64,000 nt of DNA from Gemmatimonadales bacterium (GTDB lineage: Bacteria > Gemmatimonadota > Gemmatimonadetes > Gemmatimonadales > GWC2-71-9). Location of the stretch: contig DASUJH010000034.1 in NCBI GenBank assembly GCA_036279355.1, positions 62,001 through 126,000 of the forward strand, given 5' to 3'. Position 1 is the stretch's first letter; each line of letters begins with the position of its first letter. The notes under the pieces were generated by a model. The model ran no database searches. It saw only the letters and a list, made by a program, of their open reading frames with translations, and was not told the origin of the DNA. Positions 1-64,000 of the stretch are shown one piece after another. The position numbers and the translations under genes are program-made.

Positions 1-707
1 CCCTCACCCATCACGAATCCGTCCCTGCCCTCATCGAACGGCCGGCTCGCGCGCGCCGGATCGTCGTTTCGGGTCGACATGGCGCGGATGATGGCGAACG
101 CGCCGAAGCAGAGCGGCGCGAGCGGCGCCTCGGCGCCGCCCGCCACCATCGCGTCGGCTTCGCCACGCGCGATGGCGCGGAATGCCTCGCCCACCGCGAT
201 CGTCCCCGAGGCGCAGCTCATGCCGTTCGTCGCGTTGGGGCCGGTGAAGCCGAACTCGATGGCCACGTTGCAGCTCGCGGCCCCGGCAAAGACCGCCAGC
301 GCGAGGGAAGGATCGACGCCACGGGGCCCGTGCTGGAGAAATTCGCGCGACTGCATCTCACCGAACGCGACGCCGCCGAGCGCGGTGCCCATCATTACGC
401 CGATGGCATCCGGGTCCTCGCGCCGGGCGTCGAGCTGCGCATCGGTGAGTGCCATCCGCGCCGCCGCGACCGTAAACTGTGCGAACCGATCCAGCCGGCG
501 GGCGCGGCGCTCCTCCAGGTGATCGCTCGGATGGAAGTCGCGCACCTCGGCCGCGATGCGGCTCCGGAACGGGCTCGGGTCGAATCGGGTGATGCAGCCG
601 ACGGCGGATTGCGCGGCGCGGAGCCCGTTCCACAGCGCTTCGACCCCGATCCCGATCGGCGTCACCGCGCCGACGCCGGTTACGACGACACGCCGGGCGT
701 CAGGCAT
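1..707 (-). CDS. Beta-ketoacyl-ACP synthase II family (FabF/KAS-like), 3' end cut by window edge
   Basis: A thiolase-fold ketosynthase that would condense acyl-ACP with malonyl-ACP. The first 235 residues are visible. They start VVVTGVGAVTPIG (residues 7-19), the usual FabF opening, and carry the nucleophilic cysteine in NGMSCASG (Cys165), then GGAEAPL and FDEGRDGFVMGEG. The two catalytic histidines lie beyond the window. The ATG overlaps the stop of the SRPBCC gene by 8 bp. Its neighbours (cyclase-like protein, methyltransferase, flavoenzyme) suggest a role in a specialised aromatic or polyene pathway rather than the housekeeping FAS. With the Cys present it is KS-alpha-like, not a chain-length factor. 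Family sure, pathway inferred. Confidence 0.9.
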   Translation of the reverse strand, partial: MPDARRVVVTGVGAVTPIGIGVEALWNGLRAAQSAVGCITRFDPSPFRSRIAAEVRDFHPSDHLEERRARRLDRFAQFTVAAARMALTDAQLDARREDPDAIGVMMGTALGGVAFGEMQSREFLQHGPRGVDPSLALAVFAGAASCNVAIEFGFTGPNATNGMSCASGTIAVGEAFRAIARGEADAMVAGGAEAPLAPLCFGAFAIIRAMSTRNDDPARASRPFDEGRDGFVMGE

Positions 708-1188
708 GTGCCGCCTCCGCTTCGCCGGCCGCCGTTTCCACCGCCCGCTTGATCCCGGCCAGCGTGCGCGACGCGATCCCGTGCACGAACACCGGCCCGA
801 TGATCCAGTCCGCCGCCGGGCGCCCGATCAGCGGCCAGCGCGGTCCCGCCCACTCGTGCACGATTGTCACGTCGGTCCTCCCCCCTCCCGCGCCCCGCAT
901 CATGCGCCACTCGACGTCCATGCCGGTGGTGACGCCGCGAATGTGCCGATACCGCACGGCCGGCGCCGCACGGTCGATCCACATCTCCGATGCCCACCAC
1001 GTCGGATAACGCAGCGGGCCGAACGGCCGCCAGGCGGCCATCTCCACCACGCCGCCGTCCGCGCGCCGCTCGAGCATCCTGACCCAGCGGTAGTGTTCGA
1101 GCAGCGCGGGCCAGCGCTCGACGTCCGCCGCCGCGGCAAAGACCCGCTCGAGCGGCGCCGCCACCGTGATCCGGTCCTCGGTGCGCAT
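700..1188 (-). CDS. SRPBCC (START/Bet v1-like) protein, polyketide cyclase/aromatase-like
   Basis: A protein of about 162 residues with the SRPBCC signature: DRITVAAPLERVFAAAADVE at the N-terminus (strand, then the PxxxVF...dve.WP pattern) and WPALLEHY. The family binds hydrophobic ligands in a helix-grip cavity; members near ketosynthases often act as polyketide cyclases, and others act in ubiquinone-like pathways. ATG at 1188 is preferred because the conserved fold begins at once; a GTG at 1197 adds three residues. Neither start has a clear Shine-Dalgarno, as expected inside a run of coupled genes. Cyclase activity is inferred from context. Confidence 0.8.
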   Translation of the reverse strand: MRTEDRITVAAPLERVFAAAADVERWPALLEHYRWVRMLERRADGGVVEMAAWRPFGPLRYPTWWASEMWIDRAAPAVRYRHIRGVTTGMDVEWRMMRGAGGGRTDVTIVHEWAGPRWPLIGRPAADWIIGPVFVHGIASRTLAGIKRAVETAAGEAEAAHA

Positions 1189-1245
1189 CAGCCCCACACC
1201 CGCGCGTGCCCCACGGACGAGGCCGGCATCGTCATGCCCGCCCGC

Positions 1246-1938
1246 TCACGCCGGCGCCCACGTGGCCACCAGCCGGTAGCCCGGGCGCCGCGCCACCCGC
1301 CCGCGCACACCGGCCCGCTCGAGCAGGCGCGCCAGCTCGGTCACGGTGAATCCCCGCCGGATGGACGTGATTCCGTCGGCCCGGGTGACCGGGTCGAATC
1401 GCAGCGCCCGCGAGCCCACCCAGAAGGCAGCGGCACCGAGCGCGGCCCGGCGCAGATCGGCGACGATGACGCCGAGCCGGGCCAACCGGTCGCAGGTGCG
1501 GAAGAGCTGGACCACCGAGTCCGGCTCGAAGTGGTGCGCCACCTGGCTTACGAGTACCACGTCCACGCTCTTCTCTGCGATCGGAGGACGTCCGGCGCAC
1601 CCCACGACCAGCGGCAATCCGCGCGCGCGGGCCAGTCGCGCCGCGATCCGATTCCGCTCGAGCCCGACCGGCGCGATCCGGATGCCGCGTGCCGCGCCCC
1701 AGCGCACGGCCGCGCCCGGCGCGTCGCCGAGTCCGGTGCCGATGTCGAGCAACGAGACCGCGGCGCCGGCTGGAAGATTCCCCAGCGTGCGCCGGAGGCC
1801 GTAACGCAGCGCCGCGAGTCCGCCGAACCACCGGTTTGCCCGGGCGATGTCGGTGAGCGTCGCCTCGACCTTGGCGGCGCCCGCCGCCGGGTCGTCGAGC
1901 AGCTCGAACCCGATCCGCCGAATCGCCAGGTCGGTCAT
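1246..1938 (-). CDS. Class I SAM-dependent methyltransferase (UbiE/small-molecule type)
   Basis: A protein of 230 residues. SAM-binding motif I is LLDIGTGLGDAPG (about residues 64-76), followed by an acidic/aromatic motif region (PVGLERNRIAARLA) and the post-I segment SVDVVLVSQVAHHFEPD, typical of small-molecule O/C-methyltransferases. ATG overlaps the stop of the flavin reductase gene (ATGA). It is the third of five consecutive pathway enzymes here. In other bacteria similar methyltransferases sit beside FAD oxidoreductases and polyketide synthases and modify phenolic lipids. The substrate cannot be read from sequence. Confidence 0.85.
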   Translation of the reverse strand: MTDLAIRRIGFELLDDPAAGAAKVEATLTDIARANRWFGGLAALRYGLRRTLGNLPAGAAVSLLDIGTGLGDAPGAAVRWGAARGIRIAPVGLERNRIAARLARARGLPLVVGCAGRPPIAEKSVDVVLVSQVAHHFEPDSVVQLFRTCDRLARLGVIVADLRRAALGAAAFWVGSRALRFDPVTRADGITSIRRGFTVTELARLLERAGVRGRVARRPGYRLVATWAPA

Positions 1939-2417
1939 GCGAGCGCGGCGTACCCGCCGCGATAGTACAGGAGCGGGCGGCCCGCGCCGGTCCCGCCGCC
2001 CAGCACCTGTCCGACGACGATCGTGTGATCGCCCGCCTCGTGGAGTGCGCATCGAGCGCACTCGATATGCGCCAGCGTTCCGTCGAGCACCAGGCTGCCC
2101 CGCTCGCTCAGAGTGTATCCGACGCCGTCGAACCGGTCGTCGTGCGGGTCGGCGAAGCGGCGCGACAGTGCTTCCTGATCGGCGGCGAGGATGTTGACCA
2201 CGAAGCGCTCCGCGACGGTAACGACGGCGTGGAGCTCGGCGCGGTGATCGATGCACACCGACACGAGCGGCGGCCCGAGTGACACCGAGACGAGGCTGTT
2301 GGCCGTCATCCCGTGCGGCCGCCCGTCCGGCGCGATCACCGTGATGATCACGACTCCGGTGGCGAACCGGCCCAGGAGCTGGCGGAACTCGGGCGGGTCC
2401 ACCGTCGGGAGGCTCAC
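1935..2417 (-). CDS. Flavin reductase-like FMN-binding protein
   Basis: A protein of 160 residues matching the flavin reductase / split-barrel family: FRQLLGRFATGVVIIT (about residues 8-23), GMTANSLVSVSLGPPLVSVC and FVVNILAADQEALSRRFA. Such proteins reduce FMN or FAD with NAD(P)H and feed two-component monooxygenases. GTG at 2417 overlaps the TGA of the upstream FAD oxidoreductase (GTGA), and the fold starts about eight residues later; the longer open frame upstream lies in another gene. It probably supplies reduced flavin to a monooxygenase in the same run, but this is inference. Confidence 0.87.
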   Translation of the reverse strand: MSLPTVDPPEFRQLLGRFATGVVIITVIAPDGRPHGMTANSLVSVSLGPPLVSVCIDHRAELHAVVTVAERFVVNILAADQEALSRRFADPHDDRFDGVGYTLSERGSLVLDGTLAHIECARCALHEAGDHTIVVGQVLGGGTGAGRPLLYYRGGYAALA

Positions 2418-3640
2418 AACACCATCCGCGCAAGAAACACCGGATTGAGCACCGCGCGCGCCGGCAGGAAGTCGCCGGTGACACCGATGAACGTGTGCGC
2501 CATGCCGGGGCGGCGCCCGAGCCCGGCCACCGCGCGATCGAAGAGCCGGGGCCACGCCATCGCATGGCCCACGAGCCGCTCGACCGCCCACTTACCCACG
2601 AACGCGCGCACCCGCCCCCGGCGGTAGCCGGAGAGCGCCGCGGCAGTGACGGGCCCCGGCTCCGCAAGTGCTCCCCCCGCGTGCCGCGCAACGAGCTCCG
2701 CGCCGCGGAGCGCGGAGCAGATCCCCTCGCCGGTGAACGGATCGAAGAAATCGGCCGCGTCGCCCACGAGGAGCGCGCCGTCTGCGGTGACCCGGCGGGA
2801 GCGCATATCGAACGGTCCGGTGGCGAGGACGGACCGGACGAGCCTGTGCCGTGCCACGCGGCCCCGAACGCCGGGAAACCGCTCCAGCTCCTCGAAGAAG
2901 AAAGCATCGCGCCGCCCGCGCGCGCGCGCGGCTCTCGTCGCGGACACCACGAGCGCCACGTTCGCCACCTCGTCATCGAGCGGGTTCAATCCAACGTATC
3001 CGCCGCGCTCCACGTGCATCTCGGCCGAGCGGTCGAGGCCGGGCACGGCGGCGACGTGGGCGACGAACGCGAGTCGCCGCACCGGTCCGCGCCGGCGCCC
3101 ACCCAGACGGCGCGCCACGATCGAGCGGAGCCCATCAGCGCCGATGGTGAGCCGCGCGCGGAGGGTGTGGCGGCCGCTCGGCCCGCGGACCATTGCGCCG
3201 GCGACCGCGCCCCGATCGTACACCAGCTCCTCGGCCGTGGTGCGCTCGAGTACGGTGACCCCGGCGGCGCGCGCGGCGTCGACCAGCACGCCGTCCAGCA
3301 CCCAACGCGCGAGGGAGAATCCGGTGGGACGAATCGGGGCGGGGATCGCCTCGGCAAAGATGCCGTGCAGCCGGGCGCCCCGGGGGCCGACGACCATGGT
3401 GCCGGCGAGGGCGCGCGCACCCGCGCGCTCGAGCGCCGGTACGACGCCCAGGCGATCAAGCACGCGCACCGCCTCGGGACTCAGGTACTCCGAGCATGCC
3501 TTGTCGCGCGGAAACGCGGCGCGGTCGATCATGACGACGGCGTATCCCATCCGGGCCAGCAGCACGGCGCTCGCGCTCCCCGCCGGGCCCGCGCCGATCA
3601 CGAGCACGTCCGCGATGCTGGGGTGTATATCAACTGACAC
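2414..3640 (-). CDS. FAD-dependent oxidoreductase, geranylgeranyl-reductase / aromatic hydroxylase family
   Basis: A protein of 408 residues. The Rossmann FAD motif is DVLVIGAGPAGSASAVLLA (about residues 11-29). It has the GD motif ALLVGDAADFFDPFTGEGI (about residues 290-308), in which the aspartate contacts the FAD ribose, and ADGLR in the middle. KACSEYLSP is the segment that often separates the GGR-like group from classical PHBH monooxygenases. The start is a GTG overlapping the lipoprotein gene by 11 bp. It could reduce polyprenyl double bonds or hydroxylate an aromatic ring; the flavin reductase next door mildly favours oxidative chemistry. Confidence 0.88.
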   Translation of the reverse strand: MSVDIHPSIADVLVIGAGPAGSASAVLLARMGYAVVMIDRAAFPRDKACSEYLSPEAVRVLDRLGVVPALERAGARALAGTMVVGPRGARLHGIFAEAIPAPIRPTGFSLARWVLDGVLVDAARAAGVTVLERTTAEELVYDRGAVAGAMVRGPSGRHTLRARLTIGADGLRSIVARRLGGRRRGPVRRLAFVAHVAAVPGLDRSAEMHVERGGYVGLNPLDDEVANVALVVSATRAARARGRRDAFFFEELERFPGVRGRVARHRLVRSVLATGPFDMRSRRVTADGALLVGDAADFFDPFTGEGICSALRGAELVARHAGGALAEPGPVTAAALSGYRRGRVRAFVGKWAVERLVGHAMAWPRLFDRAVAGLGRRPGMAHTFIGVTGDFLPARAVLNPVFLARMVL

Positions 3641-4091
3641 GGCTGAACTCGTCGTCGCCGAGCCGGAGCACCTCGGGCGCCGGGAAGCTGTACGGAAGGG
3701 AGAAGGTCACCGGCTGGGTGGCGCCGGCGTAGGTCACGGTCACCGTCGCTGCGTCGAAGACGAAGGTGCACGGGCGCTCGTCCATGAGCTGCACGCCGCC
3801 CGTGATCGTGAGGAACGTCTGCAGGCAGGCGCCGTCCGCGCCGAAGCGCCAGGTGACGGTCTGAATCGCGTCAGGAAGAAACGCGGTCTGCACACCGCGC
3901 CAGGTGCCGATGAGCGGCGAGGGCGGGGTGACAGGTGCGGGCTCCGAACCGGGCGTTTCCGCGCCACCAGGTGGGGATGCGGGGGGCGGGGGCGGCGCAG
4001 GCGTGACCGTGGGACTCGTCGGCTCGCCGCCGCACGCGGCAAGCGTCGCGACTAGGCAGGCGACCGCGATAGCCACGCCCAAGCGGTCCAT
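3630..4091 (-). CDS. Lipoprotein of unknown function
   Basis: A 153-residue protein with a classic lipoprotein signal (MDRLGVAIAVACLVATLAAC, cysteine at 20). A Pro/Thr-rich linker follows (about residues 25-55), then a compact beta-rich domain beginning SPLIGTWRGVQTAF and ending near the C-terminus. The LIGTWRG opening resembles lipocalin-like secreted domains found behind lipoprotein signals, but I cannot assign a family. It overlaps the DUF92 gene by 40 bp and the FAD oxidoreductase gene by 11 bp, so it belongs to the same transcript. Confidence 0.8.
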   Translation of the reverse strand: MDRLGVAIAVACLVATLAACGGEPTSPTVTPAPPPPPASPPGGAETPGSEPAPVTPPSPLIGTWRGVQTAFLPDAIQTVTWRFGADGACLQTFLTITGGVQLMDERPCTFVFDAATVTVTYAGATQPVTFSLPYSFPAPEVLRLGDDEFSRVS

Positions 4092-4843
4092 CCGGCCGCC
4101 GCGGCGGCGGCCGTCACGATCGCGTTCACCCCGTCGTTGTCCAGCCACGCACACCCTCCCACGCGAATCGTGGGGCTTCCGCACCTGTGCACCCGCCGCT
4201 CGGACGCCAGCTTGCAGTTCGGGCACCGAAACCTGCCCTGTGCCGCCGCGCCGAGCGCGGAGTCCGCCACCATCCCGACGAAACCTAGTACCGTCGCGGC
4301 CGGCAGGAGCGCGGCATCGCCCCCGGCCCACGCACCCGCCGCGGCCACGAGCAGTGCGCCCACGAGGGCGCCGGCGGTGCCGAGCAGACTCACGGCGCCG
4401 CTCGTCCCGGGCGGCACCGGCCGCGCGGTGAGCAGGTGACGTGGAGGCCGGGTGCTCCATGCACCGATGGCCGTGGCCCAGGTATCGGCGGCCGCGGCCG
4501 CGAGGCTCGCGGTGACGAGCCAGAGCGCCCCGCCCGCGCTCGCGGCCACGGCACCGATCATCGCCGGGGCGCCGTTGGCAAGCACCTGCCAAGCGTCGCG
4601 CCGGTCGCCCTTGGCGTCGGCAGTGGGCGCGCTCCGCGGCGCCACGCGCGAGACGAAGCTGGCGAAAATGAAAAAGGCGGCCAGCGCCGCCCCGCCCGCC
4701 CATCCCGCGCCCGCCAGCACCGCCGTGCCGACCGCCGCCGCGGCAGCGGCGCCTCCCGCCGTAAGGCTCCGCGCGCGCCACGCCGCCAGCGCGACCGCAG
4801 CTGAGGCGAGCGCGGCGACGCCGACGGTGGGAGCGGGGAGCAC
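4052..4843 (-). CDS. DUF92 family integral membrane protein (VTE6/TMEM19-like)
   Basis: A protein of 263 residues, almost all hydrophobic, with about six or seven membrane segments. Family motifs are the Gly/Ala-rich first half, DTWATAIGAWS (about residues 120-130), GTAGALVGALLV and the C-terminal WLDNDGVNAIVT (LxNDxVN motif). DUF92 members include plant phytyl-phosphate kinase VTE6, so a polyprenyl-phosphate kinase activity is possible and would fit the lipid or quinone-like enzymes downstream. A short insert near residues 205-222 carries CPNCKLASERRVHRCG, a possible metal knuckle. Start is GTG 4 bp after the anti-sigma gene. Confidence 0.85.
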   Translation of the reverse strand: MLPAPTVGVAALASAAVALAAWRARSLTAGGAAAAAAVGTAVLAGAGWAGGAALAAFFIFASFVSRVAPRSAPTADAKGDRRDAWQVLANGAPAMIGAVAASAGGALWLVTASLAAAAADTWATAIGAWSTRPPRHLLTARPVPPGTSGAVSLLGTAGALVGALLVAAAGAWAGGDAALLPAATVLGFVGMVADSALGAAAQGRFRCPNCKLASERRVHRCGSPTIRVGGCAWLDNDGVNAIVTAAAAAAGWTAWAWLSRSPA

Positions 4844-4847
4844 GGCG

Positions 4848-5096
4848 TCAGCCAGGCTCGGACGTGGCGCGGAGTGTACGGAGGATCTTGAGCCGCAGCT
4901 GCTCGGGGCAACATTCGCCGCCGGCCTTCGACTTGATCATGAGGAGGAAACTCTGCTCGAACTGGGCGTGGCCCAGGCACGGCCGGCAGTACTCCAGGTG
5001 GGCCGCGATCCGGTCGGCGACCTCGGGCGTCAACTCCTGCTTGAGATAGTCGTGCAGCAGGGCCAGCGCCTCGGCACAATTCACCGATTCGCCCAT
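4848..5096 (-). CDS. Zinc-finger anti-sigma factor (RsrA/ZAS-like)
   Basis: An 82-residue cytoplasmic protein with the zinc anti-sigma pattern: Cys7, then HLEYCRPC (HxxxCxxC, about residues 33-40), and a second pair (ECC, about residues 61-63). It has no membrane segment, as in RsrA-type redox or metal-sensing anti-sigma factors. Its ATG overlaps the sigma factor's TGA (TGATG), the usual coupling of an ECF sigma factor with its inhibitor. It probably holds the upstream sigma factor inactive until the zinc site is oxidised or loses metal. Confidence 0.9.
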   Translation of the reverse strand: MGESVNCAEALALLHDYLKQELTPEVADRIAAHLEYCRPCLGHAQFEQSFLLMIKSKAGGECCPEQLRLKILRTLRATSEPG

Positions 5097-5671
5097 CAGT
5101 GCGGCTCCGGCGCGCGTTTGCGCTTGAGATATCCCATCTCCACCGCGTGGTCGTAAAGCGCGCCCTGCAACTGGCGCCTCGCCCGGAAGAGCCGCGATTT
5201 GACCGTGCCAAGCGGGAGGCCCAGCACCGTGGCGATTTCGGCGTATGGGAGATTTTCGACGTCGCTCAGCACCAGCACCTCACGAAACTCCTCCGGCAGC
5301 GCATCGATCGCTTCGAGCACCTTGGCGTCCACGATCCGATTGAAGTACGTGCCTTCGGGGTCGTCATGCTCGGCGTCGCGATAGATCGCCAGCGGCTCGG
5401 CGGCATCGAGATCCATGGGAATGGGCTCGCGCTGGCGGCGGCGGTAGTCATTGATGAACGTGTTCCGCAGGATCGTGAACAGCCAGCTCCGCACGTTGGT
5501 TCCGGGCTCGAAGCGATGCCACGCACGGAACGCCTTGAAGACCGTGTCCTGCACCAGATCTTCGGCGTGGCTCGGCTCCGTGGTTAGCCGGAGAGCCATG
5601 CGATAGAGACTGTCGAGTTGCGGCAGCACCTCCGCCTCGAAGGAGTCCCGGTTGGGCGCAGGTGCGGTCAT
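5096..5671 (-). CDS. ECF sigma factor, RpoE/SigR-like
   Basis: A protein of 191 residues with both ECF domains. Region 2 spans about residues 18-85 (YRMALRLTTEPSHAEDLVQD, then FKAFRAWHRF and SWLFTILRNTFINDYRR). Region 4 spans about residues 125-175 (LPEEFREVLVLSDVENLPY, then EIATVLGLPLGTVKSRLFRA), containing the -35-binding helix-turn-helix. It resembles the SigR/RpoE2 group that pairs with zinc anti-sigma factors. It is the first gene of the nine-gene minus-strand run, so the downstream biosynthetic genes may belong to its regulon or simply be co-transcribed. Confidence 0.95.
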   Translation of the reverse strand: MTAPAPNRDSFEAEVLPQLDSLYRMALRLTTEPSHAEDLVQDTVFKAFRAWHRFEPGTNVRSWLFTILRNTFINDYRRRQREPIPMDLDAAEPLAIYRDAEHDDPEGTYFNRIVDAKVLEAIDALPEEFREVLVLSDVENLPYAEIATVLGLPLGTVKSRLFRARRQLQGALYDHAVEMGYLKRKRAPEPH

Positions 5672-5786
5672 GCCGCAATGTTCGCGGCCGGGGACGTGGG
5701 CGCAAGGACCCCTGGATGGCCCGTGAGGTCCCGGCTATGTTCCGCGCCGTCTCCCCCGACGAGCAGCCGCCACTCCCACCTGGTCC

Positions 5787-6416
5787 GTGTCCGACGACGC
5801 CACCGTTCCCGCCGCCCTCCCGCTGAGCCTCCTCGAGGCGATCCGCAACCTCGACACGCCGATGGGAGATGGGCTCGAGGCGCTGGCCGACGAGATGGTG
5901 ACCCGCCGGCTCGGATTGAGCGCCACCGTGGCGGCGCGGATTGCCAGGTACCGGGAGCTCGTCGCCCGCGACGAGGGGGTGCCCGAGGACGATCTCGTCT
6001 CGGTGCTGCGCCTCGTCGGGCGGCGTGCCGACTCGGCGCTCGCCTTTGCCGACGCCGGCCGGCGCGCGGCGCGGCATGCGGTGCACACGCGCGCGCGCAC
6101 GGCACAGCGGCTCGCCCGGACCCTGCCTCGCGTGGTGGGCGGTCGCATTGCCGCGCGTGCGGCGCGCAGGCTGATCGACGTCTGGTTCGGCGGCGCGCTC
6201 GATCTCGCCGCCGGCGACGGTGAGATCACGATGGCGAATCCGGTCGCGGTCACCGCCATGCCCGATGGCGGGGCCTGCGCCTTCTACGGCGCGGCCTTCA
6301 ACGAGTTGTTGCGCTGTGTCACCGGGTTCGAAGGCGCCGTGTTTCACGAGGCGTGTCGGGGGCGGGGCGATGCCGCCTGCGTCTGGCGCGCGCACCGCGC
6401 GGGAGAGTACGAATGA
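5787..6416 (+). CDS. V4R-like (4-vinyl reductase type) cytoplasmic protein
   Basis: A 209-residue protein. The N-terminal half is Arg/Ala-rich helix; the C-terminal 60 residues read like a V4R/XylR-N small-ligand domain: AFYGAAFNELLRCVTGFEG, then FHEACRGRGDAACVWRAHR with two cysteines in the C-x8-C-x-W pattern seen in V4R proteins. V4R domains bind hydrocarbons, tetrapyrroles or heme-like ligands. Start is GTG at 5787, without an obvious Shine-Dalgarno. The stop overlaps the start of the M24 peptidase gene (ATGA), so the two are coupled. The family call is moderate and the ligand unknown. Confidence 0.7.
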   Translation: MSDDATVPAALPLSLLEAIRNLDTPMGDGLEALADEMVTRRLGLSATVAARIARYRELVARDEGVPEDDLVSVLRLVGRRADSALAFADAGRRAARHAVHTRARTAQRLARTLPRVVGGRIAARAARRLIDVWFGGALDLAAGDGEITMANPVAVTAMPDGGACAFYGAAFNELLRCVTGFEGAVFHEACRGRGDAACVWRAHRAGEYE

Positions 6417-7588
6417 GCCCCTTCACCGGGCTGGACCGGAGTGAGCTCGCGGCCGCGCTCGACGAAGCCGGTGCCGATGCCTGGCTGCTGTTCGATTTCC
6501 ATGGCTTGAATCCGGTCGCGGGGCGGGTGCTCGGGCTCGCGGGCATGGGCACTCGCCGCATCTTCGTCCTGCTGCCGCGCTCCGGAGATCCGGTGGCCGT
6601 GGCGCATCGCGTCGAGCTGCAGTCGGTCGACGGATTTCCGGGGCAGGTCGTGCCCTACGCGCGGTGGGAGGAGCTCAACGACGCGCTTGGCCGGCTCGTT
6701 GGGGGGCGCACCGTCGCCATGGAGATCTCGCCCGAGGATGCGGTGCCGTATCTCGATCGCGTTCCGTTCGGCGTCGTCGAGCTGCTGCGCAAGCTGGGCG
6801 CGTGTGTGGTGCCCTCCGGTCCGCTCGTGTCCCGCTTTGCCGCACGCTGGAATGCGCGGGAAATCGCCGAACACGTCGCGGCCGCCGAAGCGCTGGCGGA
6901 GGTCGCGCGGGCCGAGCTGGGGCGGGTGGTCAATGGGCCCGCGGTGACGGAGACGGCGGTCCAGCGCCGCGTGGTCGAAGCGCTCGGCGTGCGCGGCCTC
7001 ATCTTCGACCATCCGCCGATCGTCGCGTTCGGCCCCAACACGGCCAACCCGCACTACGAGCCGGTGGCGGGTCGCGACGCGACGCTCCGCCCGGGCGACG
7101 TGGTTCTGCTCGATCTATGGGGACGCAAGGGCACGAACACCGTCTTCGCCGACCAGACCTGGATGGGATTCGCGGGCGCGCGGCCGCTCAACCGCGTCGA
7201 GCTGGTGTGGCGCACCGTGCGCGATGCGCGCGACGCAGCCATCGCTGCCGTGCGTGATGCCGCGCAGGCCGGGCGGCCGATCGCTGGCTTCGAGGCGGAT
7301 CGCGCCGCCCGCGCCGTGGTGAGCAAGGCCGGGTTCGGCGAGTGGTTCGTGCACCGCACGGGGCACTCGATCGACCGCGACCTGCACGGCTCGGGTCCGC
7401 ACCTCGATGATTACGAGACTCACGACGACCGCCGGCTCGGCCCAGGCCTCGGATTCTCGGTTGAGCCGGGGGTCTACCTGCCCGGCGAGTTCGGCGTGCG
7501 AAGCGAAGTGAACATGTACTGGGGACCCGACGGACCGCAGGTGACCCCGCGCGAACCCCAGCGGGAGCTGATCACGGCGCGCGCCTAG
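6413..7588 (+). CDS. M24 family metallopeptidase (Xaa-Pro aminopeptidase-like)
   Basis: A protein of 391 residues: an N-terminal creatinase-like domain (about 1-140) and a C-terminal pita-bread domain. Putative dinuclear metal ligands are visible: Asp in VVLLDLWGRKG, Asp in FADQTWMGF, His in HRTGHSIDRDLHG, Glu in SVEPGVYLPGEFG and Glu in VRSEVNMY. The family removes N-terminal residues before proline or hydrolyses related amides; here the last ligand motif differs slightly (SEVN rather than IED). ATG at 6413 is chosen because it forms an ATGA overlap with the V4R gene and the domain starts within ten residues. Confidence 0.92.
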   Translation: MSPFTGLDRSELAAALDEAGADAWLLFDFHGLNPVAGRVLGLAGMGTRRIFVLLPRSGDPVAVAHRVELQSVDGFPGQVVPYARWEELNDALGRLVGGRTVAMEISPEDAVPYLDRVPFGVVELLRKLGACVVPSGPLVSRFAARWNAREIAEHVAAAEALAEVARAELGRVVNGPAVTETAVQRRVVEALGVRGLIFDHPPIVAFGPNTANPHYEPVAGRDATLRPGDVVLLDLWGRKGTNTVFADQTWMGFAGARPLNRVELVWRTVRDARDAAIAAVRDAAQAGRPIAGFEADRAARAVVSKAGFGEWFVHRTGHSIDRDLHGSGPHLDDYETHDDRRLGPGLGFSVEPGVYLPGEFGVRSEVNMYWGPDGPQVTPREPQRELITARA

Positions 7589-7626
7589 CGCCTCACCGAG
7601 GAAAGGCTGCCGCGAGGCTTCGAGCG

Positions 7627-8550
7627 ATGCCGCGACCCATCCCGCGCGTCCTCTCTGCCGCTCTGCTCGCTGCCGGTGCGATCGCGCCGCCGCGCGCGAT
7701 TCCGGCCGCCACCCGCGCGGTGTCCGCTTCCGTCGCCGATCGCCAGGACGAGCCCGCGCTGCCTTTCCGCGTCGTCCGCTTCTACCGCGCCAAACACCGC
7801 CATACGCGCGTCGCCGCGTTTCTCGCGATCCCGTCGTCGCTGGTGCAACCCACCGGATCGGGAGCCGATGCCCAGTTCAGCTACGAGGTCACCTTTCGCC
7901 TGATGCATGCGGGCGGGGACCGCCCGGAGTCGACGGTCGACGAGCAGACCTGGCGCAGCCGCGTGCCGGCGCGCTCCCGCGGCGGCCGCATCTGCGCGGT
8001 GGAGACGATGGAATTCATGCTTCCAGCGGGGCGCTATCGGGTGGAAGCGGTGGTGCGCGACTCGGTGTCCGGGCGCGAGGCGCGCGCCGGGGTCGATCTC
8101 GTGGGTTACGACGCTCCGCCCCGGGCCTCGGATCTGCTCCTCTCGCCGGAGATCCGTGCGGCCTCGGCGGAGGATTCCATGCCGCGGCGCGGCGAGTTCC
8201 GCCGCGGGAGCGTGCTGGTGAGCGCGGTGGCGGTGCTGCACCTCACTCCCACGCGCAGCACGGCGTACTACCTGCTCGAGGTATACGGCTCGCACGATCC
8301 GAGTCGGGCCACCGCGATGTCGCTCGCGGTGCGGGACGCGTCGGGCGCCGTCGTGCGCCGCACTCGGCCGCTCCCGGCGGAGCTGCTCCCGGGCGGAAGC
8401 GTGCTCCGGGGCAAGGTCGACCTCGCCGGACTTCCCCCGGGGCGCTACGAGCTGAGCGTGGCGCTCACGCTCGACGGCGCGAGGGTGGCGCGGTCGGCCG
8501 CGTTCACCATGGACGCGGCGGACAGCACCGCGTCGTCGTCACGGAACTGA
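7627..8550 (+). CDS. Secreted or periplasmic protein of unknown function
   Basis: A 307-residue protein with a signal peptide (RVLSAALLAAGAIAPPRAIPA, cleavage near residue 28 after AIPAA). The mature part looks like repeated beta-sandwich modules: one near VVRFYRAKHRHTRVAAFLAI and a second where residues 255-290 contain GKVDLAGLPPGRYELSVAL, a common Ig-like or prealbumin-like ending. No catalytic motif was recognised. Its 3' end overlaps the convergent ABC exporter gene by 106 bp. Confidence 0.75.
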   Translation: MPRPIPRVLSAALLAAGAIAPPRAIPAATRAVSASVADRQDEPALPFRVVRFYRAKHRHTRVAAFLAIPSSLVQPTGSGADAQFSYEVTFRLMHAGGDRPESTVDEQTWRSRVPARSRGGRICAVETMEFMLPAGRYRVEAVVRDSVSGREARAGVDLVGYDAPPRASDLLLSPEIRAASAEDSMPRRGEFRRGSVLVSAVAVLHLTPTRSTAYYLLEVYGSHDPSRATAMSLAVRDASGAVVRRTRPLPAELLPGGSVLRGKVDLAGLPPGRYELSVALTLDGARVARSAAFTMDAADSTASSSRN

Positions 8551-10295
8551 CGCTGATATAGCCGAGCGTACACCCCGCCGTGCGCCAGCAGCTCGGCGTG
8601 GGTGCCCTCCTCGACGATGCGTCCGTGGTCGAGCACCACGATCCGGTCGGCGCGGCGCACGGTGCTGAGCCGGTGCGCAATGATGAGCGTCGTACGGCCC
8701 ACCAGGAGCCGCTCCATCGCATCCTCGATCAGGCGCTCGCTCTCGGTGTCGAGATTGCTCGTCGCCTCGTCGAGGACGAGTACCGCCGGATCCTTGAGCA
8801 GCGCGCGGGCGATCGCGATCCGCTGCCGCTGGCCGCCGGAGAGCTTGACTCCGCGCTCACCCACCAGCGTGTCGTAGCCCTCGGGCAGCCGCTCCACGAA
8901 CTCGTGCGCGTGGGCCGCCCGCGCCGCCGCCTCGACGTCGGCCCGCGTGGCCGTCGGCCGGGCGTACGCGATATTCTCCCGCACCGTGCCGCTGAAAAGC
9001 GCCGGCTCCTGCGGCACGATGCCGATGGCCCCGCGCAGGTCGGCGAGTGCCAGCTCGCGGATGTCGATGCCGTCGAGAAGGATCCGTCCGGCGTTCACGT
9101 CCCAGAACCGCGGCAACAGAGAGACGAGCGTCGTCTTGCCGGCGCCCGAGTGTCCCACCAGTGCCACGACCTCTCCGGGCGCCACATTGAGCTCCACGTC
9201 GCGCAGCGTCCACGGCGCCTCGGGGTCGTCGAGATAGCGGAAGCACACCCGCTCGAAGTCGACGGCGCCGCGGAGCGGACGCGGGAGCGGCACCGGGTGC
9301 GCGGGGTCGTGGATCGGCGTCGGCATCTCCAGGATCTCGAACACCCGCTCAGCCGCACCGACCGCCTCCTGGTAGGCGCTGAAGAACGAGGCAAGCGCGC
9401 CGATGGCGGCGGCGATGAAGATCGTGTACAAGAGGAACGACACGAGCGAGCCCGGCGTGAGCTTGCCGTCGAGCACGAGCACGCCGCCCTGCCAGAGCAC
9501 GAACACGATCCCACCGAAGGTGCTGAAGGTAAGCACCCCGAAGAAGAGGCCGCGCACGTTGGCGCGGACCAGCGCGGCGTCGACGCTCTCGATCACCCGC
9601 TGCCCGTAGCGCCGGCGCTCCACCGGCTCCTGCACGAAGCTCTGCACCGTGCGGATCTGGCTGAACGCCTCCTCGGCCACGGCCGTCGCATCCGCCACGC
9701 GGTCCTGCACCTTGGTGGTCATCCGCCGGAGCCTACGCCCGAAGTAGTAGGCCGAGCCCACCACGATCGGGACCACGCCGAGCGCGGTGAAGGTGAGCCG
9801 CGGCTGCATCAGGGTGAGCAGGACGACGCCGCCGATGAGCGAGAGCACCTGGCGGGAGAACTCCGCGATCTGGTGGCTCAGCACGCCCTGCAGGAGCCCG
9901 ATGTCGATCGTGAGCCTGCTGGTGAGCTCGCCGGTGCGGCGCTCGGCGAAGAAACCGGGCGGCATGTCGAGCAGGCGGTCGAACAGCTCCCGCCGGAGCC
10001 CGGCCACGGCGCGCTCGCCGGTCGCGCTCAGGAGATAGGTCTGGACGTAGTTGAGCACCGCCTGCACGGCAAAGAGGCCGAGCAGCACGAGCGCGATCCG
10101 ATCGAGGATCTTCCGGTCGTGGTTGATGAACGCGGCGTCGAGCAGGTAGCGGACGACCTGGGGGAAGGCGAGGCCGATCGCGCCGCTCACGATGAGCGCC
10201 ACCATCGCGGCCGCGAGACCCCAGCGGTACGGACGGACCCGCGGCCAGAGGCGGCCGAGCTTGCTCGGCGACGGGAGCCTGCGCTTCCTGGTCAT
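8445..10295 (-). CDS. ABC exporter, fused membrane and ATPase domains (MsbA/BmrA type)
   Basis: A half-transporter of about 616 residues. Six membrane segments lie in the first 320 residues; the ATPase follows with Walker A GHSGAGKTT (about residue 380), signature LSGGQRQR (about 484), Walker B VLVLDEATS (about 508) and the H-loop in LIIAHRLSTV. It probably works as a homodimer exporting lipid or drug-like molecules from the inner membrane. ATG at 10295 is chosen because it clears the ctaB stop by 22 bp and the preceding 19 codons of the open frame run into ctaB. The C-terminal 30 residues overlap the convergent secreted-protein gene. Confidence 0.95.
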   Translation of the reverse strand: MTRKRRLPSPSKLGRLWPRVRPYRWGLAAAMVALIVSGAIGLAFPQVVRYLLDAAFINHDRKILDRIALVLLGLFAVQAVLNYVQTYLLSATGERAVAGLRRELFDRLLDMPPGFFAERRTGELTSRLTIDIGLLQGVLSHQIAEFSRQVLSLIGGVVLLTLMQPRLTFTALGVVPIVVGSAYYFGRRLRRMTTKVQDRVADATAVAEEAFSQIRTVQSFVQEPVERRRYGQRVIESVDAALVRANVRGLFFGVLTFSTFGGIVFVLWQGGVLVLDGKLTPGSLVSFLLYTIFIAAAIGALASFFSAYQEAVGAAERVFEILEMPTPIHDPAHPVPLPRPLRGAVDFERVCFRYLDDPEAPWTLRDVELNVAPGEVVALVGHSGAGKTTLVSLLPRFWDVNAGRILLDGIDIRELALADLRGAIGIVPQEPALFSGTVRENIAYARPTATRADVEAAARAAHAHEFVERLPEGYDTLVGERGVKLSGGQRQRIAIARALLKDPAVLVLDEATSNLDTESERLIEDAMERLLVGRTTLIIAHRLSTVRRADRIVVLDHGRIVEEGTHAELLAHGGVYARLYQRQFRDDDAVLSAASMVNAADRATLAPSSVSATLSS

Positions 10296-10317
10296 CGCGT
10301 CGGAAGTTCCGGCCGGG

Positions 10318-11307
10318 TCAGTGCTGCGCGCCGGGGAGGATCGTCTGCTCACCGGGGTTGTTCAGGATGAAGACCCGGTCCGGCGTCTCGTGCGCCGCGC
10401 CGCGCGCGCCCGGGAGGTTGCGGTCCACGCCCATCGCGACGAAGAGCAGCGCGAGGTAGAGCAGCGAGTACTTGTACAGCTTCCACGCGGTGGGCGTCAC
10501 CACCGGCTCGCGCAGGAGGCGCACGCAGTACCAGAGGAGCGGCACACCCAGGAGCACCGCCGCCGCGCCGTAGAACAGGCCGAACGCGCCGAAGAGCACC
10601 GGCATGAGCGTGAGCGGCACCAGCATGAGCGAGTAGATCAGCATCTCCACCTTGGTCCGCTGCTCTCCGCGCACCACGGGGAGCATCGGGATTCCGGCGC
10701 GGGCGTACTCCCCGCGCTTGATCAACGCGAGCGCCCAGAAATGCGGCGGCGTCCAGTAGAACACGATCGCGAAGAGATAGATGGCCGGCAGGTCGAGCCG
10801 CCCGGTCATGGCCGCCCAGCCCACGAGCGGCGGAAACGCGCCCGCCGCGCCGCCGATCACGATGTTGTGCGGGCTCGTGCGCTTGAGCCACACGGTATAC
10901 ACGAATACGTAGAAGAGGAGCCCCGAAAGTGCCAGCACCGCGCTCAGCGGGTTCACCAGCGTCCAGAAGAGCGCGAACGACACCGCCGCGAGCCCCACGC
11001 CGAAGGCGAGCGCCACCGGTGGCGCGATCCGCCCCGTGGGGATCGGCCGGAGCCGGGTGCGCGACATCTTCTGGTCTATGTCCCGGTCGAACCACATGTT
11101 GATCGCGTTCGCCCCGCCGGCCATGAGATAGCCGGCGGCGAGCACCACGAGCACGAGCCCGAGCGGCGGCGCGCCGCGGTCGGTGGCGAACATGGGGGCG
11201 ACGGTCGTGACCAGCAGGAGCGAGATGATGCGCGGCTTGGTCAGGGTGACCAGATCCGCGGCGAGGCTCGGGCGACGGCTGGTCACGGCCTGAGGCACAA
11301 CTTCCAC
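10318..11307 (-). CDS. ctaB: Protoheme IX farnesyltransferase (heme O synthase)
   Basis: A UbiA-superfamily enzyme of 329 residues that transfers farnesyl to heme B to make heme O for terminal oxidases. The prenyl-diphosphate/Mg motif is NMWFDRDIDQKM (residues 70-81); LTKPRIISLLLVTT and YTVWLKRTSPHNIVIGGAAG are family hallmarks, and about nine membrane segments fill the rest. The start is GTG at 11307 with GGAGG 7 nt upstream. No cytochrome oxidase genes are present here. The ABC exporter gene follows 22 bp later and may be co-transcribed. Confidence 0.97.
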   Translation of the reverse strand: MEVVPQAVTSRRPSLAADLVTLTKPRIISLLLVTTVAPMFATDRGAPPLGLVLVVLAAGYLMAGGANAINMWFDRDIDQKMSRTRLRPIPTGRIAPPVALAFGVGLAAVSFALFWTLVNPLSAVLALSGLLFYVFVYTVWLKRTSPHNIVIGGAAGAFPPLVGWAAMTGRLDLPAIYLFAIVFYWTPPHFWALALIKRGEYARAGIPMLPVVRGEQRTKVEMLIYSLMLVPLTLMPVLFGAFGLFYGAAAVLLGVPLLWYCVRLLREPVVTPTAWKLYKYSLLYLALLFVAMGVDRNLPGARGAAHETPDRVFILNNPGEQTILPGAQH

Positions 11308-11364
11308 GACGAATCCTCCAGCGAAACGGCGGCAGCAGGCGAAAGAATGGGCGCGCCGCCCCCC

Positions 11365-11393
11365 TTGTCAAGGCGAATCGCGCACCTGATTAT
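11365..11393 (+). promoter_or_regulatory. Candidate sigma70 promoter for the amino-acid permease
   Basis: TTGTCA (11365-11370), a 17-bp spacer and GATTAT (11388-11393) lie in the divergent ctaB/permease gap, 52 bp before the permease ATG. Spacing is ideal and the region is AT-rich for this genome. Sequence match only. Confidence 0.4.
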
Positions 11394-11445
11394 CCGCGAT
11401 TCCCGCCCTCGTAACACCCGCGCCCACATGGCAAAGGACCCGCGC

Positions 11446-12780
11446 ATGACCACCAAGCCCGACCTCTGGGGCGAACGCCTGCCCCGCCGGCTCGGTCTCT
11501 GGAGCACGATGGCGGTCCTGATCGGCACCGCGATCGGGAGCGGCATCTTCCGGGTGCCGGCAGGCGTCGCGGCGACGCTCGAGGCCCCGGGGCCCGTGCT
11601 CGCCGCCTGGGTGGTGGGGGGCATCGTGGCGCTCACCGGCGCGCTCACGTTCGGCGAGCTGGCCGCGGCGCTGCCGCGCTCGGGCGGCGTGTTCGCGTTC
11701 ATCCTCGAGGCATTCGGCCCGCTGCCCGCCTTCCTGTTCGGGTGGTCAGAGCTGGCGGTGGTCCGCGCGTCCGCCCTCGGCGGCATCGCCACCATCTTCG
11801 CGGAATACCTGGGCTACCTGCTGTCGTACGACGCGCGCACGGTGCGCTACGTTGCCGCCGCGGCCGTGGTGGCGGTCGGACTGCTCAACTATCTCGGGGC
11901 GCGGGCGGCGGCTCAACTGATGAACCCGATCACGCTCGTCAAGTATGCGGCCTTGGGCGCGCTCGCGCTGCTTGGCTTTGCGGCGGGCCGCGGCACCGCC
12001 GCGCATTTCGCGCCCGCCTGGACCGGCGCCACCAGTCTCACGCTCTTTGCCGCGGCGCTGGTGCCGATCATGTGGACCTACGACGGCTGGGCCGATGCCT
12101 CGATGATGGGCGGCGAGGTGGCCGACCCCGGCCGGACGCTGCCGCGCGCCATCATCGGCGGCACGGCGGCGGTGGTGGCGGTCTATCTGCTCATGAACGT
12201 GGCGTACATCTACCTCCTGCCGCTACCCGCGATGGCCGGCGCGCCGCTGGTGGCCGCCGCCGCGGCCGAGCGGATTCCGCTGCTCGGCGGAGCCGCCGCG
12301 GCGGTCGTGTCGGCCATCGTGATGATCTCGTGCCTGGGCTCGCTCAACGGCTCCATGATGACGGGGCCACGCATCTTCTTCGCGATGGCCGACCGCGGGC
12401 TCTTCTTCCGCGGGATCGCGCGCGTGTCGCCCCGCTTCCAGAGTCCCTCCGCCGCGATCGGGGTCGCCACCGGGCTCGGCGTGGTCTACGTGCTGCTCAA
12501 TGACTTTCAGCAGCTCGCCGACAAGTTCATCCTCGGCATCTGGCCGTTCTACGTGCTCGCGGTGGCGGCGGTGTTCGTGTTGCGCCGCACTCGGCCCGAT
12601 CTCAAGCGGCCGTATCGCACCTGGGGCTATCCGGTCGTGCCGCTCGTCTTCCTCGCCGCGTCGGCCGCAATGGTGGGCGGCGCGTTCATTACCGATCCGC
12701 GCAACACGGCGGTGACGTTCGCCATCATCCTGGCCGGCGTGCCGGTCTATCTCGCGTGGCGGCGCGTACGCGCCGCGTAA
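11446..12780 (+). CDS. APC family amino-acid permease
   Basis: A protein of 444 residues with about 12 membrane segments. TM1 carries the APC motif GTAIGSGIFRVPAGVA, the broken-helix glycine stretch that binds the substrate amine and carboxylate; further hallmarks are SGGVFAFILEAFGPLPAFLFG and WTYDGWADASMMGGEV (TM6 region). It resembles the LAT/YfnA-like amino-acid transporter group. ATG at 11446 is preferred over 11428 because AAAGGA lies 7 nt upstream. It is transcribed away from ctaB and converges on nadC. Confidence 0.93.
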   Translation: MTTKPDLWGERLPRRLGLWSTMAVLIGTAIGSGIFRVPAGVAATLEAPGPVLAAWVVGGIVALTGALTFGELAAALPRSGGVFAFILEAFGPLPAFLFGWSELAVVRASALGGIATIFAEYLGYLLSYDARTVRYVAAAAVVAVGLLNYLGARAAAQLMNPITLVKYAALGALALLGFAAGRGTAAHFAPAWTGATSLTLFAAALVPIMWTYDGWADASMMGGEVADPGRTLPRAIIGGTAAVVAVYLLMNVAYIYLLPLPAMAGAPLVAAAAAERIPLLGGAAAAVVSAIVMISCLGSLNGSMMTGPRIFFAMADRGLFFRGIARVSPRFQSPSAAIGVATGLGVVYVLLNDFQQLADKFILGIWPFYVLAVAAVFVLRRTRPDLKRPYRTWGYPVVPLVFLAASAAMVGGAFITDPRNTAVTFAIILAGVPVYLAWRRVRAA

Positions 12781-12832
12781 ACAGCCAGGAACGCCGCCGG
12801 CGAATTGCACCTCGACTTCGGTGCGGCCCCGG

Positions 12833-12868
12833 CGCCGCTCACCAATTGGCCCTGATCGGTGAGCGGCG
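12833..12868. terminator. Convergent hairpin terminator between permease and nadC
   Basis: CGCCGCTCACC (12833-12843) is perfectly complementary to GGTGAGCGGCG (12858-12868) across a 14-nt loop. It lies between convergent stops and has no long T-tract, as is common in GC-rich genomes. Confidence 0.6.
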
Positions 12869-12886
12869 TCGCGACGAGCTGCTCGG

Positions 12887-13738
12887 CTAATCCGCGCCGC
12901 TCACCGCGAGCGCGATGTCGGCGGCCCGCACGCTGTGCGTGAGCCCACCCACCGAGATGTAATCCGCGCCGGCCCGCGCGTAGTCCGCCACGTTCGCGAG
13001 CGTGATGCCGCCGGTGGCTTCGATCTCGATGCCGGGCGCGAGCCGCCGCGCACGCTCCGCCCAGCGTCCGACGGTGGCGGGCTGCTGGTTATCGATGAGC
13101 AGCCGCGTGGCGCCCGCTGCGCACGCCGTCTCGAGCTGCGCCTCCGATTCGACTTCGACCTGCAGGGACGTGACGCCGCGCGCGCGCGCCGCGTCGAGCG
13201 CCTCGCCGAGGCTCAGCCCCCGCGCCGCGAGCGCACGCCAGTGGTTGTCCTTCACCATCACCGTGTCGGAAAGGTTGAGCCGGTGGAGGCACCCGCCGCC
13301 CGCGATCACGGCGGCGACATCGAGGCCACGCAGGACGGGCGCCGTCTTCCTGGTGTGAAGGATTCGCGCCGACGTTCCGTGCACGGCGTCGACGAAGGCT
13401 CGGGTGGCGGTCGCAATGCCGGTGGCGCGCTGCAGGAAGTTGAGCAACGGCCGCTCGGCGCGGAGAATGGCGGCGAGCGCGCCCTCCACCGTGCCGAGCT
13501 CGGCGCCGCGCGGGAGCTTGTCGCCCTCGGCCGCGCGCCAGTGAATGATGCAGCCGCACGCCTTCGCCACCGCGCGCGCGTATAGCGTGCCCGCGAGTAC
13601 GCCGCCGCTTCGGCACTCGAGCACCCCCGTCCCCGGCGCGCCCGGCGCCACGGTGACGTCGCTGGTCACGTCGCGCGCGCCATCCTCCGCGAGCGCGATG
13701 GCCGCCACCCGCTCGGCGTCGGCCGCGAAATCGATCAC
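12887..13738 (-). CDS. nadC: Nicotinate-nucleotide pyrophosphorylase (quinolinate phosphoribosyltransferase)
   Basis: A protein of 283 residues that converts quinolinate plus PRPP to NaMN, third step of de novo NAD synthesis. Diagnostic segments are EDGARDVTSDVT, FLQRATGIATATRAFVDAV, ILHTRKTAPVLR (active-site Arg/Lys), MVKDNHW and IEATGGITLANV. The GTG at 13738 overlaps the nadA stop (GTGA), so the gene is last in a coupled nadB-nadA-nadC operon. Length is normal for the family. Confidence 0.97.
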   Translation of the reverse strand: MIDFAADAERVAAIALAEDGARDVTSDVTVAPGAPGTGVLECRSGGVLAGTLYARAVAKACGCIIHWRAAEGDKLPRGAELGTVEGALAAILRAERPLLNFLQRATGIATATRAFVDAVHGTSARILHTRKTAPVLRGLDVAAVIAGGGCLHRLNLSDTVMVKDNHWRALAARGLSLGEALDAARARGVTSLQVEVESEAQLETACAAGATRLLIDNQQPATVGRWAERARRLAPGIEIEATGGITLANVADYARAGADYISVGGLTHSVRAADIALAVSGAD

Positions 13739-14736
13739 CGGCCGAGGCTCACCATCCGGTCGAGCGAGAGCCGCGCGCGCCGGGCGATCTCCTCCGGCAC
13801 GGTGACCTCGTAGCGGTCGAGCAGCAGCGAATCGTAGAGGTTCGGGAGCGTGATGGTCTTCATGAACGCGCACACCGCCTCGGGGTCGGCCGCGTAGAAC
13901 TCCTTGTCGGGCGCCTCCCGCCGCATGCGGTGCATGATTCCCGTTTCGGTCGCCACGATAAACGCTGGCGCCGGCCGCTCCCTTGACAGCCGGATCATCT
14001 GCTCCGTCGACGCCACATGCAGCCCTTCGGGCCGGATGTCGCCGCGGCCCATCGCATAGATCAACTGTCCCGCGCAGCCGCACTCGGGGTGCACCAGCAC
14101 CTCGGCCTCCGGGTGCGCAGCGCGCTCGGCCTCGAGCCGGTCGGGGTTGATTCCCTTGTGCACGTGACATTCGCCGAGCCACACCTCGACCCGACGGTCG
14201 GGGCGCATGCGGCGCACGTGGCTGCCGAGGAAGAAGTCGGGAAGGAAGAGAATGCCGGTATCGGGCGGAATCGCGTCCACCACGTCGAGCACGTTCCCGC
14301 TGGTGCAGGCGTAGTCCAGCTCCGCCTTCACTTCGGCCGTCGTGTTGACGTAGCCGACGGTGACGTAGCCGGGGAATCTAGCCTTCCACTTTCGCACGTC
14401 CTCGGCCGTCACCGTGGCCGCGAGCGAGCACCCGGCCCGAAGGTCCGGGATGAGCACGCGCTTGGTGGGCGACAGGATCTTTGCCGTCTCCGCCATGAAG
14501 TGCACGCCGGCGAACGCGATCACCTCGGCGTCCGTCCTGGCCGCCTGCCGCGAGAGGCCGAGCGAGTCGCCGACGTAGTCGGCCACGTCCTGCACTTCGG
14601 GGCGCTGGTAGTTGTGGGCGAGGATGACGGCTCGGCGCGCGTCGGCGAGACGGCGGATCTCCTCCTGCAAGGTGGCGATCTCGCCGGGTGTGAGCTCCTG
14701 TGGCTCGATAACGGGCAATGCAAGCGGCTCTGACAT
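13735..14736 (-). CDS. nadA: Quinolinate synthase A
   Basis: A protein of 333 residues that condenses iminoaspartate with dihydroxyacetone phosphate using a [4Fe-4S] cluster. The three cluster cysteines are visible: Cys103 in AGCSLAA, the Cys in HPECGC (Cys218) and Cys288 in AVCAFMK. ILAHNYQRPEVQDVADYVGD is the conserved substrate-binding N-terminus. ATG overlaps the nadB stop (TGATG). A complete cluster-binding set argues for an active enzyme. Confidence 0.97.
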   Translation of the reverse strand: MSEPLALPVIEPQELTPGEIATLQEEIRRLADARRAVILAHNYQRPEVQDVADYVGDSLGLSRQAARTDAEVIAFAGVHFMAETAKILSPTKRVLIPDLRAGCSLAATVTAEDVRKWKARFPGYVTVGYVNTTAEVKAELDYACTSGNVLDVVDAIPPDTGILFLPDFFLGSHVRRMRPDRRVEVWLGECHVHKGINPDRLEAERAAHPEAEVLVHPECGCAGQLIYAMGRGDIRPEGLHVASTEQMIRLSRERPAPAFIVATETGIMHRMRREAPDKEFYAADPEAVCAFMKTITLPNLYDSLLLDRYEVTVPEEIARRARLSLDRMVSLGR

Positions 14737-16274
14737 CAGACCGGATTCGCCCGGCGAGCCTTGGGAGGGTAATCGAGCCGGCGATGGCCGCCCCGGCTCT
14801 CGCGACGGCCGCGTGCCGCACTGGTGATCAGAATGGCGACGAGGAGCTGGTTCGCCGTGCGCCAGTCGCCCGCGGGCACCGCGCGCGCAAGGCGCCGCGT
14901 GAGCTCCTCCAGCGCGCGCTCGGCCCGGAGCAGCGATGTCTCACTTCGCTGGAGCCCCACGTCCGCCGTCATGACGGCACGCATCTCGGCCCGGATGGCG
15001 TAGCTCTCGTCCGCCGGCGCCACATCGGCGGCAGCTTCACCCGCCACCGCGGCGTGAGCGCCGGGGGCCGAAGCGGTTGGGGCGGCGCTCTCTTCCGGCA
15101 GCGAGCGCGCCACCCGATCGGCGAACACGAGCCCCTCGAGCAGCGAGTTCGATGCGAGCCGGTTGGCACCGTGCACGCCGGTCGACGCGCATTCGCCGGC
15201 GGCCCAGAGGCCCCGCAACGTGGAGCGGCCCTCGAGATCCGTGCGGATGCCGCCCATCGCGTAGTGCAGCGCTGGTGCCACCGGCAGCAGGTCGTTGGAG
15301 GCGTCGAGCCCGTGGCTCGCGAGCATCTGCGAGATCCCGGGAAACTGCTGCGCGAAATCCGCCACGCCTCGCGCGTCGAGCCAGGCGCCGCCCGCCGCAT
15401 CGGCCGCGGCGACGGCGCGCGCGAGCACGTCACGGGGTGCCAGCTCGCCGCGGGGATCGGCGTCGAGCGCGAAGCGCCGCCCCGCCGCGTCCACCAGAGT
15501 GGCGCCGGCGCCCCGCACCGCTTCCGAGATGAGCGGCGCCGGATTCACTCCCGCGAGCTTGAGCGCGGTCGGATGAAACTGAAGGAACTCGATGTCGCGC
15601 AGCTCCGCCCCGGCGTGATGCGCGAGCGCCCAGCCGTCGGCGGTCGCGACCTTCGGATTGGTGGTGACCGTATAGAGCTGGCCCACGCCGCCCGTCGCCA
15701 GCACAATCGCTGGCGCGGCCACCGCGAACGCGGGCCGGCCGGGCTGCACCAGCAGCACGCCCGTCACTCGGCCGTCTTCAACAATCAATCGCTTTGCCTC
15801 GGTGTGCTCCAGAATTTCGATCAGCGGGTCGGCGCGGACGACGCGGGTGAGGAGGTTCACGAGCGCGGCGCCGGTGCGGTCGCCGCCTGCGTGGATGATG
15901 CGGGGCCGGCTATGCGCCGCCTCGAGCCCGAAGCGGAAGCGCCCGTCGGGCCCGCGGTCGAACACGGCGCCCATCGCGAGCAGCTCGCGGATCCGGTCGG
16001 GGCCTTCGTCGGTGAGGATGCGGACGGCTTCGGGGTCGGCCAAGCCATCGGACGCGGCGAGCGTGTCGCGCGCGTGCTGGCTCGCGCTGTCGCCGGGCCC
16101 GAGCGCCACGGCGATGCCGCCCTGCGCCCATGCGCTCGCGCTGTCGGCCAGCGCCTCTTTCGTGACGAGCCGCGCGGCCCGCCCCTCGGCCGCGAGGCGC
16201 CAGGCGGTCCACAGCCCCGCGATGCCGGTGCCGACGATGAGCGGTGGCGCGACCGACAGCGGTGATGCCGACAT
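14736..16274 (-). CDS. nadB: L-aspartate oxidase
   Basis: A flavoprotein of 512 residues of the succinate dehydrogenase/fumarate reductase flavoprotein family that oxidises aspartate to iminoaspartate. Motifs: FAD-binding IVGTGIAGLWTAWRLA (about 13-28), SASAWAQGGIAVALG, LATGGVGQLY, EFLQFHPTAL and WAAGECASTGVHGANRLASN. First gene of the nadBAC operon. No Shine-Dalgarno precedes the ATG; instead a TATATT ends 6 nt upstream, suggesting a leaderless message. The C-terminal helical domain contains an Ala/Pro-rich linker around residues 385-415. Confidence 0.96.
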   Translation of the reverse strand: MSASPLSVAPPLIVGTGIAGLWTAWRLAAEGRAARLVTKEALADSASAWAQGGIAVALGPGDSASQHARDTLAASDGLADPEAVRILTDEGPDRIRELLAMGAVFDRGPDGRFRFGLEAAHSRPRIIHAGGDRTGAALVNLLTRVVRADPLIEILEHTEAKRLIVEDGRVTGVLLVQPGRPAFAVAAPAIVLATGGVGQLYTVTTNPKVATADGWALAHHAGAELRDIEFLQFHPTALKLAGVNPAPLISEAVRGAGATLVDAAGRRFALDADPRGELAPRDVLARAVAAADAAGGAWLDARGVADFAQQFPGISQMLASHGLDASNDLLPVAPALHYAMGGIRTDLEGRSTLRGLWAAGECASTGVHGANRLASNSLLEGLVFADRVARSLPEESAAPTASAPGAHAAVAGEAAADVAPADESYAIRAEMRAVMTADVGLQRSETSLLRAERALEELTRRLARAVPAGDWRTANQLLVAILITSAARGRRESRGGHRRLDYPPKARRANPV

Positions 16275-16280
16275 GTCGCC

Positions 16281-16286
16281 AATATA
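16281..16286 (-). promoter_or_regulatory. Putative -10 element of leaderless nadB
   Basis: On the minus strand TATATT is followed by 6 nt (GGCGAC) and the nadB ATG, so transcription would begin at or next to the start codon. No Shine-Dalgarno and no good -35 was found. Confidence 0.5.
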
Positions 16287-16325
16287 ACCGGTATTGTTCG
16301 ACCTACCCCTGACGAAGGAGCGACG

Positions 16326-17864
16326 ATGTCCGCTGAATCCTCAGAGCTTTCCGGCCCCGACCTCGCCCGGGAGGGCGTGCCGCTCGATGCCGTCGCGGAT
16401 GGCGGGATGATCCTCGGTCACGTGGGTGACGACCCCGTGCTCGTGGCGCGCCGGGGCGAGCAGTACTTCGCCATCGGCGCCGTCTGCACCCACTACAGCG
16501 GTCCGCTCGCGGAAGGCCTCGTGGTGGGCGAGACAGTGCGCTGTCCCTGGCACCACGCCTGTTTCAGCCTCCGCACCGGCGAGGCGCTCGGCGCGCCCGC
16601 GCTCAACCCGGTGGCGAGCTACACGCTCGAGCGGCGCAACGGCCGCCTCTACGCCGGCGCGCGCACGCTGGCCGAGCCGCTCGCGCAGACGAAGTCTGCC
16701 GGCCGGCCCGAGCCCGGATGGAACGTCGTGATCCTTGGTGCCGGCGCCGCGGGCGAAGCCGCGGCCGAGATGCTCCGGCGCCTCGGATTTGCCGGACGGA
16801 TCACGATGGTGGGCGCCGATCCGGCGGCGCCGTACGATCGGCCCAATCTCTCCAAGGACTATCTCGCCGGCGAGGCATCCGAGGACTGGATTCCGCTCCG
16901 CCCGCGCGAGTTCTACGACGAGCACGGCATCCAGCTCGTGCTGGGCCGCCGCGCCGAGCGCCTCGATCTCGCGGCGCGCCGCGTCGTGCTCGAGGGTGGC
17001 GATGCGCTGCCGTACGATCGGTTGCTCCTGGCGCTCGGCGCCGATCCGGTGCGGCTCGACATCCCGGGCGGCGACCTGCCGCACGTCCACGTGCTGCGCA
17101 GCCTGGCGCAGTGCCAGTCGATCATTGCGGCGGCCGAGCGCGCGAGGCGGGTCGTGGTGCTCGGGGCGAGCTTCATCGGGCTCGAAGTGGCCGCGTCCCT
17201 TCGGCACCGGGAGCTCGAGGTGCACGTCGTGGCGCCGGATCGGCGTCCGCTCGAGCGGGTGATGGGCGCCGCGATCGGCGATTTCATCCGGCAACTGCAT
17301 GAGTCGCACGGCGTGGTGTTTCACCTGGAGCATCGGCCCGCGCGCGTTGAACCGGACGCCGTCACCCTCGACAGCGGCGAGCGGATCGCCGCGAATCTCG
17401 TGGTAGCCGGCGTCGGCGTGCGTCCCAACCTGGCGCTCGCCGAGCAGGCGGGGCTCGCGATGGATCGCGGCATCAGTGTCGACGAGCGGCTGGAGACGAG
17501 CGCCCCCGGCGTCTTTGCCGCCGGCGATCTCGCGCGCTGGCCCGATCCGCATACCGGCGAGCGCATCCGGGTGGAGCACTGGGTGGTGGCGCAGCGCCAG
17601 GGCCAGGTGGCCGCGCACAACATGCTGGGCCTCAACCGGCCGTTCGAGGACGTGCCGTTCTTCTGGACCGCGCAATACGACGTGTCTCTCCGCTACGTGG
17701 GCCACGCCGAGCGGTGGGACGACGCGGTGGTGGACGGCGACCTCGACGCGCGCGACTGCGCGGTCACGTTTCGCCGCGGCGGCCGGCGGCTGGCGGTGGT
17801 GACGCTCGGCCGGGACCGCGCGGCGCTCGTGGCGGCGGCGGAGATGGAGCGGGAGCGGGCTTAG
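16326..17864 (+). CDS. Rieske [2Fe-2S] domain fused to FAD/NAD(P)H reductase (AIF-like)
   Basis: A 512-residue fusion. An N-terminal Rieske domain binds a 2Fe-2S cluster through Cys54/His56 (CTHYSG) and Cys73/His76 (CPWHHACF). A pyridine-nucleotide reductase follows, with FAD motif VVILGAGAAGEAAAEML (about residue 131), NAD motif VVVLGASFIGLEVAASL and FAD-closing APGVFAAGDLARW. This architecture matches AIFM3-like and ferredoxin-reductase-like proteins that shuttle electrons from NADH to unknown partners. GAAGGAG lies 4 nt before the ATG. It diverges from nadB, and its stop overlaps the lptG stop by 3 bp. Confidence 0.93.
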   Translation: MSAESSELSGPDLAREGVPLDAVADGGMILGHVGDDPVLVARRGEQYFAIGAVCTHYSGPLAEGLVVGETVRCPWHHACFSLRTGEALGAPALNPVASYTLERRNGRLYAGARTLAEPLAQTKSAGRPEPGWNVVILGAGAAGEAAAEMLRRLGFAGRITMVGADPAAPYDRPNLSKDYLAGEASEDWIPLRPREFYDEHGIQLVLGRRAERLDLAARRVVLEGGDALPYDRLLLALGADPVRLDIPGGDLPHVHVLRSLAQCQSIIAAAERARRVVVLGASFIGLEVAASLRHRELEVHVVAPDRRPLERVMGAAIGDFIRQLHESHGVVFHLEHRPARVEPDAVTLDSGERIAANLVVAGVGVRPNLALAEQAGLAMDRGISVDERLETSAPGVFAAGDLARWPDPHTGERIRVEHWVVAQRQGQVAAHNMLGLNRPFEDVPFFWTAQYDVSLRYVGHAERWDDAVVDGDLDARDCAVTFRRGGRRLAVVTLGRDRAALVAAAEMERERA

Positions 17865-18943
17865 GTCCGCGCCCGCACCAGCAGCCCGAGCCCGATCAGC
17901 AGAAACGCCGCGTTCGGAATCCATGCCGCCGCCACGGGATCAATCAGTCCCCCGGCCCCTACCGCCTTGGCGATCTGCATGAGCAGGAGGAACAGCACCG
18001 TCGTCGCGAGGCTCACCGCGATCCCGAACGCCGTCCCCGCGCGCGGCGAGGTGATGGCGAGCGGAGCGCCGAAAATCGCGATGATAAAGCAGGTCACCGG
18101 GATCGCGAGCTTGAGCGCCTGCTCCGCCACCAGCTTGTTGGCGTCGTTCCCGGAGCGCTTGAGCGCCTCGATGTAGCGGCCGAGCTCGGCGTAGCGCATC
18201 TCGTCGGGTGCTTTTGCCTCGGCGAGGAGCTCAGCGGGTGTCTGGGTGAATGCGCGGAGCTGCATGGTATGGAAGCGGTAGGCGGCCTGCCGGTCGGGAG
18301 CCGCGATGGCGCGGCTCGCGCCGTCCCAGAGGCGCCATTGGTGCGCCTCTGGGTCGTAGGTCCCGCTGTCCGCCGTGAGAATGAGCGAAGGGTACTCGAG
18401 CCCGGTGCCCTGCCGCTCGAACAGGAGCCCGGTGATCCGCCCGCTCGCGAGGTCAAGCGAGCGAATGGTGTACACCCAGCCCTCGTCGGCCCGGTACACG
18501 AAGTTGTAGCGCGACGATACCGCCCCTTGCGGCTGCGCCTTCTGGATCCGCAGCTCATGCGCGGTGGACCCGGGTGCCAGCTCGCCCACCACGATGCCGA
18601 GGGCGGCGGCGCCGATCGATGCGATGACGAGCGGCAGGATCAGCCGGTGAAAGCTCTGCCCGCCAGCCTTGGCCGCAGTGAGCTCGGCGTGCCGGGCCAT
18701 CGCGCCCACGGTAAACACCGTGGCGAAGAGCACGGCCGCAGGCATCACCAGAAACATGTTCTCCGGCACCGAGTACACGTAGCTCAGCGCAATCTGGTGC
18801 AGGGTGAGGCCGCGATCGAGCAGCTTGTTGAGCGAGTCGGTGACGTTGATGACGATCGAGACCAGCGGAAAGCCCAGCGCCGTGAGCGCGAAGATCTTGA
18901 GCCACTGGCCCAGGATGTAGCGGTCGAGCAGCCGGCCGATCAC
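17861..18943 (-). CDS. lptG: LPS export permease LptG
   Basis: A protein of 360 residues of the YjgP/YjgQ family, one half of the LptB2FG transporter that extracts lipopolysaccharide from the inner membrane. Three N-terminal membrane helices begin LLDRYILGQWLKIFALTALG; the YSVPENMFLVMPAAVLFATV segment and ELTAAKAGGQSFHRL coupling helix are typical; three further helices close the protein. GTG at 18943 overlaps the lptF stop (GTGA). lptB and the periplasmic Lpt genes are not in the window. Confidence 0.92.
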   Translation of the reverse strand: MIGRLLDRYILGQWLKIFALTALGFPLVSIVINVTDSLNKLLDRGLTLHQIALSYVYSVPENMFLVMPAAVLFATVFTVGAMARHAELTAAKAGGQSFHRLILPLVIASIGAAALGIVVGELAPGSTAHELRIQKAQPQGAVSSRYNFVYRADEGWVYTIRSLDLASGRITGLLFERQGTGLEYPSLILTADSGTYDPEAHQWRLWDGASRAIAAPDRQAAYRFHTMQLRAFTQTPAELLAEAKAPDEMRYAELGRYIEALKRSGNDANKLVAEQALKLAIPVTCFIIAIFGAPLAITSPRAGTAFGIAVSLATTVLFLLLMQIAKAVGAGGLIDPVAAAWIPNAAFLLIGLGLLVRART

Positions 18944-20493
18944 GCGGAGGTCCCCCCGCGTCCTCGCCGGAGCCGCCAGCGCACGGCGTCGAGCAGCTCG
19001 CGGAAATCGCCGCCACGGTTCAAGCCCGGCTGCCGGTTCACCAGGGCGAGCCCGATGATACCGACGACCGTGAGAATGATGTTCGGCAGCCACATCGAGA
19101 GGAGCGGCGAGAGGAGCGCCCGGTCGGCCAGCGTCTCTCCGGCGGTGAGGCCCACGTAGTAGAGCGAGAAGGCCGCGAGCCCGCCCCCGATCACGAGCCC
19201 CATGCCGCCGCGCGGAAACCTGAGCGCGAGGGCAATGCCCAGCAGCACGAACGAGATGCAGGCGGTGCTGATCGCCCACTTCTTGTGGACCTCGACCATG
19301 TACCGGTCGGCGCGGAGGTCGGCGTCGCGCCAGCGGTCGGCGGCCAGGGCCACTTCGGCCCACGGGGTGAGACGGTCGGGCGGCGGAGCCGTTGCGCGGA
19401 GAGGCGTGGGCACACTCGTAACCGCGGGCACATGCGGCGCCTGCGCACCCGCCTGCAGCGGTGCCGGGCTGCCCGCGTGCGCCGGCGCCTGGCCGGCCCC
19501 CTGCTGCGCAGCTACGCTCGGCGGCAACAGCGCCCCGCGCGCGTGCGCCAGCCAGACGCAGTAGTCGGCCGGAGGCTCCGGCACGGTCGTGTCCGCCGCC
19601 GCCGGCGGCAGCGCGAGCAGCATACGGAGGTCGCGGTGGAGCAGCCGCTCGCGGTCCCGATCGGCGTGCAGCTTGTCGCGATCGGCGTCGCGCACGATGG
19701 CCAGCATCTCGCAGCTCGACATCTCGCGGTCGCCGCGGATGTTATCCGCGGTGTTGCGCTCCAGCTCGTCGAAGACATTCCGCACCCGGATCTCGTTTCG
19801 GTCGAACCGCGTCACCTGGAACCGGTCCGCCTCGGACGTGCGGTACTGGTGCACCGAGCCGTGATAGAGCAGCAGGCTCAGATCGCGTCCGCCCGGCGCG
19901 TAGGCCATGACGCCGCTGTCGGCGTAGATCACCCGGCGGGTGGTTTCGTCGTTCACGTCGTAGATCGTCACGTTGCGGAGCCGCCCGGTCGCCGCGTCGA
20001 TGCGTCCCGCGCGCAGGAAGTATTTCGACGGCGGCACCTCGTTGATCACCTGCTCGCGCAACTCGAAGGTGGGCCGCTTGCGCCCGATGTCGATGAGCAG
20101 GCCGCGGAGCTCCGCATTGCTACGCGGCAGCACCTGATCCACGAACGCGAAGTTGAGCGCCGCCATGAGCACGCCCCAGAGGAGCACCGGCTTGAGCATC
20201 TGGGGCACGCTCACACCGCTCGCGCGGAGTGCCGTGACCTCGCTGTCCGCCGCCAGGTGGCTGAAGGCGTAGAGCACCGCCAGCAGCACCGCCATCGGGA
20301 TCGTCATCGCGAGAATGAACGGCAGGCTCAGGACGAACACCTCGGCCACCACCGACCAGGGCAGCCCCTTGCCCACCAGCGAGCCGAACTTCTTGGCCAC
20401 CTGGTTGAGCAGCATGAGGCTCGTGAGCGCCGCGAGCGCAAAGCAGAACGGTGCCACGAGCTGCCGGAGGAGATAGCGCGAGAGGAGCCGCAC
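18940..20493 (-). CDS. lptF: LPS export permease LptF, with long periplasmic insertion
   Basis: A protein of 517 residues, much longer than a usual LptF (about 360-400). N-terminus LLSRYLLRQLVAPFCFALAA and the SEVTALRASGVSVPQML coupling helix are conserved, and the C-terminal three helices are intact. The extra length falls in the periplasmic beta-jellyroll region: about residues 285-405 hold a charged stretch (DADRDKLHADRDRERLLHRD) and a Pro/Ala-rich linker. GTG at 20493 is chosen: it opens exactly at the conserved RLLSRYLL, and a TATAAT ends 7 nt upstream. An ATG at 20517 would lie upstream of that promoter. Confidence 0.88.
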   Translation of the reverse strand: MRLLSRYLLRQLVAPFCFALAALTSLMLLNQVAKKFGSLVGKGLPWSVVAEVFVLSLPFILAMTIPMAVLLAVLYAFSHLAADSEVTALRASGVSVPQMLKPVLLWGVLMAALNFAFVDQVLPRSNAELRGLLIDIGRKRPTFELREQVINEVPPSKYFLRAGRIDAATGRLRNVTIYDVNDETTRRVIYADSGVMAYAPGGRDLSLLLYHGSVHQYRTSEADRFQVTRFDRNEIRVRNVFDELERNTADNIRGDREMSSCEMLAIVRDADRDKLHADRDRERLLHRDLRMLLALPPAAADTTVPEPPADYCVWLAHARGALLPPSVAAQQGAGQAPAHAGSPAPLQAGAQAPHVPAVTSVPTPLRATAPPPDRLTPWAEVALAADRWRDADLRADRYMVEVHKKWAISTACISFVLLGIALALRFPRGGMGLVIGGGLAAFSLYYVGLTAGETLADRALLSPLLSMWLPNIILTVVGIIGLALVNRQPGLNRGGDFRELLDAVRWRLRRGRGGTSA

Positions 20494-20500
20494 GGGATGA

Positions 20501-20508
20501 ATTATAAT
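20501..20508. promoter_or_regulatory. Palindromic bidirectional -10 element (lptF / M28 peptidase)
   Basis: ATTATAAT is self-complementary and reads TATAAT on both strands. On plus, TATAAT (20503-20508) ends 7 nt before the peptidase ATG (20516). On minus, TATAAT (20506-20501) ends 7 nt before the lptF GTG (20493). Both genes would be leaderless. No consensus -35 lies at 16-18 bp on either side. Confidence 0.6.
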
Positions 20509-20515
20509 GATGGGC

Positions 20516-21475
20516 ATGCGCCCACCGATCGGGTCAAGACTCGCGCCGTTCCGGCCTTTGCCGAAGCTCCTGCTGGCCGCCCTCCTGCTGGTACCCCTCG
20601 CCACCGCCTGCCGCGAAGCCGCGCCGCCGCCGCCCGAATTCAACGGCGAGCGCGCCTTCGACTACCTCAAGACCCAGGTGGCGTTCGGCCCGCGCATCCC
20701 CGGCACACCGGCGCACGAGCAGGAGGCGGCCTGGCTCGACAGCCTGCTCCGCCAGCGCGCCGATACGCTCGTCGTGCAGGCCTGGCCGCACCGCACCGCT
20801 AAGGGTGACACGCTGCACCTCACCAACTTCATCGCGCGCTTCAAGCCGGGCGCCAGCACGCGCGTGCTCTACCTCGCCCACTGGGACACGCGGCCGCACG
20901 CCGACGGCCCCAACTCCAAGAACAAGACCGCGCCGGTGCCGGGCGCGGACGACGGCGCATCGGGCGCGGCCATGCTGGTCGCCCTGGCCGACGTGCTCAA
21001 GCGCACGCCGCCCGCGGTCGGCGTGGACCTGCTGTTCGTCGACGGCGAGGATTACGGCGACTTCAGCGCCGACCCGCCCACCGACGTGCTGATCGGCTCC
21101 CGCTACTTCGTGGCCCACCCGCCGTCCGGCGAAGCACCGGCCTTCGCCATCCTGTGGGACATGGTGGGGGACAAGGACCTCAACATCAAGAAGGAAGGCA
21201 ACTCGCTCACCGGCGCGCCGGACGTGGTCGACCGGGTTTGGACCACCGCCCGGCGGCTCGGCTACCAGCAGTACTTCTTGGACGAGACCGGAGTCGCCCT
21301 CATCGACGACCACGTCGAGTTGCAGAAAGCCGGGATCAAGGCCATCGACGTGGTGGACTTCGACTATCCCTACTGGCACACCCCCGAAGACACCATAGAC
21401 AAGGTGAGCGAGCACAGCCTGCAGGTCGTGGGCGACGTGGCCGCCGCCGTGATCCGCGGCGCCGGGGCGCACTGA
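20516..21475 (+). CDS. M28 family zinc peptidase lipoprotein (glutaminyl cyclase/aminopeptidase-like)
   Basis: A protein of about 319 residues with a lipoprotein-type signal (LLLAALLLVPLATAC). Zinc ligands fit M28: His and Asp in AHWDTRPHAD, Asp in PGADDGASGA, Glu in VDGEDYGD, Asp in WDMVGDKDL and His in YWHTPEDTID. The WDMVGD and VDGEDYGD pattern is closest to glutaminyl-peptide cyclotransferase-like M28 proteins, so it may be an aminopeptidase or a cyclase. ATG at 20516 is preferred because a perfect TATAAT ends 7 nt before it; earlier ATGs at 20507 and 20510 overlap that promoter element. Confidence 0.9.
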   Translation: MRPPIGSRLAPFRPLPKLLLAALLLVPLATACREAAPPPPEFNGERAFDYLKTQVAFGPRIPGTPAHEQEAAWLDSLLRQRADTLVVQAWPHRTAKGDTLHLTNFIARFKPGASTRVLYLAHWDTRPHADGPNSKNKTAPVPGADDGASGAAMLVALADVLKRTPPAVGVDLLFVDGEDYGDFSADPPTDVLIGSRYFVAHPPSGEAPAFAILWDMVGDKDLNIKKEGNSLTGAPDVVDRVWTTARRLGYQQYFLDETGVALIDDHVELQKAGIKAIDVVDFDYPYWHTPEDTIDKVSEHSLQVVGDVAAAVIRGAGAH

Positions 21476-21559
21476 AGACTCGCTCGTCCCGCGCTCGCCG
21501 GACACGCGCCGCGGCATTTCGCTTACCGCCCCACGCGCGCCGCCCTGTACCCTCGGACC

Positions 21560-22285
21560 ATGGGATCCTCCGAGCGGCGCGCCCTGGTTCTCATGCTCGG
21601 CCTCGCGGTGGCGGGGCACGCCGTCCGCCTGTTCGTCCTCCGGCCGGGCGCCGCTCCCGGTGAGGTTCAACTCCTGGCTTCGCTCGCCCCCGGCTCGGCC
21701 GCGGCCCACAAGGACAGCACCATCGCGCTCGCGCGCCCGCTCGAACCCGGCGAGCGGATCGACCTCGACCGGGCGCCAATCGCAGAAATCGTCCGCCTGC
21801 CGCGGGTGGGCACGGCGCTCGCCAAACGGATCGTGGCGGATCGGGAGGCGCACGGCGCGTTTGGCGGACTCCCCGGTCTCGACCGGGTCGCCGGCATCGG
21901 CCCCGGGCTCCTCCAAACGCTCGCGCCCGCCGTTGCATTCAGCGGCTCGGCCGGGCGCGCGGCACCGGAGGCCCCAGCGGGAGGGGGTGTCTGCCTGGCG
22001 GGGTTCGGGCCCGGCACCGTTCCGCTCGATACGGCGGTGCGGGTCTGCGGCACCCCGCCGCCGGTCCGGCCGGCCAAGGCGGGGCAGGGTGGCCTGGTCG
22101 CGCTCAACTCCGCCTCCGCCGCGGAGTTGAATGCACTTCCGGGCATCGGCGTGGCGCGCGCCGCCGCCATCGTAGCGGAGCGGGAGCGGCACGGGCCCTT
22201 TGCTTCGGTGGACCAGCTCACTCGGGTGCCCGGCATCAAATCTGCCTTGGTCCAGAAACTGCGCGACCGCCTCCGGGTGCCTTGA
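21560..22285 (+). CDS. ComEA-like protein with two helix-hairpin-helix domains
   Basis: A 241-residue protein with one N-terminal membrane anchor (ALVLMLGLAVAGHAVRLFVL). It has two HhH DNA-binding modules: IDLDRAPIAEIVRLPRVGTA (about 66-85) and LNSASAAELNALPGIGVARA (about 180-199), the second followed by VPGIKSALVQKL. ComEA proteins bind incoming DNA during natural transformation, and the adjacent type IV pilus motor genes support a link to competence. A duplicated HhH is unusual but known. No Shine-Dalgarno; TACCCT ends 6 nt before the ATG. Confidence 0.85.
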   Translation: MGSSERRALVLMLGLAVAGHAVRLFVLRPGAAPGEVQLLASLAPGSAAAHKDSTIALARPLEPGERIDLDRAPIAEIVRLPRVGTALAKRIVADREAHGAFGGLPGLDRVAGIGPGLLQTLAPAVAFSGSAGRAAPEAPAGGGVCLAGFGPGTVPLDTAVRVCGTPPPVRPAKAGQGGLVALNSASAAELNALPGIGVARAAAIVAERERHGPFASVDQLTRVPGIKSALVQKLRDRLRVP

Positions 22286-22352
22286 ACTTTGACGCCCAGA
22301 TCGGTATCCGCGTCATCCCACGTTCCTACGCCCCTGGCCGAGAGACCCTACC

Positions 22353-24068
22353 CTGGCGACGACGGCGACCCACGCTGCCAACGGCGACCGGCTTGGCGAG
22401 ACCCTGATCAAAGAGGGCCTCATTTCCCGCGAGCAACTGCACCAGGCGCTCGCGGAGCAGCGCATCAGCAAGCACCGCCTGGGTTACGTGCTGGTGAAGC
22501 TCGGCCTCGTGCAGGAAATCGAAATCACCAAGCTGCTCGCCCGGCAGTACCGGATGCCCGCCGTCGATCTCTCGCGGTTCGAGGTCGACCCCAAGCTGCT
22601 CAAGCTCCTCCCGGCCGATCTCGCCTCGAAGCACGTCGTGGTGCCCTTGAAGCGCGAGGGGCGCACGCTCACGATCGCCATGGCCGACCCGGCCGATCAC
22701 GGCCTGCTCGAGGATCTCAAGTTCATCACCCGCTACGATCTCTTTCCGGTCATCGCGGGCGAGTTCACGTTGCGCTCGCTGATCGAGCGGCACTACGAGA
22801 GCTCGGACCAGCAACTCCAGAGCATCCTCAAGGACATGGAAGGCCTCGACGACGACGTCGAAGTCGTCGAGGAGCAGGAGGACGACGCCAGCGCGGCGCA
22901 GGTGGACGACGCGCCGGTGGTGAAGCTCATCAACGGTCTGCTTACGGACGCGGTGAAGCGGGGTGCCAGCGACATCCACATCGAGCCCTTCGAGCACGAG
23001 ATCCGGGTGCGCTACCGGGTGGACGGCGCGCTGCTCGAGGTGATGCGGCCGCCGCTCAAGATGAAGGCGGCGCTCACGAGCCGGGTGAAGATCCTCTCGC
23101 AGCTCAACATCGCCGAGCGGCGGGTGCCGCAGGACGGGCGGCTCAAGCTCAAGATGGGCACGCGGGTCATCGATTTCCGCGTCTCGACCCTGCCGGTGCT
23201 CTTCGGCGAGAAGATCGTGCTCCGCATCCTCGACAAGGGCAACCTCACGCTCGACCTCAAGACCTTCGGCTTCGAGCCCCAGGCGGAAGCGGACCTGCTG
23301 CGCGCCATCCTGAATCCGTACGGCATGGTGCTCGTCACCGGGCCCACCGGCTCGGGCAAGACGACGACGCTCTATTCCTGCCTCCAGCGGATCAACACCG
23401 CCGAGACCAACATCATGACCGCGGAGGACCCGGTCGAGTACAACCTGATGGGCATCAACCAGGTGCTCGTCCGGCCCGACATCGGCCTCACCTTCGCGGC
23501 GGCGCTCAAGGCGTTTCTCCGGCAGGACCCCAACATCATCATGATCGGTGAGATCCGCGATCTCGAGACCGGCGGCATCGCCATCAAGGCGGCGCTCACC
23601 GGCCATCTCGTGCTCTCCACGCTGCACACCAACGACGCGCCGAGCACCATCACCCGCATGATCGACATGGGGATCGAAGCGTTCAACGTGGCGAGCGCCG
23701 TGAACCTCGTGGTGGCGCAGCGGCTGGTGCGGCGCATCTGCAAGGATTGCAAGGCGCCGGCGCAGTACAAGGACGAGGAATTGCGCTCACTGGGCACGGA
23801 TCTTGACTCGTTGCGGACGATTCAATTCATGAAGGGCAAGGGCTGCGATCGGTGCAGCGGCACGGGGTATAAGGGCCGGCAGGGCCTCTACGAGGTCATG
23901 GCGCTCACCCCGGAGTCTCGGCGCATGATTTTGCGCGGCGCCTCGGTGGCGGAGCTGCGCGACCAGGCGGTGTCAGACGGCATGCTTACGCTCCGGATGG
24001 ACGGCCTCAAGAAGGTCGAGAAGGGGATAACCACCCTAGAAGAAGTCGTGAAGGAGACCGCCGGATGA
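22353..24068 (+). CDS. pilB: Type IV pilus assembly ATPase PilB (GspE/PulE family), apparent CTG start
   Basis: A cytoplasmic hexameric ATPase driving pilus extension. The MshEN-type N-terminal domain begins LGETLIKEGLISREQLHQAL; Walker A GPTGSGKTT (about residue 330), Asp box AEDPVEY, Walker B IIMIGEIRD and the zinc motif CKDCKAP...CDRCSG (about 463-500) follow. No ATG, GTG or TTG exists in frame between the TGA at 22290 and a GTG at 22488, which would remove the first 45 residues including conserved sequence. A CTG at 22353 (reading MATTATHAANGDRLGET) gives 571 residues, the normal PilB length, so it is the best start. Its stop overlaps pilT (ATGA). Confidence 0.93.
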   Translation: MATTATHAANGDRLGETLIKEGLISREQLHQALAEQRISKHRLGYVLVKLGLVQEIEITKLLARQYRMPAVDLSRFEVDPKLLKLLPADLASKHVVVPLKREGRTLTIAMADPADHGLLEDLKFITRYDLFPVIAGEFTLRSLIERHYESSDQQLQSILKDMEGLDDDVEVVEEQEDDASAAQVDDAPVVKLINGLLTDAVKRGASDIHIEPFEHEIRVRYRVDGALLEVMRPPLKMKAALTSRVKILSQLNIAERRVPQDGRLKLKMGTRVIDFRVSTLPVLFGEKIVLRILDKGNLTLDLKTFGFEPQAEADLLRAILNPYGMVLVTGPTGSGKTTTLYSCLQRINTAETNIMTAEDPVEYNLMGINQVLVRPDIGLTFAAALKAFLRQDPNIIMIGEIRDLETGGIAIKAALTGHLVLSTLHTNDAPSTITRMIDMGIEAFNVASAVNLVVAQRLVRRICKDCKAPAQYKDEELRSLGTDLDSLRTIQFMKGKGCDRCSGTGYKGRQGLYEVMALTPESRRMILRGASVAELRDQAVSDGMLTLRMDGLKKVEKGITTLEEVVKETAG

Positions 24069-25198
24069 GCATCAATCTGCGCGCGCTGCTCGAGGAAATG
24101 ATCGAGAAGGAGGCCTCCGACCTGCACATCACCGCGGGCGAGCGGCCCAAGTTGCGCATCGACGGCGAAATGGCCGACAGCTCGGTGCCCGACGTCCTCA
24201 CGCCCAAGGACACGCTGCAGTTGGCGTACTCGGTCCTCACCGAAAATCAGAAGAAGCGGTTCGAGACCGAGGACGAGCTGGACTTTTCCTTCGGCATTCA
24301 GAACCTGGCGCGCTTCCGCGGCAACGTGTTCAAGCAGCGCGGCTGCGTGGCCCTCGTAATCCGCATGATTCCGTTCAATGTGCGAACGTTCCAGGACTTG
24401 GGTCTCCCGCCCGTCGTGGCGAAGCTGGCCGAGCGGCCGCGGGGGCTCATCCTGGTGACGGGGCCGACCGGCTCGGGCAAGAGCACCACGCTCGCCGCGA
24501 TCATCGACAAGATCAACAAGGAGCGGAAGGGGCACATCATCACGGTGGAGGACCCGATCGAGTTCATCCACCGCCACCAGGGCTGCATCGTTAACCAGCG
24601 CGAGGTGGGCACCGACACCAAGAGCTTCTCGACGGCGCTCAAGTACTGCCTGCGCGAGGACCCGGACGTGATCCTGGTGGGCGAGATGCGCGACCTCGAG
24701 ACCATCGCCGCGGCGCTCACCATCGCGGAAACGGGCCACCTCGCTCTGGCCACGCTGCACACCAACTCCGCGGCCGAGTCGATCAATCGCATCATCGACG
24801 TCTTCCCGCACAACCAGCAGTCGCAGGTGCGGGCGCAGCTCGCCTTCGTGCTGGAAGGCGTGATCACCCAGACGCTGCTGCCCAAGCTCCGGGGGCGTGG
24901 GCGGGTGATGGCGGCGGAGATCATGGTGATCACGCCGGCCATCCGGGCGATGATTCGTGAAGAAAAGATCCATATGATCTACGGGGCCATGCAGGCCGGC
25001 AAGCGGTACGGGATGCAGACGATGAACGACTCGCTCTACCAGATCTACACCGCCGGCGAAGCGTCCGAGGAGGAATGCCTCCGCGTCTCCTCCGATCCGC
25101 GCGAATTCGGGCGCATGATCGGCAAGGAGCTGGTGGAGGATCGCGAGCCGGTGCCGATGGAGAAGCCGCTCCGCGCTGCCGCCGGCGCGCGTCGCTGA
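24065..25198 (+). CDS. pilT: Type IV pilus retraction ATPase PilT
   Basis: A protein of 377 residues that powers pilus retraction, needed for twitching and DNA uptake. ASDLHITAGERPKLRIDG at the N-terminus, Walker A TGPTGSGKST (about 133-142), EDPIEFIH, Walker B VILVGEMRDLET (about 200-211) and the retraction motif AIRAMIREEKI (about 295-305) are all present. ATG overlaps the pilB stop. A PilU-type tail is absent. Confidence 0.97.
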   Translation: MSINLRALLEEMIEKEASDLHITAGERPKLRIDGEMADSSVPDVLTPKDTLQLAYSVLTENQKKRFETEDELDFSFGIQNLARFRGNVFKQRGCVALVIRMIPFNVRTFQDLGLPPVVAKLAERPRGLILVTGPTGSGKSTTLAAIIDKINKERKGHIITVEDPIEFIHRHQGCIVNQREVGTDTKSFSTALKYCLREDPDVILVGEMRDLETIAAALTIAETGHLALATLHTNSAAESINRIIDVFPHNQQSQVRAQLAFVLEGVITQTLLPKLRGRGRVMAAEIMVITPAIRAMIREEKIHMIYGAMQAGKRYGMQTMNDSLYQIYTAGEASEEECLRVSSDPREFGRMIGKELVEDREPVPMEKPLRAAAGARR

Positions 25199-25214
25199 AC
25201 CGGGGAGACCGCTG

Positions 25215-26417
25215 ATGCCCGTCTTCGAGTATACCGCGCGCAATCCTTCGGGGCAGATCCAGAAGGGTCAGCTCGACGTGGCCAGCCAGTCGGAGGTGAA
25301 CGCCTACCTCCGGAAGAACCGCCTGCTGCTGGTGAGCGTGCGCCAGGCGCCCAAGAAGATCACGTTCGGTCTGGGCGGGCAGCGAATCAAGATCCGCGAC
25401 ATCGTGATCTTCACCCGTCAGTTCGCGACGATGATCAACGCGGGCCTGCCGCTGGTGCAATCGCTCACCATCCTGGCCCAGCAGACCGAGAACAAAGCGC
25501 TGGCCGAGGTGACGCGCGCCGTGGTGTACGATGTCGAGTCGGGCAACACCCTCGCCGACGCCTTCGCCAAGCATCCGCGTGCGTTCTCGGCGCTCTACGT
25601 CAATATGGTGGCCGCGGGCGAGGCGGGCGGCATCCTGGACACGATCCTGCTCCGGCTCGCGACGTTCCTGGAGAAGAACGACGCCCTGATTCGGAAGGTG
25701 AAGGGCGCGATGGTGTACCCGGGCGTCATCATGACGGTCGCCGGCGTCGCCGTCGCGGTGCTGCTCATCTTCGTGATCCCGGTGTTCCAGAACCTCTTCT
25801 CGTCGGTGAACCTCGACCTCCCGCTACCGACGCGCATCGTGATCGGCCTCTCGCAGGGGCTGCTGCACTACTGGTGGGCCATCGCCGGCGTCGCCGGCGC
25901 CATCGGGTTCGCGTTCCGGCGCTACTACGGCACGGTGAGCGGGCGCCGCACGATGGACGCGGCGCTGCTCAAGGCGCCGCTCCTGGGCGAAATGCTGCGG
26001 AAGTCCGCGGTCTCCCGCTTCACCCGCACGCTGGGCACGCTCATCTCGTCGGGCGTGTCGATCCTGGACGGGCTCGAGATCACGGCCAAGACGGCCGGCA
26101 ACATGGTGATCCACGACGCCGTGATGGCGTCGCGGCAGTCGATCGCCGGGGGCGAAACCATCGCGGCGCCGCTGGAGAAGTCGGCGGTGTTCCCGCCGAT
26201 GGTGATCTCCATGATCGCGGTGGGTGAGCAGACCGGCGGGCTCGATGAGATGCTCAGCAAGATCGCCGATTTCTATGATGAGGAAGTGGACGTGGCGGTG
26301 AGCGCGCTGCTCTCGCTCATGGAGCCGATGATGATCGTGTTCCTCGGTGTGGTCGTGGGCGGCATGGTGGTGGCGATGTACCTGCCGATCTTCGATATGA
26401 TGAACGCGGTGCAGTGA
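25215..26417 (+). CDS. pilC: Type IV pilus inner-membrane platform protein PilC (GspF family)
   Basis: A protein of 400 residues with two GspF domains (about 65-190 and 270-392), each followed by membrane helices, the last being MIVFLGVVVGGMVVAMYLPI. FTRQFATMINAGLPLVQSL and FTRTLGTLISSGVSILDGL are the paired domain openings. It couples the PilB and PilT motors to the growing pilus. It follows pilT by 16 bp with GGGGAG about 6 nt before the ATG; a strong hairpin follows, closing the pilBTC operon. Confidence 0.97.
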   Translation: MPVFEYTARNPSGQIQKGQLDVASQSEVNAYLRKNRLLLVSVRQAPKKITFGLGGQRIKIRDIVIFTRQFATMINAGLPLVQSLTILAQQTENKALAEVTRAVVYDVESGNTLADAFAKHPRAFSALYVNMVAAGEAGGILDTILLRLATFLEKNDALIRKVKGAMVYPGVIMTVAGVAVAVLLIFVIPVFQNLFSSVNLDLPLPTRIVIGLSQGLLHYWWAIAGVAGAIGFAFRRYYGTVSGRRTMDAALLKAPLLGEMLRKSAVSRFTRTLGTLISSGVSILDGLEITAKTAGNMVIHDAVMASRQSIAGGETIAAPLEKSAVFPPMVISMIAVGEQTGGLDEMLSKIADFYDEEVDVAVSALLSLMEPMMIVFLGVVVGGMVVAMYLPIFDMMNAVQ

Positions 26418-26451
26418 GTCTCGGACTGCAGTGAGCCCAAGCAGTGCGCGA

Positions 26452-26482
26452 GAAGAGGGCCCGGCATCGCCGGGCCCTCTTC
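26452..26482 (+). terminator. Strong hairpin terminator after pilC
   Basis: A perfect 14-bp stem (26452-26465 with 26469-26482, core AGAGGGCCCGGC) closes on a 3-nt loop ATC, 34 bp after the pilC stop. The tail has few T residues, as in other GC-rich genomes. Confidence 0.8.
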
Positions 26483-26535
26483 GTTGCCGCGATCGAATTA
26501 GGTCCGCTTTGCGGGACGAGGCGTTTGTCCGGATG

Positions 26536-26631
26536 CTACCCGGCTCGCGGCCTTGCGCGTCGGCGGCGCCGACAGACGAGCCCCTCCCAGTCCTTGTAGC
26601 TCCAACCGGCCGGCCCCACGCGCATGGTCAT
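26536..26631 (-). pseudogene. 5' remnant of a DUF72 family gene
   Basis: A 31-codon frame with GAGG 8 nt before its ATG. It opens MTMRVGPAGWSYKDWEG, which matches the start of DUF72 proteins (typically MRxGTSGWSYxxWxG). The match ends there, giving way to an Arg-rich run and TAG; the rest of the family's roughly 240 residues is missing. It lies just past the DksA-like gene on the same strand. Most likely a decayed gene left after a deletion. A short functional peptide is possible but less likely. Confidence 0.5.
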
Positions 26632-26661
26632 GTCGTTCGCCTCACCCGGTACGCCCGGCGG

Positions 26662-27039
26662 TCACTGCTCGGGCGCCCGATGCTCCGGTCCGGCGCTGCG
26701 CGCCCACGGCACCAGGTCCAGCCGCTCGAACGAAATCGGCTTGCCGGTGTTTTCATCGATTCCGTAGCGGTCCGGCGTTTCGTATAGGCGCCGGAGCGCG
26801 TCGTCGATGGCCTGCAGCTCGTCGCCCGCGCGCTGGGCGAACATCGCGTCCATCTCCAGCTCGTAGGTCTCGGTGCCCACGTCGGCGATGTGGAAGGGAA
26901 GGTGCGAGATGTCTCCCGACCGGTCAGCCTCGCTCACGCCGAGCGTTTCGCCGGCGCGGCGCAGGATGCGGAGCACCCGGTCCCGCTCCTCGTGCAGGCG
27001 ACGCTCCAGGTGCCGCCGTTGGTCCTCGTTCAATGCCAT
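26662..27039 (-). CDS. DksA/TraR family protein lacking the zinc-finger cysteines
   Basis: A 125-residue protein: an N-terminal coiled coil (DQRRHLERRLHEERDRVLRI, about residues 6-25), a central helix, then the family C-terminal segment YGIDENTGKPISFERLDLVPWA (about residues 91-112; first twenty shown by the motif YGxxxxxGxPIxxxRLxxxP). All four zinc-binding cysteines of DksA are replaced, and no cysteine is present in the protein. DksA-like proteins bind the RNA polymerase secondary channel; cysteine-poor paralogues work under zinc limitation. GGAGG lies 8 nt before the ATG. Confidence 0.85.
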   Translation of the reverse strand: MALNEDQRRHLERRLHEERDRVLRILRRAGETLGVSEADRSGDISHLPFHIADVGTETYELEMDAMFAQRAGDELQAIDDALRRLYETPDRYGIDENTGKPISFERLDLVPWARSAGPEHRAPEQ

Positions 27040-27221
27040 CGTGGTGGCCTCCGCCGAAATTCGCCTCTCGGCATGCCGCCCGCCGGCCGCCGCCGAGCCC
27101 AGCTTGGGGCGGCGAGAGCCGGCGCGCGGGGGCGCGGGTCACCATCCCGCCGGCGCGGGCGGCCTAGCTTGGGGGGGGCGGACGGCAAGGAGCGATGCGA
27201 GACCAAAACGGAGGACCGTCC

Positions 27222-27689
27222 ATGGACCACGACTACACCCAGCCCATGCCCTACGATCTGAATAGCTGGCGCTACGCCCGCTCACATCCCGATCCGCTGG
27301 GTGACCACTTCGGCCCGGTCGAATGGGGCGGCGGGGGAGGCCGGGCGGGCAGCACCCGGATGGACCCGCACTGGATCGATATGCGCGGCGCGCTGGCCGG
27401 AGCAGACTATTCGTCAGCCCGCATGCTCGACCACCCCACCTACGCCGGCCGGGGCCCGAAGAACCACCGCCGCCCCGACGGGCGAATCGCCGAGGACGTC
27501 TGCGAGGCGCTTACCGTACACCTCGGGGTGGACGCGAGCGAAATCGAAGTGAAAGTGAACGACGGCGAGGTGTCGCTTACCGGGAGCGTGGAGGACCGCC
27601 GCATGCGCCGCGTGGCCGCCGAGGTCGCGGAATCGGTGGCCGGCGTGCGGGACGTGCACACGCGGGTGCGTGTGCGCGAACGGCGCTAG
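27222..27689 (+). CDS. BON domain protein
   Basis: A protein of 155 residues. The first half is low-complexity and Gly/Asp/His-rich (EWGGGGGRAGSTR); the C-terminal 65 residues form a BON domain: RIAEDVCEALTVHLGVDASE, IEVKVNDGEVSLTGSV and VRDVHTRVRVRE. BON domains occur in periplasmic or stress-related proteins and bind phospholipid or act as scaffolds. No signal peptide is visible. ATG at 27222 is preferred because GGAGG lies 7 nt upstream; the earlier ATG at 27195 has AAGGAG only 2 nt away. Converges on the ECF sigma gene with stops overlapping. Confidence 0.82.
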   Translation: MDHDYTQPMPYDLNSWRYARSHPDPLGDHFGPVEWGGGGGRAGSTRMDPHWIDMRGALAGADYSSARMLDHPTYAGRGPKNHRRPDGRIAEDVCEALTVHLGVDASEIEVKVNDGEVSLTGSVEDRRMRRVAAEVAESVAGVRDVHTRVRVRERR

Positions 27690-28276
27690 TTACATGTCTC
27701 TGCGCCGGCCCCGGCCTCGCCCCGACTGCAGTTGCAGTCGAGGCAGCCGTGGGTTAGGCAGGTGCCGCAACTCCGCGCCACCTGCCGGCGGAGCGCCTCG
27801 CGGGCCCGGTGCAGCCGAACCCCCGCATTCCCCGGCGTGATACCGATCTCCGCGGCAAAGTCGCGGACGCTCCTTCCGTCGAGGTCCACCCGGCGAATGG
27901 CCGCGCCGTACTCCGGCTTGATCGTGCCGACGAGGGCCGCGACACAAGCACAGATCACGGTCTCGAGCTCCTCATCGGGACCCGCAACCGCCTCGTCCGC
28001 CTCGGACGCAAATCGGTCGTGGGCCCGCGCCCGCGAATCCTGCCTGCGGAAATGGTCGGTGATGGCGTTCCTGAGCACGCGATAGAACCACGCGACTGCG
28101 GATTCGGAATTCCGCAGCCCCGCCGTGCCGTCGAGGCTACGGACGAACGCCTCCTGCAGGATGTCCTCCGCCACGTCGCGCGACCCCACGCGCCGCTCGA
28201 CGAACGCGAGAAACCGGGCGTGGCTGTCGAGAAGCACCCGGAGAGCTCCGGGTGCCTCGACCGACTCGTCCATCAT
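27686..28276 (-). CDS. ECF sigma factor with Cys-rich C-terminal tail
   Basis: A protein of 196 residues. Region 2: RFLAFVERRVGSRDVAEDIL, then AVAWFYRVLRNAITDHFRR. Region 4: LDGRSVRDFAAEIGITPGNA, then VRLHRAREALRRQ. After region 4 comes a tail CGTCLTHGCLDCNC ending ETCN, seven cysteines in about 25 residues, likely to bind metal or sense redox state; no anti-sigma gene is adjacent. Start ATG 28276 (ATGATG) follows the Cys-rich peptide stop by 13 bp; longer in-frame starts run through that gene. The tail may replace an anti-sigma factor as the sensor. Confidence 0.9.
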   Translation of the reverse strand: MMDESVEAPGALRVLLDSHARFLAFVERRVGSRDVAEDILQEAFVRSLDGTAGLRNSESAVAWFYRVLRNAITDHFRRQDSRARAHDRFASEADEAVAGPDEELETVICACVAALVGTIKPEYGAAIRRVDLDGRSVRDFAAEIGITPGNAGVRLHRAREALRRQVARSCGTCLTHGCLDCNCSRGEAGAGAETCN

Positions 28277-28289
28277 TTCCGGATCCACC

Positions 28290-28403
28290 CTACTTGCACC
28301 CGCAGCCGCAGGTGCACTCGGCGGCCGTGCAGGGGCACTCGGTGGTGCCGGCACAGCTGCAGCGGCACTGGCAGGCCTGGGAGGGCTTCGTGGAATCGCT
28401 CAT
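28290..28403 (-). CDS. 37-residue Cys-rich (metallothionein-like) peptide
   Basis: An unlisted small gene of 37 codons with a textbook Shine-Dalgarno (AAAGGAG, 8 nt before ATG). It reads MSDSTKPSQACQCRCSCAG and continues with CPC, CTC and CGCGC motifs to a terminal Lys: ten cysteines, six CxC pairs and no hydrophobic core. This composition is that of a metal-thiolate peptide. It sits 13 bp before the Cys-tailed sigma factor, so the two are co-transcribed. Sequence identity with a known metallothionein was not recognised; function as metal buffer or sensor partner is inferred. Confidence 0.75.
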   Translation of the reverse strand: MSDSTKPSQACQCRCSCAGTTECPCTAAECTCGCGCK

Positions 28404-28492
28404 CGGGATCGCTCCTTTGGGTTTGCGGTCAGACTGCCTGAGGCATCGTCGCCTTCAAACCTGCTGACGCACGCCCCGCCGAAGCATTACAC

Positions 28493-29464
28493 CTACTTCG
28501 TCGCCTTGGCCGCAACCTTCGCCGACGCCTTGGCCGCCTTCGCTGCCGGCTGCGCCTCGAGCGTCTTCGCCTCCGGCGCCAGCCGGTCGGCGGTATACGA
28601 GTCGATCCGGTACACCGTCTGGCCGGTATCCGCCTTGGCCCAGAACCCGGCCTTGGTGGAATCGATGAGCAGGGTGAGGATCGGCGACCCGTCCTTGCGC
28701 TCGAGCCGAGTACGCCGGTCCGGCCGCCTGAAGTCGAGCGAATCGGCCTGCGCGGGCGAGGCGAACGCCGTCGCGTCCACCGCGCGATACTCCGACAGCA
28801 GATCGGCCACCTGGGCGGTATCGACCGCGCCGCCCGGCTTGAGCCTCCACCCCTCCTCCCCGCGTGCGAGCGTGTAATGATGCCCTGAGCGGGTCACGTC
28901 GATCCGGGCCACGCTGTCGGACGGCACGGCCGCGATCTTGTGGTCGCGCCAGCTGTCGGTCTGGCGGGTCACGGCGTCCACCAGGCGGCCGTGCAGGAGA
29001 TAAGTGGGGTCCTCCCCCACACGGCGCACGTATCCGCCGCCGGACTGCGCCGACCGATTGCCCGCGATGAAATCCACCAGCATCTTGCCGCCGCCGCGCA
29101 TCTCGACGTGGGTCCCGCCCGCGCTGTCCACCCCGAGCGCCGCGTGCGATGCGGGCTCCTCGGCAATCAGCTCGCTCGCCGGCGCGGTGTCGGCCAGCGC
29201 CGCGAAGAGATCGGCCACCGCCCGCGGTGCCGCGCGGTGCCCGTTCACGGTCCAGCGGGCCGAATCCTGCCTGGCGAGCACCGCGGTGTCGGCGCCGTGC
29301 GTGAGCACCACCGTGTCCACCGATGCGCGCGCCACCGCCGGCAACCGGAACGCGTCCTCGCCCGCCGGCGACCCACGGTGCCGCCGCGCGAACGCCGCCG
29401 CGCCCCAGAGCGCCAGCAGCACCACGAGCGCGATGCCCATCCTGAGCAGTTGCCTCGCGCTCAT
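28493..29464 (-). CDS. DUF4340 domain protein
   Basis: A protein of 323 residues with an N-terminal membrane anchor (MGIALVVLLALWGAAAFARR) and two DUF4340 repeats outside (for example SWRDHKIAAVPSDSVARIDV, then YTLARGEEGWRLKPGGAVD). The C-terminus is Ala/Lys-rich (KAAKASAKVAAKATK). DUF4340 genes are often the last member of Gld-type ABC operons. Its ATG overlaps the GldFG gene by 4 bp (ATGA), consistent with a single membrane complex; its activity is unknown. Confidence 0.88.
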   Translation of the reverse strand: MSARQLLRMGIALVVLLALWGAAAFARRHRGSPAGEDAFRLPAVARASVDTVVLTHGADTAVLARQDSARWTVNGHRAAPRAVADLFAALADTAPASELIAEEPASHAALGVDSAGGTHVEMRGGGKMLVDFIAGNRSAQSGGGYVRRVGEDPTYLLHGRLVDAVTRQTDSWRDHKIAAVPSDSVARIDVTRSGHHYTLARGEEGWRLKPGGAVDTAQVADLLSEYRAVDATAFASPAQADSLDFRRPDRRTRLERKDGSPILTLLIDSTKAGFWAKADTGQTVYRIDSYTADRLAPEAKTLEAQPAAKAAKASAKVAAKATK

Positions 29465-31695
29465 GCTGCCGCCTCCTGCGCCGGCGTCGCCGACGGCACG
29501 AACGGCCGGTATGGTGCGCGCGTGCGCCGCCGGCGCCGTACCAAGTGCACGATGCCCACGAGCACGACCAGGAGTGGCAGCCCGACCAAGTTCACGTACT
29601 TGGCGAGATCCCGCTCCGCCGCCGTCGCGAAGACGAGCGGGACGGGGTGCCGGTCTTTCGATCGGATCGCGATCAGTCCCTCATCCTGGGCCAGCCAGTC
29701 GGCCGCGTTGAGCGCGATGGTGAGGTTTTCCGGCGCCACCCGCACGAACCTGTCGGTCGCGAAATCGGTGCTGCCGATCACCACCGCTCGGCCGCGCGCA
29801 CTGTCCTTCGGTGCCACGACTACCGCGAGGAGCTTTCGCCCGGCACCCGACTGCGGAAAGTCGCGCTGCGGATCGATCGAAGTGGCACCGGTGAGCGTGC
29901 CGCCGGCGGCGCTCGTCCGGAGGAGTGGCGTCACCGTGCCCTTCGCCGCTTTGCTCGTGTCGATCGTGCTGGCCCAGGTGAGCACCGCCGCGCCGATGTC
30001 GCGGTTGATCGCTGAGCGGTGGGTGCTCTCCGCGCGAATGAAGAACGGATACAGCCGCATCACCCGGCCGAAATCGCTCGACACCGGGATCGCTTCGCTC
30101 GCGAGAAGGTCGTACGCCACGTCACTCCGCACCGAAACGCCAAACGGATCGAGCAGCGAGTTCCACGGAAGCGGACGCGGGTCGGCCACCGGCATCTGCG
30201 AGGAGAGCGCCATGCCGCCCGCGAGCACGAGAAGATTTCCGCCATGGTCCACGTAGCGCTGCAACCGCTCGAGCTGGGCCGCGGGCACCGAGTCGGGCGA
30301 TCCCGCGAGCACCAGCGCGGCCATCGTGGTATCGAGTGGGATCGTGTCGTGCAGTGACACGTCTCCCATGTCGTAGGACTTCCTGAGTTGCTCCCTGAGA
30401 TCGCTGTACCCCGTGCCGGGCGATCCCCCCGACGTGGCGAGGAGCCCGATCCTGGGCTTGTCGGCGCGGGTGATGTCGCGGATCGACGAGACCAGCCGGT
30501 ACTCCAGGTCGTCGGTGTTGTGCACGAACGGCAGCGTGGTCGTCTCGGCGCCGTGCTGGAGCGCGATGCCCAGATATCCCTGCTTCACCTGCAGCTCCGA
30601 CTCGCCGATCACGTTGAATTGCACCGGCTGGATGCCGAGCGCCTCGGCCTCGCTCTTGGCCTTGTCGTCGCTCGACGGGTCGCGCTCGATGATCCGGACC
30701 CGGTCGTGTCCGGCCGAGCGGATGTCGTGCAGCAGGTCGTCCACGTCGCGCTTCATGAGCGCCACTTCGGTCGGCAGCTCGGACGAGGCGAAGACCTTGA
30801 TCGTGACGAGATCGTCGAGGTTACCGAGCACCTGCCGGCTCGCCGGAGAAAGGGTGTATGCCTGTCCCGGCGAGAGGTCGAGCCGCCCGTTGATGTAGCC
30901 GCCCAGCAAGTTCACCACGACGAGCGACGCGGCGAGCATGCCCACGCCCAAACGAAGCCGGCGGAGCGCGCCGCGCGCCGGGGCGAGCTTCCGGCCGAGC
31001 AGCGCGCCGTATGCGAGCGCCAGGAAGATGCCCGCGAGCGAGACGAAGTAGATGACGTCGCGCAGGTCGATTACGCCGCGCCCGATGCTCTCGAAGTGCG
31101 AGAGCACGCCGATCCGCGCGGCGGTGGTGGCGAGTGACGGCGGCAGCCCTACGAGGAGCGGATTCAGCCCCGCCAGGATCAGCAGGAACATCAGCACGGC
31201 CGCGAGGATGAACGCGGTGATCTGGCTGCGCGAGAGGCTCGAGGCCCAGGTGCCGATGCCCGCGAACCCCGCGGCGAGCAGCCCGGCGCCCACATACTGC
31301 GCCGCCACCGTGGGCCACGGCATGTCCGCGCCGAGCGAGAGGCCGAGCGGAATGGCAAGCGAAAGCGCGAGCGCAATCCAGAGAAAGAGCACCGACGCGA
31401 AGTACTTGCCGAGCAGGAGCTCCAGCTCGCTCAGGGGCTGCGCCAGCACCACCTCGAGCTGCCCGCCGCGGATGTCCTCCGAGAGCGAGCGCATCGTCAC
31501 CGCCGGCACGAAGAAGAGCAGCTCCCACGGCAGCACGTCGAGCATCGGGCGGAGGCTCGCCACCTGCGTCAGGTAGGCCTGGCGGAAGAAGAGGAACGCG
31601 TTGATCGCGAGGAAGGCCACCAGCAGCACGTAACCGGTGGGAAGGTCGAACAGCGCCTTGAGCTCGCGGCGCGTGACAGTCCAGATGCGCATCAC
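29461..31695 (-). CDS. GldF-GldG fusion: ABC-2 permease plus GldG auxiliary domain
   Basis: A protein of 744 residues. Residues 1-240 are an ABC-2 permease with six membrane segments (RELKALFDLPTGYVLLVAFL at the start). Residues 260-710 are a periplasmic GldG/ABC-transporter auxiliary domain (VTIKVFASSELPTEVALMKR, FNVIGESELQVKQGYLGIAL and GNLLVLAGGMALSSQMPV), ending in a membrane helix LVGLPLLVVLVGIVHLVRRR. In Bacteroidetes gldF and gldG are separate and used for gliding; fused versions are widespread in non-gliders. Starts GTG-ATG at 31695/31692 with AGGAG upstream. Confidence 0.92.
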   Translation of the reverse strand: MMRIWTVTRRELKALFDLPTGYVLLVAFLAINAFLFFRQAYLTQVASLRPMLDVLPWELLFFVPAVTMRSLSEDIRGGQLEVVLAQPLSELELLLGKYFASVLFLWIALALSLAIPLGLSLGADMPWPTVAAQYVGAGLLAAGFAGIGTWASSLSRSQITAFILAAVLMFLLILAGLNPLLVGLPPSLATTAARIGVLSHFESIGRGVIDLRDVIYFVSLAGIFLALAYGALLGRKLAPARGALRRLRLGVGMLAASLVVVNLLGGYINGRLDLSPGQAYTLSPASRQVLGNLDDLVTIKVFASSELPTEVALMKRDVDDLLHDIRSAGHDRVRIIERDPSSDDKAKSEAEALGIQPVQFNVIGESELQVKQGYLGIALQHGAETTTLPFVHNTDDLEYRLVSSIRDITRADKPRIGLLATSGGSPGTGYSDLREQLRKSYDMGDVSLHDTIPLDTTMAALVLAGSPDSVPAAQLERLQRYVDHGGNLLVLAGGMALSSQMPVADPRPLPWNSLLDPFGVSVRSDVAYDLLASEAIPVSSDFGRVMRLYPFFIRAESTHRSAINRDIGAAVLTWASTIDTSKAAKGTVTPLLRTSAAGGTLTGATSIDPQRDFPQSGAGRKLLAVVVAPKDSARGRAVVIGSTDFATDRFVRVAPENLTIALNAADWLAQDEGLIAIRSKDRHPVPLVFATAAERDLAKYVNLVGLPLLVVLVGIVHLVRRRRRTRAPYRPFVPSATPAQEAAA

Positions 31696-32646
31696 TCAGG
31701 ACTCCTGCTGAATCGTAAGCTCGCGGAACAGATCCTCGAGGCTGCCGGCTTCCTGGTGCAGCTCGAAGAGGGTCCAGCCTTCTGCCTTGGTCAGGTCGAA
31801 AATCCGCGGGCGGAGGTCTTCCGCGGCGGAGGCGGTCACGGTGACGCGCGCGCGTCCCTCGACCGGCTCGTGCGGCTCGACGGCGGCGACCCCGGGGAGC
31901 GCCGCGATCTTCTCGGCGAAGTGTGCGGCCGCCCCGTCGCCCGCGGCTTCGACCGCGATCCGCGCCGCGCCTTTGGCCCGGGCGACCAGGTCGTCCATCG
32001 GCCCGTCGGCCACGAGGCGGCCCTGGTTGATGATGAGGAGGCGCGAGCAGGTGTACCGAAGCTCCGGCAGCACGTGGGTGGAAAGGAGCACGGTGCGCTC
32101 CCGGCCCAGCTCGCCGATCAGCCGGCGGATCTCGACCCGCTGGTTCGGATCGAGCCCTTCGGTCGGCTCGTCGAGGATGAGAAGGTCGGGCCGGTGGAGG
32201 ATGGCAGCGGCGAGCCCGACGCGCTGGCGGAACCCCTTGGATAGCTCACCGATCGGACGGTGGAAGACAGGCTCGAGCCCGGTGGCGGCGACGGACTCGT
32301 CGATAGCGCTCCGCCGCTCGGGTCCGTCGAGCGCCCGGAGCCGGCCCACGAAATCGAGGTACTCCGACACCAGCATCTCGGCGTAGAGCGGGTTGTTCTC
32401 GGGGAGGTAGCCGATCCGCCGCTTGGCGGCGCGGCCGGCCTCGTCAAGCGGAATGCCGTCGAGGCGGATGGAGCCGGCGTCGGGCTCCAGGAACTGGGTG
32501 ATCATCCGCATGGTGGTGGACTTGCCGGCGCCATTGGGTCCGAGGAAACCGACCACCTGGCCGCGGTCCACCTCGAAGGAGACTTCGTCGACGGCAGCGA
32601 TGGCGCCAAAGTGTTTGGACACCCGGTCGAGGGCGAGCAAAGGCAT
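31696..32646 (-). CDS. ABC transporter ATP-binding protein (GldA-like)
   Basis: A protein of 316 residues. Walker A LGPNGAGKST (about residues 34-43), Q-loop region, signature LSKGFRQRVGLAAA (about 134-147), Walker B LLILDEPTEGLDPNQR and H-loop STHVLPE, plus a C-terminal DUF4162-type domain (residues 220-316). ATG at 32646 opens PLLALDRVSKHFG; an in-frame extension of 41 codons upstream is unlikely to be coding. Stop and next start are separated by zero or three bases, so it powers the GldFG permease. Confidence 0.94.
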   Translation of the reverse strand: MPLLALDRVSKHFGAIAAVDEVSFEVDRGQVVGFLGPNGAGKSTTMRMITQFLEPDAGSIRLDGIPLDEAGRAAKRRIGYLPENNPLYAEMLVSEYLDFVGRLRALDGPERRSAIDESVAATGLEPVFHRPIGELSKGFRQRVGLAAAILHRPDLLILDEPTEGLDPNQRVEIRRLIGELGRERTVLLSTHVLPELRYTCSRLLIINQGRLVADGPMDDLVARAKGAARIAVEAAGDGAAAHFAEKIAALPGVAAVEPHEPVEGRARVTVTASAAEDLRPRIFDLTKAEGWTLFELHQEAGSLEDLFRELTIQQES

Positions 32647-32810
32647 GGGAGAGTTGCAGTTGTGGTGTTGCGGAGCGCCGCGCCTGGTGTCGCGGCCCGA
32701 CGGCGCCGATGGCAGGGCTTGCCGGTGGGCGCCGACCGTAGGATGCGCGGGGGGGTGGGGGAGTCGCAAGCCGGGGCGGCGGTGTCACTGTCCGCCATTA
32801 AGGTAAGATC

Positions 32811-33014
32811 ATGACCGGCTGCCTCATCGTGCTGTTCGGGATTTTCTACTGGATCAGCGCCTGCATCTGGGAAGCGCTGACGGGAATGGCATCCTCCGGC
32901 TTCGGCTCGTACAGCGGCCGGGGTGCCCGCGACGACTTCGACGACATCGTGGAAATGGATATCGCGTCCGACGGGAAGCTCGACGGGCACTTTGGGGGTG
33001 GGCATGGCGGGTAA
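32811..33014 (+). CDS. Small membrane protein of unknown function
   Basis: A 67-residue frame: one hydrophobic segment (LIVLFGIFYWISACIWEAL) then an acidic, Gly/His-rich tail. AAGGT 6 nt before the ATG could act as Shine-Dalgarno, or TAAGGT could be a -10 of a leaderless message. It precedes arsR by 72 bp in the same direction. Coding potential is plausible but unproven. Confidence 0.5.
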   Translation: MTGCLIVLFGIFYWISACIWEALTGMASSGFGSYSGRGARDDFDDIVEMDIASDGKLDGHFGGGHGG

Positions 33015-33051
33015 CGCTTCGATCGCGTGGTGCCGCGCCGTTGGTCCTTGC

Positions 33052-33079
33052 TTGACATATCAACACTTCTTGTTATGTT
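33052..33079 (+). promoter_or_regulatory. arsR promoter with overlapping ArsR operator
   Basis: TTGACA (33052-33057), 16-bp spacer and TATGTT (33074-33079), which ends 7 nt before the arsR ATG. An imperfect dyad ATATCAAC..TTGTTAT (33057-33076) covers the spacer, and the same core recurs before arsM. The dyad is the likely ArsR binding site. Confidence 0.7.
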
Positions 33080-33086
33080 GCCGGAC

Positions 33087-33410
33087 ATGAGCACCGAAAC
33101 CTCCGTCCGCGCAACCGCCGCCCTCTTCCACGCCCTCTCCGACGAGACCCGGCTCGCCATCGTCGAGCGACTGCGGCGCGGCGAGCGCTGCGTGTGCGAG
33201 CTGACCGACCTCCTCGACGCCGCCCAGTCCCGGCTCAGCTTCCATCTCAAGGTGCTGCGCGAGGCCGGCGTGATCGACTGCCGGCGCGAAGGCCGCTGGG
33301 CGTATTACTGGCTCCGGCCCGAGGCGTTCGATGCGCTGGAGGAGGCGTCCAAGGTGCTTCGCCCCACACCCGCGGCCGTCGCGCGGCAGCGGGAGGCGTG
33401 CTGCGGCTAA
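33087..33410 (+). CDS. arsR: ArsR family arsenic-responsive repressor
   Basis: A winged-helix repressor of 107 residues. FHALSDETRLAIVERLRRGE is the family opening, and CVCEL (Cys35, Cys37) matches the ArsR inducer site ELCVCDL on helix alpha-3. Recognition helix: AAQSRLSFHLKVLREAGVID. The C-terminus ends ACCG, adding two possible As(III) ligands. ATG at 33087 is preferred: it begins the conserved protein and lies 7 nt after the -10, so the mRNA is probably leaderless. As(III) binding should release the operator and derepress arsR-arsM-arsC. Confidence 0.95.
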   Translation: MSTETSVRATAALFHALSDETRLAIVERLRRGERCVCELTDLLDAAQSRLSFHLKVLREAGVIDCRREGRWAYYWLRPEAFDALEEASKVLRPTPAAVARQREACCG

Positions 33411-33432
33411 GCCGATTCGAGTTTTGCTCGAC

Positions 33433-33452
33433 ATATCAACGAATCTTGTTTT
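33433..33452 (+). promoter_or_regulatory. Second ArsR-type operator, upstream of arsM
   Basis: GACATATCAAC (33430-33440), three variable bases and TCTTGTT repeat the core of the arsR operator exactly. It lies between arsR and arsM, 12 bp before the arsM ATG, so arsM may have its own ArsR-controlled promoter or a roadblock site. Confidence 0.65.
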
Positions 33453-33464
33453 CCGGAGGAATGC

Positions 33465-34370
33465 ATGACGACGAACAGCGCAAACCCGGCGGGCGACAGG
33501 GCCGAGCCGGCGACGATCAGGGACACCGTCCGCCAGCGCTACGGCGAAGCCGCGAGGCGGGTCCTCGCGGGCGAAGGCGATGCCGATTGCGGGCCCGCCG
33601 ACTCCTGCTGCGGCACGGCCAACTCCTGCTGCGGAGCGGCGCCCGCCACCGGTGGCGGCCATGACCCCATCACGGCCAACCTTTATGGCCCCGACCAGAC
33701 CGCCTGCCTTCCCGCGGAGGCCGTGCTGGCTTCGCTCGGCTGCGGAAATCCGACCGCGCTGGCCGAGCTGCGCGAAGGCGACACGGTGCTCGACCTGGGC
33801 TCGGGCGGCGGCATCGACGTGCTGCTCTCCGCCCGGCGCGTGGGTCCGAGCGGCAAGGCGTACGGCCTCGACATGACCGACGAGATGCTCGCGCTGGCAC
33901 GGGCCAACGCCGCAAAGGCCGGCGCCACCAACGTCGAGTTCCTCGAGGGCGAGATCGAGCACATCCCGCTGCCCGACGCGTCGGTCGACGTCATCATCTC
34001 CAACTGCGTCATCAATCTCTCGGCCGACAAGCGCCGGGTGCTGGCCGAAGCGTTCCGGGTGCTCAAGCCGGGCGGCCGGCTCGCGGTATCGGACGTGGTC
34101 GTGCGCGGCGAGCTGCCGGCGCCGGTGCGGCGGAGCATGGAGCTGTGGGTCGGCTGCGTGGCGGGCGCGCTCGAGGAAGGCGAGTTCAAGGCGCTCCTTG
34201 CCGAGACGGGATTCACCGGCGCCGAGATCGAGCCCACCAGGATCTATCAGATGGAAGACGCGCGCGCGTTTCTGGCCGGGACCGATGCCGACCTCGAGGT
34301 ACTGGCCCGTGAGGTAACGGGGCGGGTAATGGGTGCGTTCGTGCGGGCGACCAAGCCGGGCGCGGCGTGA
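33465..34370 (+). CDS. arsM: Arsenite S-adenosylmethionine methyltransferase
   Basis: A protein of 301 residues that methylates As(III) with SAM to mono-, di- and trimethylated, partly volatile products. SAM motif [11 protein letters not shown] (about 108-118). The three arsenic-ligand cysteines expected for ArsM are present: Cys93 (LGCGNP), Cys181 (ISNCVINL) and Cys231 (WVGCVAGAL). An N-terminal segment adds two CCG knuckles (SCCG, residues 47-57). CCGGAGG lies 5 nt before the ATG. Second gene of the ars operon; no ArsB or Acr3 pump follows. Confidence 0.96.
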
Positions 34371-34888
34371 GCCGGCCGCCGCTCCGGCTCCTCTTCGTCT
34401 GCACCGGTAACAGCGCTCGGAGCCAGATCGCCGAAGCCGTGCTCAACGCTGAAGCCGGCGGGCGGGTGGTGGCGGAGAGCGCCGGTGTCGAGCCGGCGGC
34501 GCGGGTGAATCCGCTCGCGGTGCGAGTGCTGGAGGAGTACGGCTACGCCTCGCCCGGCCATGCGCCTCGCGGGCTCGATGTCGCCGCCACGCGAGAGTGG
34601 GACTGCGTCGTCACCGTCTGCGATCACGCGCGGGAGAGCTGCCCGCTTCTTCCCGGCCGGCCGGCGGTGGCGCACTGGGGCATGCCGGACCCCGCTGCGG
34701 TGGGCGGCAGCGACGCGGTGCGGCGCGCCGCGTTCGAAGCGGCCTTCCGGGTGATCCGCGGCCGGGTCCGCCGGCTGCTCGCGCTCTCGCCCGAGCGGCT
34801 GAGTCGGGGCGAGCTCGCGCAGCAGGTCGACGCGATCGCCAGGGAGCCGTCCGGTCCGACGTCCGCCGGGGAGCACCGGGCCGGCTGA
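34367..34888 (+). CDS. arsC: Arsenate reductase, low-molecular-weight phosphatase type
   Basis: A protein of 173 residues with the LMW tyrosine-phosphatase P-loop FVCTGNSARSQIAEA (catalytic Cys12) and the HWGMPDPAAV segment typical of ArsC (HWxxpDP). The additional cysteines Cys85 and Cys92 (TVCDHARESC) suit the thioredoxin-coupled mechanism, in which electrons pass along a Cys relay. Start is GTG overlapping the arsM stop (GTGA). Extra C-terminal helix beyond residue 140 is longer than in classical ArsC. Confidence 0.93.
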   Translation: MSRPPLRLLFVCTGNSARSQIAEAVLNAEAGGRVVAESAGVEPAARVNPLAVRVLEEYGYASPGHAPRGLDVAATREWDCVVTVCDHARESCPLLPGRPAVAHWGMPDPAAVGGSDAVRRAAFEAAFRVIRGRVRRLLALSPERLSRGELAQQVDAIAREPSGPTSAGEHRAG

Positions 34889-35252
34889 GTCGCGCACCGG
34901 CCCGCGCCGCAGCATCGTCGCACCATCATCCCAGCCCCCGCCCAGCAGCCATCCTCCCCAGCTTTGCCGCTGGTCCACCGCTCCTATCGCCAGCACTTAT
35001 GCGAGCTTACCGGGCAGCGTGGCTGCGGCCGCTCTTGTCGCAGCAATGTACAACAAAACGCGCGCGAATTGCACATCATGATGAACGAATATCAGGGCTA
35101 GCGCCGCTCGTACGCGGTTAGCGCCGTGAATATGTGCATATGATGCAGGCAATCGCACACACTTCGCTTGCGCATTCCCCCTCCAATCACTATCGTATCC
35201 GGCGCCAAGCCCGTGCGGCTCGACCGTTCACCCCGACCTGAGGCCAACACCG
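34889..35252. other. Intergenic region, ars operon to amt, relatively AT-rich
   Basis: 364 bp without a gene. The stretch 35035-35160 is AT-richer than its surroundings and holds short dyads such as ATATGTGCATAT (35132-35143). No conserved RNA was recognised. No NtrC site or -24/-12 sigma54 promoter was found, despite the amt-PII genes downstream. Confidence 0.5.
35168..35196 (+). promoter_or_regulatory. Candidate sigma70 promoter for amt
   Basis: TTGCGC (35168-35173), a 17-bp spacer and TATCGT (35191-35196), 56 bp before the amt GTG. Matches are 4 of 6 in each box with ideal spacing; sequence evidence only. Confidence 0.4.
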
Positions 35253-36605
35253 GTGCCGATCTCCGCGCTGCTCCCACTGCTACAGAGCGCCGCCCCCGCC
35301 CCCGTCCCCGTCCCCGCGCCGACGGTCGTCCCCGCCGACACCGCGTGGATGCTCACGGCCACCGCGCTCGTGCTGCTCATGACCCCGGCGCTCGGCTTCT
35401 TCTACGGAGGCCTCGTCCGGTCCAAGAGCTCGCTCAACACCATGATGATGAGCTACGTGGCGCTCGGTGTGGTCGGCATCCTCTGGGCAGTCGCCGCCTA
35501 CAGCCTCGCCTTTGCCGACGGGTCGGCCTGGATCGGGGGGCTGCAGAACGCTTTCCTCAATGGGGTCACGGCGGACGCCAAGGGCACCATTCCCCACGTG
35601 CTCTTCATGGCCTATCAGGGCACCTTCGCCATCATCACGGCGGCGCTCATCTCCGGCGCCATCGTCGAGCGGATGCGGTTCGGACCCTACATCGCCTTCA
35701 TCGCGATCTGGGCGCTCGTGGTGTACGCGCCGGTGGCGCACTGGGTCTGGGGCGGTGGCTGGCTCGGCAAGCTCGGCGTGCTCGACTTTGCCGGCGGCAC
35801 GGTGGTGCACATCAACGCCGGCGTGTCGGCGCTCGTGGCCGCGGCGGTGATCGGCGCGCGCAAGGACTACGGGCGGCAGGCCATTCTGCCGCACAACGTG
35901 CCGTTCGTGCTGCTCGGTGCCGGGCTCCTCTGGTTCGGCTGGTTCGGCTTCAACGGCGGCAGCGCGCTCGCGGCCAACGGGTCGGCGGCGACGGCGTTCA
36001 CCAACACCTTCCTGGCCCCGATGGCGACACTCGTCGTGTGGGTGCTGCTCGACTACGTCCGGACCCGGCGGGCTACGGCCGTGGGCGGGGCCACCGGCAT
36101 CGTGGTGGGTCTCGTGGCCATCACGCCGGCAGCGGGGTTCGTGAGCCCGATGGGCGCGCTTGCCCTGGGCGCGCTCGCGGCGTTCCCGTCATACTTCGCC
36201 ATCATCCTCCGCTCGCGCACCCGGCTGGACGATTCGCTCGACGTTTTCGCAGGCCACGGCATCGGCGGCATCACCGGCGCGCTGCTCACCGGCGTATTCG
36301 CGGTAAAGGCGTGGGGCGGCACCGACGGTCTCCTGGCCGGCAACGCCGCGCAGCTCGGGATCCAGGCGGTGGGCGTCGTGGCTTCGTTCGTCTACGCGGG
36401 TGTGATGACGTTCGTGATCCTCAAGGTGCTCGGGTCCGTCGTGGAGCTCCGCGGCGTCAGTCAGGCCGAGGCGCTCGGCATGGACGTGACGCAGCACGGC
36501 GAGGAGGCGTACACCAGCGGCGAGGGTTCGATCCTGGTGCTGCCGGATTCCGACTTCGGGGTGGCGCCCGCACCGGCGCTTACCCCTCACCCCATCGCGC
36601 GCTGA
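35253..36605 (+). CDS. amt: Ammonium transporter
   Basis: A protein of 450 residues of the Amt/MEP/Rh family with 11 membrane segments that form a trimeric ammonium channel. The twin pore histidines are His186 (GTVVHINAG) and His335 (VFAGHGIGGI). ALGFFYGGLVRSKSSLNTMM is the family TM1-TM2 signature. Start is GTG; the first 28 residues are a Pro/Ala-rich leader, perhaps a cleaved signal. A PII gene follows 32 bp later, the classical amt-glnK pairing, so transport is probably gated by that PII protein. Confidence 0.96.
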   Translation: MPISALLPLLQSAAPAPVPVPAPTVVPADTAWMLTATALVLLMTPALGFFYGGLVRSKSSLNTMMMSYVALGVVGILWAVAAYSLAFADGSAWIGGLQNAFLNGVTADAKGTIPHVLFMAYQGTFAIITAALISGAIVERMRFGPYIAFIAIWALVVYAPVAHWVWGGGWLGKLGVLDFAGGTVVHINAGVSALVAAAVIGARKDYGRQAILPHNVPFVLLGAGLLWFGWFGFNGGSALAANGSAATAFTNTFLAPMATLVVWVLLDYVRTRRATAVGGATGIVVGLVAITPAAGFVSPMGALALGALAAFPSYFAIILRSRTRLDDSLDVFAGHGIGGITGALLTGVFAVKAWGGTDGLLAGNAAQLGIQAVGVVASFVYAGVMTFVILKVLGSVVELRGVSQAEALGMDVTQHGEEAYTSGEGSILVLPDSDFGVAPAPALTPHPIAR

Positions 36606-36637
36606 CGCGGGGCGCACGCCCACGAGGAGATTGATCC

Positions 36638-37000
36638 ATGAAGCTCATCATCGCGATCGTGCGGCCCGAGCGCCTGAACGACGTGCTCGAGGCGCTTTAC
36701 CGGGCCGAGGTCCGCGGTCTCACCGTGTCGAGGGTGATGGGGCACGGCGGCGAGACCGAGCGGGTGGAGACCTATCGGGGCACCACCGTCAAAATGGGCC
36801 TGCAGGAAAAGGTGCGGCTCGAGATCGGTGTGTCGGACGGCTTCGTCGACGTGACGGTGCGCGCCGTGCTGGCCGCAGCACGTACCGGCGACGTGGGCGA
36901 CGGCAAGGTCTTCGTGCTCGACGTGGAGCAGGTGCACCGGATCCGCACGGGCGAGCGCGACGAGGCGGCCGTGACGCCGTTTGCCGAAAGCACGGCGTGA
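36638..37000 (+). CDS. PII signal-transduction protein lacking Tyr51
   Basis: A 120-residue PII protein that aligns without gaps to E. coli GlnB over the T-loop: ETYRGTTVKMGLQEK replaces the usual ELYRGAEYMVDFLPK. Residue 51 is Val, not the uridylylated Tyr, and residue 39, normally Gln (2-oxoglutarate contact), is Glu. The B- and C-loops are conserved (GDVGDGKVFVLDV and RIRTGERDEAAV), so nucleotide binding should be intact. It probably blocks Amt, but cannot be uridylylated at the usual site, and 2-oxoglutarate sensing may differ. Confidence 0.93.
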   Translation: MKLIIAIVRPERLNDVLEALYRAEVRGLTVSRVMGHGGETERVETYRGTTVKMGLQEKVRLEIGVSDGFVDVTVRAVLAAARTGDVGDGKVFVLDVEQVHRIRTGERDEAAVTPFAESTA

Positions 37001-37043
37001 CCCTCGGCACGGTGACCGCGGGGCGACTGCATTACCCTTGAGC

Positions 37044-37289
37044 ATGCATCGCCGAACCCTGCTCGTTCTCGTCTCGGTCGGCATGGCCGCCGGCGCACTC
37101 ACCGCGTGCGGCGGCCGCGGCGGCAATCCCGACAGCCTCGGTACCGGCGACGGCACCGAAACCGGCGCGATCCAGGGCGCCGCGCGCGCCACCCACGGCG
37201 GCCGGGACATGGCCGGCGACACCCAGTCGGGGTTCGACACCGGGACCGTCCGGGTGGTGGCCGCCGATTCGGTCTCACCGTCTCGCTGA
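37044..37289 (+). CDS. Small lipoprotein of unknown function
   Basis: An 81-residue protein: lipoprotein signal RTLLVLVSVGMAAGALTAC, then a short Gly/Asp/Thr-rich mature part with no recognised domain. ATG at 37044 opens the signal peptide. It follows the PII gene by 43 bp on the same strand. Confidence 0.6.
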   Translation: MHRRTLLVLVSVGMAAGALTACGGRGGNPDSLGTGDGTETGAIQGAARATHGGRDMAGDTQSGFDTGTVRVVAADSVSPSR

Positions 37290-37485
37290 AACCGCAACTC
37301 CCCGTTCCACGTCGTCATTCCGCAGCAACCTGGGGCACAGCGGGCCCCGGTGTTACCCTTCGATCTTGAGCTGTGGCCGCGCATCGGCCGCGCGACGAAC
37401 CATCCGCCCGATGCATCTGTCGAGCGAGACGGATTCCCTTCGATGGTCCACCAGGCCGGACACCCGGCTTTCGCAGGAGTATTGC

Positions 37486-39108
37486 ATGTCGGCACCGTGG
37501 CGTCAGCGTTTCAAGATTACGGCATTCGTGTCCGGAGGATTTCTCTCCGGGCTGCTCATCGCGGGTGCGTTCGATCTGCCCGCCTGGTCGAGCGCCCAGC
37601 AGATTTCCCGCGCGGCGCCGGCCCCGCAGCAGTCGGCGCAGGCGACGCCCGCTGCCCGGGTGTCCGACGCGCCGCCGTCCGGCGCCGCCGGGCTCGAATC
37701 GCTGAGCGAGGCCTTTGCGGCCGTGGCCGAGCACGTAAAGCCAAGCGTCGTGTACATCAAGTCGGAGATCACAGCCCACCGGGACAGCGTGCCCGCGATG
37801 CGGATTCCGCCCGGCTTCGAGCCGTTCTTCCGCGGATTTCCGGGCACGCCCGGCGGTCCCCAGCAGCGGCCGCAGTTCCAGGAAGCGTCGGGCTCCGGCT
37901 TCATCGTTTCGCCCGATGGCTACATCCTCACCAACGCGCATGTGGTGGCCGACTCGAAGCGGGTTACCGTGCGCCTGCTCGACCGGCGCGAGTTCACCGC
38001 CAAGGTGGTGGGGACCGATCCGACGACCGACGTCGCGGTGCTCAAGATCGACGCCGATAACCTCACGCCCGCGGCGCTCGGCAACAGCGACTCGGCCCGC
38101 GTGGGCGAGTGGGTGCTTGCGGTGGGCAATCCGCTCGGCGACAACCTGACGTTCACCGTGACGCAGGGAATCATCAGCGCCAAGGCGCGCTCGCTCAACC
38201 TGCCGAACCGCACGGACCGCAGCATCCAGGACTTCATTCAGACCGACGCGGCAATCAATCCGGGCAATTCGGGCGGGCCGCTCGTCGGCGTGCGCGGTGA
38301 GGTGGTGGGCATCAACTCGGCCATCGCGAGCGAGACCGGCTTTTACTCGGGCTACGGCTTCGCGATCCCGATCAATCTCGCGCGCCAGGTCATGGATCAG
38401 CTCATCCACGGCGGCAAGGTCCACCGGGCCGCGCTCGGCGTGCTGGTGCGCGACGCGACGACCAACGACGCGCAGTACGTCGGGCTGTCCGACGTGCGGG
38501 GCGTGGTGGTGCAGGACTTCACGCCGGAAGGGAAGGCCGCGAAGGACGCCGGGCTGGAGCCGGGCGACATCATCATCGCGGTGAACGGCCAGCCGGTCGA
38601 GTACACGGCGCAACTGCAGCAGCGGATCGCGTTCCAGAAGCCTGGCGAGACGGTGAAGATCACGGTGGCGCGGAAGGGCGGCGTGCGGAAAACGTTCCCC
38701 GTGCCGCTGCAGAACGTGCCGGAGAAGACCGAGCTCGCCTCCGCGAACGACAGTAACAATTCGTCAGACGACAACGGCGCATCCGCGCCGCTTGCCACCC
38801 TGGGCGTCAGCGTGGCGCCACTCGACCAATCCACGGCCGAGCAGTTCGGGCTGCCGAACGACGTGAAGGGGGTCGTCGTGACCGACGTGCGACCGGGCGG
38901 GCCGTCTTATGAGTCGATTGCGGGTCCGGAGAACGGCGGCCCCGACATCATCCAGTCGGTCGAGGGCCACGCGGTGAAGAGCCCGCAAGACCTGCGCAAT
39001 GCGCTCAAGGGCGACAAGGCGGGCGAGATCGTTTCGCTCCGGATCTACAACGCGCGGGCCAAGACCCACCGGGTGGAGCGCATCCGGCTCGGCGAACCCG
39101 GGCAGTGA
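37486..39108 (+). CDS. DegP/HtrA-type periplasmic serine protease with two PDZ domains
   Basis: A protein of 540 residues that degrades misfolded envelope proteins. N-terminal membrane or signal segment ITAFVSGGFLSGLLIAGAF; trypsin-like domain with His in TNAHVV, Asp in TTDVAVLK and Ser in NPGNSGGP; PDZ1 from about residue 320 (LGVLVRDATTN) and PDZ2 from about 445 (LGVSVAPLDQS). An Asn/Ser/Asp-rich linker (NDSNNSSDDNG) separates the PDZs. ATG at 37486 has AGGAG 6 nt upstream; an in-frame ATG at 37366 lacks a Shine-Dalgarno. A Do-like rather than DegS-like protein. Confidence 0.96.
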   Translation: MSAPWRQRFKITAFVSGGFLSGLLIAGAFDLPAWSSAQQISRAAPAPQQSAQATPAARVSDAPPSGAAGLESLSEAFAAVAEHVKPSVVYIKSEITAHRDSVPAMRIPPGFEPFFRGFPGTPGGPQQRPQFQEASGSGFIVSPDGYILTNAHVVADSKRVTVRLLDRREFTAKVVGTDPTTDVAVLKIDADNLTPAALGNSDSARVGEWVLAVGNPLGDNLTFTVTQGIISAKARSLNLPNRTDRSIQDFIQTDAAINPGNSGGPLVGVRGEVVGINSAIASETGFYSGYGFAIPINLARQVMDQLIHGGKVHRAALGVLVRDATTNDAQYVGLSDVRGVVVQDFTPEGKAAKDAGLEPGDIIIAVNGQPVEYTAQLQQRIAFQKPGETVKITVARKGGVRKTFPVPLQNVPEKTELASANDSNNSSDDNGASAPLATLGVSVAPLDQSTAEQFGLPNDVKGVVVTDVRPGGPSYESIAGPENGGPDIIQSVEGHAVKSPQDLRNALKGDKAGEIVSLRIYNARAKTHRVERIRLGEPGQ

Positions 39109-39116
39109 CGCCGAGG

Positions 39117-39145
39117 GCGGTGAGCGCGCGCTAGCGACTCACCGC
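39117..39145. terminator. Hairpin terminator between convergent degP-like and DUF305-like genes
   Basis: GCGGTGAG (39117-39124) pairs with CTCACCGC (39138-39145) across a 13-nt loop. It lies past the protease stop and overlaps the stop of the convergent gene, so it may act both ways. Confidence 0.5.
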
Positions 39146-39744
39146 GGGGCCAGGCGCGCGAGCAGGCGGTCCAGCTCGTGCGCCTGGTGGGCGCGCAGAT
39201 CCTCCGCAACCGTACGCACCACCGTATCCTGCAGGGCGGGCATCATGCTGTCGATCAGCGTGAGGTCCGCCCTGTGGTGCTTGGCGAGCAGGCGCACGAG
39301 CGCGCGGGGCTGTTCGTCGGGTGGGAGCGCGGCGAGCGAGTCGACGGCCGCCTTGAAGCGAGGTGGGACGATCGGGATATAGCGCTCGCCGTAGTGGCTG
39401 CGAAGCAGCTCGTCCATGCGGCGCTTTTCCGGGTGCTCGTGGTTCTCGAATCGCTCCGCGTGGCTGCGGGCTCTGCCGCTCGCGGGGTCCCGGTCCATGC
39501 GGGCCACCAGGTAGTCCAATCCCTGATAGTGATCGAGCAGGCGCTCGAGGAAGCGGCGGTCGGCTGGCACGTCGCCCGCGAGGTGCAGGCGATCGACGCC
39601 GAAGACAACTGTGTCTGCGGCACCGGGCTCGCGGTCGAGCGCGGCGGTCTCGACGGCGTCGTCGCGGACGCTGCCACAGCCCGCGAGCGCCAAGAGCACG
39701 GTCGCGGCGCCGAGCGCTGCGAGCCTCCGAGATTGGGCGACCAT
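39139..39744 (-). CDS. Lipoprotein, DUF305-like
   Basis: A protein of about 201 residues with a lipoprotein signal (LAALGAATVLLALAGC). The C-terminal part LLAKHHRADLTLIDSMMPAL, then LRAHQAHELDRLL, fits the DUF305/ferritin-like pattern (HH...D...M...E...H..E), as does an upstream charged stretch with HEHPEKRRM. The histidines and methionines could bind metal such as copper. ATG at 39744 is used; an in-frame TTG at 39750 is possible. Similarity to DUF305 is weak. Confidence 0.7.
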   Translation of the reverse strand: MVAQSRRLAALGAATVLLALAGCGSVRDDAVETAALDREPGAADTVVFGVDRLHLAGDVPADRRFLERLLDHYQGLDYLVARMDRDPASGRARSHAERFENHEHPEKRRMDELLRSHYGERYIPIVPPRFKAAVDSLAALPPDEQPRALVRLLAKHHRADLTLIDSMMPALQDTVVRTVAEDLRAHQAHELDRLLARLAPR

Positions 39745-39821
39745 GTTCAACTACATGCGATCGGGCGGGCGCGGACGCGGTGACCGGCGTTACGGACGTC
39801 GATCGCGGGGGCTCCGTGTGG

Positions 39822-39945
39822 GGCGCCCGGCCTGGCGGGGACAGCCCCTACCGGCCGCTGCAGTTCGCTCAAGCGGAGAGATCCCAAGGGGGGCTGCCGC
39901 TCACTGACGCGTCCGTCCGGGGCAGCCCCCGCCAGGCCGGGCGCC
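39822..39945 (+). repeat. Hairpin element copy 1 (part of a three-hairpin array)
   Basis: Arms 39822-39840 (GGCGCCCGGCCTGGCGGGG) and 39927-39945 are perfectly complementary over 19 bp, and five to six further pairs extend inward (GCCCC/GGGGC). The internal region holds motif A CTGCAGTTCGCT (39858-39869) and motif B GGCTGCCGCTCACTGACGC (39892-39910). Motif A starts 9 nt after the extended stem, and motif B ends 8 nt before it. No open frame with coding character covers it. Confidence 0.85.
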
Positions 39946-40031
39946 ACCGGCCACGCTCCGAAACGCGGGCGTTCGCAATGCATGCGCGGTGGGCTGCCGG
40001 CGACAAATCCCCGCGCTTCGGAGCGCCGGTG
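39945..40031 (+). repeat. Middle hairpin joining the two element copies
   Basis: CACCGGC, a 3-nt bulge, GCTCCGAA, one mismatch and CGCGGG (39945-39969) pair with 40010-40031, leaving a loop of about 40 nt. It starts at the last base of copy 1 and ends at the first base of copy 2, so all three hairpins abut without linker. It also means the regions just outside both copies are inverted homologues. Confidence 0.8.
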
Positions 40032-40149
40032 CGCCGCGATCGGGGTGTGCGCCGCGTAGCGGGCGTCAGTGAGCGGTAGCCAGAGTTATGATCTCACCCG
40101 AAGAAGCGAACTGCAGTCCGCGGAGTGGCGCACACCCCGATCGCGGCGC
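40031..40149 (-). repeat. Hairpin element copy 2, inverted, with a different stem sequence
   Basis: Arms 40031-40053 and 40127-40149 are perfectly complementary over 23 bp (core GCCGCGATCGGGGTGTGCG) but unrelated to the copy 1 stem. Read on the minus strand, the inside carries motif A CTGCAGTTCGCT (40105-40116) and motif B with one substitution, GGCTACCGCTCACTGACGC (40063-40081). The A-B gap is 23 nt, against 22 in copy 1. Different stem sequence with kept pairing implies selection on structure. Confidence 0.85.
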
Positions 40150-40375
40150 GCATTCGGACCGCCATGCCGCCGCCGAGCGAGTTGATTGCCGCCGCCCACC
40201 GCGGCGCAACCGGTGGAATGCCCGGTCGGCGCGTCCCCTGGACGTGCCTTCCCATGCTGGACGCGGCGTGACGACAACGCGTTAGCGGTCGATAGGCCGC
40301 GGGTACGTCGCTTGCTGCGCCCAGGCGCGGCACCCAGCCGATGATGAGAGGCTACCCCGACGCCGGAGATGGACG
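40150..40375. other. Intergenic remainder before the Gly-zipper lipoprotein
   Basis: 226 bp with no supported gene, RNA or repeat copy. The integron-like core GTTAGCG at 40281 lacks a partner, so it was not called. Confidence 0.4.
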
Positions 40376-40987
40376 ATGCGCCGAACCCTCACCACGACCT
40401 CCGCACTCGCGGTGCTCGCGACGCTCACCGCATGCGGCGCGGGCGGCAAACTTGCCCAGGGGCCGAGCGAGTTGGCGGCGGGCACCCGCGTCACCGCGAA
40501 GCTCGATGACGAAATCCACTCCCGCCACAATAAGGCGGGTGAGTCCGTGACGGCCACGGTGTCGTCGGCCGTGAAGGACGAGCACGGGCAGGTGGTGATA
40601 CCGGAGGGCGCTACGCTCACGCTCCGGATCGAGGCGATCCACGAATCCGAGCACAAGGGCGATCCGGGCGTGCTCCGCCTCTCGACCCAGCAGCTCGCGG
40701 CCGATGGGCACACCTATCCGCTCACGGCGAGCGTGGTCTCCGTGGAGCGGCAGCTCGCGGGGCGGAAGACCAACGTGAACGACGCGGCCAAGGTGGGCGT
40801 CGGCGTCGGCGCGGGCGCGCTCGCGGGCGGGCTCGTGGCGGGAGGGAAGGGTGCGGTGGTAGGCGGCGTGCTGGGCGGCGCGGTCGGCACGCAGCGCGCC
40901 ATTCAGACCAAGGATCGCGACGTGTACGTGGCCAAGGGATCGCGGATCGTGATCGCGCTCAAACAGAAGTTGCTGGCTGAGCGCTGA
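40376..40987 (+). CDS. Lipoprotein with glycine-zipper segment
   Basis: A protein of 203 residues. Lipoprotein signal ALAVLATLTAC; a beta domain (about residues 30-130) with ELAAGTRVTAKLDDEIHSRH and VVIPEGATLTLRIEAI, resembling TrbI/BamE-adjacent lipoproteins that regulate envelope; then VGVGVGAGALAGGLVAGGKG, a glycine-zipper likely to insert in or contact a membrane. Start ATG has GGAG 7 nt upstream. Function unknown. Stop codon abuts that of the convergent PHP phosphatase gene (TGATCA). Confidence 0.8.
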   Translation: MRRTLTTTSALAVLATLTACGAGGKLAQGPSELAAGTRVTAKLDDEIHSRHNKAGESVTATVSSAVKDEHGQVVIPEGATLTLRIEAIHESEHKGDPGVLRLSTQQLAADGHTYPLTASVVSVERQLAGRKTNVNDAAKVGVGVGAGALAGGLVAGGKGAVVGGVLGGAVGTQRAIQTKDRDVYVAKGSRIVIALKQKLLAER

Positions 40988-41767
40988 TCAGGCCGAGCGG
41001 ATCGCGGCTGACTCGAGCGCGGCACGCACGATCCGACCGGGGTTCGTGCTCAGGAGCCGCTCCGCCGCCTCCCGCAGATTGCGCGCGAGCAGCGCGGTCC
41101 GGGCTTCGCGCGGCGAGACGCCCTCGCGGCGCGTCCCGTGGTGGTCGGTGGAGATAAGATCGGCAAGGCCGGCGTCGATGAGGCGCCAGGAGAGCGATTC
41201 CGAGCCGGGCGCCGAATCGGCGTAGTGGCCGGTCAGGCTTCCGGCGTTGATCTGTATCTCGGCGCCCCGGCCGCGCCATGCGGCCGCGGTCTCGAGCGGA
41301 TCCATTCCGGAGACGAACCGGTAGCGCTCGGGATGCGCGATCACGATCCGCCGCCCCGCCGCGCGCGCCGCCTCGATTACATCCTCGTGCGTGCCCTTGA
41401 GGACAAAGCCGAACTCGACGAGCAGCACGTCGCCGCCGCCGAAACCCACGTCCGCACGACTTGCCACTCGGCGGATCGCCGCAGCGTCGGGCGCCCAGAT
41501 CTCCTGGCCGAGAGCGACGGCTGGCAAGTCGCTCGCCCCTTCCGTCGCGTCAAGGAGCAGGTCGAAGGCGCGGCGGTGGCGCTCGAGTTCGCGCCCGATA
41601 GCGGCGTCGGTCGAGAGCCGCGGGAGGAGCAGGTGGGGCGTCGTGACCAGCGCGGTGACGCCCTCCGCGCGGAGGTGCCGGAGCGAGTCCAGCGCCTCAT
41701 CGAGCGACGCGGCGCCGTCATCGACGCCCGGGACCAGGTGGCTATGTAGATCGGCGAGTGGAATCAT
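40988..41767 (-). CDS. CpsB/CapC/YwqE-type PHP tyrosine phosphatase
   Basis: A metal-dependent phosphatase of 259 residues. Manganese ligands: DLHSHLVPGVDDG (residues 6-18), TPHLLLPRL, the Glu in LLVEFGF, VIAHPERYRF and DLISTDHHGTRRE. These enzymes dephosphorylate autokinases that control capsule or exopolysaccharide synthesis. No Wzc-type kinase or polysaccharide gene is in the window. Transcribed divergently from ftsH. Confidence 0.92.
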   Translation of the reverse strand: MIPLADLHSHLVPGVDDGAASLDEALDSLRHLRAEGVTALVTTPHLLLPRLSTDAAIGRELERHRRAFDLLLDATEGASDLPAVALGQEIWAPDAAAIRRVASRADVGFGGGDVLLVEFGFVLKGTHEDVIEAARAAGRRIVIAHPERYRFVSGMDPLETAAAWRGRGAEIQINAGSLTGHYADSAPGSESLSWRLIDAGLADLISTDHHGTRREGVSPREARTALLARNLREAAERLLSTNPGRIVRAALESAAIRSA

Positions 41768-41937
41768 GGGGCCTGGCGGGGTAGCAACGAACGTGCCTTC
41801 TGGCGATACTTCTCCCGCAGAACATCATCCTTCTGGCAAAGTCAGAGACCAATCCATCGGCGCCCGGCGCAGGTGTCGGGCATACCGCATGGCTTACATG
41901 TTGCGATAGCTCCGCGGTCTTCCCAACGGTCACATCC

Positions 41938-43764
41938 ATGCAGGCACGCAAGCAATCCCGCACGTTCTGGCGCGCAATCTTGACCCAGCCGTCGCTCTGG
42001 GCGGGAATCCTCATCACGCTACTTCTGGTCGGCCTCGGGCTCGGCATCCGCACCCTCCGCGCGCCGCTCGCGCCGGCCGAGCTCACCTACTCGGCGCTCT
42101 TGAGCGCGCTCGACGCCCGGCAGGTCGCCTCCCTCGAGATCGATCCCGGCCGCGAGCTCAGGGGACGGATGCGGCCGGGGGCGGGGACGCCCGGAGCGCG
42201 CGAGACCGGGTTCCGCGTGGTCTACACCTCGCCCACGCTCGACGAGGTGCTCCACCGCGCCGAGGCGATGGGCGTCACCGTCGCGTTCACCGAGCGGGAG
42301 CAGCACGACCGGATGGCCGCCCTCAATCTGCTCGTGGTGCTCGCGGGTTTCGCGGTTCTCGGCATCCTCCTCAAGCGCGGCTTGGCGACGCAAGGCGGTC
42401 ATGGCTCGCTCGGCGAGGAGTCGCCGAGCAGCACGACGTTCGCCAACGTCGCGGGGAACGAGGGCACGGTCGCCGAGCTCAAGGAGGTCGTCGAATTCCT
42501 CCGCGACCCCGAGAAGTTCGGCCGGATCGGCGCGCGGGCGCCCAAGGGCGTGCTGATGTTCGGGCCGCCGGGGACGGGCAAGACGCTCATGGCGCGGGCC
42601 GTGGCCGGCGAGGCCGGCGTGCCGTTCTTCGCGATCTCGGGCTCCGAAGTGACCGGATTTCTCGTGGGCCTGGGCGTCGCGCGCGTCAAGAATCTCTTCC
42701 GCCGGGCGCGGAAGCGCGGCGGGGTCATCTTCATCGATGAGATCGACGCCATCGGCAGCCGGCGCGGGGCCAACCGGAGCCACAACGAGGACGACCGCAC
42801 GCTCAACCAGCTCCTGGTGGAGATGGACGGCTTCTCCCAGCGCGAGGGCGTGCTGGTGATCGGGGCGACGAACCGGCCCGAAGACCTCGATCCGGCGCTC
42901 CGGCGTCCGGGGCGGTTCGATCGAAGTGTCTCCGTGGGCCTGCCGAGCGCGGACGAGCGCGAGGCGATCCTGCGGCTGCACGTGCTTGAGCGCGCGGTGC
43001 CGGTGGGGCAGGACGTCGATCTGGGCCGGCTTGCCCGCCTCATGCCGCAATCGAGCGGCGCCGATCTCGCCAACCTGGTGAACGAGGCGGCGATCGTGGC
43101 CGCGCGGCAGGGTGCCGTTGCCGTCGCGTGGGGACACATCGAGTCGGCGCGCGACCGGCTGCTGCTCGGCAAGGAGCGCACGGGATTCCGCGCGTCGGAC
43201 GGGGAGTGGCAGATCGTCGCGGTGCACGAGGCGGGACACGCGCTGGCCGGCGTGCTGTGCTGCCCGGAGGACGGGCTGCACAAGGTGACGATCCAGCCGC
43301 GCGGCCAGGCGATGGGCGTGGCGTTCTTCTCGCCGGCCGACGACCTCCACCTGCACTCGCGGCGCTACCTCGAAAGCCAGATCCTCAAGGGACTGGCAGG
43401 GCGCGCGGCTGAGGAGATCGTGTTCGGGCCGGCGCTCGTGACAAGCGGCGCCCGGAGCGACTTGCAGCAGACGACGCGGATCGCAAAGGAGATGGTCTAC
43501 AGCCTCGGCATGGGCCAGAGCACCGGGCTCGTGGCGTACGATCCGGCGCTGCCGCTCAGCACCGAAACGCACGCAACGATGGACCGGGACGTGAAGGAGA
43601 TCATCGAGGGACTGTACGCGCGGGTGCGGCAGCTCATCGAGACGCACCGCGCTGCTCTGGAGGCTCTGGCGCGGGCACTGCTCGAGCGGGAGACGATCGG
43701 CGGAGAGGAAGCGGTCGCGATCCTCGCGGCCAACGGAGCAGAACCGGCCACGTACGCGAGCTGA
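41938..43764 (+). CDS. ftsH: FtsH-family membrane ATPase/zinc metalloprotease
   Basis: A protein of 608 residues. Two membrane segments (about 19-36 and 125-142) flank a small periplasmic domain; AAA module with Walker A GPPGTGKT (about 209-216), Walker B VIFIDEIDAI, second region ATNRPEDLDPALRRPGRFDR; M41 protease HEAGH (about 429-433) and a later Asp ligand in GARSDLQQTT. The pore loop is unusual: SEVTGFLVGLG where FtsH has SEFVEMFVGVG, moving the aromatic one position. Probably an accessory or diverged FtsH. No clear Shine-Dalgarno. Confidence 0.94.
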   Translation: MQARKQSRTFWRAILTQPSLWAGILITLLLVGLGLGIRTLRAPLAPAELTYSALLSALDARQVASLEIDPGRELRGRMRPGAGTPGARETGFRVVYTSPTLDEVLHRAEAMGVTVAFTEREQHDRMAALNLLVVLAGFAVLGILLKRGLATQGGHGSLGEESPSSTTFANVAGNEGTVAELKEVVEFLRDPEKFGRIGARAPKGVLMFGPPGTGKTLMARAVAGEAGVPFFAISGSEVTGFLVGLGVARVKNLFRRARKRGGVIFIDEIDAIGSRRGANRSHNEDDRTLNQLLVEMDGFSQREGVLVIGATNRPEDLDPALRRPGRFDRSVSVGLPSADEREAILRLHVLERAVPVGQDVDLGRLARLMPQSSGADLANLVNEAAIVAARQGAVAVAWGHIESARDRLLLGKERTGFRASDGEWQIVAVHEAGHALAGVLCCPEDGLHKVTIQPRGQAMGVAFFSPADDLHLHSRRYLESQILKGLAGRAAEEIVFGPALVTSGARSDLQQTTRIAKEMVYSLGMGQSTGLVAYDPALPLSTETHATMDRDVKEIIEGLYARVRQLIETHRAALEALARALLERETIGGEEAVAILAANGAEPATYAS

Positions 43765-44359
43765 GCTCGCGCGCCCCACCGGGCGCGGCGGGTCGCTCGG
43801 CGCCGGTCATCGCCGCGTCGGCCATGGTCGAGAGGATGAGCGCGCCGAGCGCGATGAGCACGAGGCCGGCGCGGATCGCGTGCAGGTCCTCCCAGCGGTT
43901 GCGGTACTCGGGCCAGTTGGCCGGCATCGTCTGGGGATTCCACGAGGCGATTTCTACGCTCAACGGGTGGATGCCGGCCACCCACACCAGAATCATCGCG
44001 ACGAAGCAGATGAGCGCCAGCACCGCGAGCCCGAATGGCCGCGGCCGGCGGCGCAACTGCACGGCAAGCGCCAAGGTCGCGGCGAGCGCGCCCAGCTCCA
44101 GCAACGTGAAGGTGAACCCGGCGCTCCGGTAGAGCACCTGCTGCGCATCGAGCCACACGGCGGCGGAGAGATCGGCGGCACCGGGCGCCTCGATGGCGTG
44201 CGAGCACACCGCACCCGCCGCGAGCGCCGTGAGCATGAGGCTCGTGAACCACGCGACGCGAAGCGGCGTCGACGCGCCACCGGAATCGTCCGCATACGAG
44301 ACGTGCCCATCCGGGTCCGGATGGGCACGCTGCATTTGGGGCTCTGACCACGTACTCAC
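43634..44359 (-). CDS. DUF1772-like four-helix membrane protein
   Basis: A protein of 241 residues with four membrane helices (VAWFTSLMLTALAAGAVCSH, FTFTLLELGALAATLALAV, FGLAVLALICFVAMILVWVA and AIRAGLVLIALGALILSTM). NPQTMPANWPEYRNRWEDLH before helix 4 matches the WxxxR..WexxH motif of DUF1772-like proteins. The last ~45 residues, Arg/Pro-rich, are encoded antisense to the end of ftsH (131-bp overlap) and may be non-conserved. GTG at 44359 overlaps the YeaQ-like gene (GTGA). Confidence 0.75.
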   Translation of the reverse strand: MSTWSEPQMQRAHPDPDGHVSYADDSGGASTPLRVAWFTSLMLTALAAGAVCSHAIEAPGAADLSAAVWLDAQQVLYRSAGFTFTLLELGALAATLALAVQLRRRPRPFGLAVLALICFVAMILVWVAGIHPLSVEIASWNPQTMPANWPEYRNRWEDLHAIRAGLVLIALGALILSTMADAAMTGAERPAAPGGARELSSRTWPVLLRWPRGSRPLPLRRSSPARAVPAPEPPEQRGASR

Positions 44360-44619
44360 ACGGTTCGCCGGCTGCTGCCGACGATAGCGTGGTAGATTAG
44401 CAGGAGCACGACCGCGCCGATGATGGCCACGATGAGGCTCCAGACGTTGAACCCGGTGACGCCTGCCGTGCCGAAGCGGTTGAAGATCCACCCGCCCACG
44501 ACCGCGCCGATGATACCGAGGATGATGTCCACGACAACGCCTTCGCCGGTCTTGTTCACGATCTTGCTCGCGATCCAGCCCGCGATGAGGCCCAGGATGA
44601 TCCAGGCGATGATCGACAT
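44356..44619 (-). CDS. GlsB/YeaQ/YmgE family stress-associated membrane protein
   Basis: An 87-residue protein with three hydrophobic helices: SIIAWIILGLIAGWIASKIV, VVVDIILGIIGAVVGGWIFN and VWSLIVAIIGAVVLLLIYHA. It matches the transglycosylase-associated (Tag) family; members are induced in general stress and function is unknown. GGAGG lies 8 nt before ATG 44619; the longer frame upstream has no such site. Coupled to the DUF1772-like gene. Confidence 0.9.
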   Translation of the reverse strand: MSIIAWIILGLIAGWIASKIVNKTGEGVVVDIILGIIGAVVGGWIFNRFGTAGVTGFNVWSLIVAIIGAVVLLLIYHAIVGSSRRTV

Positions 44620-44738
44620 GCGAGTTTCCTCCCCCGAGGGGCGATCCGATGGGGCCGGGAGTCGGCCGGCGTCGGTCGCCTGCGCATTGATGGTACGCCG
44701 GCTCGGGAATGTGCGACGTGACGGGCGGGCGCGGAGCG

Positions 44739-44756
44739 CCGTGACCGGGGTCACGG
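44739..44756. terminator. Short palindrome at the end of pxpC
   Basis: CCGTGACC-GG-GGTCACGG, an 8-bp dyad with a 2-nt centre, spans the pxpC stop codon. It may be a weak terminator stem or an operator; no T-tract follows. Confidence 0.35.
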
Positions 44757-45707
44757 AGAGGGCGCAAGTCGAGCCAGCGCAACCTCGAGTGTGGCGAACC
44801 GGGCGCGTGCCTCAGCGCGCGTGATCTCGACGAAGCGGACCGGCTCGCCGGGGCGGCGCTGCGCCAGGCGCCCGAGATCGGCGGTGGCAACGACGGCGAT
44901 GACCGGGTACCCGCCCACGGTGGGACCGTCGTTCATGAGGACGATGGGCGCGCCACCCGGGGGGAGTTGGACGGAGCCGGGAAGGCTCGGGACGGAAGGG
45001 GAATCGGGGGGTGAGTCGATGGGGAGCAAGGGGGTTTCGAAGCGGTAGCCCATGCGGCTCACGTAAGGGGAAAGGCGGCACTCGGAGAGGAGGCGAGCCC
45101 AGGCGTGGATGGGAAGGAGTTGGCGGGCGGGGCCGGGCATGACGGCGATGGGGTCGGGGTTGAAAGGGGACAGGGAGGCGGTACGGGCGGCAGAGGCGGC
45201 AAAGGCGGTAGGGGATACAGGCCCGGCATCTCGATGCCTGGGAGAGGCGCCGAGTGGCAGTTGGTCGCCGGTGCGGAGAAGGCGACCTTGGAGGCCGCCG
45301 AAATGAGCCGGCAAATACGTCGAACGGCTGCCGAGGGACAGGGGAACGGCTACGCCGCCGGCAACGGAGAAGTAGAGCCAGGCGCCGGTGGTGAACGAGT
45401 CGACGCGGAGCACGTCGCCGGCGGCGGCCGAGAGCGGTTGCCAATTCTCGGCGGGGCGGCCGGAAAGCTCGGCGGTGACGGCGGCGCCGGTGAGGGTGAA
45501 GCGGGTTGGGCGATCGAAGCGCAGCTCGCCGGCGCCGATGTACCACTCGATCGCAGCGGCGTCCGGCGGGTTTCCGACGAGGAGGTTGCCCGCAGCGAGC
45601 GATACCGGGTCCATTGCGCCCCCCGGCGGGACGCCCGCGGCGCGATGCCCCTGGCGCCCCGTGTCCTGCACCGTGGCGAATGGCGGCGCCGCGACGATCG
45701 TGATCAC
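44751..45707 (-). CDS. pxpC: 5-oxoprolinase subunit PxpC (KipA-like, AHS2 domain)
   Basis: A protein of 318 residues; with PxpA and PxpB it forms ATP-dependent 5-oxoprolinase that turns pyroglutamate into glutamate. Family segments: FATVQDTGRQGHRAAGVPPG (about 9-28), AMDPVSLAAGNLLVGNP, YFSVAGGV and VGGYPVIAVVATADLGRLAQ. Two Pro/Ser-rich inserts near 160-175 and 245-265 are longer than usual. GTG at 45707 overlaps the pxpB stop (GTGA). Confidence 0.93.
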   Translation of the reverse strand: MITIVAAPPFATVQDTGRQGHRAAGVPPGGAMDPVSLAAGNLLVGNPPDAAAIEWYIGAGELRFDRPTRFTLTGAAVTAELSGRPAENWQPLSAAAGDVLRVDSFTTGAWLYFSVAGGVAVPLSLGSRSTYLPAHFGGLQGRLLRTGDQLPLGASPRHRDAGPVSPTAFAASAARTASLSPFNPDPIAVMPGPARQLLPIHAWARLLSECRLSPYVSRMGYRFETPLLPIDSPPDSPSVPSLPGSVQLPPGGAPIVLMNDGPTVGGYPVIAVVATADLGRLAQRRPGEPVRFVEITRAEARARFATLEVALARLAPSP

Positions 45708-46354
45708 GCGTCGAGCGGCTCGAAGCGGATCCGGTCGCCGGCGGCGAGGAGATTCGGCGGGTCGCTGGTCGGGTCGAAGAGCATGACGTCGGTGTGGCCG
45801 ATCAGATGCCAGCCGCCGGGCGTTTCGAACGGATAGATACCGGTCTGCGCGCCCGCGACTGCGACGCTTCCGGCCGGCACACGGCGGCGCGGCTCCGCCC
45901 GTCGCGGGAGCACGAGCGCCGGGTCGAGCGGACCGAGATAGGCGAAGCCGGGGACGAAACCGAGGAAGCACACCTCGTAAGTCGGAGACGCATGGCGGCG
46001 GACCACCTCGCGTTGCGAGAGGCCGGTCCGCTCCGCGACTTCGGCGAGATCGGGGCCGGCATAGCGGACGGGGATGACATGGAGGCGGCCACGCGGGTCG
46101 TGAGTGTCATCTGTTTCCGGCGCGCCGAGCAGCGCGCGCAGCACCGGCTCGATGCCATCGGGATCGGCCGAGCGCGGATCGAAGTACACCGTCACGGTGC
46201 CGTATGCGGAGACGACATCGCGCACCCCAGGGAGCATGCGCCTCCGCACACGCGCGGCAAATCGCGCGGCGAGGGCGCTCGTCGCGGGCGCCGCTCCTTC
46301 GGCGAGCGTCACGGCAAGTGCAGAATCGCCGAGCGGCGCGATGACCGGAGCCAT
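45704..46354 (-). CDS. pxpB: 5-oxoprolinase subunit PxpB (KipI-like, AHS1 domain)
   Basis: A protein of 216 residues. IAPLGDSALAVTLAEGAAPA at the N-terminus, HVIPVRYAGPDLAEVAERTG, then VCFLGFVPGFAYLGPLDPAL and GSVAVAGAQTGIYPFETPGG, which are the signature blocks of the AHS1/KipI family. Fixed partner of PxpC. In Bacillus the homologue inhibits the sporulation kinase KinA, but with pxpA adjacent the oxoprolinase role is far more likely. Three bp separate it from pxpA. Confidence 0.95.
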   Translation of the reverse strand: MAPVIAPLGDSALAVTLAEGAAPATSALAARFAARVRRRMLPGVRDVVSAYGTVTVYFDPRSADPDGIEPVLRALLGAPETDDTHDPRGRLHVIPVRYAGPDLAEVAERTGLSQREVVRRHASPTYEVCFLGFVPGFAYLGPLDPALVLPRRAEPRRRVPAGSVAVAGAQTGIYPFETPGGWHLIGHTDVMLFDPTSDPPNLLAAGDRIRFEPLDA

Positions 46355-46357
46355 GGC

Positions 46358-47140
46358 TCAGCGCGCGAACGGCGCCACGGCGATTCCCTCGGCCTCAAAC
46401 CGCGCCCGGACGGCGCGGAGCAGCTCCGCCGCATGTCGCCCGTCGCCGTGGATGCAGAGCGAATCGGCGGCGACGGGGACGTCGGTGCCGTCGACCGCCT
46501 TGACCAATCCCTCGCGCACGATGCGCACGGCGCGCTCGGCCGCGGCGACGGGGTCCGAGGCGAGGGCGCCCTCACGGCCGCGGGGCACCAGGATGCCGTC
46601 GGGCCCATAGCCCCGATCGATGAATGCCTCGCGCCGGGCCTCGAGGCCGGCACTGCGGGCCGCGGCGAGGAGCGCGCTACCCTCAGGGCCGAGCACCGTA
46701 AGCTCGCGGTCGAGATCGTGAATGGCAGCGGCAAACGCGCGGGCCGCGTCGCGATCGCGCGCGAGCCGGTGATAAAGCGCGCCGTGCGGCTTCACGTAAC
46801 GAACCCGTGTGCCCGCCGCGCGGGCCACCGCGTCGAGCGCACCAACCTGATAGAGCGCATAGGCCGCGATCTCCGCGGGAGAGGCGTCGAGCTCGCGCCG
46901 GCCGAACCCCTGAAGATCGGGATAGCCGGGGTGCGCGCCGATCGCGACGCCATGGGCCGCCGCTAGCGCCACTGTTTCCCGCATCCGCACCGGGTCGCCC
47001 GCGTGAAAACCACAGGCGATATTGGCCGAGGTCACGAGAGGGAGGAGCTCGGCATCTGCAGCGGGGGCCCAGATGCCGAAGCCTTCGCCCAGGTCGGCGT
47101 TCAGGTCGATCGTGGTGCTGGCAGGAGTGGGGGTCGGCAC
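46358..47140 (-). CDS. pxpA: 5-oxoprolinase subunit PxpA (LamB/YcsF family)
   Basis: A protein of 260 residues with the family opening IDLNADLGEGFG, then TSANIACGFHAGDP, GAHPGYPDLQGFGRREL, YVKPHGALYH and AADSLCIHGDG. These carry the metal and substrate residues of the lactam-opening subunit. Start is GTG at 47140; an in-frame extension to 47353 runs into the divergent gene. First gene of pxpA-pxpB-pxpC, salvaging pyroglutamate formed from glutamine or peptides; the glutaminyl-cyclase-like M28 protein at 20516 makes such ends. Confidence 0.95.
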   Translation of the reverse strand: MPTPTPASTTIDLNADLGEGFGIWAPAADAELLPLVTSANIACGFHAGDPVRMRETVALAAAHGVAIGAHPGYPDLQGFGRRELDASPAEIAAYALYQVGALDAVARAAGTRVRYVKPHGALYHRLARDRDAARAFAAAIHDLDRELTVLGPEGSALLAAARSAGLEARREAFIDRGYGPDGILVPRGREGALASDPVAAAERAVRIVREGLVKAVDGTDVPVAADSLCIHGDGRHAAELLRAVRARFEAEGIAVAPFAR

Positions 47141-47239
47141 TTGGTAAAGATGAAGGCGGCGGGGCGGATCTGAAACAAAGCGGAGTTGGGGCTCGTTCCT
47201 GTCTGCAACGATTCGAGTTCCCGGAGCAGAGAGGTAGCC

Positions 47240-47692
47240 ATGAGGCGCTATTGGATCCGTATCGCGGTTGGGGCCGTTCTGGTGTTCGTCGTCGGCATGG
47301 GGCTGATCGCGGCGGTTCACCACGGCGTCCTGCGCGCAAAGACGCTGGCGCATTCGACCGAACCGGTCGACATCCCGCTGGCCATGTTGCCGTTCCAGGT
47401 GGACGGCTCCAAGCTCGGAACCCTGCGCGGTATCGAGTTCACGCGCAGCGCGCCGGACGACGTGACCGGCATGCGAGTGAGCGTGCGCCTCTCCGACTCC
47501 GGAAAGGCCAAGCTGCTCGACGGCTGCGTGCTCGCGATCGGGTCGGCGAACGTCCAGTCCGACGCCAGAAGTCTCGGGTTCCGCTGTCTGCGGGGTGGAG
47601 ATTCGTCGCTCGCGGGGCTCAAGCGCTTCGGCGAGGTAGTTCTGCAGCCGGGGGGCGTGGTGCTATCGGTGATGGTCCCTCGCGATCGCTGA
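47240..47692 (+). CDS. Membrane-anchored protein of unknown function
   Basis: A 150-residue protein: a membrane segment (IRIAVGAVLVFVVGMGLIAA) near the N-terminus, then a soluble domain of about 115 residues, beta-rich, with two cysteines (DGCVLAIGS and GFRCLRGGD) that could form a disulfide. No family recognised. ATG at 47240 has GAGAGG 5 nt upstream. Divergent from pxpA. Confidence 0.7.
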   Translation: MRRYWIRIAVGAVLVFVVGMGLIAAVHHGVLRAKTLAHSTEPVDIPLAMLPFQVDGSKLGTLRGIEFTRSAPDDVTGMRVSVRLSDSGKAKLLDGCVLAIGSANVQSDARSLGFRCLRGGDSSLAGLKRFGEVVLQPGGVVLSVMVPRDR

Positions 47693-47775
47693 TCTCGCTC
47701 GCGGGCTTGCCTCCCGCCGCATCCGACGCGCAGCTTGAAGCGTAGTTCACGCGTCGATAGGAGCAGGCAAGCGCC

Positions 47776-48552
47776 ATGGCAAAAGAGCAGGTCGCGTCCG
47801 CGGATCTGCCGGTGAACGTCCAGCCCGGCGGGAATGCGCGGAGCGGAACCTATCGCAACGTCATTCGGATTGTGCTCGCGGTCGCGGCGACGGTCGCCTT
47901 CATTCTGCTCGGCCGCAAACTCGGCGCCTACGTACCGGCGTTCACGGCGTGGGTCCACGGGCTCGGGGCCTGGGGCCCGATCGCGTTCATCGCCGGTTAC
48001 GTCGCCGCCACTATCGCGTTCGTTCCGGGTTCGCTGCTCACCCTTGCCGCGGGCGCAATCTTCGGCCTGCTGCTCGGCACCCTCTACGTCTTCATCGGCG
48101 CCTCGCTCGGTGCCACGGCGGCGTTTCTCATCGCGCGATACCTGGCACGCGGCGCGGTGGAGCGAAAGCTCGAGGGCAATGAGAGGTTCGCGGCCATCGA
48201 CCGCGCCATCGGGCGTGAGGGGCGGAAGATCGTCCTCCTGCTTCGGCTCTCGCCGGTATTTCCATTCAACCTGCTCAACTACGGACTCGGGCTCACGCAG
48301 GTGCGGCTCGGCGACTACGTCGTCGCCTGCGTCGGCATGCTGCCGGGCACCATTCTCTACGTCTATTCCGGCATGATCGTGGGCGATGTGGCCGCGCTCG
48401 CCGGCGGTGCCGCCCCTCAGCACGGCCCAGGCTACTACGGGGTGCTCGCGCTGGGCGCCGCGGCGACGCTCGTGGTTACGACCATCGTGACCCGTGCCGC
48501 CCGCCGCGCTCTTCGCGAAGTGACCGATGACGCCGGCCGCCCCAACGCATAG
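47776..48552 (+). CDS. TVP38/TMEM64 (DedA-like, SNARE-associated) membrane protein
   Basis: A protein of 258 residues with about five membrane segments and the VTT signature: FVPGSLLTLAAGAIFGLLLG, then GASLGATAAFLIARYLAR and the G-x-LPG motif in SPVFPFNLLNYGLGLTQVRL, then GMLPGTILYVYSG. VTT proteins scramble or flip lipids. The 3' end overlaps the mercuric-reductase-like gene by 26 bp. Fused or adjacent VTT plus flavoprotein pairs are known in other bacteria. Confidence 0.93.
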   Translation: MAKEQVASADLPVNVQPGGNARSGTYRNVIRIVLAVAATVAFILLGRKLGAYVPAFTAWVHGLGAWGPIAFIAGYVAATIAFVPGSLLTLAAGAIFGLLLGTLYVFIGASLGATAAFLIARYLARGAVERKLEGNERFAAIDRAIGREGRKIVLLLRLSPVFPFNLLNYGLGLTQVRLGDYVVACVGMLPGTILYVYSGMIVGDVAALAGGAAPQHGPGYYGVLALGAAATLVVTTIVTRAARRALREVTDDAGRPNA

Positions 48553-50092
48553 CGCCGCGGGCACCGTGGCGGCGGAGGCCGGCCCGGTGCGGGTCGAGCC
48601 GTTCGACCGGTACAACCGCGCGCTCGTCGCCAATGCGCACCCGGACGGCTGGGTGAATCCGGAGCCGCGCGTCCGCTATCACCTGGTCGTCATCGGCGCC
48701 GGCACGGGCGGACTCGTGAGCGCATCGATCGCGGCGGGGCTCGGCGCGCGCGTGGCGCTCATCGAACGGCATCTCATGGGCGGCGATTGCCTCAACGTGG
48801 GCTGCGTGCCGTCAAAGGCCGTCATCCGCGCGGCGCGTTCGTGGGCGGACGCGCGGGCGAGCGCCGCGGAGTTCGGCGGGCCGGCGGCAGCCGGCGCCGG
48901 CGATTTCGACCGCGCAATGGAGCGGATGCGCCGGCTCCGTGCGGGGATCAGTCCGATCGACGGCGCGCCGCGCTATCGCGAGCTCGGGGTGGACGTCTTT
49001 CTGGGCGACGCCCGCTTCACCGGATCGGACAGCATCGAGGTGGGCGGCCGGACGCTTCGGTTTCGCCGCGCGATCGTCGCGACCGGTGCGCGCGCCACGA
49101 CGCCACGCGTTCCAGGGCTCGCCGAGGTTGGCTATCTGACCAACGAGACGGTCTTCACGCTCACCGAGCTGCCCGCGCGGCTCGTCGTCATCGGCGCGGG
49201 GCCGATCGGATGCGAGCTGGCGCAGGCCTTCGCGCGGTTCGGCAGCCGGGTCACGGTCGTCAACAACTCGGCCCACGCGCTCCCGCGCGAGGACATGGAC
49301 GCGGCGCGCATCGTGGAGCACGCGATGGAGCGCGACGGCGTCATCTTCATCCACGAGGCGAAGAGCCTCGCGGCCGAGCGGATCGGCGCCGACCGTGTGG
49401 TGGTCGTGGAGCGGGGCGGCCGGGAGGAGCGGATCGCGGGCGACCAGATCCTCATCGCGGTGGGGCGTGCGGCGAACGTCGAGGGGCTTGGGCTCGATGC
49501 GGCCGGCGTGCGCTACGGCCCCAAAGGCGTCGTGGTGGACGATCGGCTCCGCACAAGCAATCGCCGGATCTACGCGGTTGGAGACGTCGCATCGAAGTAC
49601 CAGTTCACCCACGCTGCGGATTTCCTCGCCCGCACCGCAGTCCGGAATGCGCTCTTCTTCGGCCGCGCAAAGGCGAGCGCGCTGCTGGTGCCGTGGTGCA
49701 CGTACACCAGCCCCGAGATCGCGCACGTCGGGATCTACGAGCGGGACGCGCGCGAGGCCGGCCGCGAGATCGAGACGCTCACGATTCCGTTGGAGGAGGT
49801 CGATCGCGCCGTGCTCGATGGCGAGACCGAGGGCTTCTTCCGGGTGCACCTGGCGAAGGGGAGCGACCGGATTCTCGGTGCCACGCTCGTGGCGGAGCAC
49901 GCGGGCGACATGATCAGCGAGATCACCGCCGCAATGGTGAACGGCGTCGGACTGGGCGGCATCGGGAACGCGATCCATCCGTATCCGACGCAGGCCGAAG
50001 TTTTCCGCAAGGCCGCGGATACGTGGCGGCGGGGCAAGCTCACCCCGCGGATGCGGCGGCTCTTCGCGCGGTACTTCCGACTGCTCGGGTAA
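48527..50092 (+). CDS. Mercuric-reductase-like pyridine nucleotide-disulfide oxidoreductase
   Basis: A class I flavoprotein disulfide reductase of 521 residues. FAD motif LVVIGAGTGGLVSASIAAGL (about 53-72), redox pair CLNVGC (in GDCLNVGCVPSKAV), NAD motif VVIGAGPIGCELAQAFARFG, FAD-closing RIYAVGDVASKYQFTH and C-terminal dimer domain with the His-Pro YPTQAE motif. No N-terminal HMA domain and no C-terminal vicinal cysteines, so it is not a true mercuric reductase. Pairing with the TVP38 protein suggests membrane-linked electron transfer. Confidence 0.92.
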   Translation: MTPAAPTHSAAGTVAAEAGPVRVEPFDRYNRALVANAHPDGWVNPEPRVRYHLVVIGAGTGGLVSASIAAGLGARVALIERHLMGGDCLNVGCVPSKAVIRAARSWADARASAAEFGGPAAAGAGDFDRAMERMRRLRAGISPIDGAPRYRELGVDVFLGDARFTGSDSIEVGGRTLRFRRAIVATGARATTPRVPGLAEVGYLTNETVFTLTELPARLVVIGAGPIGCELAQAFARFGSRVTVVNNSAHALPREDMDAARIVEHAMERDGVIFIHEAKSLAAERIGADRVVVVERGGREERIAGDQILIAVGRAANVEGLGLDAAGVRYGPKGVVVDDRLRTSNRRIYAVGDVASKYQFTHAADFLARTAVRNALFFGRAKASALLVPWCTYTSPEIAHVGIYERDAREAGREIETLTIPLEEVDRAVLDGETEGFFRVHLAKGSDRILGATLVAEHAGDMISEITAAMVNGVGLGGIGNAIHPYPTQAEVFRKAADTWRRGKLTPRMRRLFARYFRLLG

Positions 50093-50194
50093 ACCGCCGG
50101 GGGAAGTGGGCGGCAGGGGCGCGCTGTAACGGAGCGCACGCCCCCGGCCGGCGGCCCGCACCAGATTGGCTCCGGGCCCACTCCCGGAGGCATC

Positions 50195-50560
50195 ATGGCC
50201 CGCGATGAATCCAACGACGAGCGAGACTACGAGCGCGTGCAGCGCGACCTCAACCCGCACCGGGTGGAGGAGCAGCGGCGGGCGCGCGAGCACGCCGCGG
50301 CAATGCTGGAACAGCGCGAGGTCCGCGTGCTGCCGAGCGACTCGAGCGAGGATCTGGCCGATCTGCTCGATGCGGTGGACCGCTTCACCGCCGCGGTCGA
50401 GGCGAAGGGCGGCGATACGATGGTGAATACCCCCGACTCGTCCGATCCCAAGACGCCGGCCTACGTGCTCCCGATCCGCGGCGCGGGCGAATCGGTGCAG
50501 GCGTACCGGCACCGCGTGGTCGAGGGCACCGAGCGCCTGCTCCGGTCACGCCCGGTGTAG
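50195..50560 (+). CDS. Small acidic cytoplasmic protein of unknown function
   Basis: A 121-residue hydrophilic protein with an N-terminal helix rich in Arg/Glu (ERVQRDLNPHRVEEQRRARE), no signal or membrane segment and no recognised domain. CGGAGG lies 4 nt before the ATG. The stop overlaps the convergent aceK gene by 15 bp. Confidence 0.65.
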   Translation: MARDESNDERDYERVQRDLNPHRVEEQRRAREHAAAMLEQREVRVLPSDSSEDLADLLDAVDRFTAAVEAKGGDTMVNTPDSSDPKTPAYVLPIRGAGESVQAYRHRVVEGTERLLRSRPV

Positions 50561-52324
50561 GCGCCGGCTCTGCTTGTAGGGGAAGAAGTCGAAGATTTCG
50601 CCGGCCTCGAGCCGCCGCTGGACACCGGTCCAGAACTCGACCGTGAGCAGATCGGCGTGGGCGGCGAGGAAGTCGTCGCGCAGGCCGCCGGCTGGCACGA
50701 GGAAGGGGCTGAACTCCTCGGGAAAGACGTCGTGCTCGCCCACGTGGAACCATGGCTCGGCGGCCAGCTCGTCTTCCTCCGAGCGGGGCGGCGGCATGCG
50801 GCGGAAGTTGGATTCGCGGAGGAGGGCCAGCTCGTCGTAGTCGTAGCAGATGACCCGGCCGTTGCGGGTGACGCCGAAGTTCTTGAGCAGCATGTCTCCG
50901 GTGAAGATGTCGGCGCCCGCCAAGTCCTTGATGGCGTTGCCGTAGTCCACGATGGCGTCGCGCGCGGCGGCGTCGTCGGCGTGGCGAAGGTAGAGGTTGA
51001 GCGGCGTGACCCGCCGCTCGGTGTAGCAGTGCCGCACGACCACGCGGTCGCCATCCACCCGCACGCTCCTTCCGGCCACCTTGAGCAGATAGGCGAGCAG
51101 CTCGTCGGGAAAGCAGTGGCGGCGGAACTCGAGCTGCTCGAACTCCTGCGCGTCGGCCAGGCGACCCACCCGATCGTGCCGGAACACGAGATGGTACTTG
51201 GCCATCACCGCCTTGCGCGTGGTGTGCTTGGGCGCGACGAAGGTGTCCTTGATGATCTTGAACATGATGTTGAACGACGGCAGCATGAACACGCTCATCA
51301 CCAGTCCCTCGTCGCCCTCGGCCACGGCAAAGCGCGCCTCGGGGCGCTCCAGGTGGCGCATAAGCCCGCGCCAGAGCTCGGTCTTGGCGTGCTTATTGTA
51401 GCCGATGGCGCTCCACAGCTCGTCCACCCGCTTGTGCGGCATGATCGACGCGAGAAAGGCGACGAGAGCGCGCGGCCGCGGCGCCTCCACGAAGAAGTAC
51501 GACCAGCTGAAGCCGAACACGATGCTCGCCTCGTCCTGGGTGAGCAGCGCCGCGTCCACCGTGATGCCGCGCTCGCCGTGCACCAGCGGGAGGACGAGCG
51601 GCACCAGCTCGCCGGCGCCGTGCACCCGGCCGATGAGATACGCGCCCTTGTTGCGGTAGAACGGCGCGCGCAGCAGCTCGACCGAGAGCGGGCCGGCGGT
51701 CCATCCCAGCTCGCGCAGCCGGGTGTCGAGCGCCTCGGCGACGAGGCCGGCGTCGCGTTCCATGTCCTCGTAGGACACGCTCCAGCCGGCTGCCGCGAGC
51801 AACCGGCGCACCGGCTCGCGGCTCGAGCCCTCGCCCGGAAAGGCATCGTACACCGGCGGCTCGGGGTGGTCGAGCGCGCCGCCCGCGGTGAACGAAAGAA
51901 ACTCGGCATCGGCGTCGGTGCCGACGGTGCCGAGCACTCGACGGCTGGCTGAATTGAAGAAGGTCTCGGCCAGCTCGGCGTCGGGCCGGCACTCGGCCAG
52001 GCGGGCAAAGGCCGCGCGGGCGCGGCTCCACGCGGCGCGGTCGTGATCCAGGGGAGTGGGGTCGTTGCGGAGTGCCGCGACCAGCGCATCGAGGCGCGTG
52101 CGATAGAGCTCGAGGCGCTCGGCCGCGTCGGCCTGGGTGCCGTGCCAGTCGCGCGCTTCGAACCGCTGGCGGGCCCGGCGGGTAACCGCGCTGAACGCGG
52201 CGCAATAGCCCGCATAGGCGTTCATGATCATTGCCGCCGCGCGGTCGGGCGCGGCGCCGCCGGCGTCACCGGCCGCGGGCGCGCTCGCGGGGACATCAAT
52301 GTTGGGCGAGGCGTTGCCGTTCAC
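50546..52324 (-). CDS. aceK: Isocitrate dehydrogenase kinase/phosphatase
   Basis: A bifunctional protein of 592 residues that switches isocitrate dehydrogenase off by phosphorylation and on by dephosphorylation. It shows the AceK kinase segments: [18 protein letters not shown], then [40 protein letters not shown] and VICYDYDEL (metal-binding Asp). Length matches the family. GTG at 52324 is chosen: TAGTGT ends 7 nt upstream, and the coding pattern extends to it. It is divergent from icd across 24 bp; in E. coli aceK instead follows aceBA. No glyoxylate-shunt genes occur in the window. Confidence 0.95.
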
Positions 52325-52331
52325 GGGCCCG

Positions 52332-52341
52332 ACACTAAGTT
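52332..52341. promoter_or_regulatory. Bidirectional -10 element between aceK and icd
   Basis: ACACTAAGTT contains TAAGTT on plus (52336-52341, ending 7 nt before the icd ATG) and TAGTGT on minus (52337-52332, ending 7 nt before the aceK GTG). The two hexamers share the central TA. A weak -35, TTGCCG at 52314-52319, suits the icd direction with a 16-bp spacer. Neither gene has a Shine-Dalgarno. Confidence 0.6.
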
Positions 52342-52348
52342 GCGGGTC

Positions 52349-53605
<1,257 letters not shown>

Positions 53606-53634
53606 CGGCCGGGGGCGTTGCGCGCGGCTCGCCG

Positions 53635-54036
53635 CTACGCCCGCCCGCGCCACCGCTCGATTTCGCGCCGGCGCTTCTTGGTCGGCCGCCCTTTCTCTTC
53701 GTACAACGCCGGTGCCGCAAACTTGAGCCGTTCGGCCAACCGCTCGCGGGCCGAGCGGCTCTCGGCCGTCTCCTCGTACAACGTGGCCGCGACCGTGGCC
53801 GACCCCCTCCGCTCGGCGAGCGCGCGCACGACGAGGTGATGCTCGAACGGGGCGAAGCGCAGGCGCACGTGATCGCCCGGCTGAACGGCCTTGGAGGCTT
53901 TGGCGCGCTCGCCGTTCACCTCCACCTTGCCGCCGGCCACCGCCTCGGCGGCGAGCGAGCGGGTCTTGAAGAAGCGCGCGGCCCAGAGCCACTTGTCGAT
54001 GCGGACGCGTTCGATGCTCTCGGGTTGGTGCGGCAT
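53635..54036 (-). CDS. hslR: S4-domain ribosome-associated heat shock protein Hsp15
   Basis: A 133-residue RNA-binding protein. S4 domain ERVRIDKWLWAARFFKTRSL (about 8-27), then AVAGGKVEVNGERAKASKAV. The C-terminal basic tail (KGRPTKKRRREIERWRGRA) is typical of HslR, which rescues stalled 50S subunits carrying nascent chain. ATG at 54036 lies 6 nt after TATCGT, a possible leaderless promoter; upstream in-frame ATGs at 54051 and 54060 would precede it. Confidence 0.93.
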   Translation of the reverse strand: MPHQPESIERVRIDKWLWAARFFKTRSLAAEAVAGGKVEVNGERAKASKAVQPGDHVRLRFAPFEHHLVVRALAERRGSATVAATLYEETAESRSARERLAERLKFAAPALYEEKGRPTKKRRREIERWRGRA

Positions 54037-54042
54037 GGGCGA

Positions 54043-54048
54043 ACGATA
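54043..54048 (-). promoter_or_regulatory. Putative -10 element of leaderless hslR
   Basis: TATCGT on the minus strand is followed by TCGCCC and the hslR ATG. No Shine-Dalgarno or -35 was found. Confidence 0.4.
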
Positions 54049-54099
54049 CATCGGGCGCATGCTGGTGCGCGCGGTGCCGCCTTGCGACATTAGGAAACC

Positions 54100-56523
54100 G
54101 TGACTCTCACAATCCAGCTCCTCATCACGCTCGCGGCCCGGGCGGTGCAGATCGCCGCGCCCACGCCACAAGTCCCCGAGCTCCAGGCGCCCGAGACCGC
54201 GATGGCTGCCGATCCGGCCACCGCCGACGACTCTACCCTCGCCGCAGCCATGGCAGCGCTCGCCCGCGGCCTTCCGTGGCGCGCCACGCGATTGCTCGAT
54301 CCCATGCTCCGCGATTCCGCCACCCGGACCCCCGAAGCCTTGCTGCTTGCAGCGACCGCGGCAAGCCGCTGGGGCGGGTGGAACGCGGTCGAGCGCCTGC
54401 TCGGCGCCGAGCCCGACAGCACGCTCGCGGCGGGCGGCGTGGGTCGCATTCTGCTCGCGCGGGCGGCGCTCGAAGCGGGGCGCGATTCGCTGGCGGCCGC
54501 GCGCGCTGCCGCACTCCTCGGGGCGGCGGCGCCGCCGGAGCGCCGCGGCGCCGCGCTCGTGACACTCGCGCGCGCGCTCGAGCGGCTCGGCGCGCACGAC
54601 ACCGCGGCCGCGACCTGGCTCCGCGCCGCCGAGGCCGTTCCGCTGGCGGCCGATTGGCTCAAGCTCCGCGCGGCCGGCGCCATGGCCGACAGCAGCGGCC
54701 GATGGGGCTTGTATACCACGCTTGGCGCCGCCGCGCGCGCGCATATCCCTGAAACCGAGGCGGCACTGCGCGAACGGCTCGGTGACGATCTGGGCGCTGC
54801 GAAGGCGTACGCGGCGCTCGGCGACCGGATCTCGGCGCTTCGCCTTCGGCTCGTCGCCGCGAACGCGCCCGGGGGCGCCCGCGCGCCCGCCCTCGGGAGC
54901 GGCGCGGCTGCCGCACTTGGCATTCCTTCGGTCGACAGCGCGGCGCGCAACTCGGTGCGGCGCGAGCTGATCGACGCCATCATCGGTGGGACGGCCGCCG
55001 AAGCCCGCGGCGCCGTCGCGCTGCTCGACAGCGCGTTCGGCGCGCAGCCGCCGGAGGATGAGCTTGCGATCGCGCGCGGTGCCGTTGCCGCGGGCGCGCC
55101 GGAGCGTGCGGTGGAGGGATTCGACCGCGCCTTCGACGCCGGGCTCGGCGGGACGAGCGACCGCTTCGACCTCGCCACCTCGCTCGGACGGCTCGGGCGA
55201 TATGACCGCGCGGCGGTCGAGTTCGGCCGGGTGCCGGCGAGCGATTCGCTGGGCGGCGCGGCGGCGTATCAGCGCGCGCGTGCGATGCTGCGCGGCGGCG
55301 ACGAGCCCGGCGCGGTGCGCGCGTTGCGCAAGGTCGCCGCCAGCTTTCGGAAGGACAGCGCCGCCGCGGCGCCCGCGCTCGTGCTGCTGGCCGATCTGGC
55401 CACCGATGACCATCGGGAGAGCGAAGCACGGCGGCTCTTCGCGCGGGCGGCCAAGATGTTTCCCCGGAGCCGATTCGCGGCAGCCGCGTGGTTCCGCTCC
55501 GGACTCATCGCACTGCTCGAAGGCCGCGCAAGGACCGCCGCGAAAGAGCTGGACGGGCTCGCCAGGAGCGGACGCGCGGGAGAAGAGGGGCTCGCCGCGA
55601 GGTATTGGAGCGGGCGCGCGTGGGAGGCGGCAGGCGACAGCGCCCGCGCCCGCGAGCGGTGGAGCGCGCTCGCGTCGGATCAGCCGGCGTCGTACTACGC
55701 GGGCCTCGTCGATCAGCGTCTGGACATCGACCCCTGGGCGCCGCCCGCGGCGGCGGACTCGTTCGCCAGCTATCCCGACCTCGACACCGCCATGGCGCGC
55801 GCGGCCGAGCTGGATCGTCTCGGGCTCGCGCGGGAGGCGGCGTGGGAGTACGCGGACATCGCCGGTGACGCGAATGGATCGGTCGAGCGCCTGCTCGCCA
55901 CCGCCGACGCGTTCCGCGCTCAGGGGCTCGGCGCGCAGGCGATCCAGCTCGCGCGGCGCGCGCTGGCCCGCGGCGCGCCGGCCGATGCGCGGCTCTACCG
56001 CCTGCTCTATCCAGTGGTGCGGCCGGACGCGCTGATGGCGGCGGCGGAGGCGAACGGGCTCGACCCGAGTCTCGTCGCGGCGCTCATCCGCCAGGAGTCG
56101 CTCTTCAACCCGCTCGCCACGTCGCGGGCCGGCGCGCGCGGTCTCATGCAGGTGATGCCCGATCTTGGCCGGAAGCTCGCGGAGGCGCAGGGATTTCCCG
56201 AGTGGGATCCGGTGCTCCTCTATCAGCCGGACGTGAGTCTGGAGCTTGGCACCGCGCACCTGGGCGACCTCGCGCGCCAGTTGCCGGACGTGCCGCGGTT
56301 GCTCGCTGCCTACAATGCCGGAATCTCTCGGGTGGCGCGCTGGCAGACGAAGACCGGCGCGAACGATCCCGAGGTGTTCGCCGAGCGGATTCCGTTCGTC
56401 GAGACGCGCGACTACGTGCGGATCATCCAACGGAACGAGGCGCTCTACCGTGCGCTCTATTCGTGGGAAGCTACTGGGCCCGAGCCGACCGGTGGCGTGA
56501 CGCGCCCGCAGTTCTTACCTTAA
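54100..56523 (+). CDS. Slt70-like soluble lytic transglycosylase with TPR-type helical domain
   Basis: A periplasmic protein of 807 residues. A short hydrophobic leader (LTIQLLITLAARAVQIAAP) precedes about 600 residues of Ala-rich TPR/superhelical repeats and a C-terminal SLT domain (about 645-790) with catalytic Glu in ALIRQESLFNPLATSRAGAR, GLMQVMPDLG and LLAAYNAGISRVARW. It cleaves peptidoglycan to 1,6-anhydro products. GTG start with AGGA 4 nt upstream. The Slt70-like architecture suits cell-wall turnover or insertion of envelope machines such as the pilus. Confidence 0.93.
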   Translation: MTLTIQLLITLAARAVQIAAPTPQVPELQAPETAMAADPATADDSTLAAAMAALARGLPWRATRLLDPMLRDSATRTPEALLLAATAASRWGGWNAVERLLGAEPDSTLAAGGVGRILLARAALEAGRDSLAAARAAALLGAAAPPERRGAALVTLARALERLGAHDTAAATWLRAAEAVPLAADWLKLRAAGAMADSSGRWGLYTTLGAAARAHIPETEAALRERLGDDLGAAKAYAALGDRISALRLRLVAANAPGGARAPALGSGAAAALGIPSVDSAARNSVRRELIDAIIGGTAAEARGAVALLDSAFGAQPPEDELAIARGAVAAGAPERAVEGFDRAFDAGLGGTSDRFDLATSLGRLGRYDRAAVEFGRVPASDSLGGAAAYQRARAMLRGGDEPGAVRALRKVAASFRKDSAAAAPALVLLADLATDDHRESEARRLFARAAKMFPRSRFAAAAWFRSGLIALLEGRARTAAKELDGLARSGRAGEEGLAARYWSGRAWEAAGDSARARERWSALASDQPASYYAGLVDQRLDIDPWAPPAAADSFASYPDLDTAMARAAELDRLGLAREAAWEYADIAGDANGSVERLLATADAFRAQGLGAQAIQLARRALARGAPADARLYRLLYPVVRPDALMAAAEANGLDPSLVAALIRQESLFNPLATSRAGARGLMQVMPDLGRKLAEAQGFPEWDPVLLYQPDVSLELGTAHLGDLARQLPDVPRLLAAYNAGISRVARWQTKTGANDPEVFAERIPFVETRDYVRIIQRNEALYRALYSWEATGPEPTGGVTRPQFLP

Positions 56524-56581
56524 GGCTGCTCTCGATACAACGACCTTTTTCACGGCCACCGCGCATACCGCGCCGGGCGTG

Positions 56582-59500
56582 ATGACGACACATATTGCCG
56601 CTTCCTTTGCCCCGCCGCGGCTCGACGACATGCTCGAGCGCCTGGGCGACGCCTTCCTCGCATTCGACGCCGACTGGCGCTGCACCTACGCCAATCGCGC
56701 CGCCATTCGGCTCCTGAGCGAGCGCTACGGCGCGGCTTCGGGTGACCCCACGGGCCGCGTGATCTGGGATCGCGTGCCAGGTCTCGCCGGCACGGCGCTC
56801 GAGACCGCGCTGCGCCGAGCCGCGGCCGCGCGCGTGCCAGTCTCATCCAGCGAACTGGATGCGCCGCGCGGCCGCGTGCTCGAAGCCCGCATCTTTCCCT
56901 CCGACGACGGCGTCTCGGCGCTCATCCGCGAGCTGACCGGTATCGAGTCAATCCCGCCGGACGACCCGGCATCCGGGCACGCGCGCGACGCGCTCGAGGG
57001 CATCAGCGAGCTGTTCTGCCACTGGGACGACGAGTGGCGCATCACCTACTGCAATCGCCGCGGCGAGGCCTACCTCCGTCACCTCGGGAAAGATCCGGAC
57101 GGCATGCTCGGCCGTCCGGTGTGGGACGCCATGCCCGAGCTCGCCGGCACGAGCTTCCACGCGGCCGCGCTCCGGGCGGCCGCCGAGCGGCGGGAGGTGA
57201 CGGTCGAAGATTGGTTCCGGCCGCCTGGGGTGGATCAATGCTTTGCCGTGCGATTCGTGCCGGTGGCGGGCGGCATGAACTGCTACGCACGGGACGTGAC
57301 GCTCCGCCGCCGGGCGCAGGCCGGCATGGCGGAGACGCGGCGGCTTCTCCGCGAGAGCGAGGAGCGCTTCCGGTTGCTGGTCGAATCCATCGACGACGTC
57401 GTGTTCCGGCTCGATCGGGATGGCCGCTGCGTCGACATTTTCGGTCGCTGGCTCGAGCGCGAGGGCAGCCCCGCGCAGATGCTGCTCGGCCGCACCACGG
57501 GCGAGATCGTGGGCCCCGCTACCGCGCCGATGCACGAGGAGGCAAATCGCCGCGCCCTCGCGGGCGAGACCGTGGTGTACGAGTGGGAGCTGGTCCGCAA
57601 GCGTGGGAACAGGCACATGCAGGCCTCGCTCGCGCCGCTCCGGAACGCCGCGGGCGAGGTGATCGGCATCGTTGGCGTGAACCGCGACCTCACGAGCCGG
57701 GTCGAGAGCGAGCGCGAGATCCAGCGGCTCAACGCCGATCTCGAGCGCCAGGTGGCCGAGCTCCAGCGCCGTGAAACCCATCAGCGGCTCCTGGCGGACA
57801 CGAGCCGGCTGCTCGACGGCTCGCGCGAGCCCGAGGCCGCGCTCGCCGCCGTGGCCCGAGCGACGATCCCGGCGCTCGCCGACTTCACGATCCTCGACGT
57901 CTTCGATGACGACGGTCGACTCGAGCGCCTGCAACTGGCGCACGCCGAACCGGCCGTCGAGGCCCGCCTCGCCGCCGACGCCCGCACCTGCACGCCCGAC
58001 CCTGCGTGGGATGACCATCCGATCGTCCAGGTGCTCCGTACCGGCGCGCCGCTGCTCATGCCCGATCTCTCCGAATCCGAGGTCGCAGCGCTGGGCCGGC
58101 GCGAGTGCGACGCGGCGTTTCTCGCGGCGCTGGCACCGCGCTCGCTCATGGTGGTGCCGCTCCGCGCGCACGGGCAGAGCATCGGCAAGCTGACCTTCGG
58201 CTATTCGGCATCGGGCCGCCGGCACACGCCCGAGGACCTGGCGCTCGCGGAGGAGGTGGCGGGCCGCGCCGCGCTCGCCGCGGAGAACGCACGGCTCTTC
58301 CAAGCGGCCCAGCGCGAAGTGCGGCGGCGCACCGAAGCCGAGTCCACGGCCAGCCGCTGGGCCTTCATCTTCGAGCGCGCGGCCTGGGGTGTCAGCATCG
58401 CGAGCCCCGACGCACAGCGAATCGAGGCGGTGAACCCGGCGTTCGCGCGGCTGCACGGCTACGCGTCGAGCGAGCTGCAAGGCCGGCCGCTCGCCGATCT
58501 CGTGGCGCCGCACCGCCGCGCCGAGTGCGCGACGCAGATGGCGCGTGCGCGCGAGCAGGGTCACCAGATCTGGGAGTCGGAGCACCTGCGGCATGACGGC
58601 AGCGGCTTCCCGGTGCTGGTTGACGTCGCCGCGATCCGCGGCGGCGGCGAGCTGCTCTGCCTTGCGGCGACGGTGCAGGACCTCACCGAGCGCAAGCGGG
58701 CCGAGGAGCAGGTGCGGCAGGCGCAGAAGATGGATGCCGTGGGCCGGCTCGCCGGCGGTGTCGCCCACGACTTCAACAACATGCTGATGATCATCCTCGG
58801 CTTCTGCGACCTGCTCGTCGAGAGCCTCGACCGGGACGACGCGCGACGGGCCGACGCACTGGAAATCCGCAAAGCCGCCGACCGCGCGTCCGCCCTCACC
58901 CGCCAGCTGCTCACGCTCGGCCACCCGCAGATCCTCAAGCGCCAGGTGATGAACCTGAACGAGGTGATCCGCGAGCTCGATCCGATGCTCCGGCCGCTCA
59001 TTCGCGAGGACATCCGGCTGGTGGAGAGCCTCTCGGCGGGCCTGGGCGGCGTCGCGGCCGACCGGGGGCAGCTCGAGCAGATCGTCATGAACCTGGCGCT
59101 CAACGCCCGCGATGCGATGGCCCACGGCGGCCGCCTCACGATCGAGACGATCAACGTCGATCTGCCCGAGGGATACGCCTACCGGCACATCGGCATCGAC
59201 ATTCCCGCGGGGCCGTACGTCATGCTCGTGGTGAGCGACACCGGCCGCGGCATCGATCCCAGGGTGAAAGCGCGCCTCTTCGAGCCGTTCTTCACCACCA
59301 AGACCTCGGGCCGGAACACGGGGCTCGGCCTTGCCACCGTGTACAGCATCGTGACCCAGACCGGCGGCTACGTGTGGGTCGACAGCGAGCCGGGCGAGGG
59401 CGCGGCGTTCAAGATCTGTCTGCCGCGCATCGAGCCCGCGTCCGATGCCGCTGAACCCGTGACGCCTGAGTGCAGACCGATCCGGGGCGGGGCCGAGTGT

Positions 59501-59890
59501 CTGCTGGTGGTCGAAGATGAAGACGCCGTGCGGAGCCTTGCCGGCCGCGTGCTCGCCGGGCTCGGCTACCTCGTGCTGGAGGCGGCAAACGGGCGCGAGG
59601 CGCTGGAGATCGCGCGGGAGTACCCGGGGTCCATCGATCTGCTGGTCACCGACGTCGTCATGCCGGAGATGGGCGGCCTCGACCTCATCGATGCATTGCT
59701 CGCGCTCCGGCCCGGCATCGGGGTGGTCGTGATGTCGGGGTACATGGAACCCGACCACGCGCGCGGCACCCTGCGCGATGCCGGCATCCCCTTCCTTCCC
59801 AAGCCATTCTCCCCCGATGGTCTGAGCCGGCAGGTGCGCGACGTGCTCGATGCGCGCGCGGCCGGGGTCACGCATCACAGCCCCTCCTGA
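56582..59890 (+). CDS. Hybrid sensor histidine kinase with PAS, GAF and receiver domains
   Basis: A soluble protein of about 1102 residues. Order: two N-terminal PAS modules (from residue 11 and about 145), a third PAS with PAC (about 260-380), a GAF domain (about 400-570), a PAS-PAC (about 590-715), HisKA with VAHDFNNMLMIILGFCDLL (His near 728), HATPase_c (NLALNARDAMAHGGRLTIET, then DTGRGIDPRVKARLFEPFFT) and a C-terminal receiver with Asp near 1022 (LLVTDVVMPEMGG). No membrane segment, so signals are cytoplasmic. ATG at 56582 directly follows a GTG at 56579 in the same frame. Confidence 0.93.
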   Translation: MTTHIAASFAPPRLDDMLERLGDAFLAFDADWRCTYANRAAIRLLSERYGAASGDPTGRVIWDRVPGLAGTALETALRRAAAARVPVSSSELDAPRGRVLEARIFPSDDGVSALIRELTGIESIPPDDPASGHARDALEGISELFCHWDDEWRITYCNRRGEAYLRHLGKDPDGMLGRPVWDAMPELAGTSFHAAALRAAAERREVTVEDWFRPPGVDQCFAVRFVPVAGGMNCYARDVTLRRRAQAGMAETRRLLRESEERFRLLVESIDDVVFRLDRDGRCVDIFGRWLEREGSPAQMLLGRTTGEIVGPATAPMHEEANRRALAGETVVYEWELVRKRGNRHMQASLAPLRNAAGEVIGIVGVNRDLTSRVESEREIQRLNADLERQVAELQRRETHQRLLADTSRLLDGSREPEAALAAVARATIPALADFTILDVFDDDGRLERLQLAHAEPAVEARLAADARTCTPDPAWDDHPIVQVLRTGAPLLMPDLSESEVAALGRRECDAAFLAALAPRSLMVVPLRAHGQSIGKLTFGYSASGRRHTPEDLALAEEVAGRAALAAENARLFQAAQREVRRRTEAESTASRWAFIFERAAWGVSIASPDAQRIEAVNPAFARLHGYASSELQGRPLADLVAPHRRAECATQMARAREQGHQIWESEHLRHDGSGFPVLVDVAAIRGGGELLCLAATVQDLTERKRAEEQVRQAQKMDAVGRLAGGVAHDFNNMLMIILGFCDLLVESLDRDDARRADALEIRKAADRASALTRQLLTLGHPQILKRQVMNLNEVIRELDPMLRPLIREDIRLVESLSAGLGGVAADRGQLEQIVMNLALNARDAMAHGGRLTIETINVDLPEGYAYRHIGIDIPAGPYVMLVVSDTGRGIDPRVKARLFEPFFTTKTSGRNTGLGLATVYSIVTQTGGYVWVDSEPGEGAAFKICLPRIEPASDAAEPVTPECRPIRGGAECLLVVEDEDAVRSLAGRVLAGLGYLVLEAANGREALEIAREYPGSIDLLVTDVVMPEMGGLDLIDALLALRPGIGVVVMSGYMEPDHARGTLRDAGIPFLPKPFSPDGLSRQVRDVLDARAAGVTHHSPS

Positions 59891-59981
59891 GCCTCGCTTT
59901 CAATACTGGCCGCCACCACGCCCGCCCCGCGAAGCCGGTGTGAGGGCGAGCGGCAAGCCAGGTCAGGTGACGAGGTCACGC

Positions 59982-60644
59982 GTGAAGCGGCCGTTCGACA
60001 TCGATGTCGCGATCCGCCGGATCCGCCGCGCCGTCCGCCCGCTTCCCAAGGCCGCCATGTTCGCGCTGGCGGAGGAGGGGCACGCCACTCTCTTCGAGCA
60101 GGTCGTCGCCTGCATCATTTCAATTCGTACCCGCGATGAAGTGAGCCTGCCGGCGGCCAAGCGGCTCTTCGCCGCGGCCGGCACGCCGCGCGCGCTCGCC
60201 CGGATGGACCAGCGCGCCATCGCCCGCTGCATCCACGACGCGACGTTTCACGAGGCCAAGGCTCGGCAGATCCGGGCGCTGGCGCGGCGCACCGACGCCG
60301 AGTACGGCGGTCGTCTTCCATGCGATGCGGAGGTGCTCCGCTCGTTCCAGGGCGTAGGTCCCAAGTGCGCCAACCTGGCGCTCGGCATCGCGTGCGGCAC
60401 GCGGCGGATCAGCGTCGATATCCACGTGCACCGGGTGACGAATCGCTGGGGCTACGTCGAGGCGCCAACTCCGGAAGCGACGATGGCGGCGCTCGAGGCG
60501 CGCCTTCCCGAGCGCTACTGGGTGGAGCTCAACGCGCTGCTGGTGCCGTTCGGGAAGCACGTGTGCACCGGGCGCCTGCCAAGGTGCTCCACTTGCCCGG
60601 TGCTCGACATGTGTCGGCAGATAGGGGTAGGGCAGCACAGGTAG
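59982..60644 (+). CDS. nth: Endonuclease III family DNA glycosylase
   Basis: A base-excision-repair glycosylase of about 220 residues. The HhH motif is SFQGVGPKCANLALGIACGT, with a Lys near residue 130 and the catalytic Asp in ISVDIHVHRVTNRWGY. The [4Fe-4S] knuckle CTGRLPRCSTCPVLDMC matches C-x6-C-x2-C-x5-C except for one-residue shifts. ISIRTRDEVSLPAAKRLF replaces the usual LSaqttD segment. Start GTG 59982 has GAGG 6 nt upstream; GTGs at 59967 and 59940 are possible. Probably active. Confidence 0.93.
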   Translation: MKRPFDIDVAIRRIRRAVRPLPKAAMFALAEEGHATLFEQVVACIISIRTRDEVSLPAAKRLFAAAGTPRALARMDQRAIARCIHDATFHEAKARQIRALARRTDAEYGGRLPCDAEVLRSFQGVGPKCANLALGIACGTRRISVDIHVHRVTNRWGYVEAPTPEATMAALEARLPERYWVELNALLVPFGKHVCTGRLPRCSTCPVLDMCRQIGVGQHR

Positions 60645-60760
60645 AAGGCCGTCGATACGGCGATCCCATCTCTCCCTGCCGGCTCTACCGCCTTGCCCCA
60701 TCATGCGGCTATCTTCCGCGCTGCTTCCGACCCCCACGCGACGGCAGTCCTCGAGGTACG

Positions 60761-62457
60761 ATGGCCTCTACCGCGGCCGTGCGGGCCGACGCGGCCGGCG
60801 GCCCCACCGGGGCGCCCGCCGCCCGGACCACGCTCCCCACCCAACGCACGCTCCTCACCTGGCTCTTCGTCGGCCGCCTCGTTCTGGCGCTCGCCACGCT
60901 CGTGGGCGCCTCGCTCGTCTGGACCGTGCGTCCCGACGTCTCGTTCATCAGCAGCATTGCGGTCGTCTTTGCGCTGACGTTCACGGGATACGGCGCGTGG
61001 GCGGTCTTCATGCGCAACACGATCCCGAGCGCGCCGTTCCTCCAGCTCCAGGCGCTGGTCGATCTCGGGCTCGTCACCGCGCTGGTGCACGTGTCGGGGC
61101 AGCCGCAGTCGGCATTTCCCGCGCTGTATGTGCTCGTGGTCGCGGCCTACGCGCTGCTCCTGCCACTGGGTTGGGGTGTGGTGACCGCGGCGGCGGCCTC
61201 GGCCATGTTTCTGGGAGACGTCTTGTGGGGCCAGGGCCTCGGTCTCGACAGCGCGTTCTGGGCCCAGTTCGGCGTCTTCAACATCGTGTTCCTGCTGGTG
61301 GCGCTTCTGAGCCACCGGCTGCGCGAGGCCGGCGTGTCGCAGGAGACGCTCGCCACGGAGCTCGAGCGCGTGCGGCTCGAGGCCGACGACATCCTGCGCA
61401 ACATCCGCTCGGGCGTGCTCACGGTGGATGGGCGCGGCCGGCTCGCGTTCATCAATCCGACCGCGCAGCGGCTGCTTCACCTCGACGGCGATGCCCTCGT
61501 GGGCCAGCCGGTGCTCGACCAGCTCAAGCTGCGCTCGTCGGAGCTCTGGGCCGCGATCGCCACCGGTATCCGGAACGGCCGCAAGGTGAGCCGCGGCGAA
61601 GGCATGGTGCTGCACGAGGGGGGCAAGATCTTCCCCATCGGCTTGAGCACCACCGTGTTTCAGCCGCAGGCGCGGGAGACGCCGTCGGTGACGGCGATCT
61701 TCACCGACATCTCGGACCTGAAGCAGCTCCAGGAGCTGCACCTCCGGGCCGAGCGGCTGGAGGCAGTGGCGGCGCTCAGCGCGTCGCTCGCGCACGAGAT
61801 CCGGAACCCGCTGGCGTCGATCCGGAGCTCGGTGGAGCAGCTCGCGCGCGGGCGCCACGCCACCGGCGACGAGCGGGTGCTGGCCGATCTCATCGTGCGC
61901 GAGAGCGACCGGCTGACCCGGCTGCTCAACGAGTTTCTCGATTTCTCGCGGGTGCGCGCCACCCAGGTGGGCCTGGTCGACCTGCGGGAGATCGCGACCG
62001 CCGTCGTGCGCCTGGTCCAGGAGCATCCCGACTGCTCGGCCGATGCTGCGATCGCGGTCGAGGGTCCGCGCACCATGCTCGAGGGCGATTCCGACCTGCT
62101 GCACCGCGTGCTCTCGAACCTCGTGCTCAACGCGGTGCAGGCGGCCAAGGGACCCGTCGCAGTGACCGTGCGGGTGGGCGCCGCCGATCCCAGCGAGCTG
62201 CCCGAGCGGAGCGATCTCGACCGCGCGGTTCGGCTGCAGGTGCGGGACGACGGGCCGGGCATTCCCGACGACATCCGCGAGCGGCTCTTCGAACCCTTCG
62301 TTTCCGGCCGGCCCGGCGGCAGCGGGCTCGGCCTTGCCATCGTGCAGCGCGCCGTGGAGGCGCACCGCGGGCTGGTGCTGGTCGAATCGGCGCCGGGCGC
62401 GGGAACCACGTTTACGATTTTTCTGCCGGCGCAATGGATGCTTGAGGAGGAGGTCGC

Positions 62458-62461
<4 letters not shown>
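60761..62461 (+). CDS. pilS: PilS-type sensor histidine kinase
   Basis: A membrane sensor of about 566 residues. Six hydrophobic segments lie in residues 25-185 (TWLFVGRLVLALATLVGASL first); a PAS domain follows (about 215-330, ILRNIRSGVLTVDGRGRLAF); HisKA SLAHEIRNPLASIRSSVEQL (His near 345) and HATPase_c with VLSNLVLNAVQAAKG and DDGPGIPDDIRERLFEPF. In Pseudomonas PilS senses pilin in the membrane and controls pilA through PilR and sigma54. Start ATG has GAGG 4 nt upstream. The stop overlaps pilR (ATGA). Confidence 0.9.
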
Positions 62462-63821
<1,360 letters not shown>

Positions 63822-63825
<4 letters not shown>

Positions 63826-64000
63826 GGGCGGGGTGGCTCCGGGGCCGGTGCGGCGGCGACTGCGCTCGTCATTGGATAAATGCGCGCGGTTGCCTCGTCG
63901 AGGAGGTATGGCGTCCGCCCGGGAGCGAGGCGGAGCAGGCGCGCGTCGTCGGCGCCGCGATCGTACACCAGCCAGACCTTCGCCTTGTCGTACGACGGCG
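63822..64000 (-). CDS. Unknown protein, C-terminal 58 residues only
   Basis: An open frame entering from the right edge reads PSYDKAKVWLVYDRGADDAR, LLRLAPGRTPYLLDEATARI and a Pro/Ala tail, then TAA that overlaps the pilR TAG by two bases. The 59-codon frame has no stop and ordinary coding composition, but too little is visible to name a family. Convergent with pilR. Confidence 0.6.

Follow-up and report, generated by a model that had tools for sequence, protein, structure and literature searches.

A gene for a short Cys-rich peptide and a gene for a CorE-like ECF sigma factor lie in tandem behind a promoter-like motif in the window, the whole 64-kb stretch of DNA that was analysed. The two probably constitute a self-contained metal-response operon, in which a sigma factor activated by metal at its Cys tail would make both itself and a metallothionein that chelates the metal. 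The pairing of peptide and sigma factor recurs beside relatives of this sigma factor in three bacterial phyla and appears to be previously undescribed, no report of it or of a metallothionein partner of a CorE-like sigma factor having been found in the open-access literature.

The window belongs to a genome assembly of 60 contigs, 3.25 Mb in total. The operon occupies 27686-28491 on the minus strand, where the promoter-like motif is followed by a 37-codon ORF and, 13 bases past its stop codon, by the ECF sigma gene, which begins with ATGATG (Table 1). This is the arrangement described in the original prediction, which had pointed to a 37-residue peptide with ten Cys and a strong Shine-Dalgarno sequence (AAAGGAG, ahead of the ATG), ending 13 bp before the start of an ECF sigma factor with a Cys-rich tail and no adjoining anti-sigma gene. 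All of these points were borne out, while the count of six CxC motifs is revised to seven overlapping ones. Both flanks are unrelated to the operon and contain no anti-sigma gene: a BON-domain gene (27195-27689, plus strand) lies tail-to-tail with the sigma gene, with a four-base overlap at 27686-27689, and a DUF4340/ABC-transporter group lies upstream, ending at 28493. A scan for a sigma-70 promoter and an intrinsic terminator found none. A strong hairpin (GAGGCACCCGGAGCTCTCCGGGTGCTTCTC) is present at 28229-28258 on the minus strand, inside the first sigma codons, and could affect translation of the sigma factor or be a chance product of GC-rich coding DNA. At 5 kb from the operon (33027-34370, plus strand), an ArsR-type regulator is encoded ahead of an ArsM-like methyltransferase that is Cys-rich in an N-terminal stretch.

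Table 1. Features of the predicted metal-response operon, with positions in the window
Feature	Position	Strand	Basis
Predicted promoter of the CorE-like sigma factor	28466..28491	-	Motif and spacing common to relatives
Metallothionein-like peptide, 37 aa, 10 Cys, 7 CxC	28290..28403	-	ORF, Shine-Dalgarno sequence, counterparts beside sigma genes
CorE-like ECF sigma factor, 196 aa, sigma2 + sigma4 + C-terminal Cys-rich domain	27686..28276	-	Pfam, invariant Cys
Linker CxC, Cys109-Ala-Cys111, between sigma2 and sigma4	27944..27952	-	Sequence; CorE/ECF44 signature
C-terminal Cys-rich domain, C-x2-C-x4-C-x2-C-x-C-x11-C, Cys170 to Cys195	27692..27769	-	CorE spacing

By sequence, the sigma factor is CorE-like, a member of the already known class formerly called ECF44 and now ECF238, which goes beyond the original prediction in placing the tail within a known sensor class. 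The Pfam domains Sigma70_r2 (E 1.6e-11) and Sigma70_r4_2 (E 8.6e-07) are followed by a C-terminus of the form CGTCLTHGCLDCNC-x11-C, in which the spacing of the six Cys is identical to that of Cys 181, 184, 189, 192, 194, and 206 in the tail of Myxococcus xanthus CorE (PMC3107203). Equivalents of CorE's four invariant Cys (181, 184, 192, 194) are all present at equal spacing, together with those of Cys206 and of Cys189, the residue most important for copper activation (PMC3107203). The sigma2-sigma4 linker also contains the CxC that serves as a signature of CorE/ECF44 (PMC8999054). A search of GTDB genomes yielded 80 relatives, mostly from Gemmatimonadota, Myxococcota, Acidobacteriota, and Planctomycetota. 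Seven Cys are invariant among the 67 relatives that were aligned, C109 and C111 in the linker and C170, C173, C178, C181, and C183 in the tail; of 81 tails, 79 match the CorE pattern and one (L094) that of CorE2. The distribution of the gene is patchy, with a CorE-like sigma factor in 11 of the 395 genomes of the phylum. In the AlphaFold2 model of the window sigma factor, confidence is limited to sigma2 and sigma4. Most of the tail has a pLDDT below 50 and the pTM of the model is 0.46, too low for a metal site to be located. In an Eisenbacteria MAG (L025:1105-3234), a single open frame of 709 aa encodes a multicopper oxidase as well as a Cys-tailed CorE-like sigma factor, and a TGTAAG...CGTC motif lies between the sigma and oxidase parts; the frame is either a true sensor-enzyme fusion or the product of a lost stop or a sequencing error.

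The peptide, MSDSTKPSQACQCRCSCAGTTECPCTAAECTCGCGCK, carries its Cys at positions 11, 13, 15, 17, 23, 25, 30, 32, 34, and 36. With 27% Cys, zero aromatic residues, and no CXXC, it has the composition of a metallothionein, that is, of a small protein with about 20-30% Cys in CxC or CxxC arrays and few aromatics, and it is predicted to bind metal. The 25 copies of the peptide (22-53 aa, 6-15 Cys each) have Cys density in common, the remaining residues varying greatly. Searches of Pfam, NCBIfam, and PDB sequences returned no match for the window peptide and nothing significant for the other copies, the weak matches being to single copies (E 0.019, the best in Pfam, and 0.041); the best PDB match among the peptides was a Cd-metallothionein at E = 0.046, below significance. 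Since no family match is significant, the peptide is here called metallothionein-like rather than a member of a described family. It is most likely an effector, a metallothionein under the sigma factor's own promoter.

The association of the peptide with the sigma gene is close. A strict scan of both strands of the 80 loci (738 kb) accepted ORFs that start with ATG, span 18-80 codons, and contain six or more Cys, three or more CxC, and a Cys content of 16% or higher. It gave 20 matches, all of them within 500 bp of the sigma gene, for which the probability under random placement is about 2e-16. Applied to the 64-kb window, the same scan found the peptide in question and nothing else. Slightly looser criteria add the peptides of L028 and L092, giving 22 of the 80 loci, and two more Gemmatimonadota genomes beyond these (L125 and L128) carry it too. 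The pair is also present in the cultured relatives Granulicella sp. L60 and Edaphobacter lichenicola M8US30. Among relatives with the pair, Gemmatimonadales MAGs are the closest, and the search for the pair in other genomes that the original prediction had proposed found the small frame in all of the nearest relatives (L017, L018, L019, L029, L125, and L128), so that among these the loss of the frame that was to count against a functional pairing did not occur. The position of the peptide relative to the sigma gene varies between lineages. It lies upstream on the same strand in the window and 12 related loci, belonging to Gemmatimonadota and some Acidobacteriota, while in 12 other loci it is divergent (Acidobacteriota), convergent (Myxococcota/Deltaproteobacteria and one Acidobacteriota), or downstream (two Acidobacteriota). 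On the sigma tree, presence of the peptide changes at least eight times. Most copies are preceded by a strong Shine-Dalgarno sequence, and the existence of divergent, convergent, and downstream copies, most with a promoter motif of their own, argues that the peptide is not an obligate cis co-sensor.

The promoter motif of the window consists of a -35 element, TGTAATG (28491-28485), a 15-nt spacer, and a -10 element, CGTC (28469-28466), and lies 62 bp upstream of the peptide; transcription is predicted to begin near 28460. The 80 related loci contain 54 sites of the form TGTAAKG-N15-CGTC versus 0 for a control with reversed order, and the spacing shows a sharp peak at 15 nt. Of the 22 peptide ORFs, 17 have a TGTAA...CGTC motif of the same length in the 200 bp before them; at L052 it lies just inside an over-long called ORF, upstream of the probable true start, and the peptides of L053, L055, L064, and L085 have no recognisable motif within 200 bp. 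Elsewhere among the relatives, where the genes behind the motif and the ATPases were identified by motif-directed ORFs and tblastn, the genes that follow the motif include P1B-type ATPases, which have HMA, YHS, or HMBD domains, and one cupredoxin; this ties the motif to copper. Single loci have it ahead of a SnoaL-like protein (L089:5635-6042) and a MarC-family membrane protein (L056:4301-4939), which are possible further targets of the sigma factor or chance occurrences. In the 3.25-Mb genome, the sole exact copy of the motif is that ahead of the peptide, sites with one mismatch show no excess (22 versus 34 for the control), and neither of the two copper ATPases has a motif nearby, so that the predicted regulon in this genome is the operon itself. 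In eight related genomes, motif sites outside the sigma locus are likewise near control level.

In the proposed mechanism, the sigma factor would need no anti-sigma factor to stay inactive as long as no metal occupies its C-terminal Cys-rich domain, and would become active when a thiophilic metal is bound by this domain together with the linker CxC. This metal-dependent activation is predicted from CorE, for which activation by metal bound to the tail with the linker CxC is established in the literature. The metal-loaded sigma factor would guide RNA polymerase to TGTAATG-N15-CGTC upstream of its own operon, and transcription from there would yield more sigma factor and the 37-residue metallothionein, a self-amplifying switch with the metallothionein as its main output. 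The metallothionein would chelate excess cytoplasmic metal and so protect the cell, and by lowering free metal it is proposed to reset the switch. In relatives, the output of the same sigma factor and promoter type would be a metallothionein in some cases and copper export genes, among them the P1B-ATPase, in others. The metal sensed is most likely Cu(II), with Zn or Cd possible; because neither copper ATPase of this genome has the motif, the assignment to copper draws on the tail spacing and on the relatives. Of the metal- or redox-sensing module originally envisaged, the metal-sensing sigma factor that works without an anti-sigma factor and is tied to a Cys peptide is retained, and the sensing of an oxidant has become less likely by analogy, as M. 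xanthus CorE gave no response to H2O2 or diamide (PMC3107203). Whether the peptide might also be part of the switch itself is a more doubtful matter: translated together with the sigma factor and competing for metal with its tail or passing metal on to it, in an anti-sigma-like manner, it would set threshold and shut-off, and with the export pump exchanged for the metallothionein a family of sequestration-only copper switches would then operate in Gemmatimonadota, Acidobacteriota, and Myxococcota, a proposal that is rather unlikely.

Other explanations of the pair differ in how much of this evidence they can accommodate. A module sensing Zn/Cd in the manner of CorE2, or thiol oxidation, with the peptide as a Zn/Cd metallothionein or a redox buffer, would agree with the predominance of Zn/Cd proteins among the metallothioneins of cyanobacteria and Pseudomonas, with the lack of any copper gene adjoining the window operon, and with copper ATPases that have no motif. 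Cd and Zn also elicit a weak response from CorE (PMC3107203). Such a module is nonetheless unlikely, as the tail has CorE-type spacing and lacks the CC doublet responsible for the Cd/Zn specificity of CorE2, the sister loci have copper ATPases and a cupredoxin as outputs and sit by multicopper oxidases, and the indifference of CorE to oxidants speaks against the redox variant. The possibility that the Cys-rich frame is spurious, a product of GC-rich DNA that happens to lie next to a sigma gene unrelated to it, deserves practically no credence; the missing family match and the great variation of the non-Cys residues would suit it, but the position is conserved, a Shine-Dalgarno sequence and a promoter motif are present, and a chance origin is made very unlikely by the fact that every strict match adjoins the sigma gene, with zero away from it in 738 kb and none elsewhere in the window.

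A purely cis-acting role fits poorly with the variety of gene orders. As a copper-sensing leader ORF, the peptide would bind metal as a nascent chain and thereby control translation or Rho-dependent termination before the sigma gene, as CruR does in Bordetella. Such ORFs are known (PMC9426467), the upstream, same-strand copies with the 13-nt gap of the window have the required placement, and the mRNA is somewhat more structured than its shuffles (z = -2.06). In the 12 loci with a divergent, convergent, or downstream peptide, however, a leader role for the sigma gene is impossible, which opposes a purely cis-acting function although the upstream copies are exempt from this argument; ten Cys in CxC arrays follow a storage pattern unlike the CXXC and arrest motif of CruR, and the strong Shine-Dalgarno sequences of most copies also count against a leader, making this explanation very unlikely.

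If the peptide is an effector metallothionein, it may stand in for copper export as the output of the sigma factor. A P1B-ATPase is found within the examined stretch at 0 of 22 peptide loci versus 38 of the 58 others (Fisher P 2e-8, kinship ignored), and at 0/14 versus 26/38 when only loci with full flanks are counted (P 1e-5). The apparent exclusion is partly explained by the relatedness of the loci. Supported branches provide four independent contrasts, and in none of these do peptide and ATPase go the same way; after phylogenetic correction the exclusion is not significant, a sign test with four pairs being unable to reach significance. Replacement of the export ATPase by a metallothionein is therefore offered as a lead.

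Few sigma factors sense a metal directly, CorE-like ones among them, and the outputs so far known for the latter are efflux pumps and oxidases. Should the proposed operon function as described, a group of bacterial metallothioneins missed by profile libraries would have been identified through recurrent pairing under one promoter, the cognate promoter next to a CorE-like gene would serve as a marker for finding more of them, and synthetic biology would gain a minimal two-gene metal sensor.

Among known systems, the CruR-type leader ORF is an obligate first cistron with CXXC and a RAPP arrest motif; the peptide was considered for this class and rejected, as it has neither CXXC nor RAPP and occurs in divergent, convergent, and downstream copies. 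The bacterial metallothioneins SmtA, BmtA, and PmtA, and MymT under RicR, are like the peptides in being short, Cys-dense, intracellular, and tied to a metal regulator, whereas the sequences of the peptides do not significantly match those of any metallothionein family. The regulators of known bacterial metallothioneins belong to other families, and we know of none that is a metal-activated sigma factor. CorE of M. xanthus (ECF44/ECF238) resembles the window sigma factor in its sigma2-sigma4 architecture, linker CxC, six-Cys tail spacing, and lack of an anti-sigma gene, and relatives of the window sigma factor keep similar gene company (P1B-ATPase, multicopper oxidase). The reported targets of CorE, cuoB, copB, MXAN_3427, and perhaps copA, include no metallothionein, and its autoregulation is only partial (PMC3107203). 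In contrast, the sole predicted target in this genome is the sigma factor's own operon, headed by the metallothionein-like peptide. CorE2 of M. xanthus follows the same sensor principle but owes its Cd/Zn specificity to a CC doublet in the tail, C173-C174 (PMC9023288), which is absent from the window sigma factor. OrbS of Burkholderia cenocepacia likewise senses metal directly through a C-terminal Cys cluster and without an anti-sigma factor; it differs in being inhibited, by iron, and in its Cys spacing and regulon.
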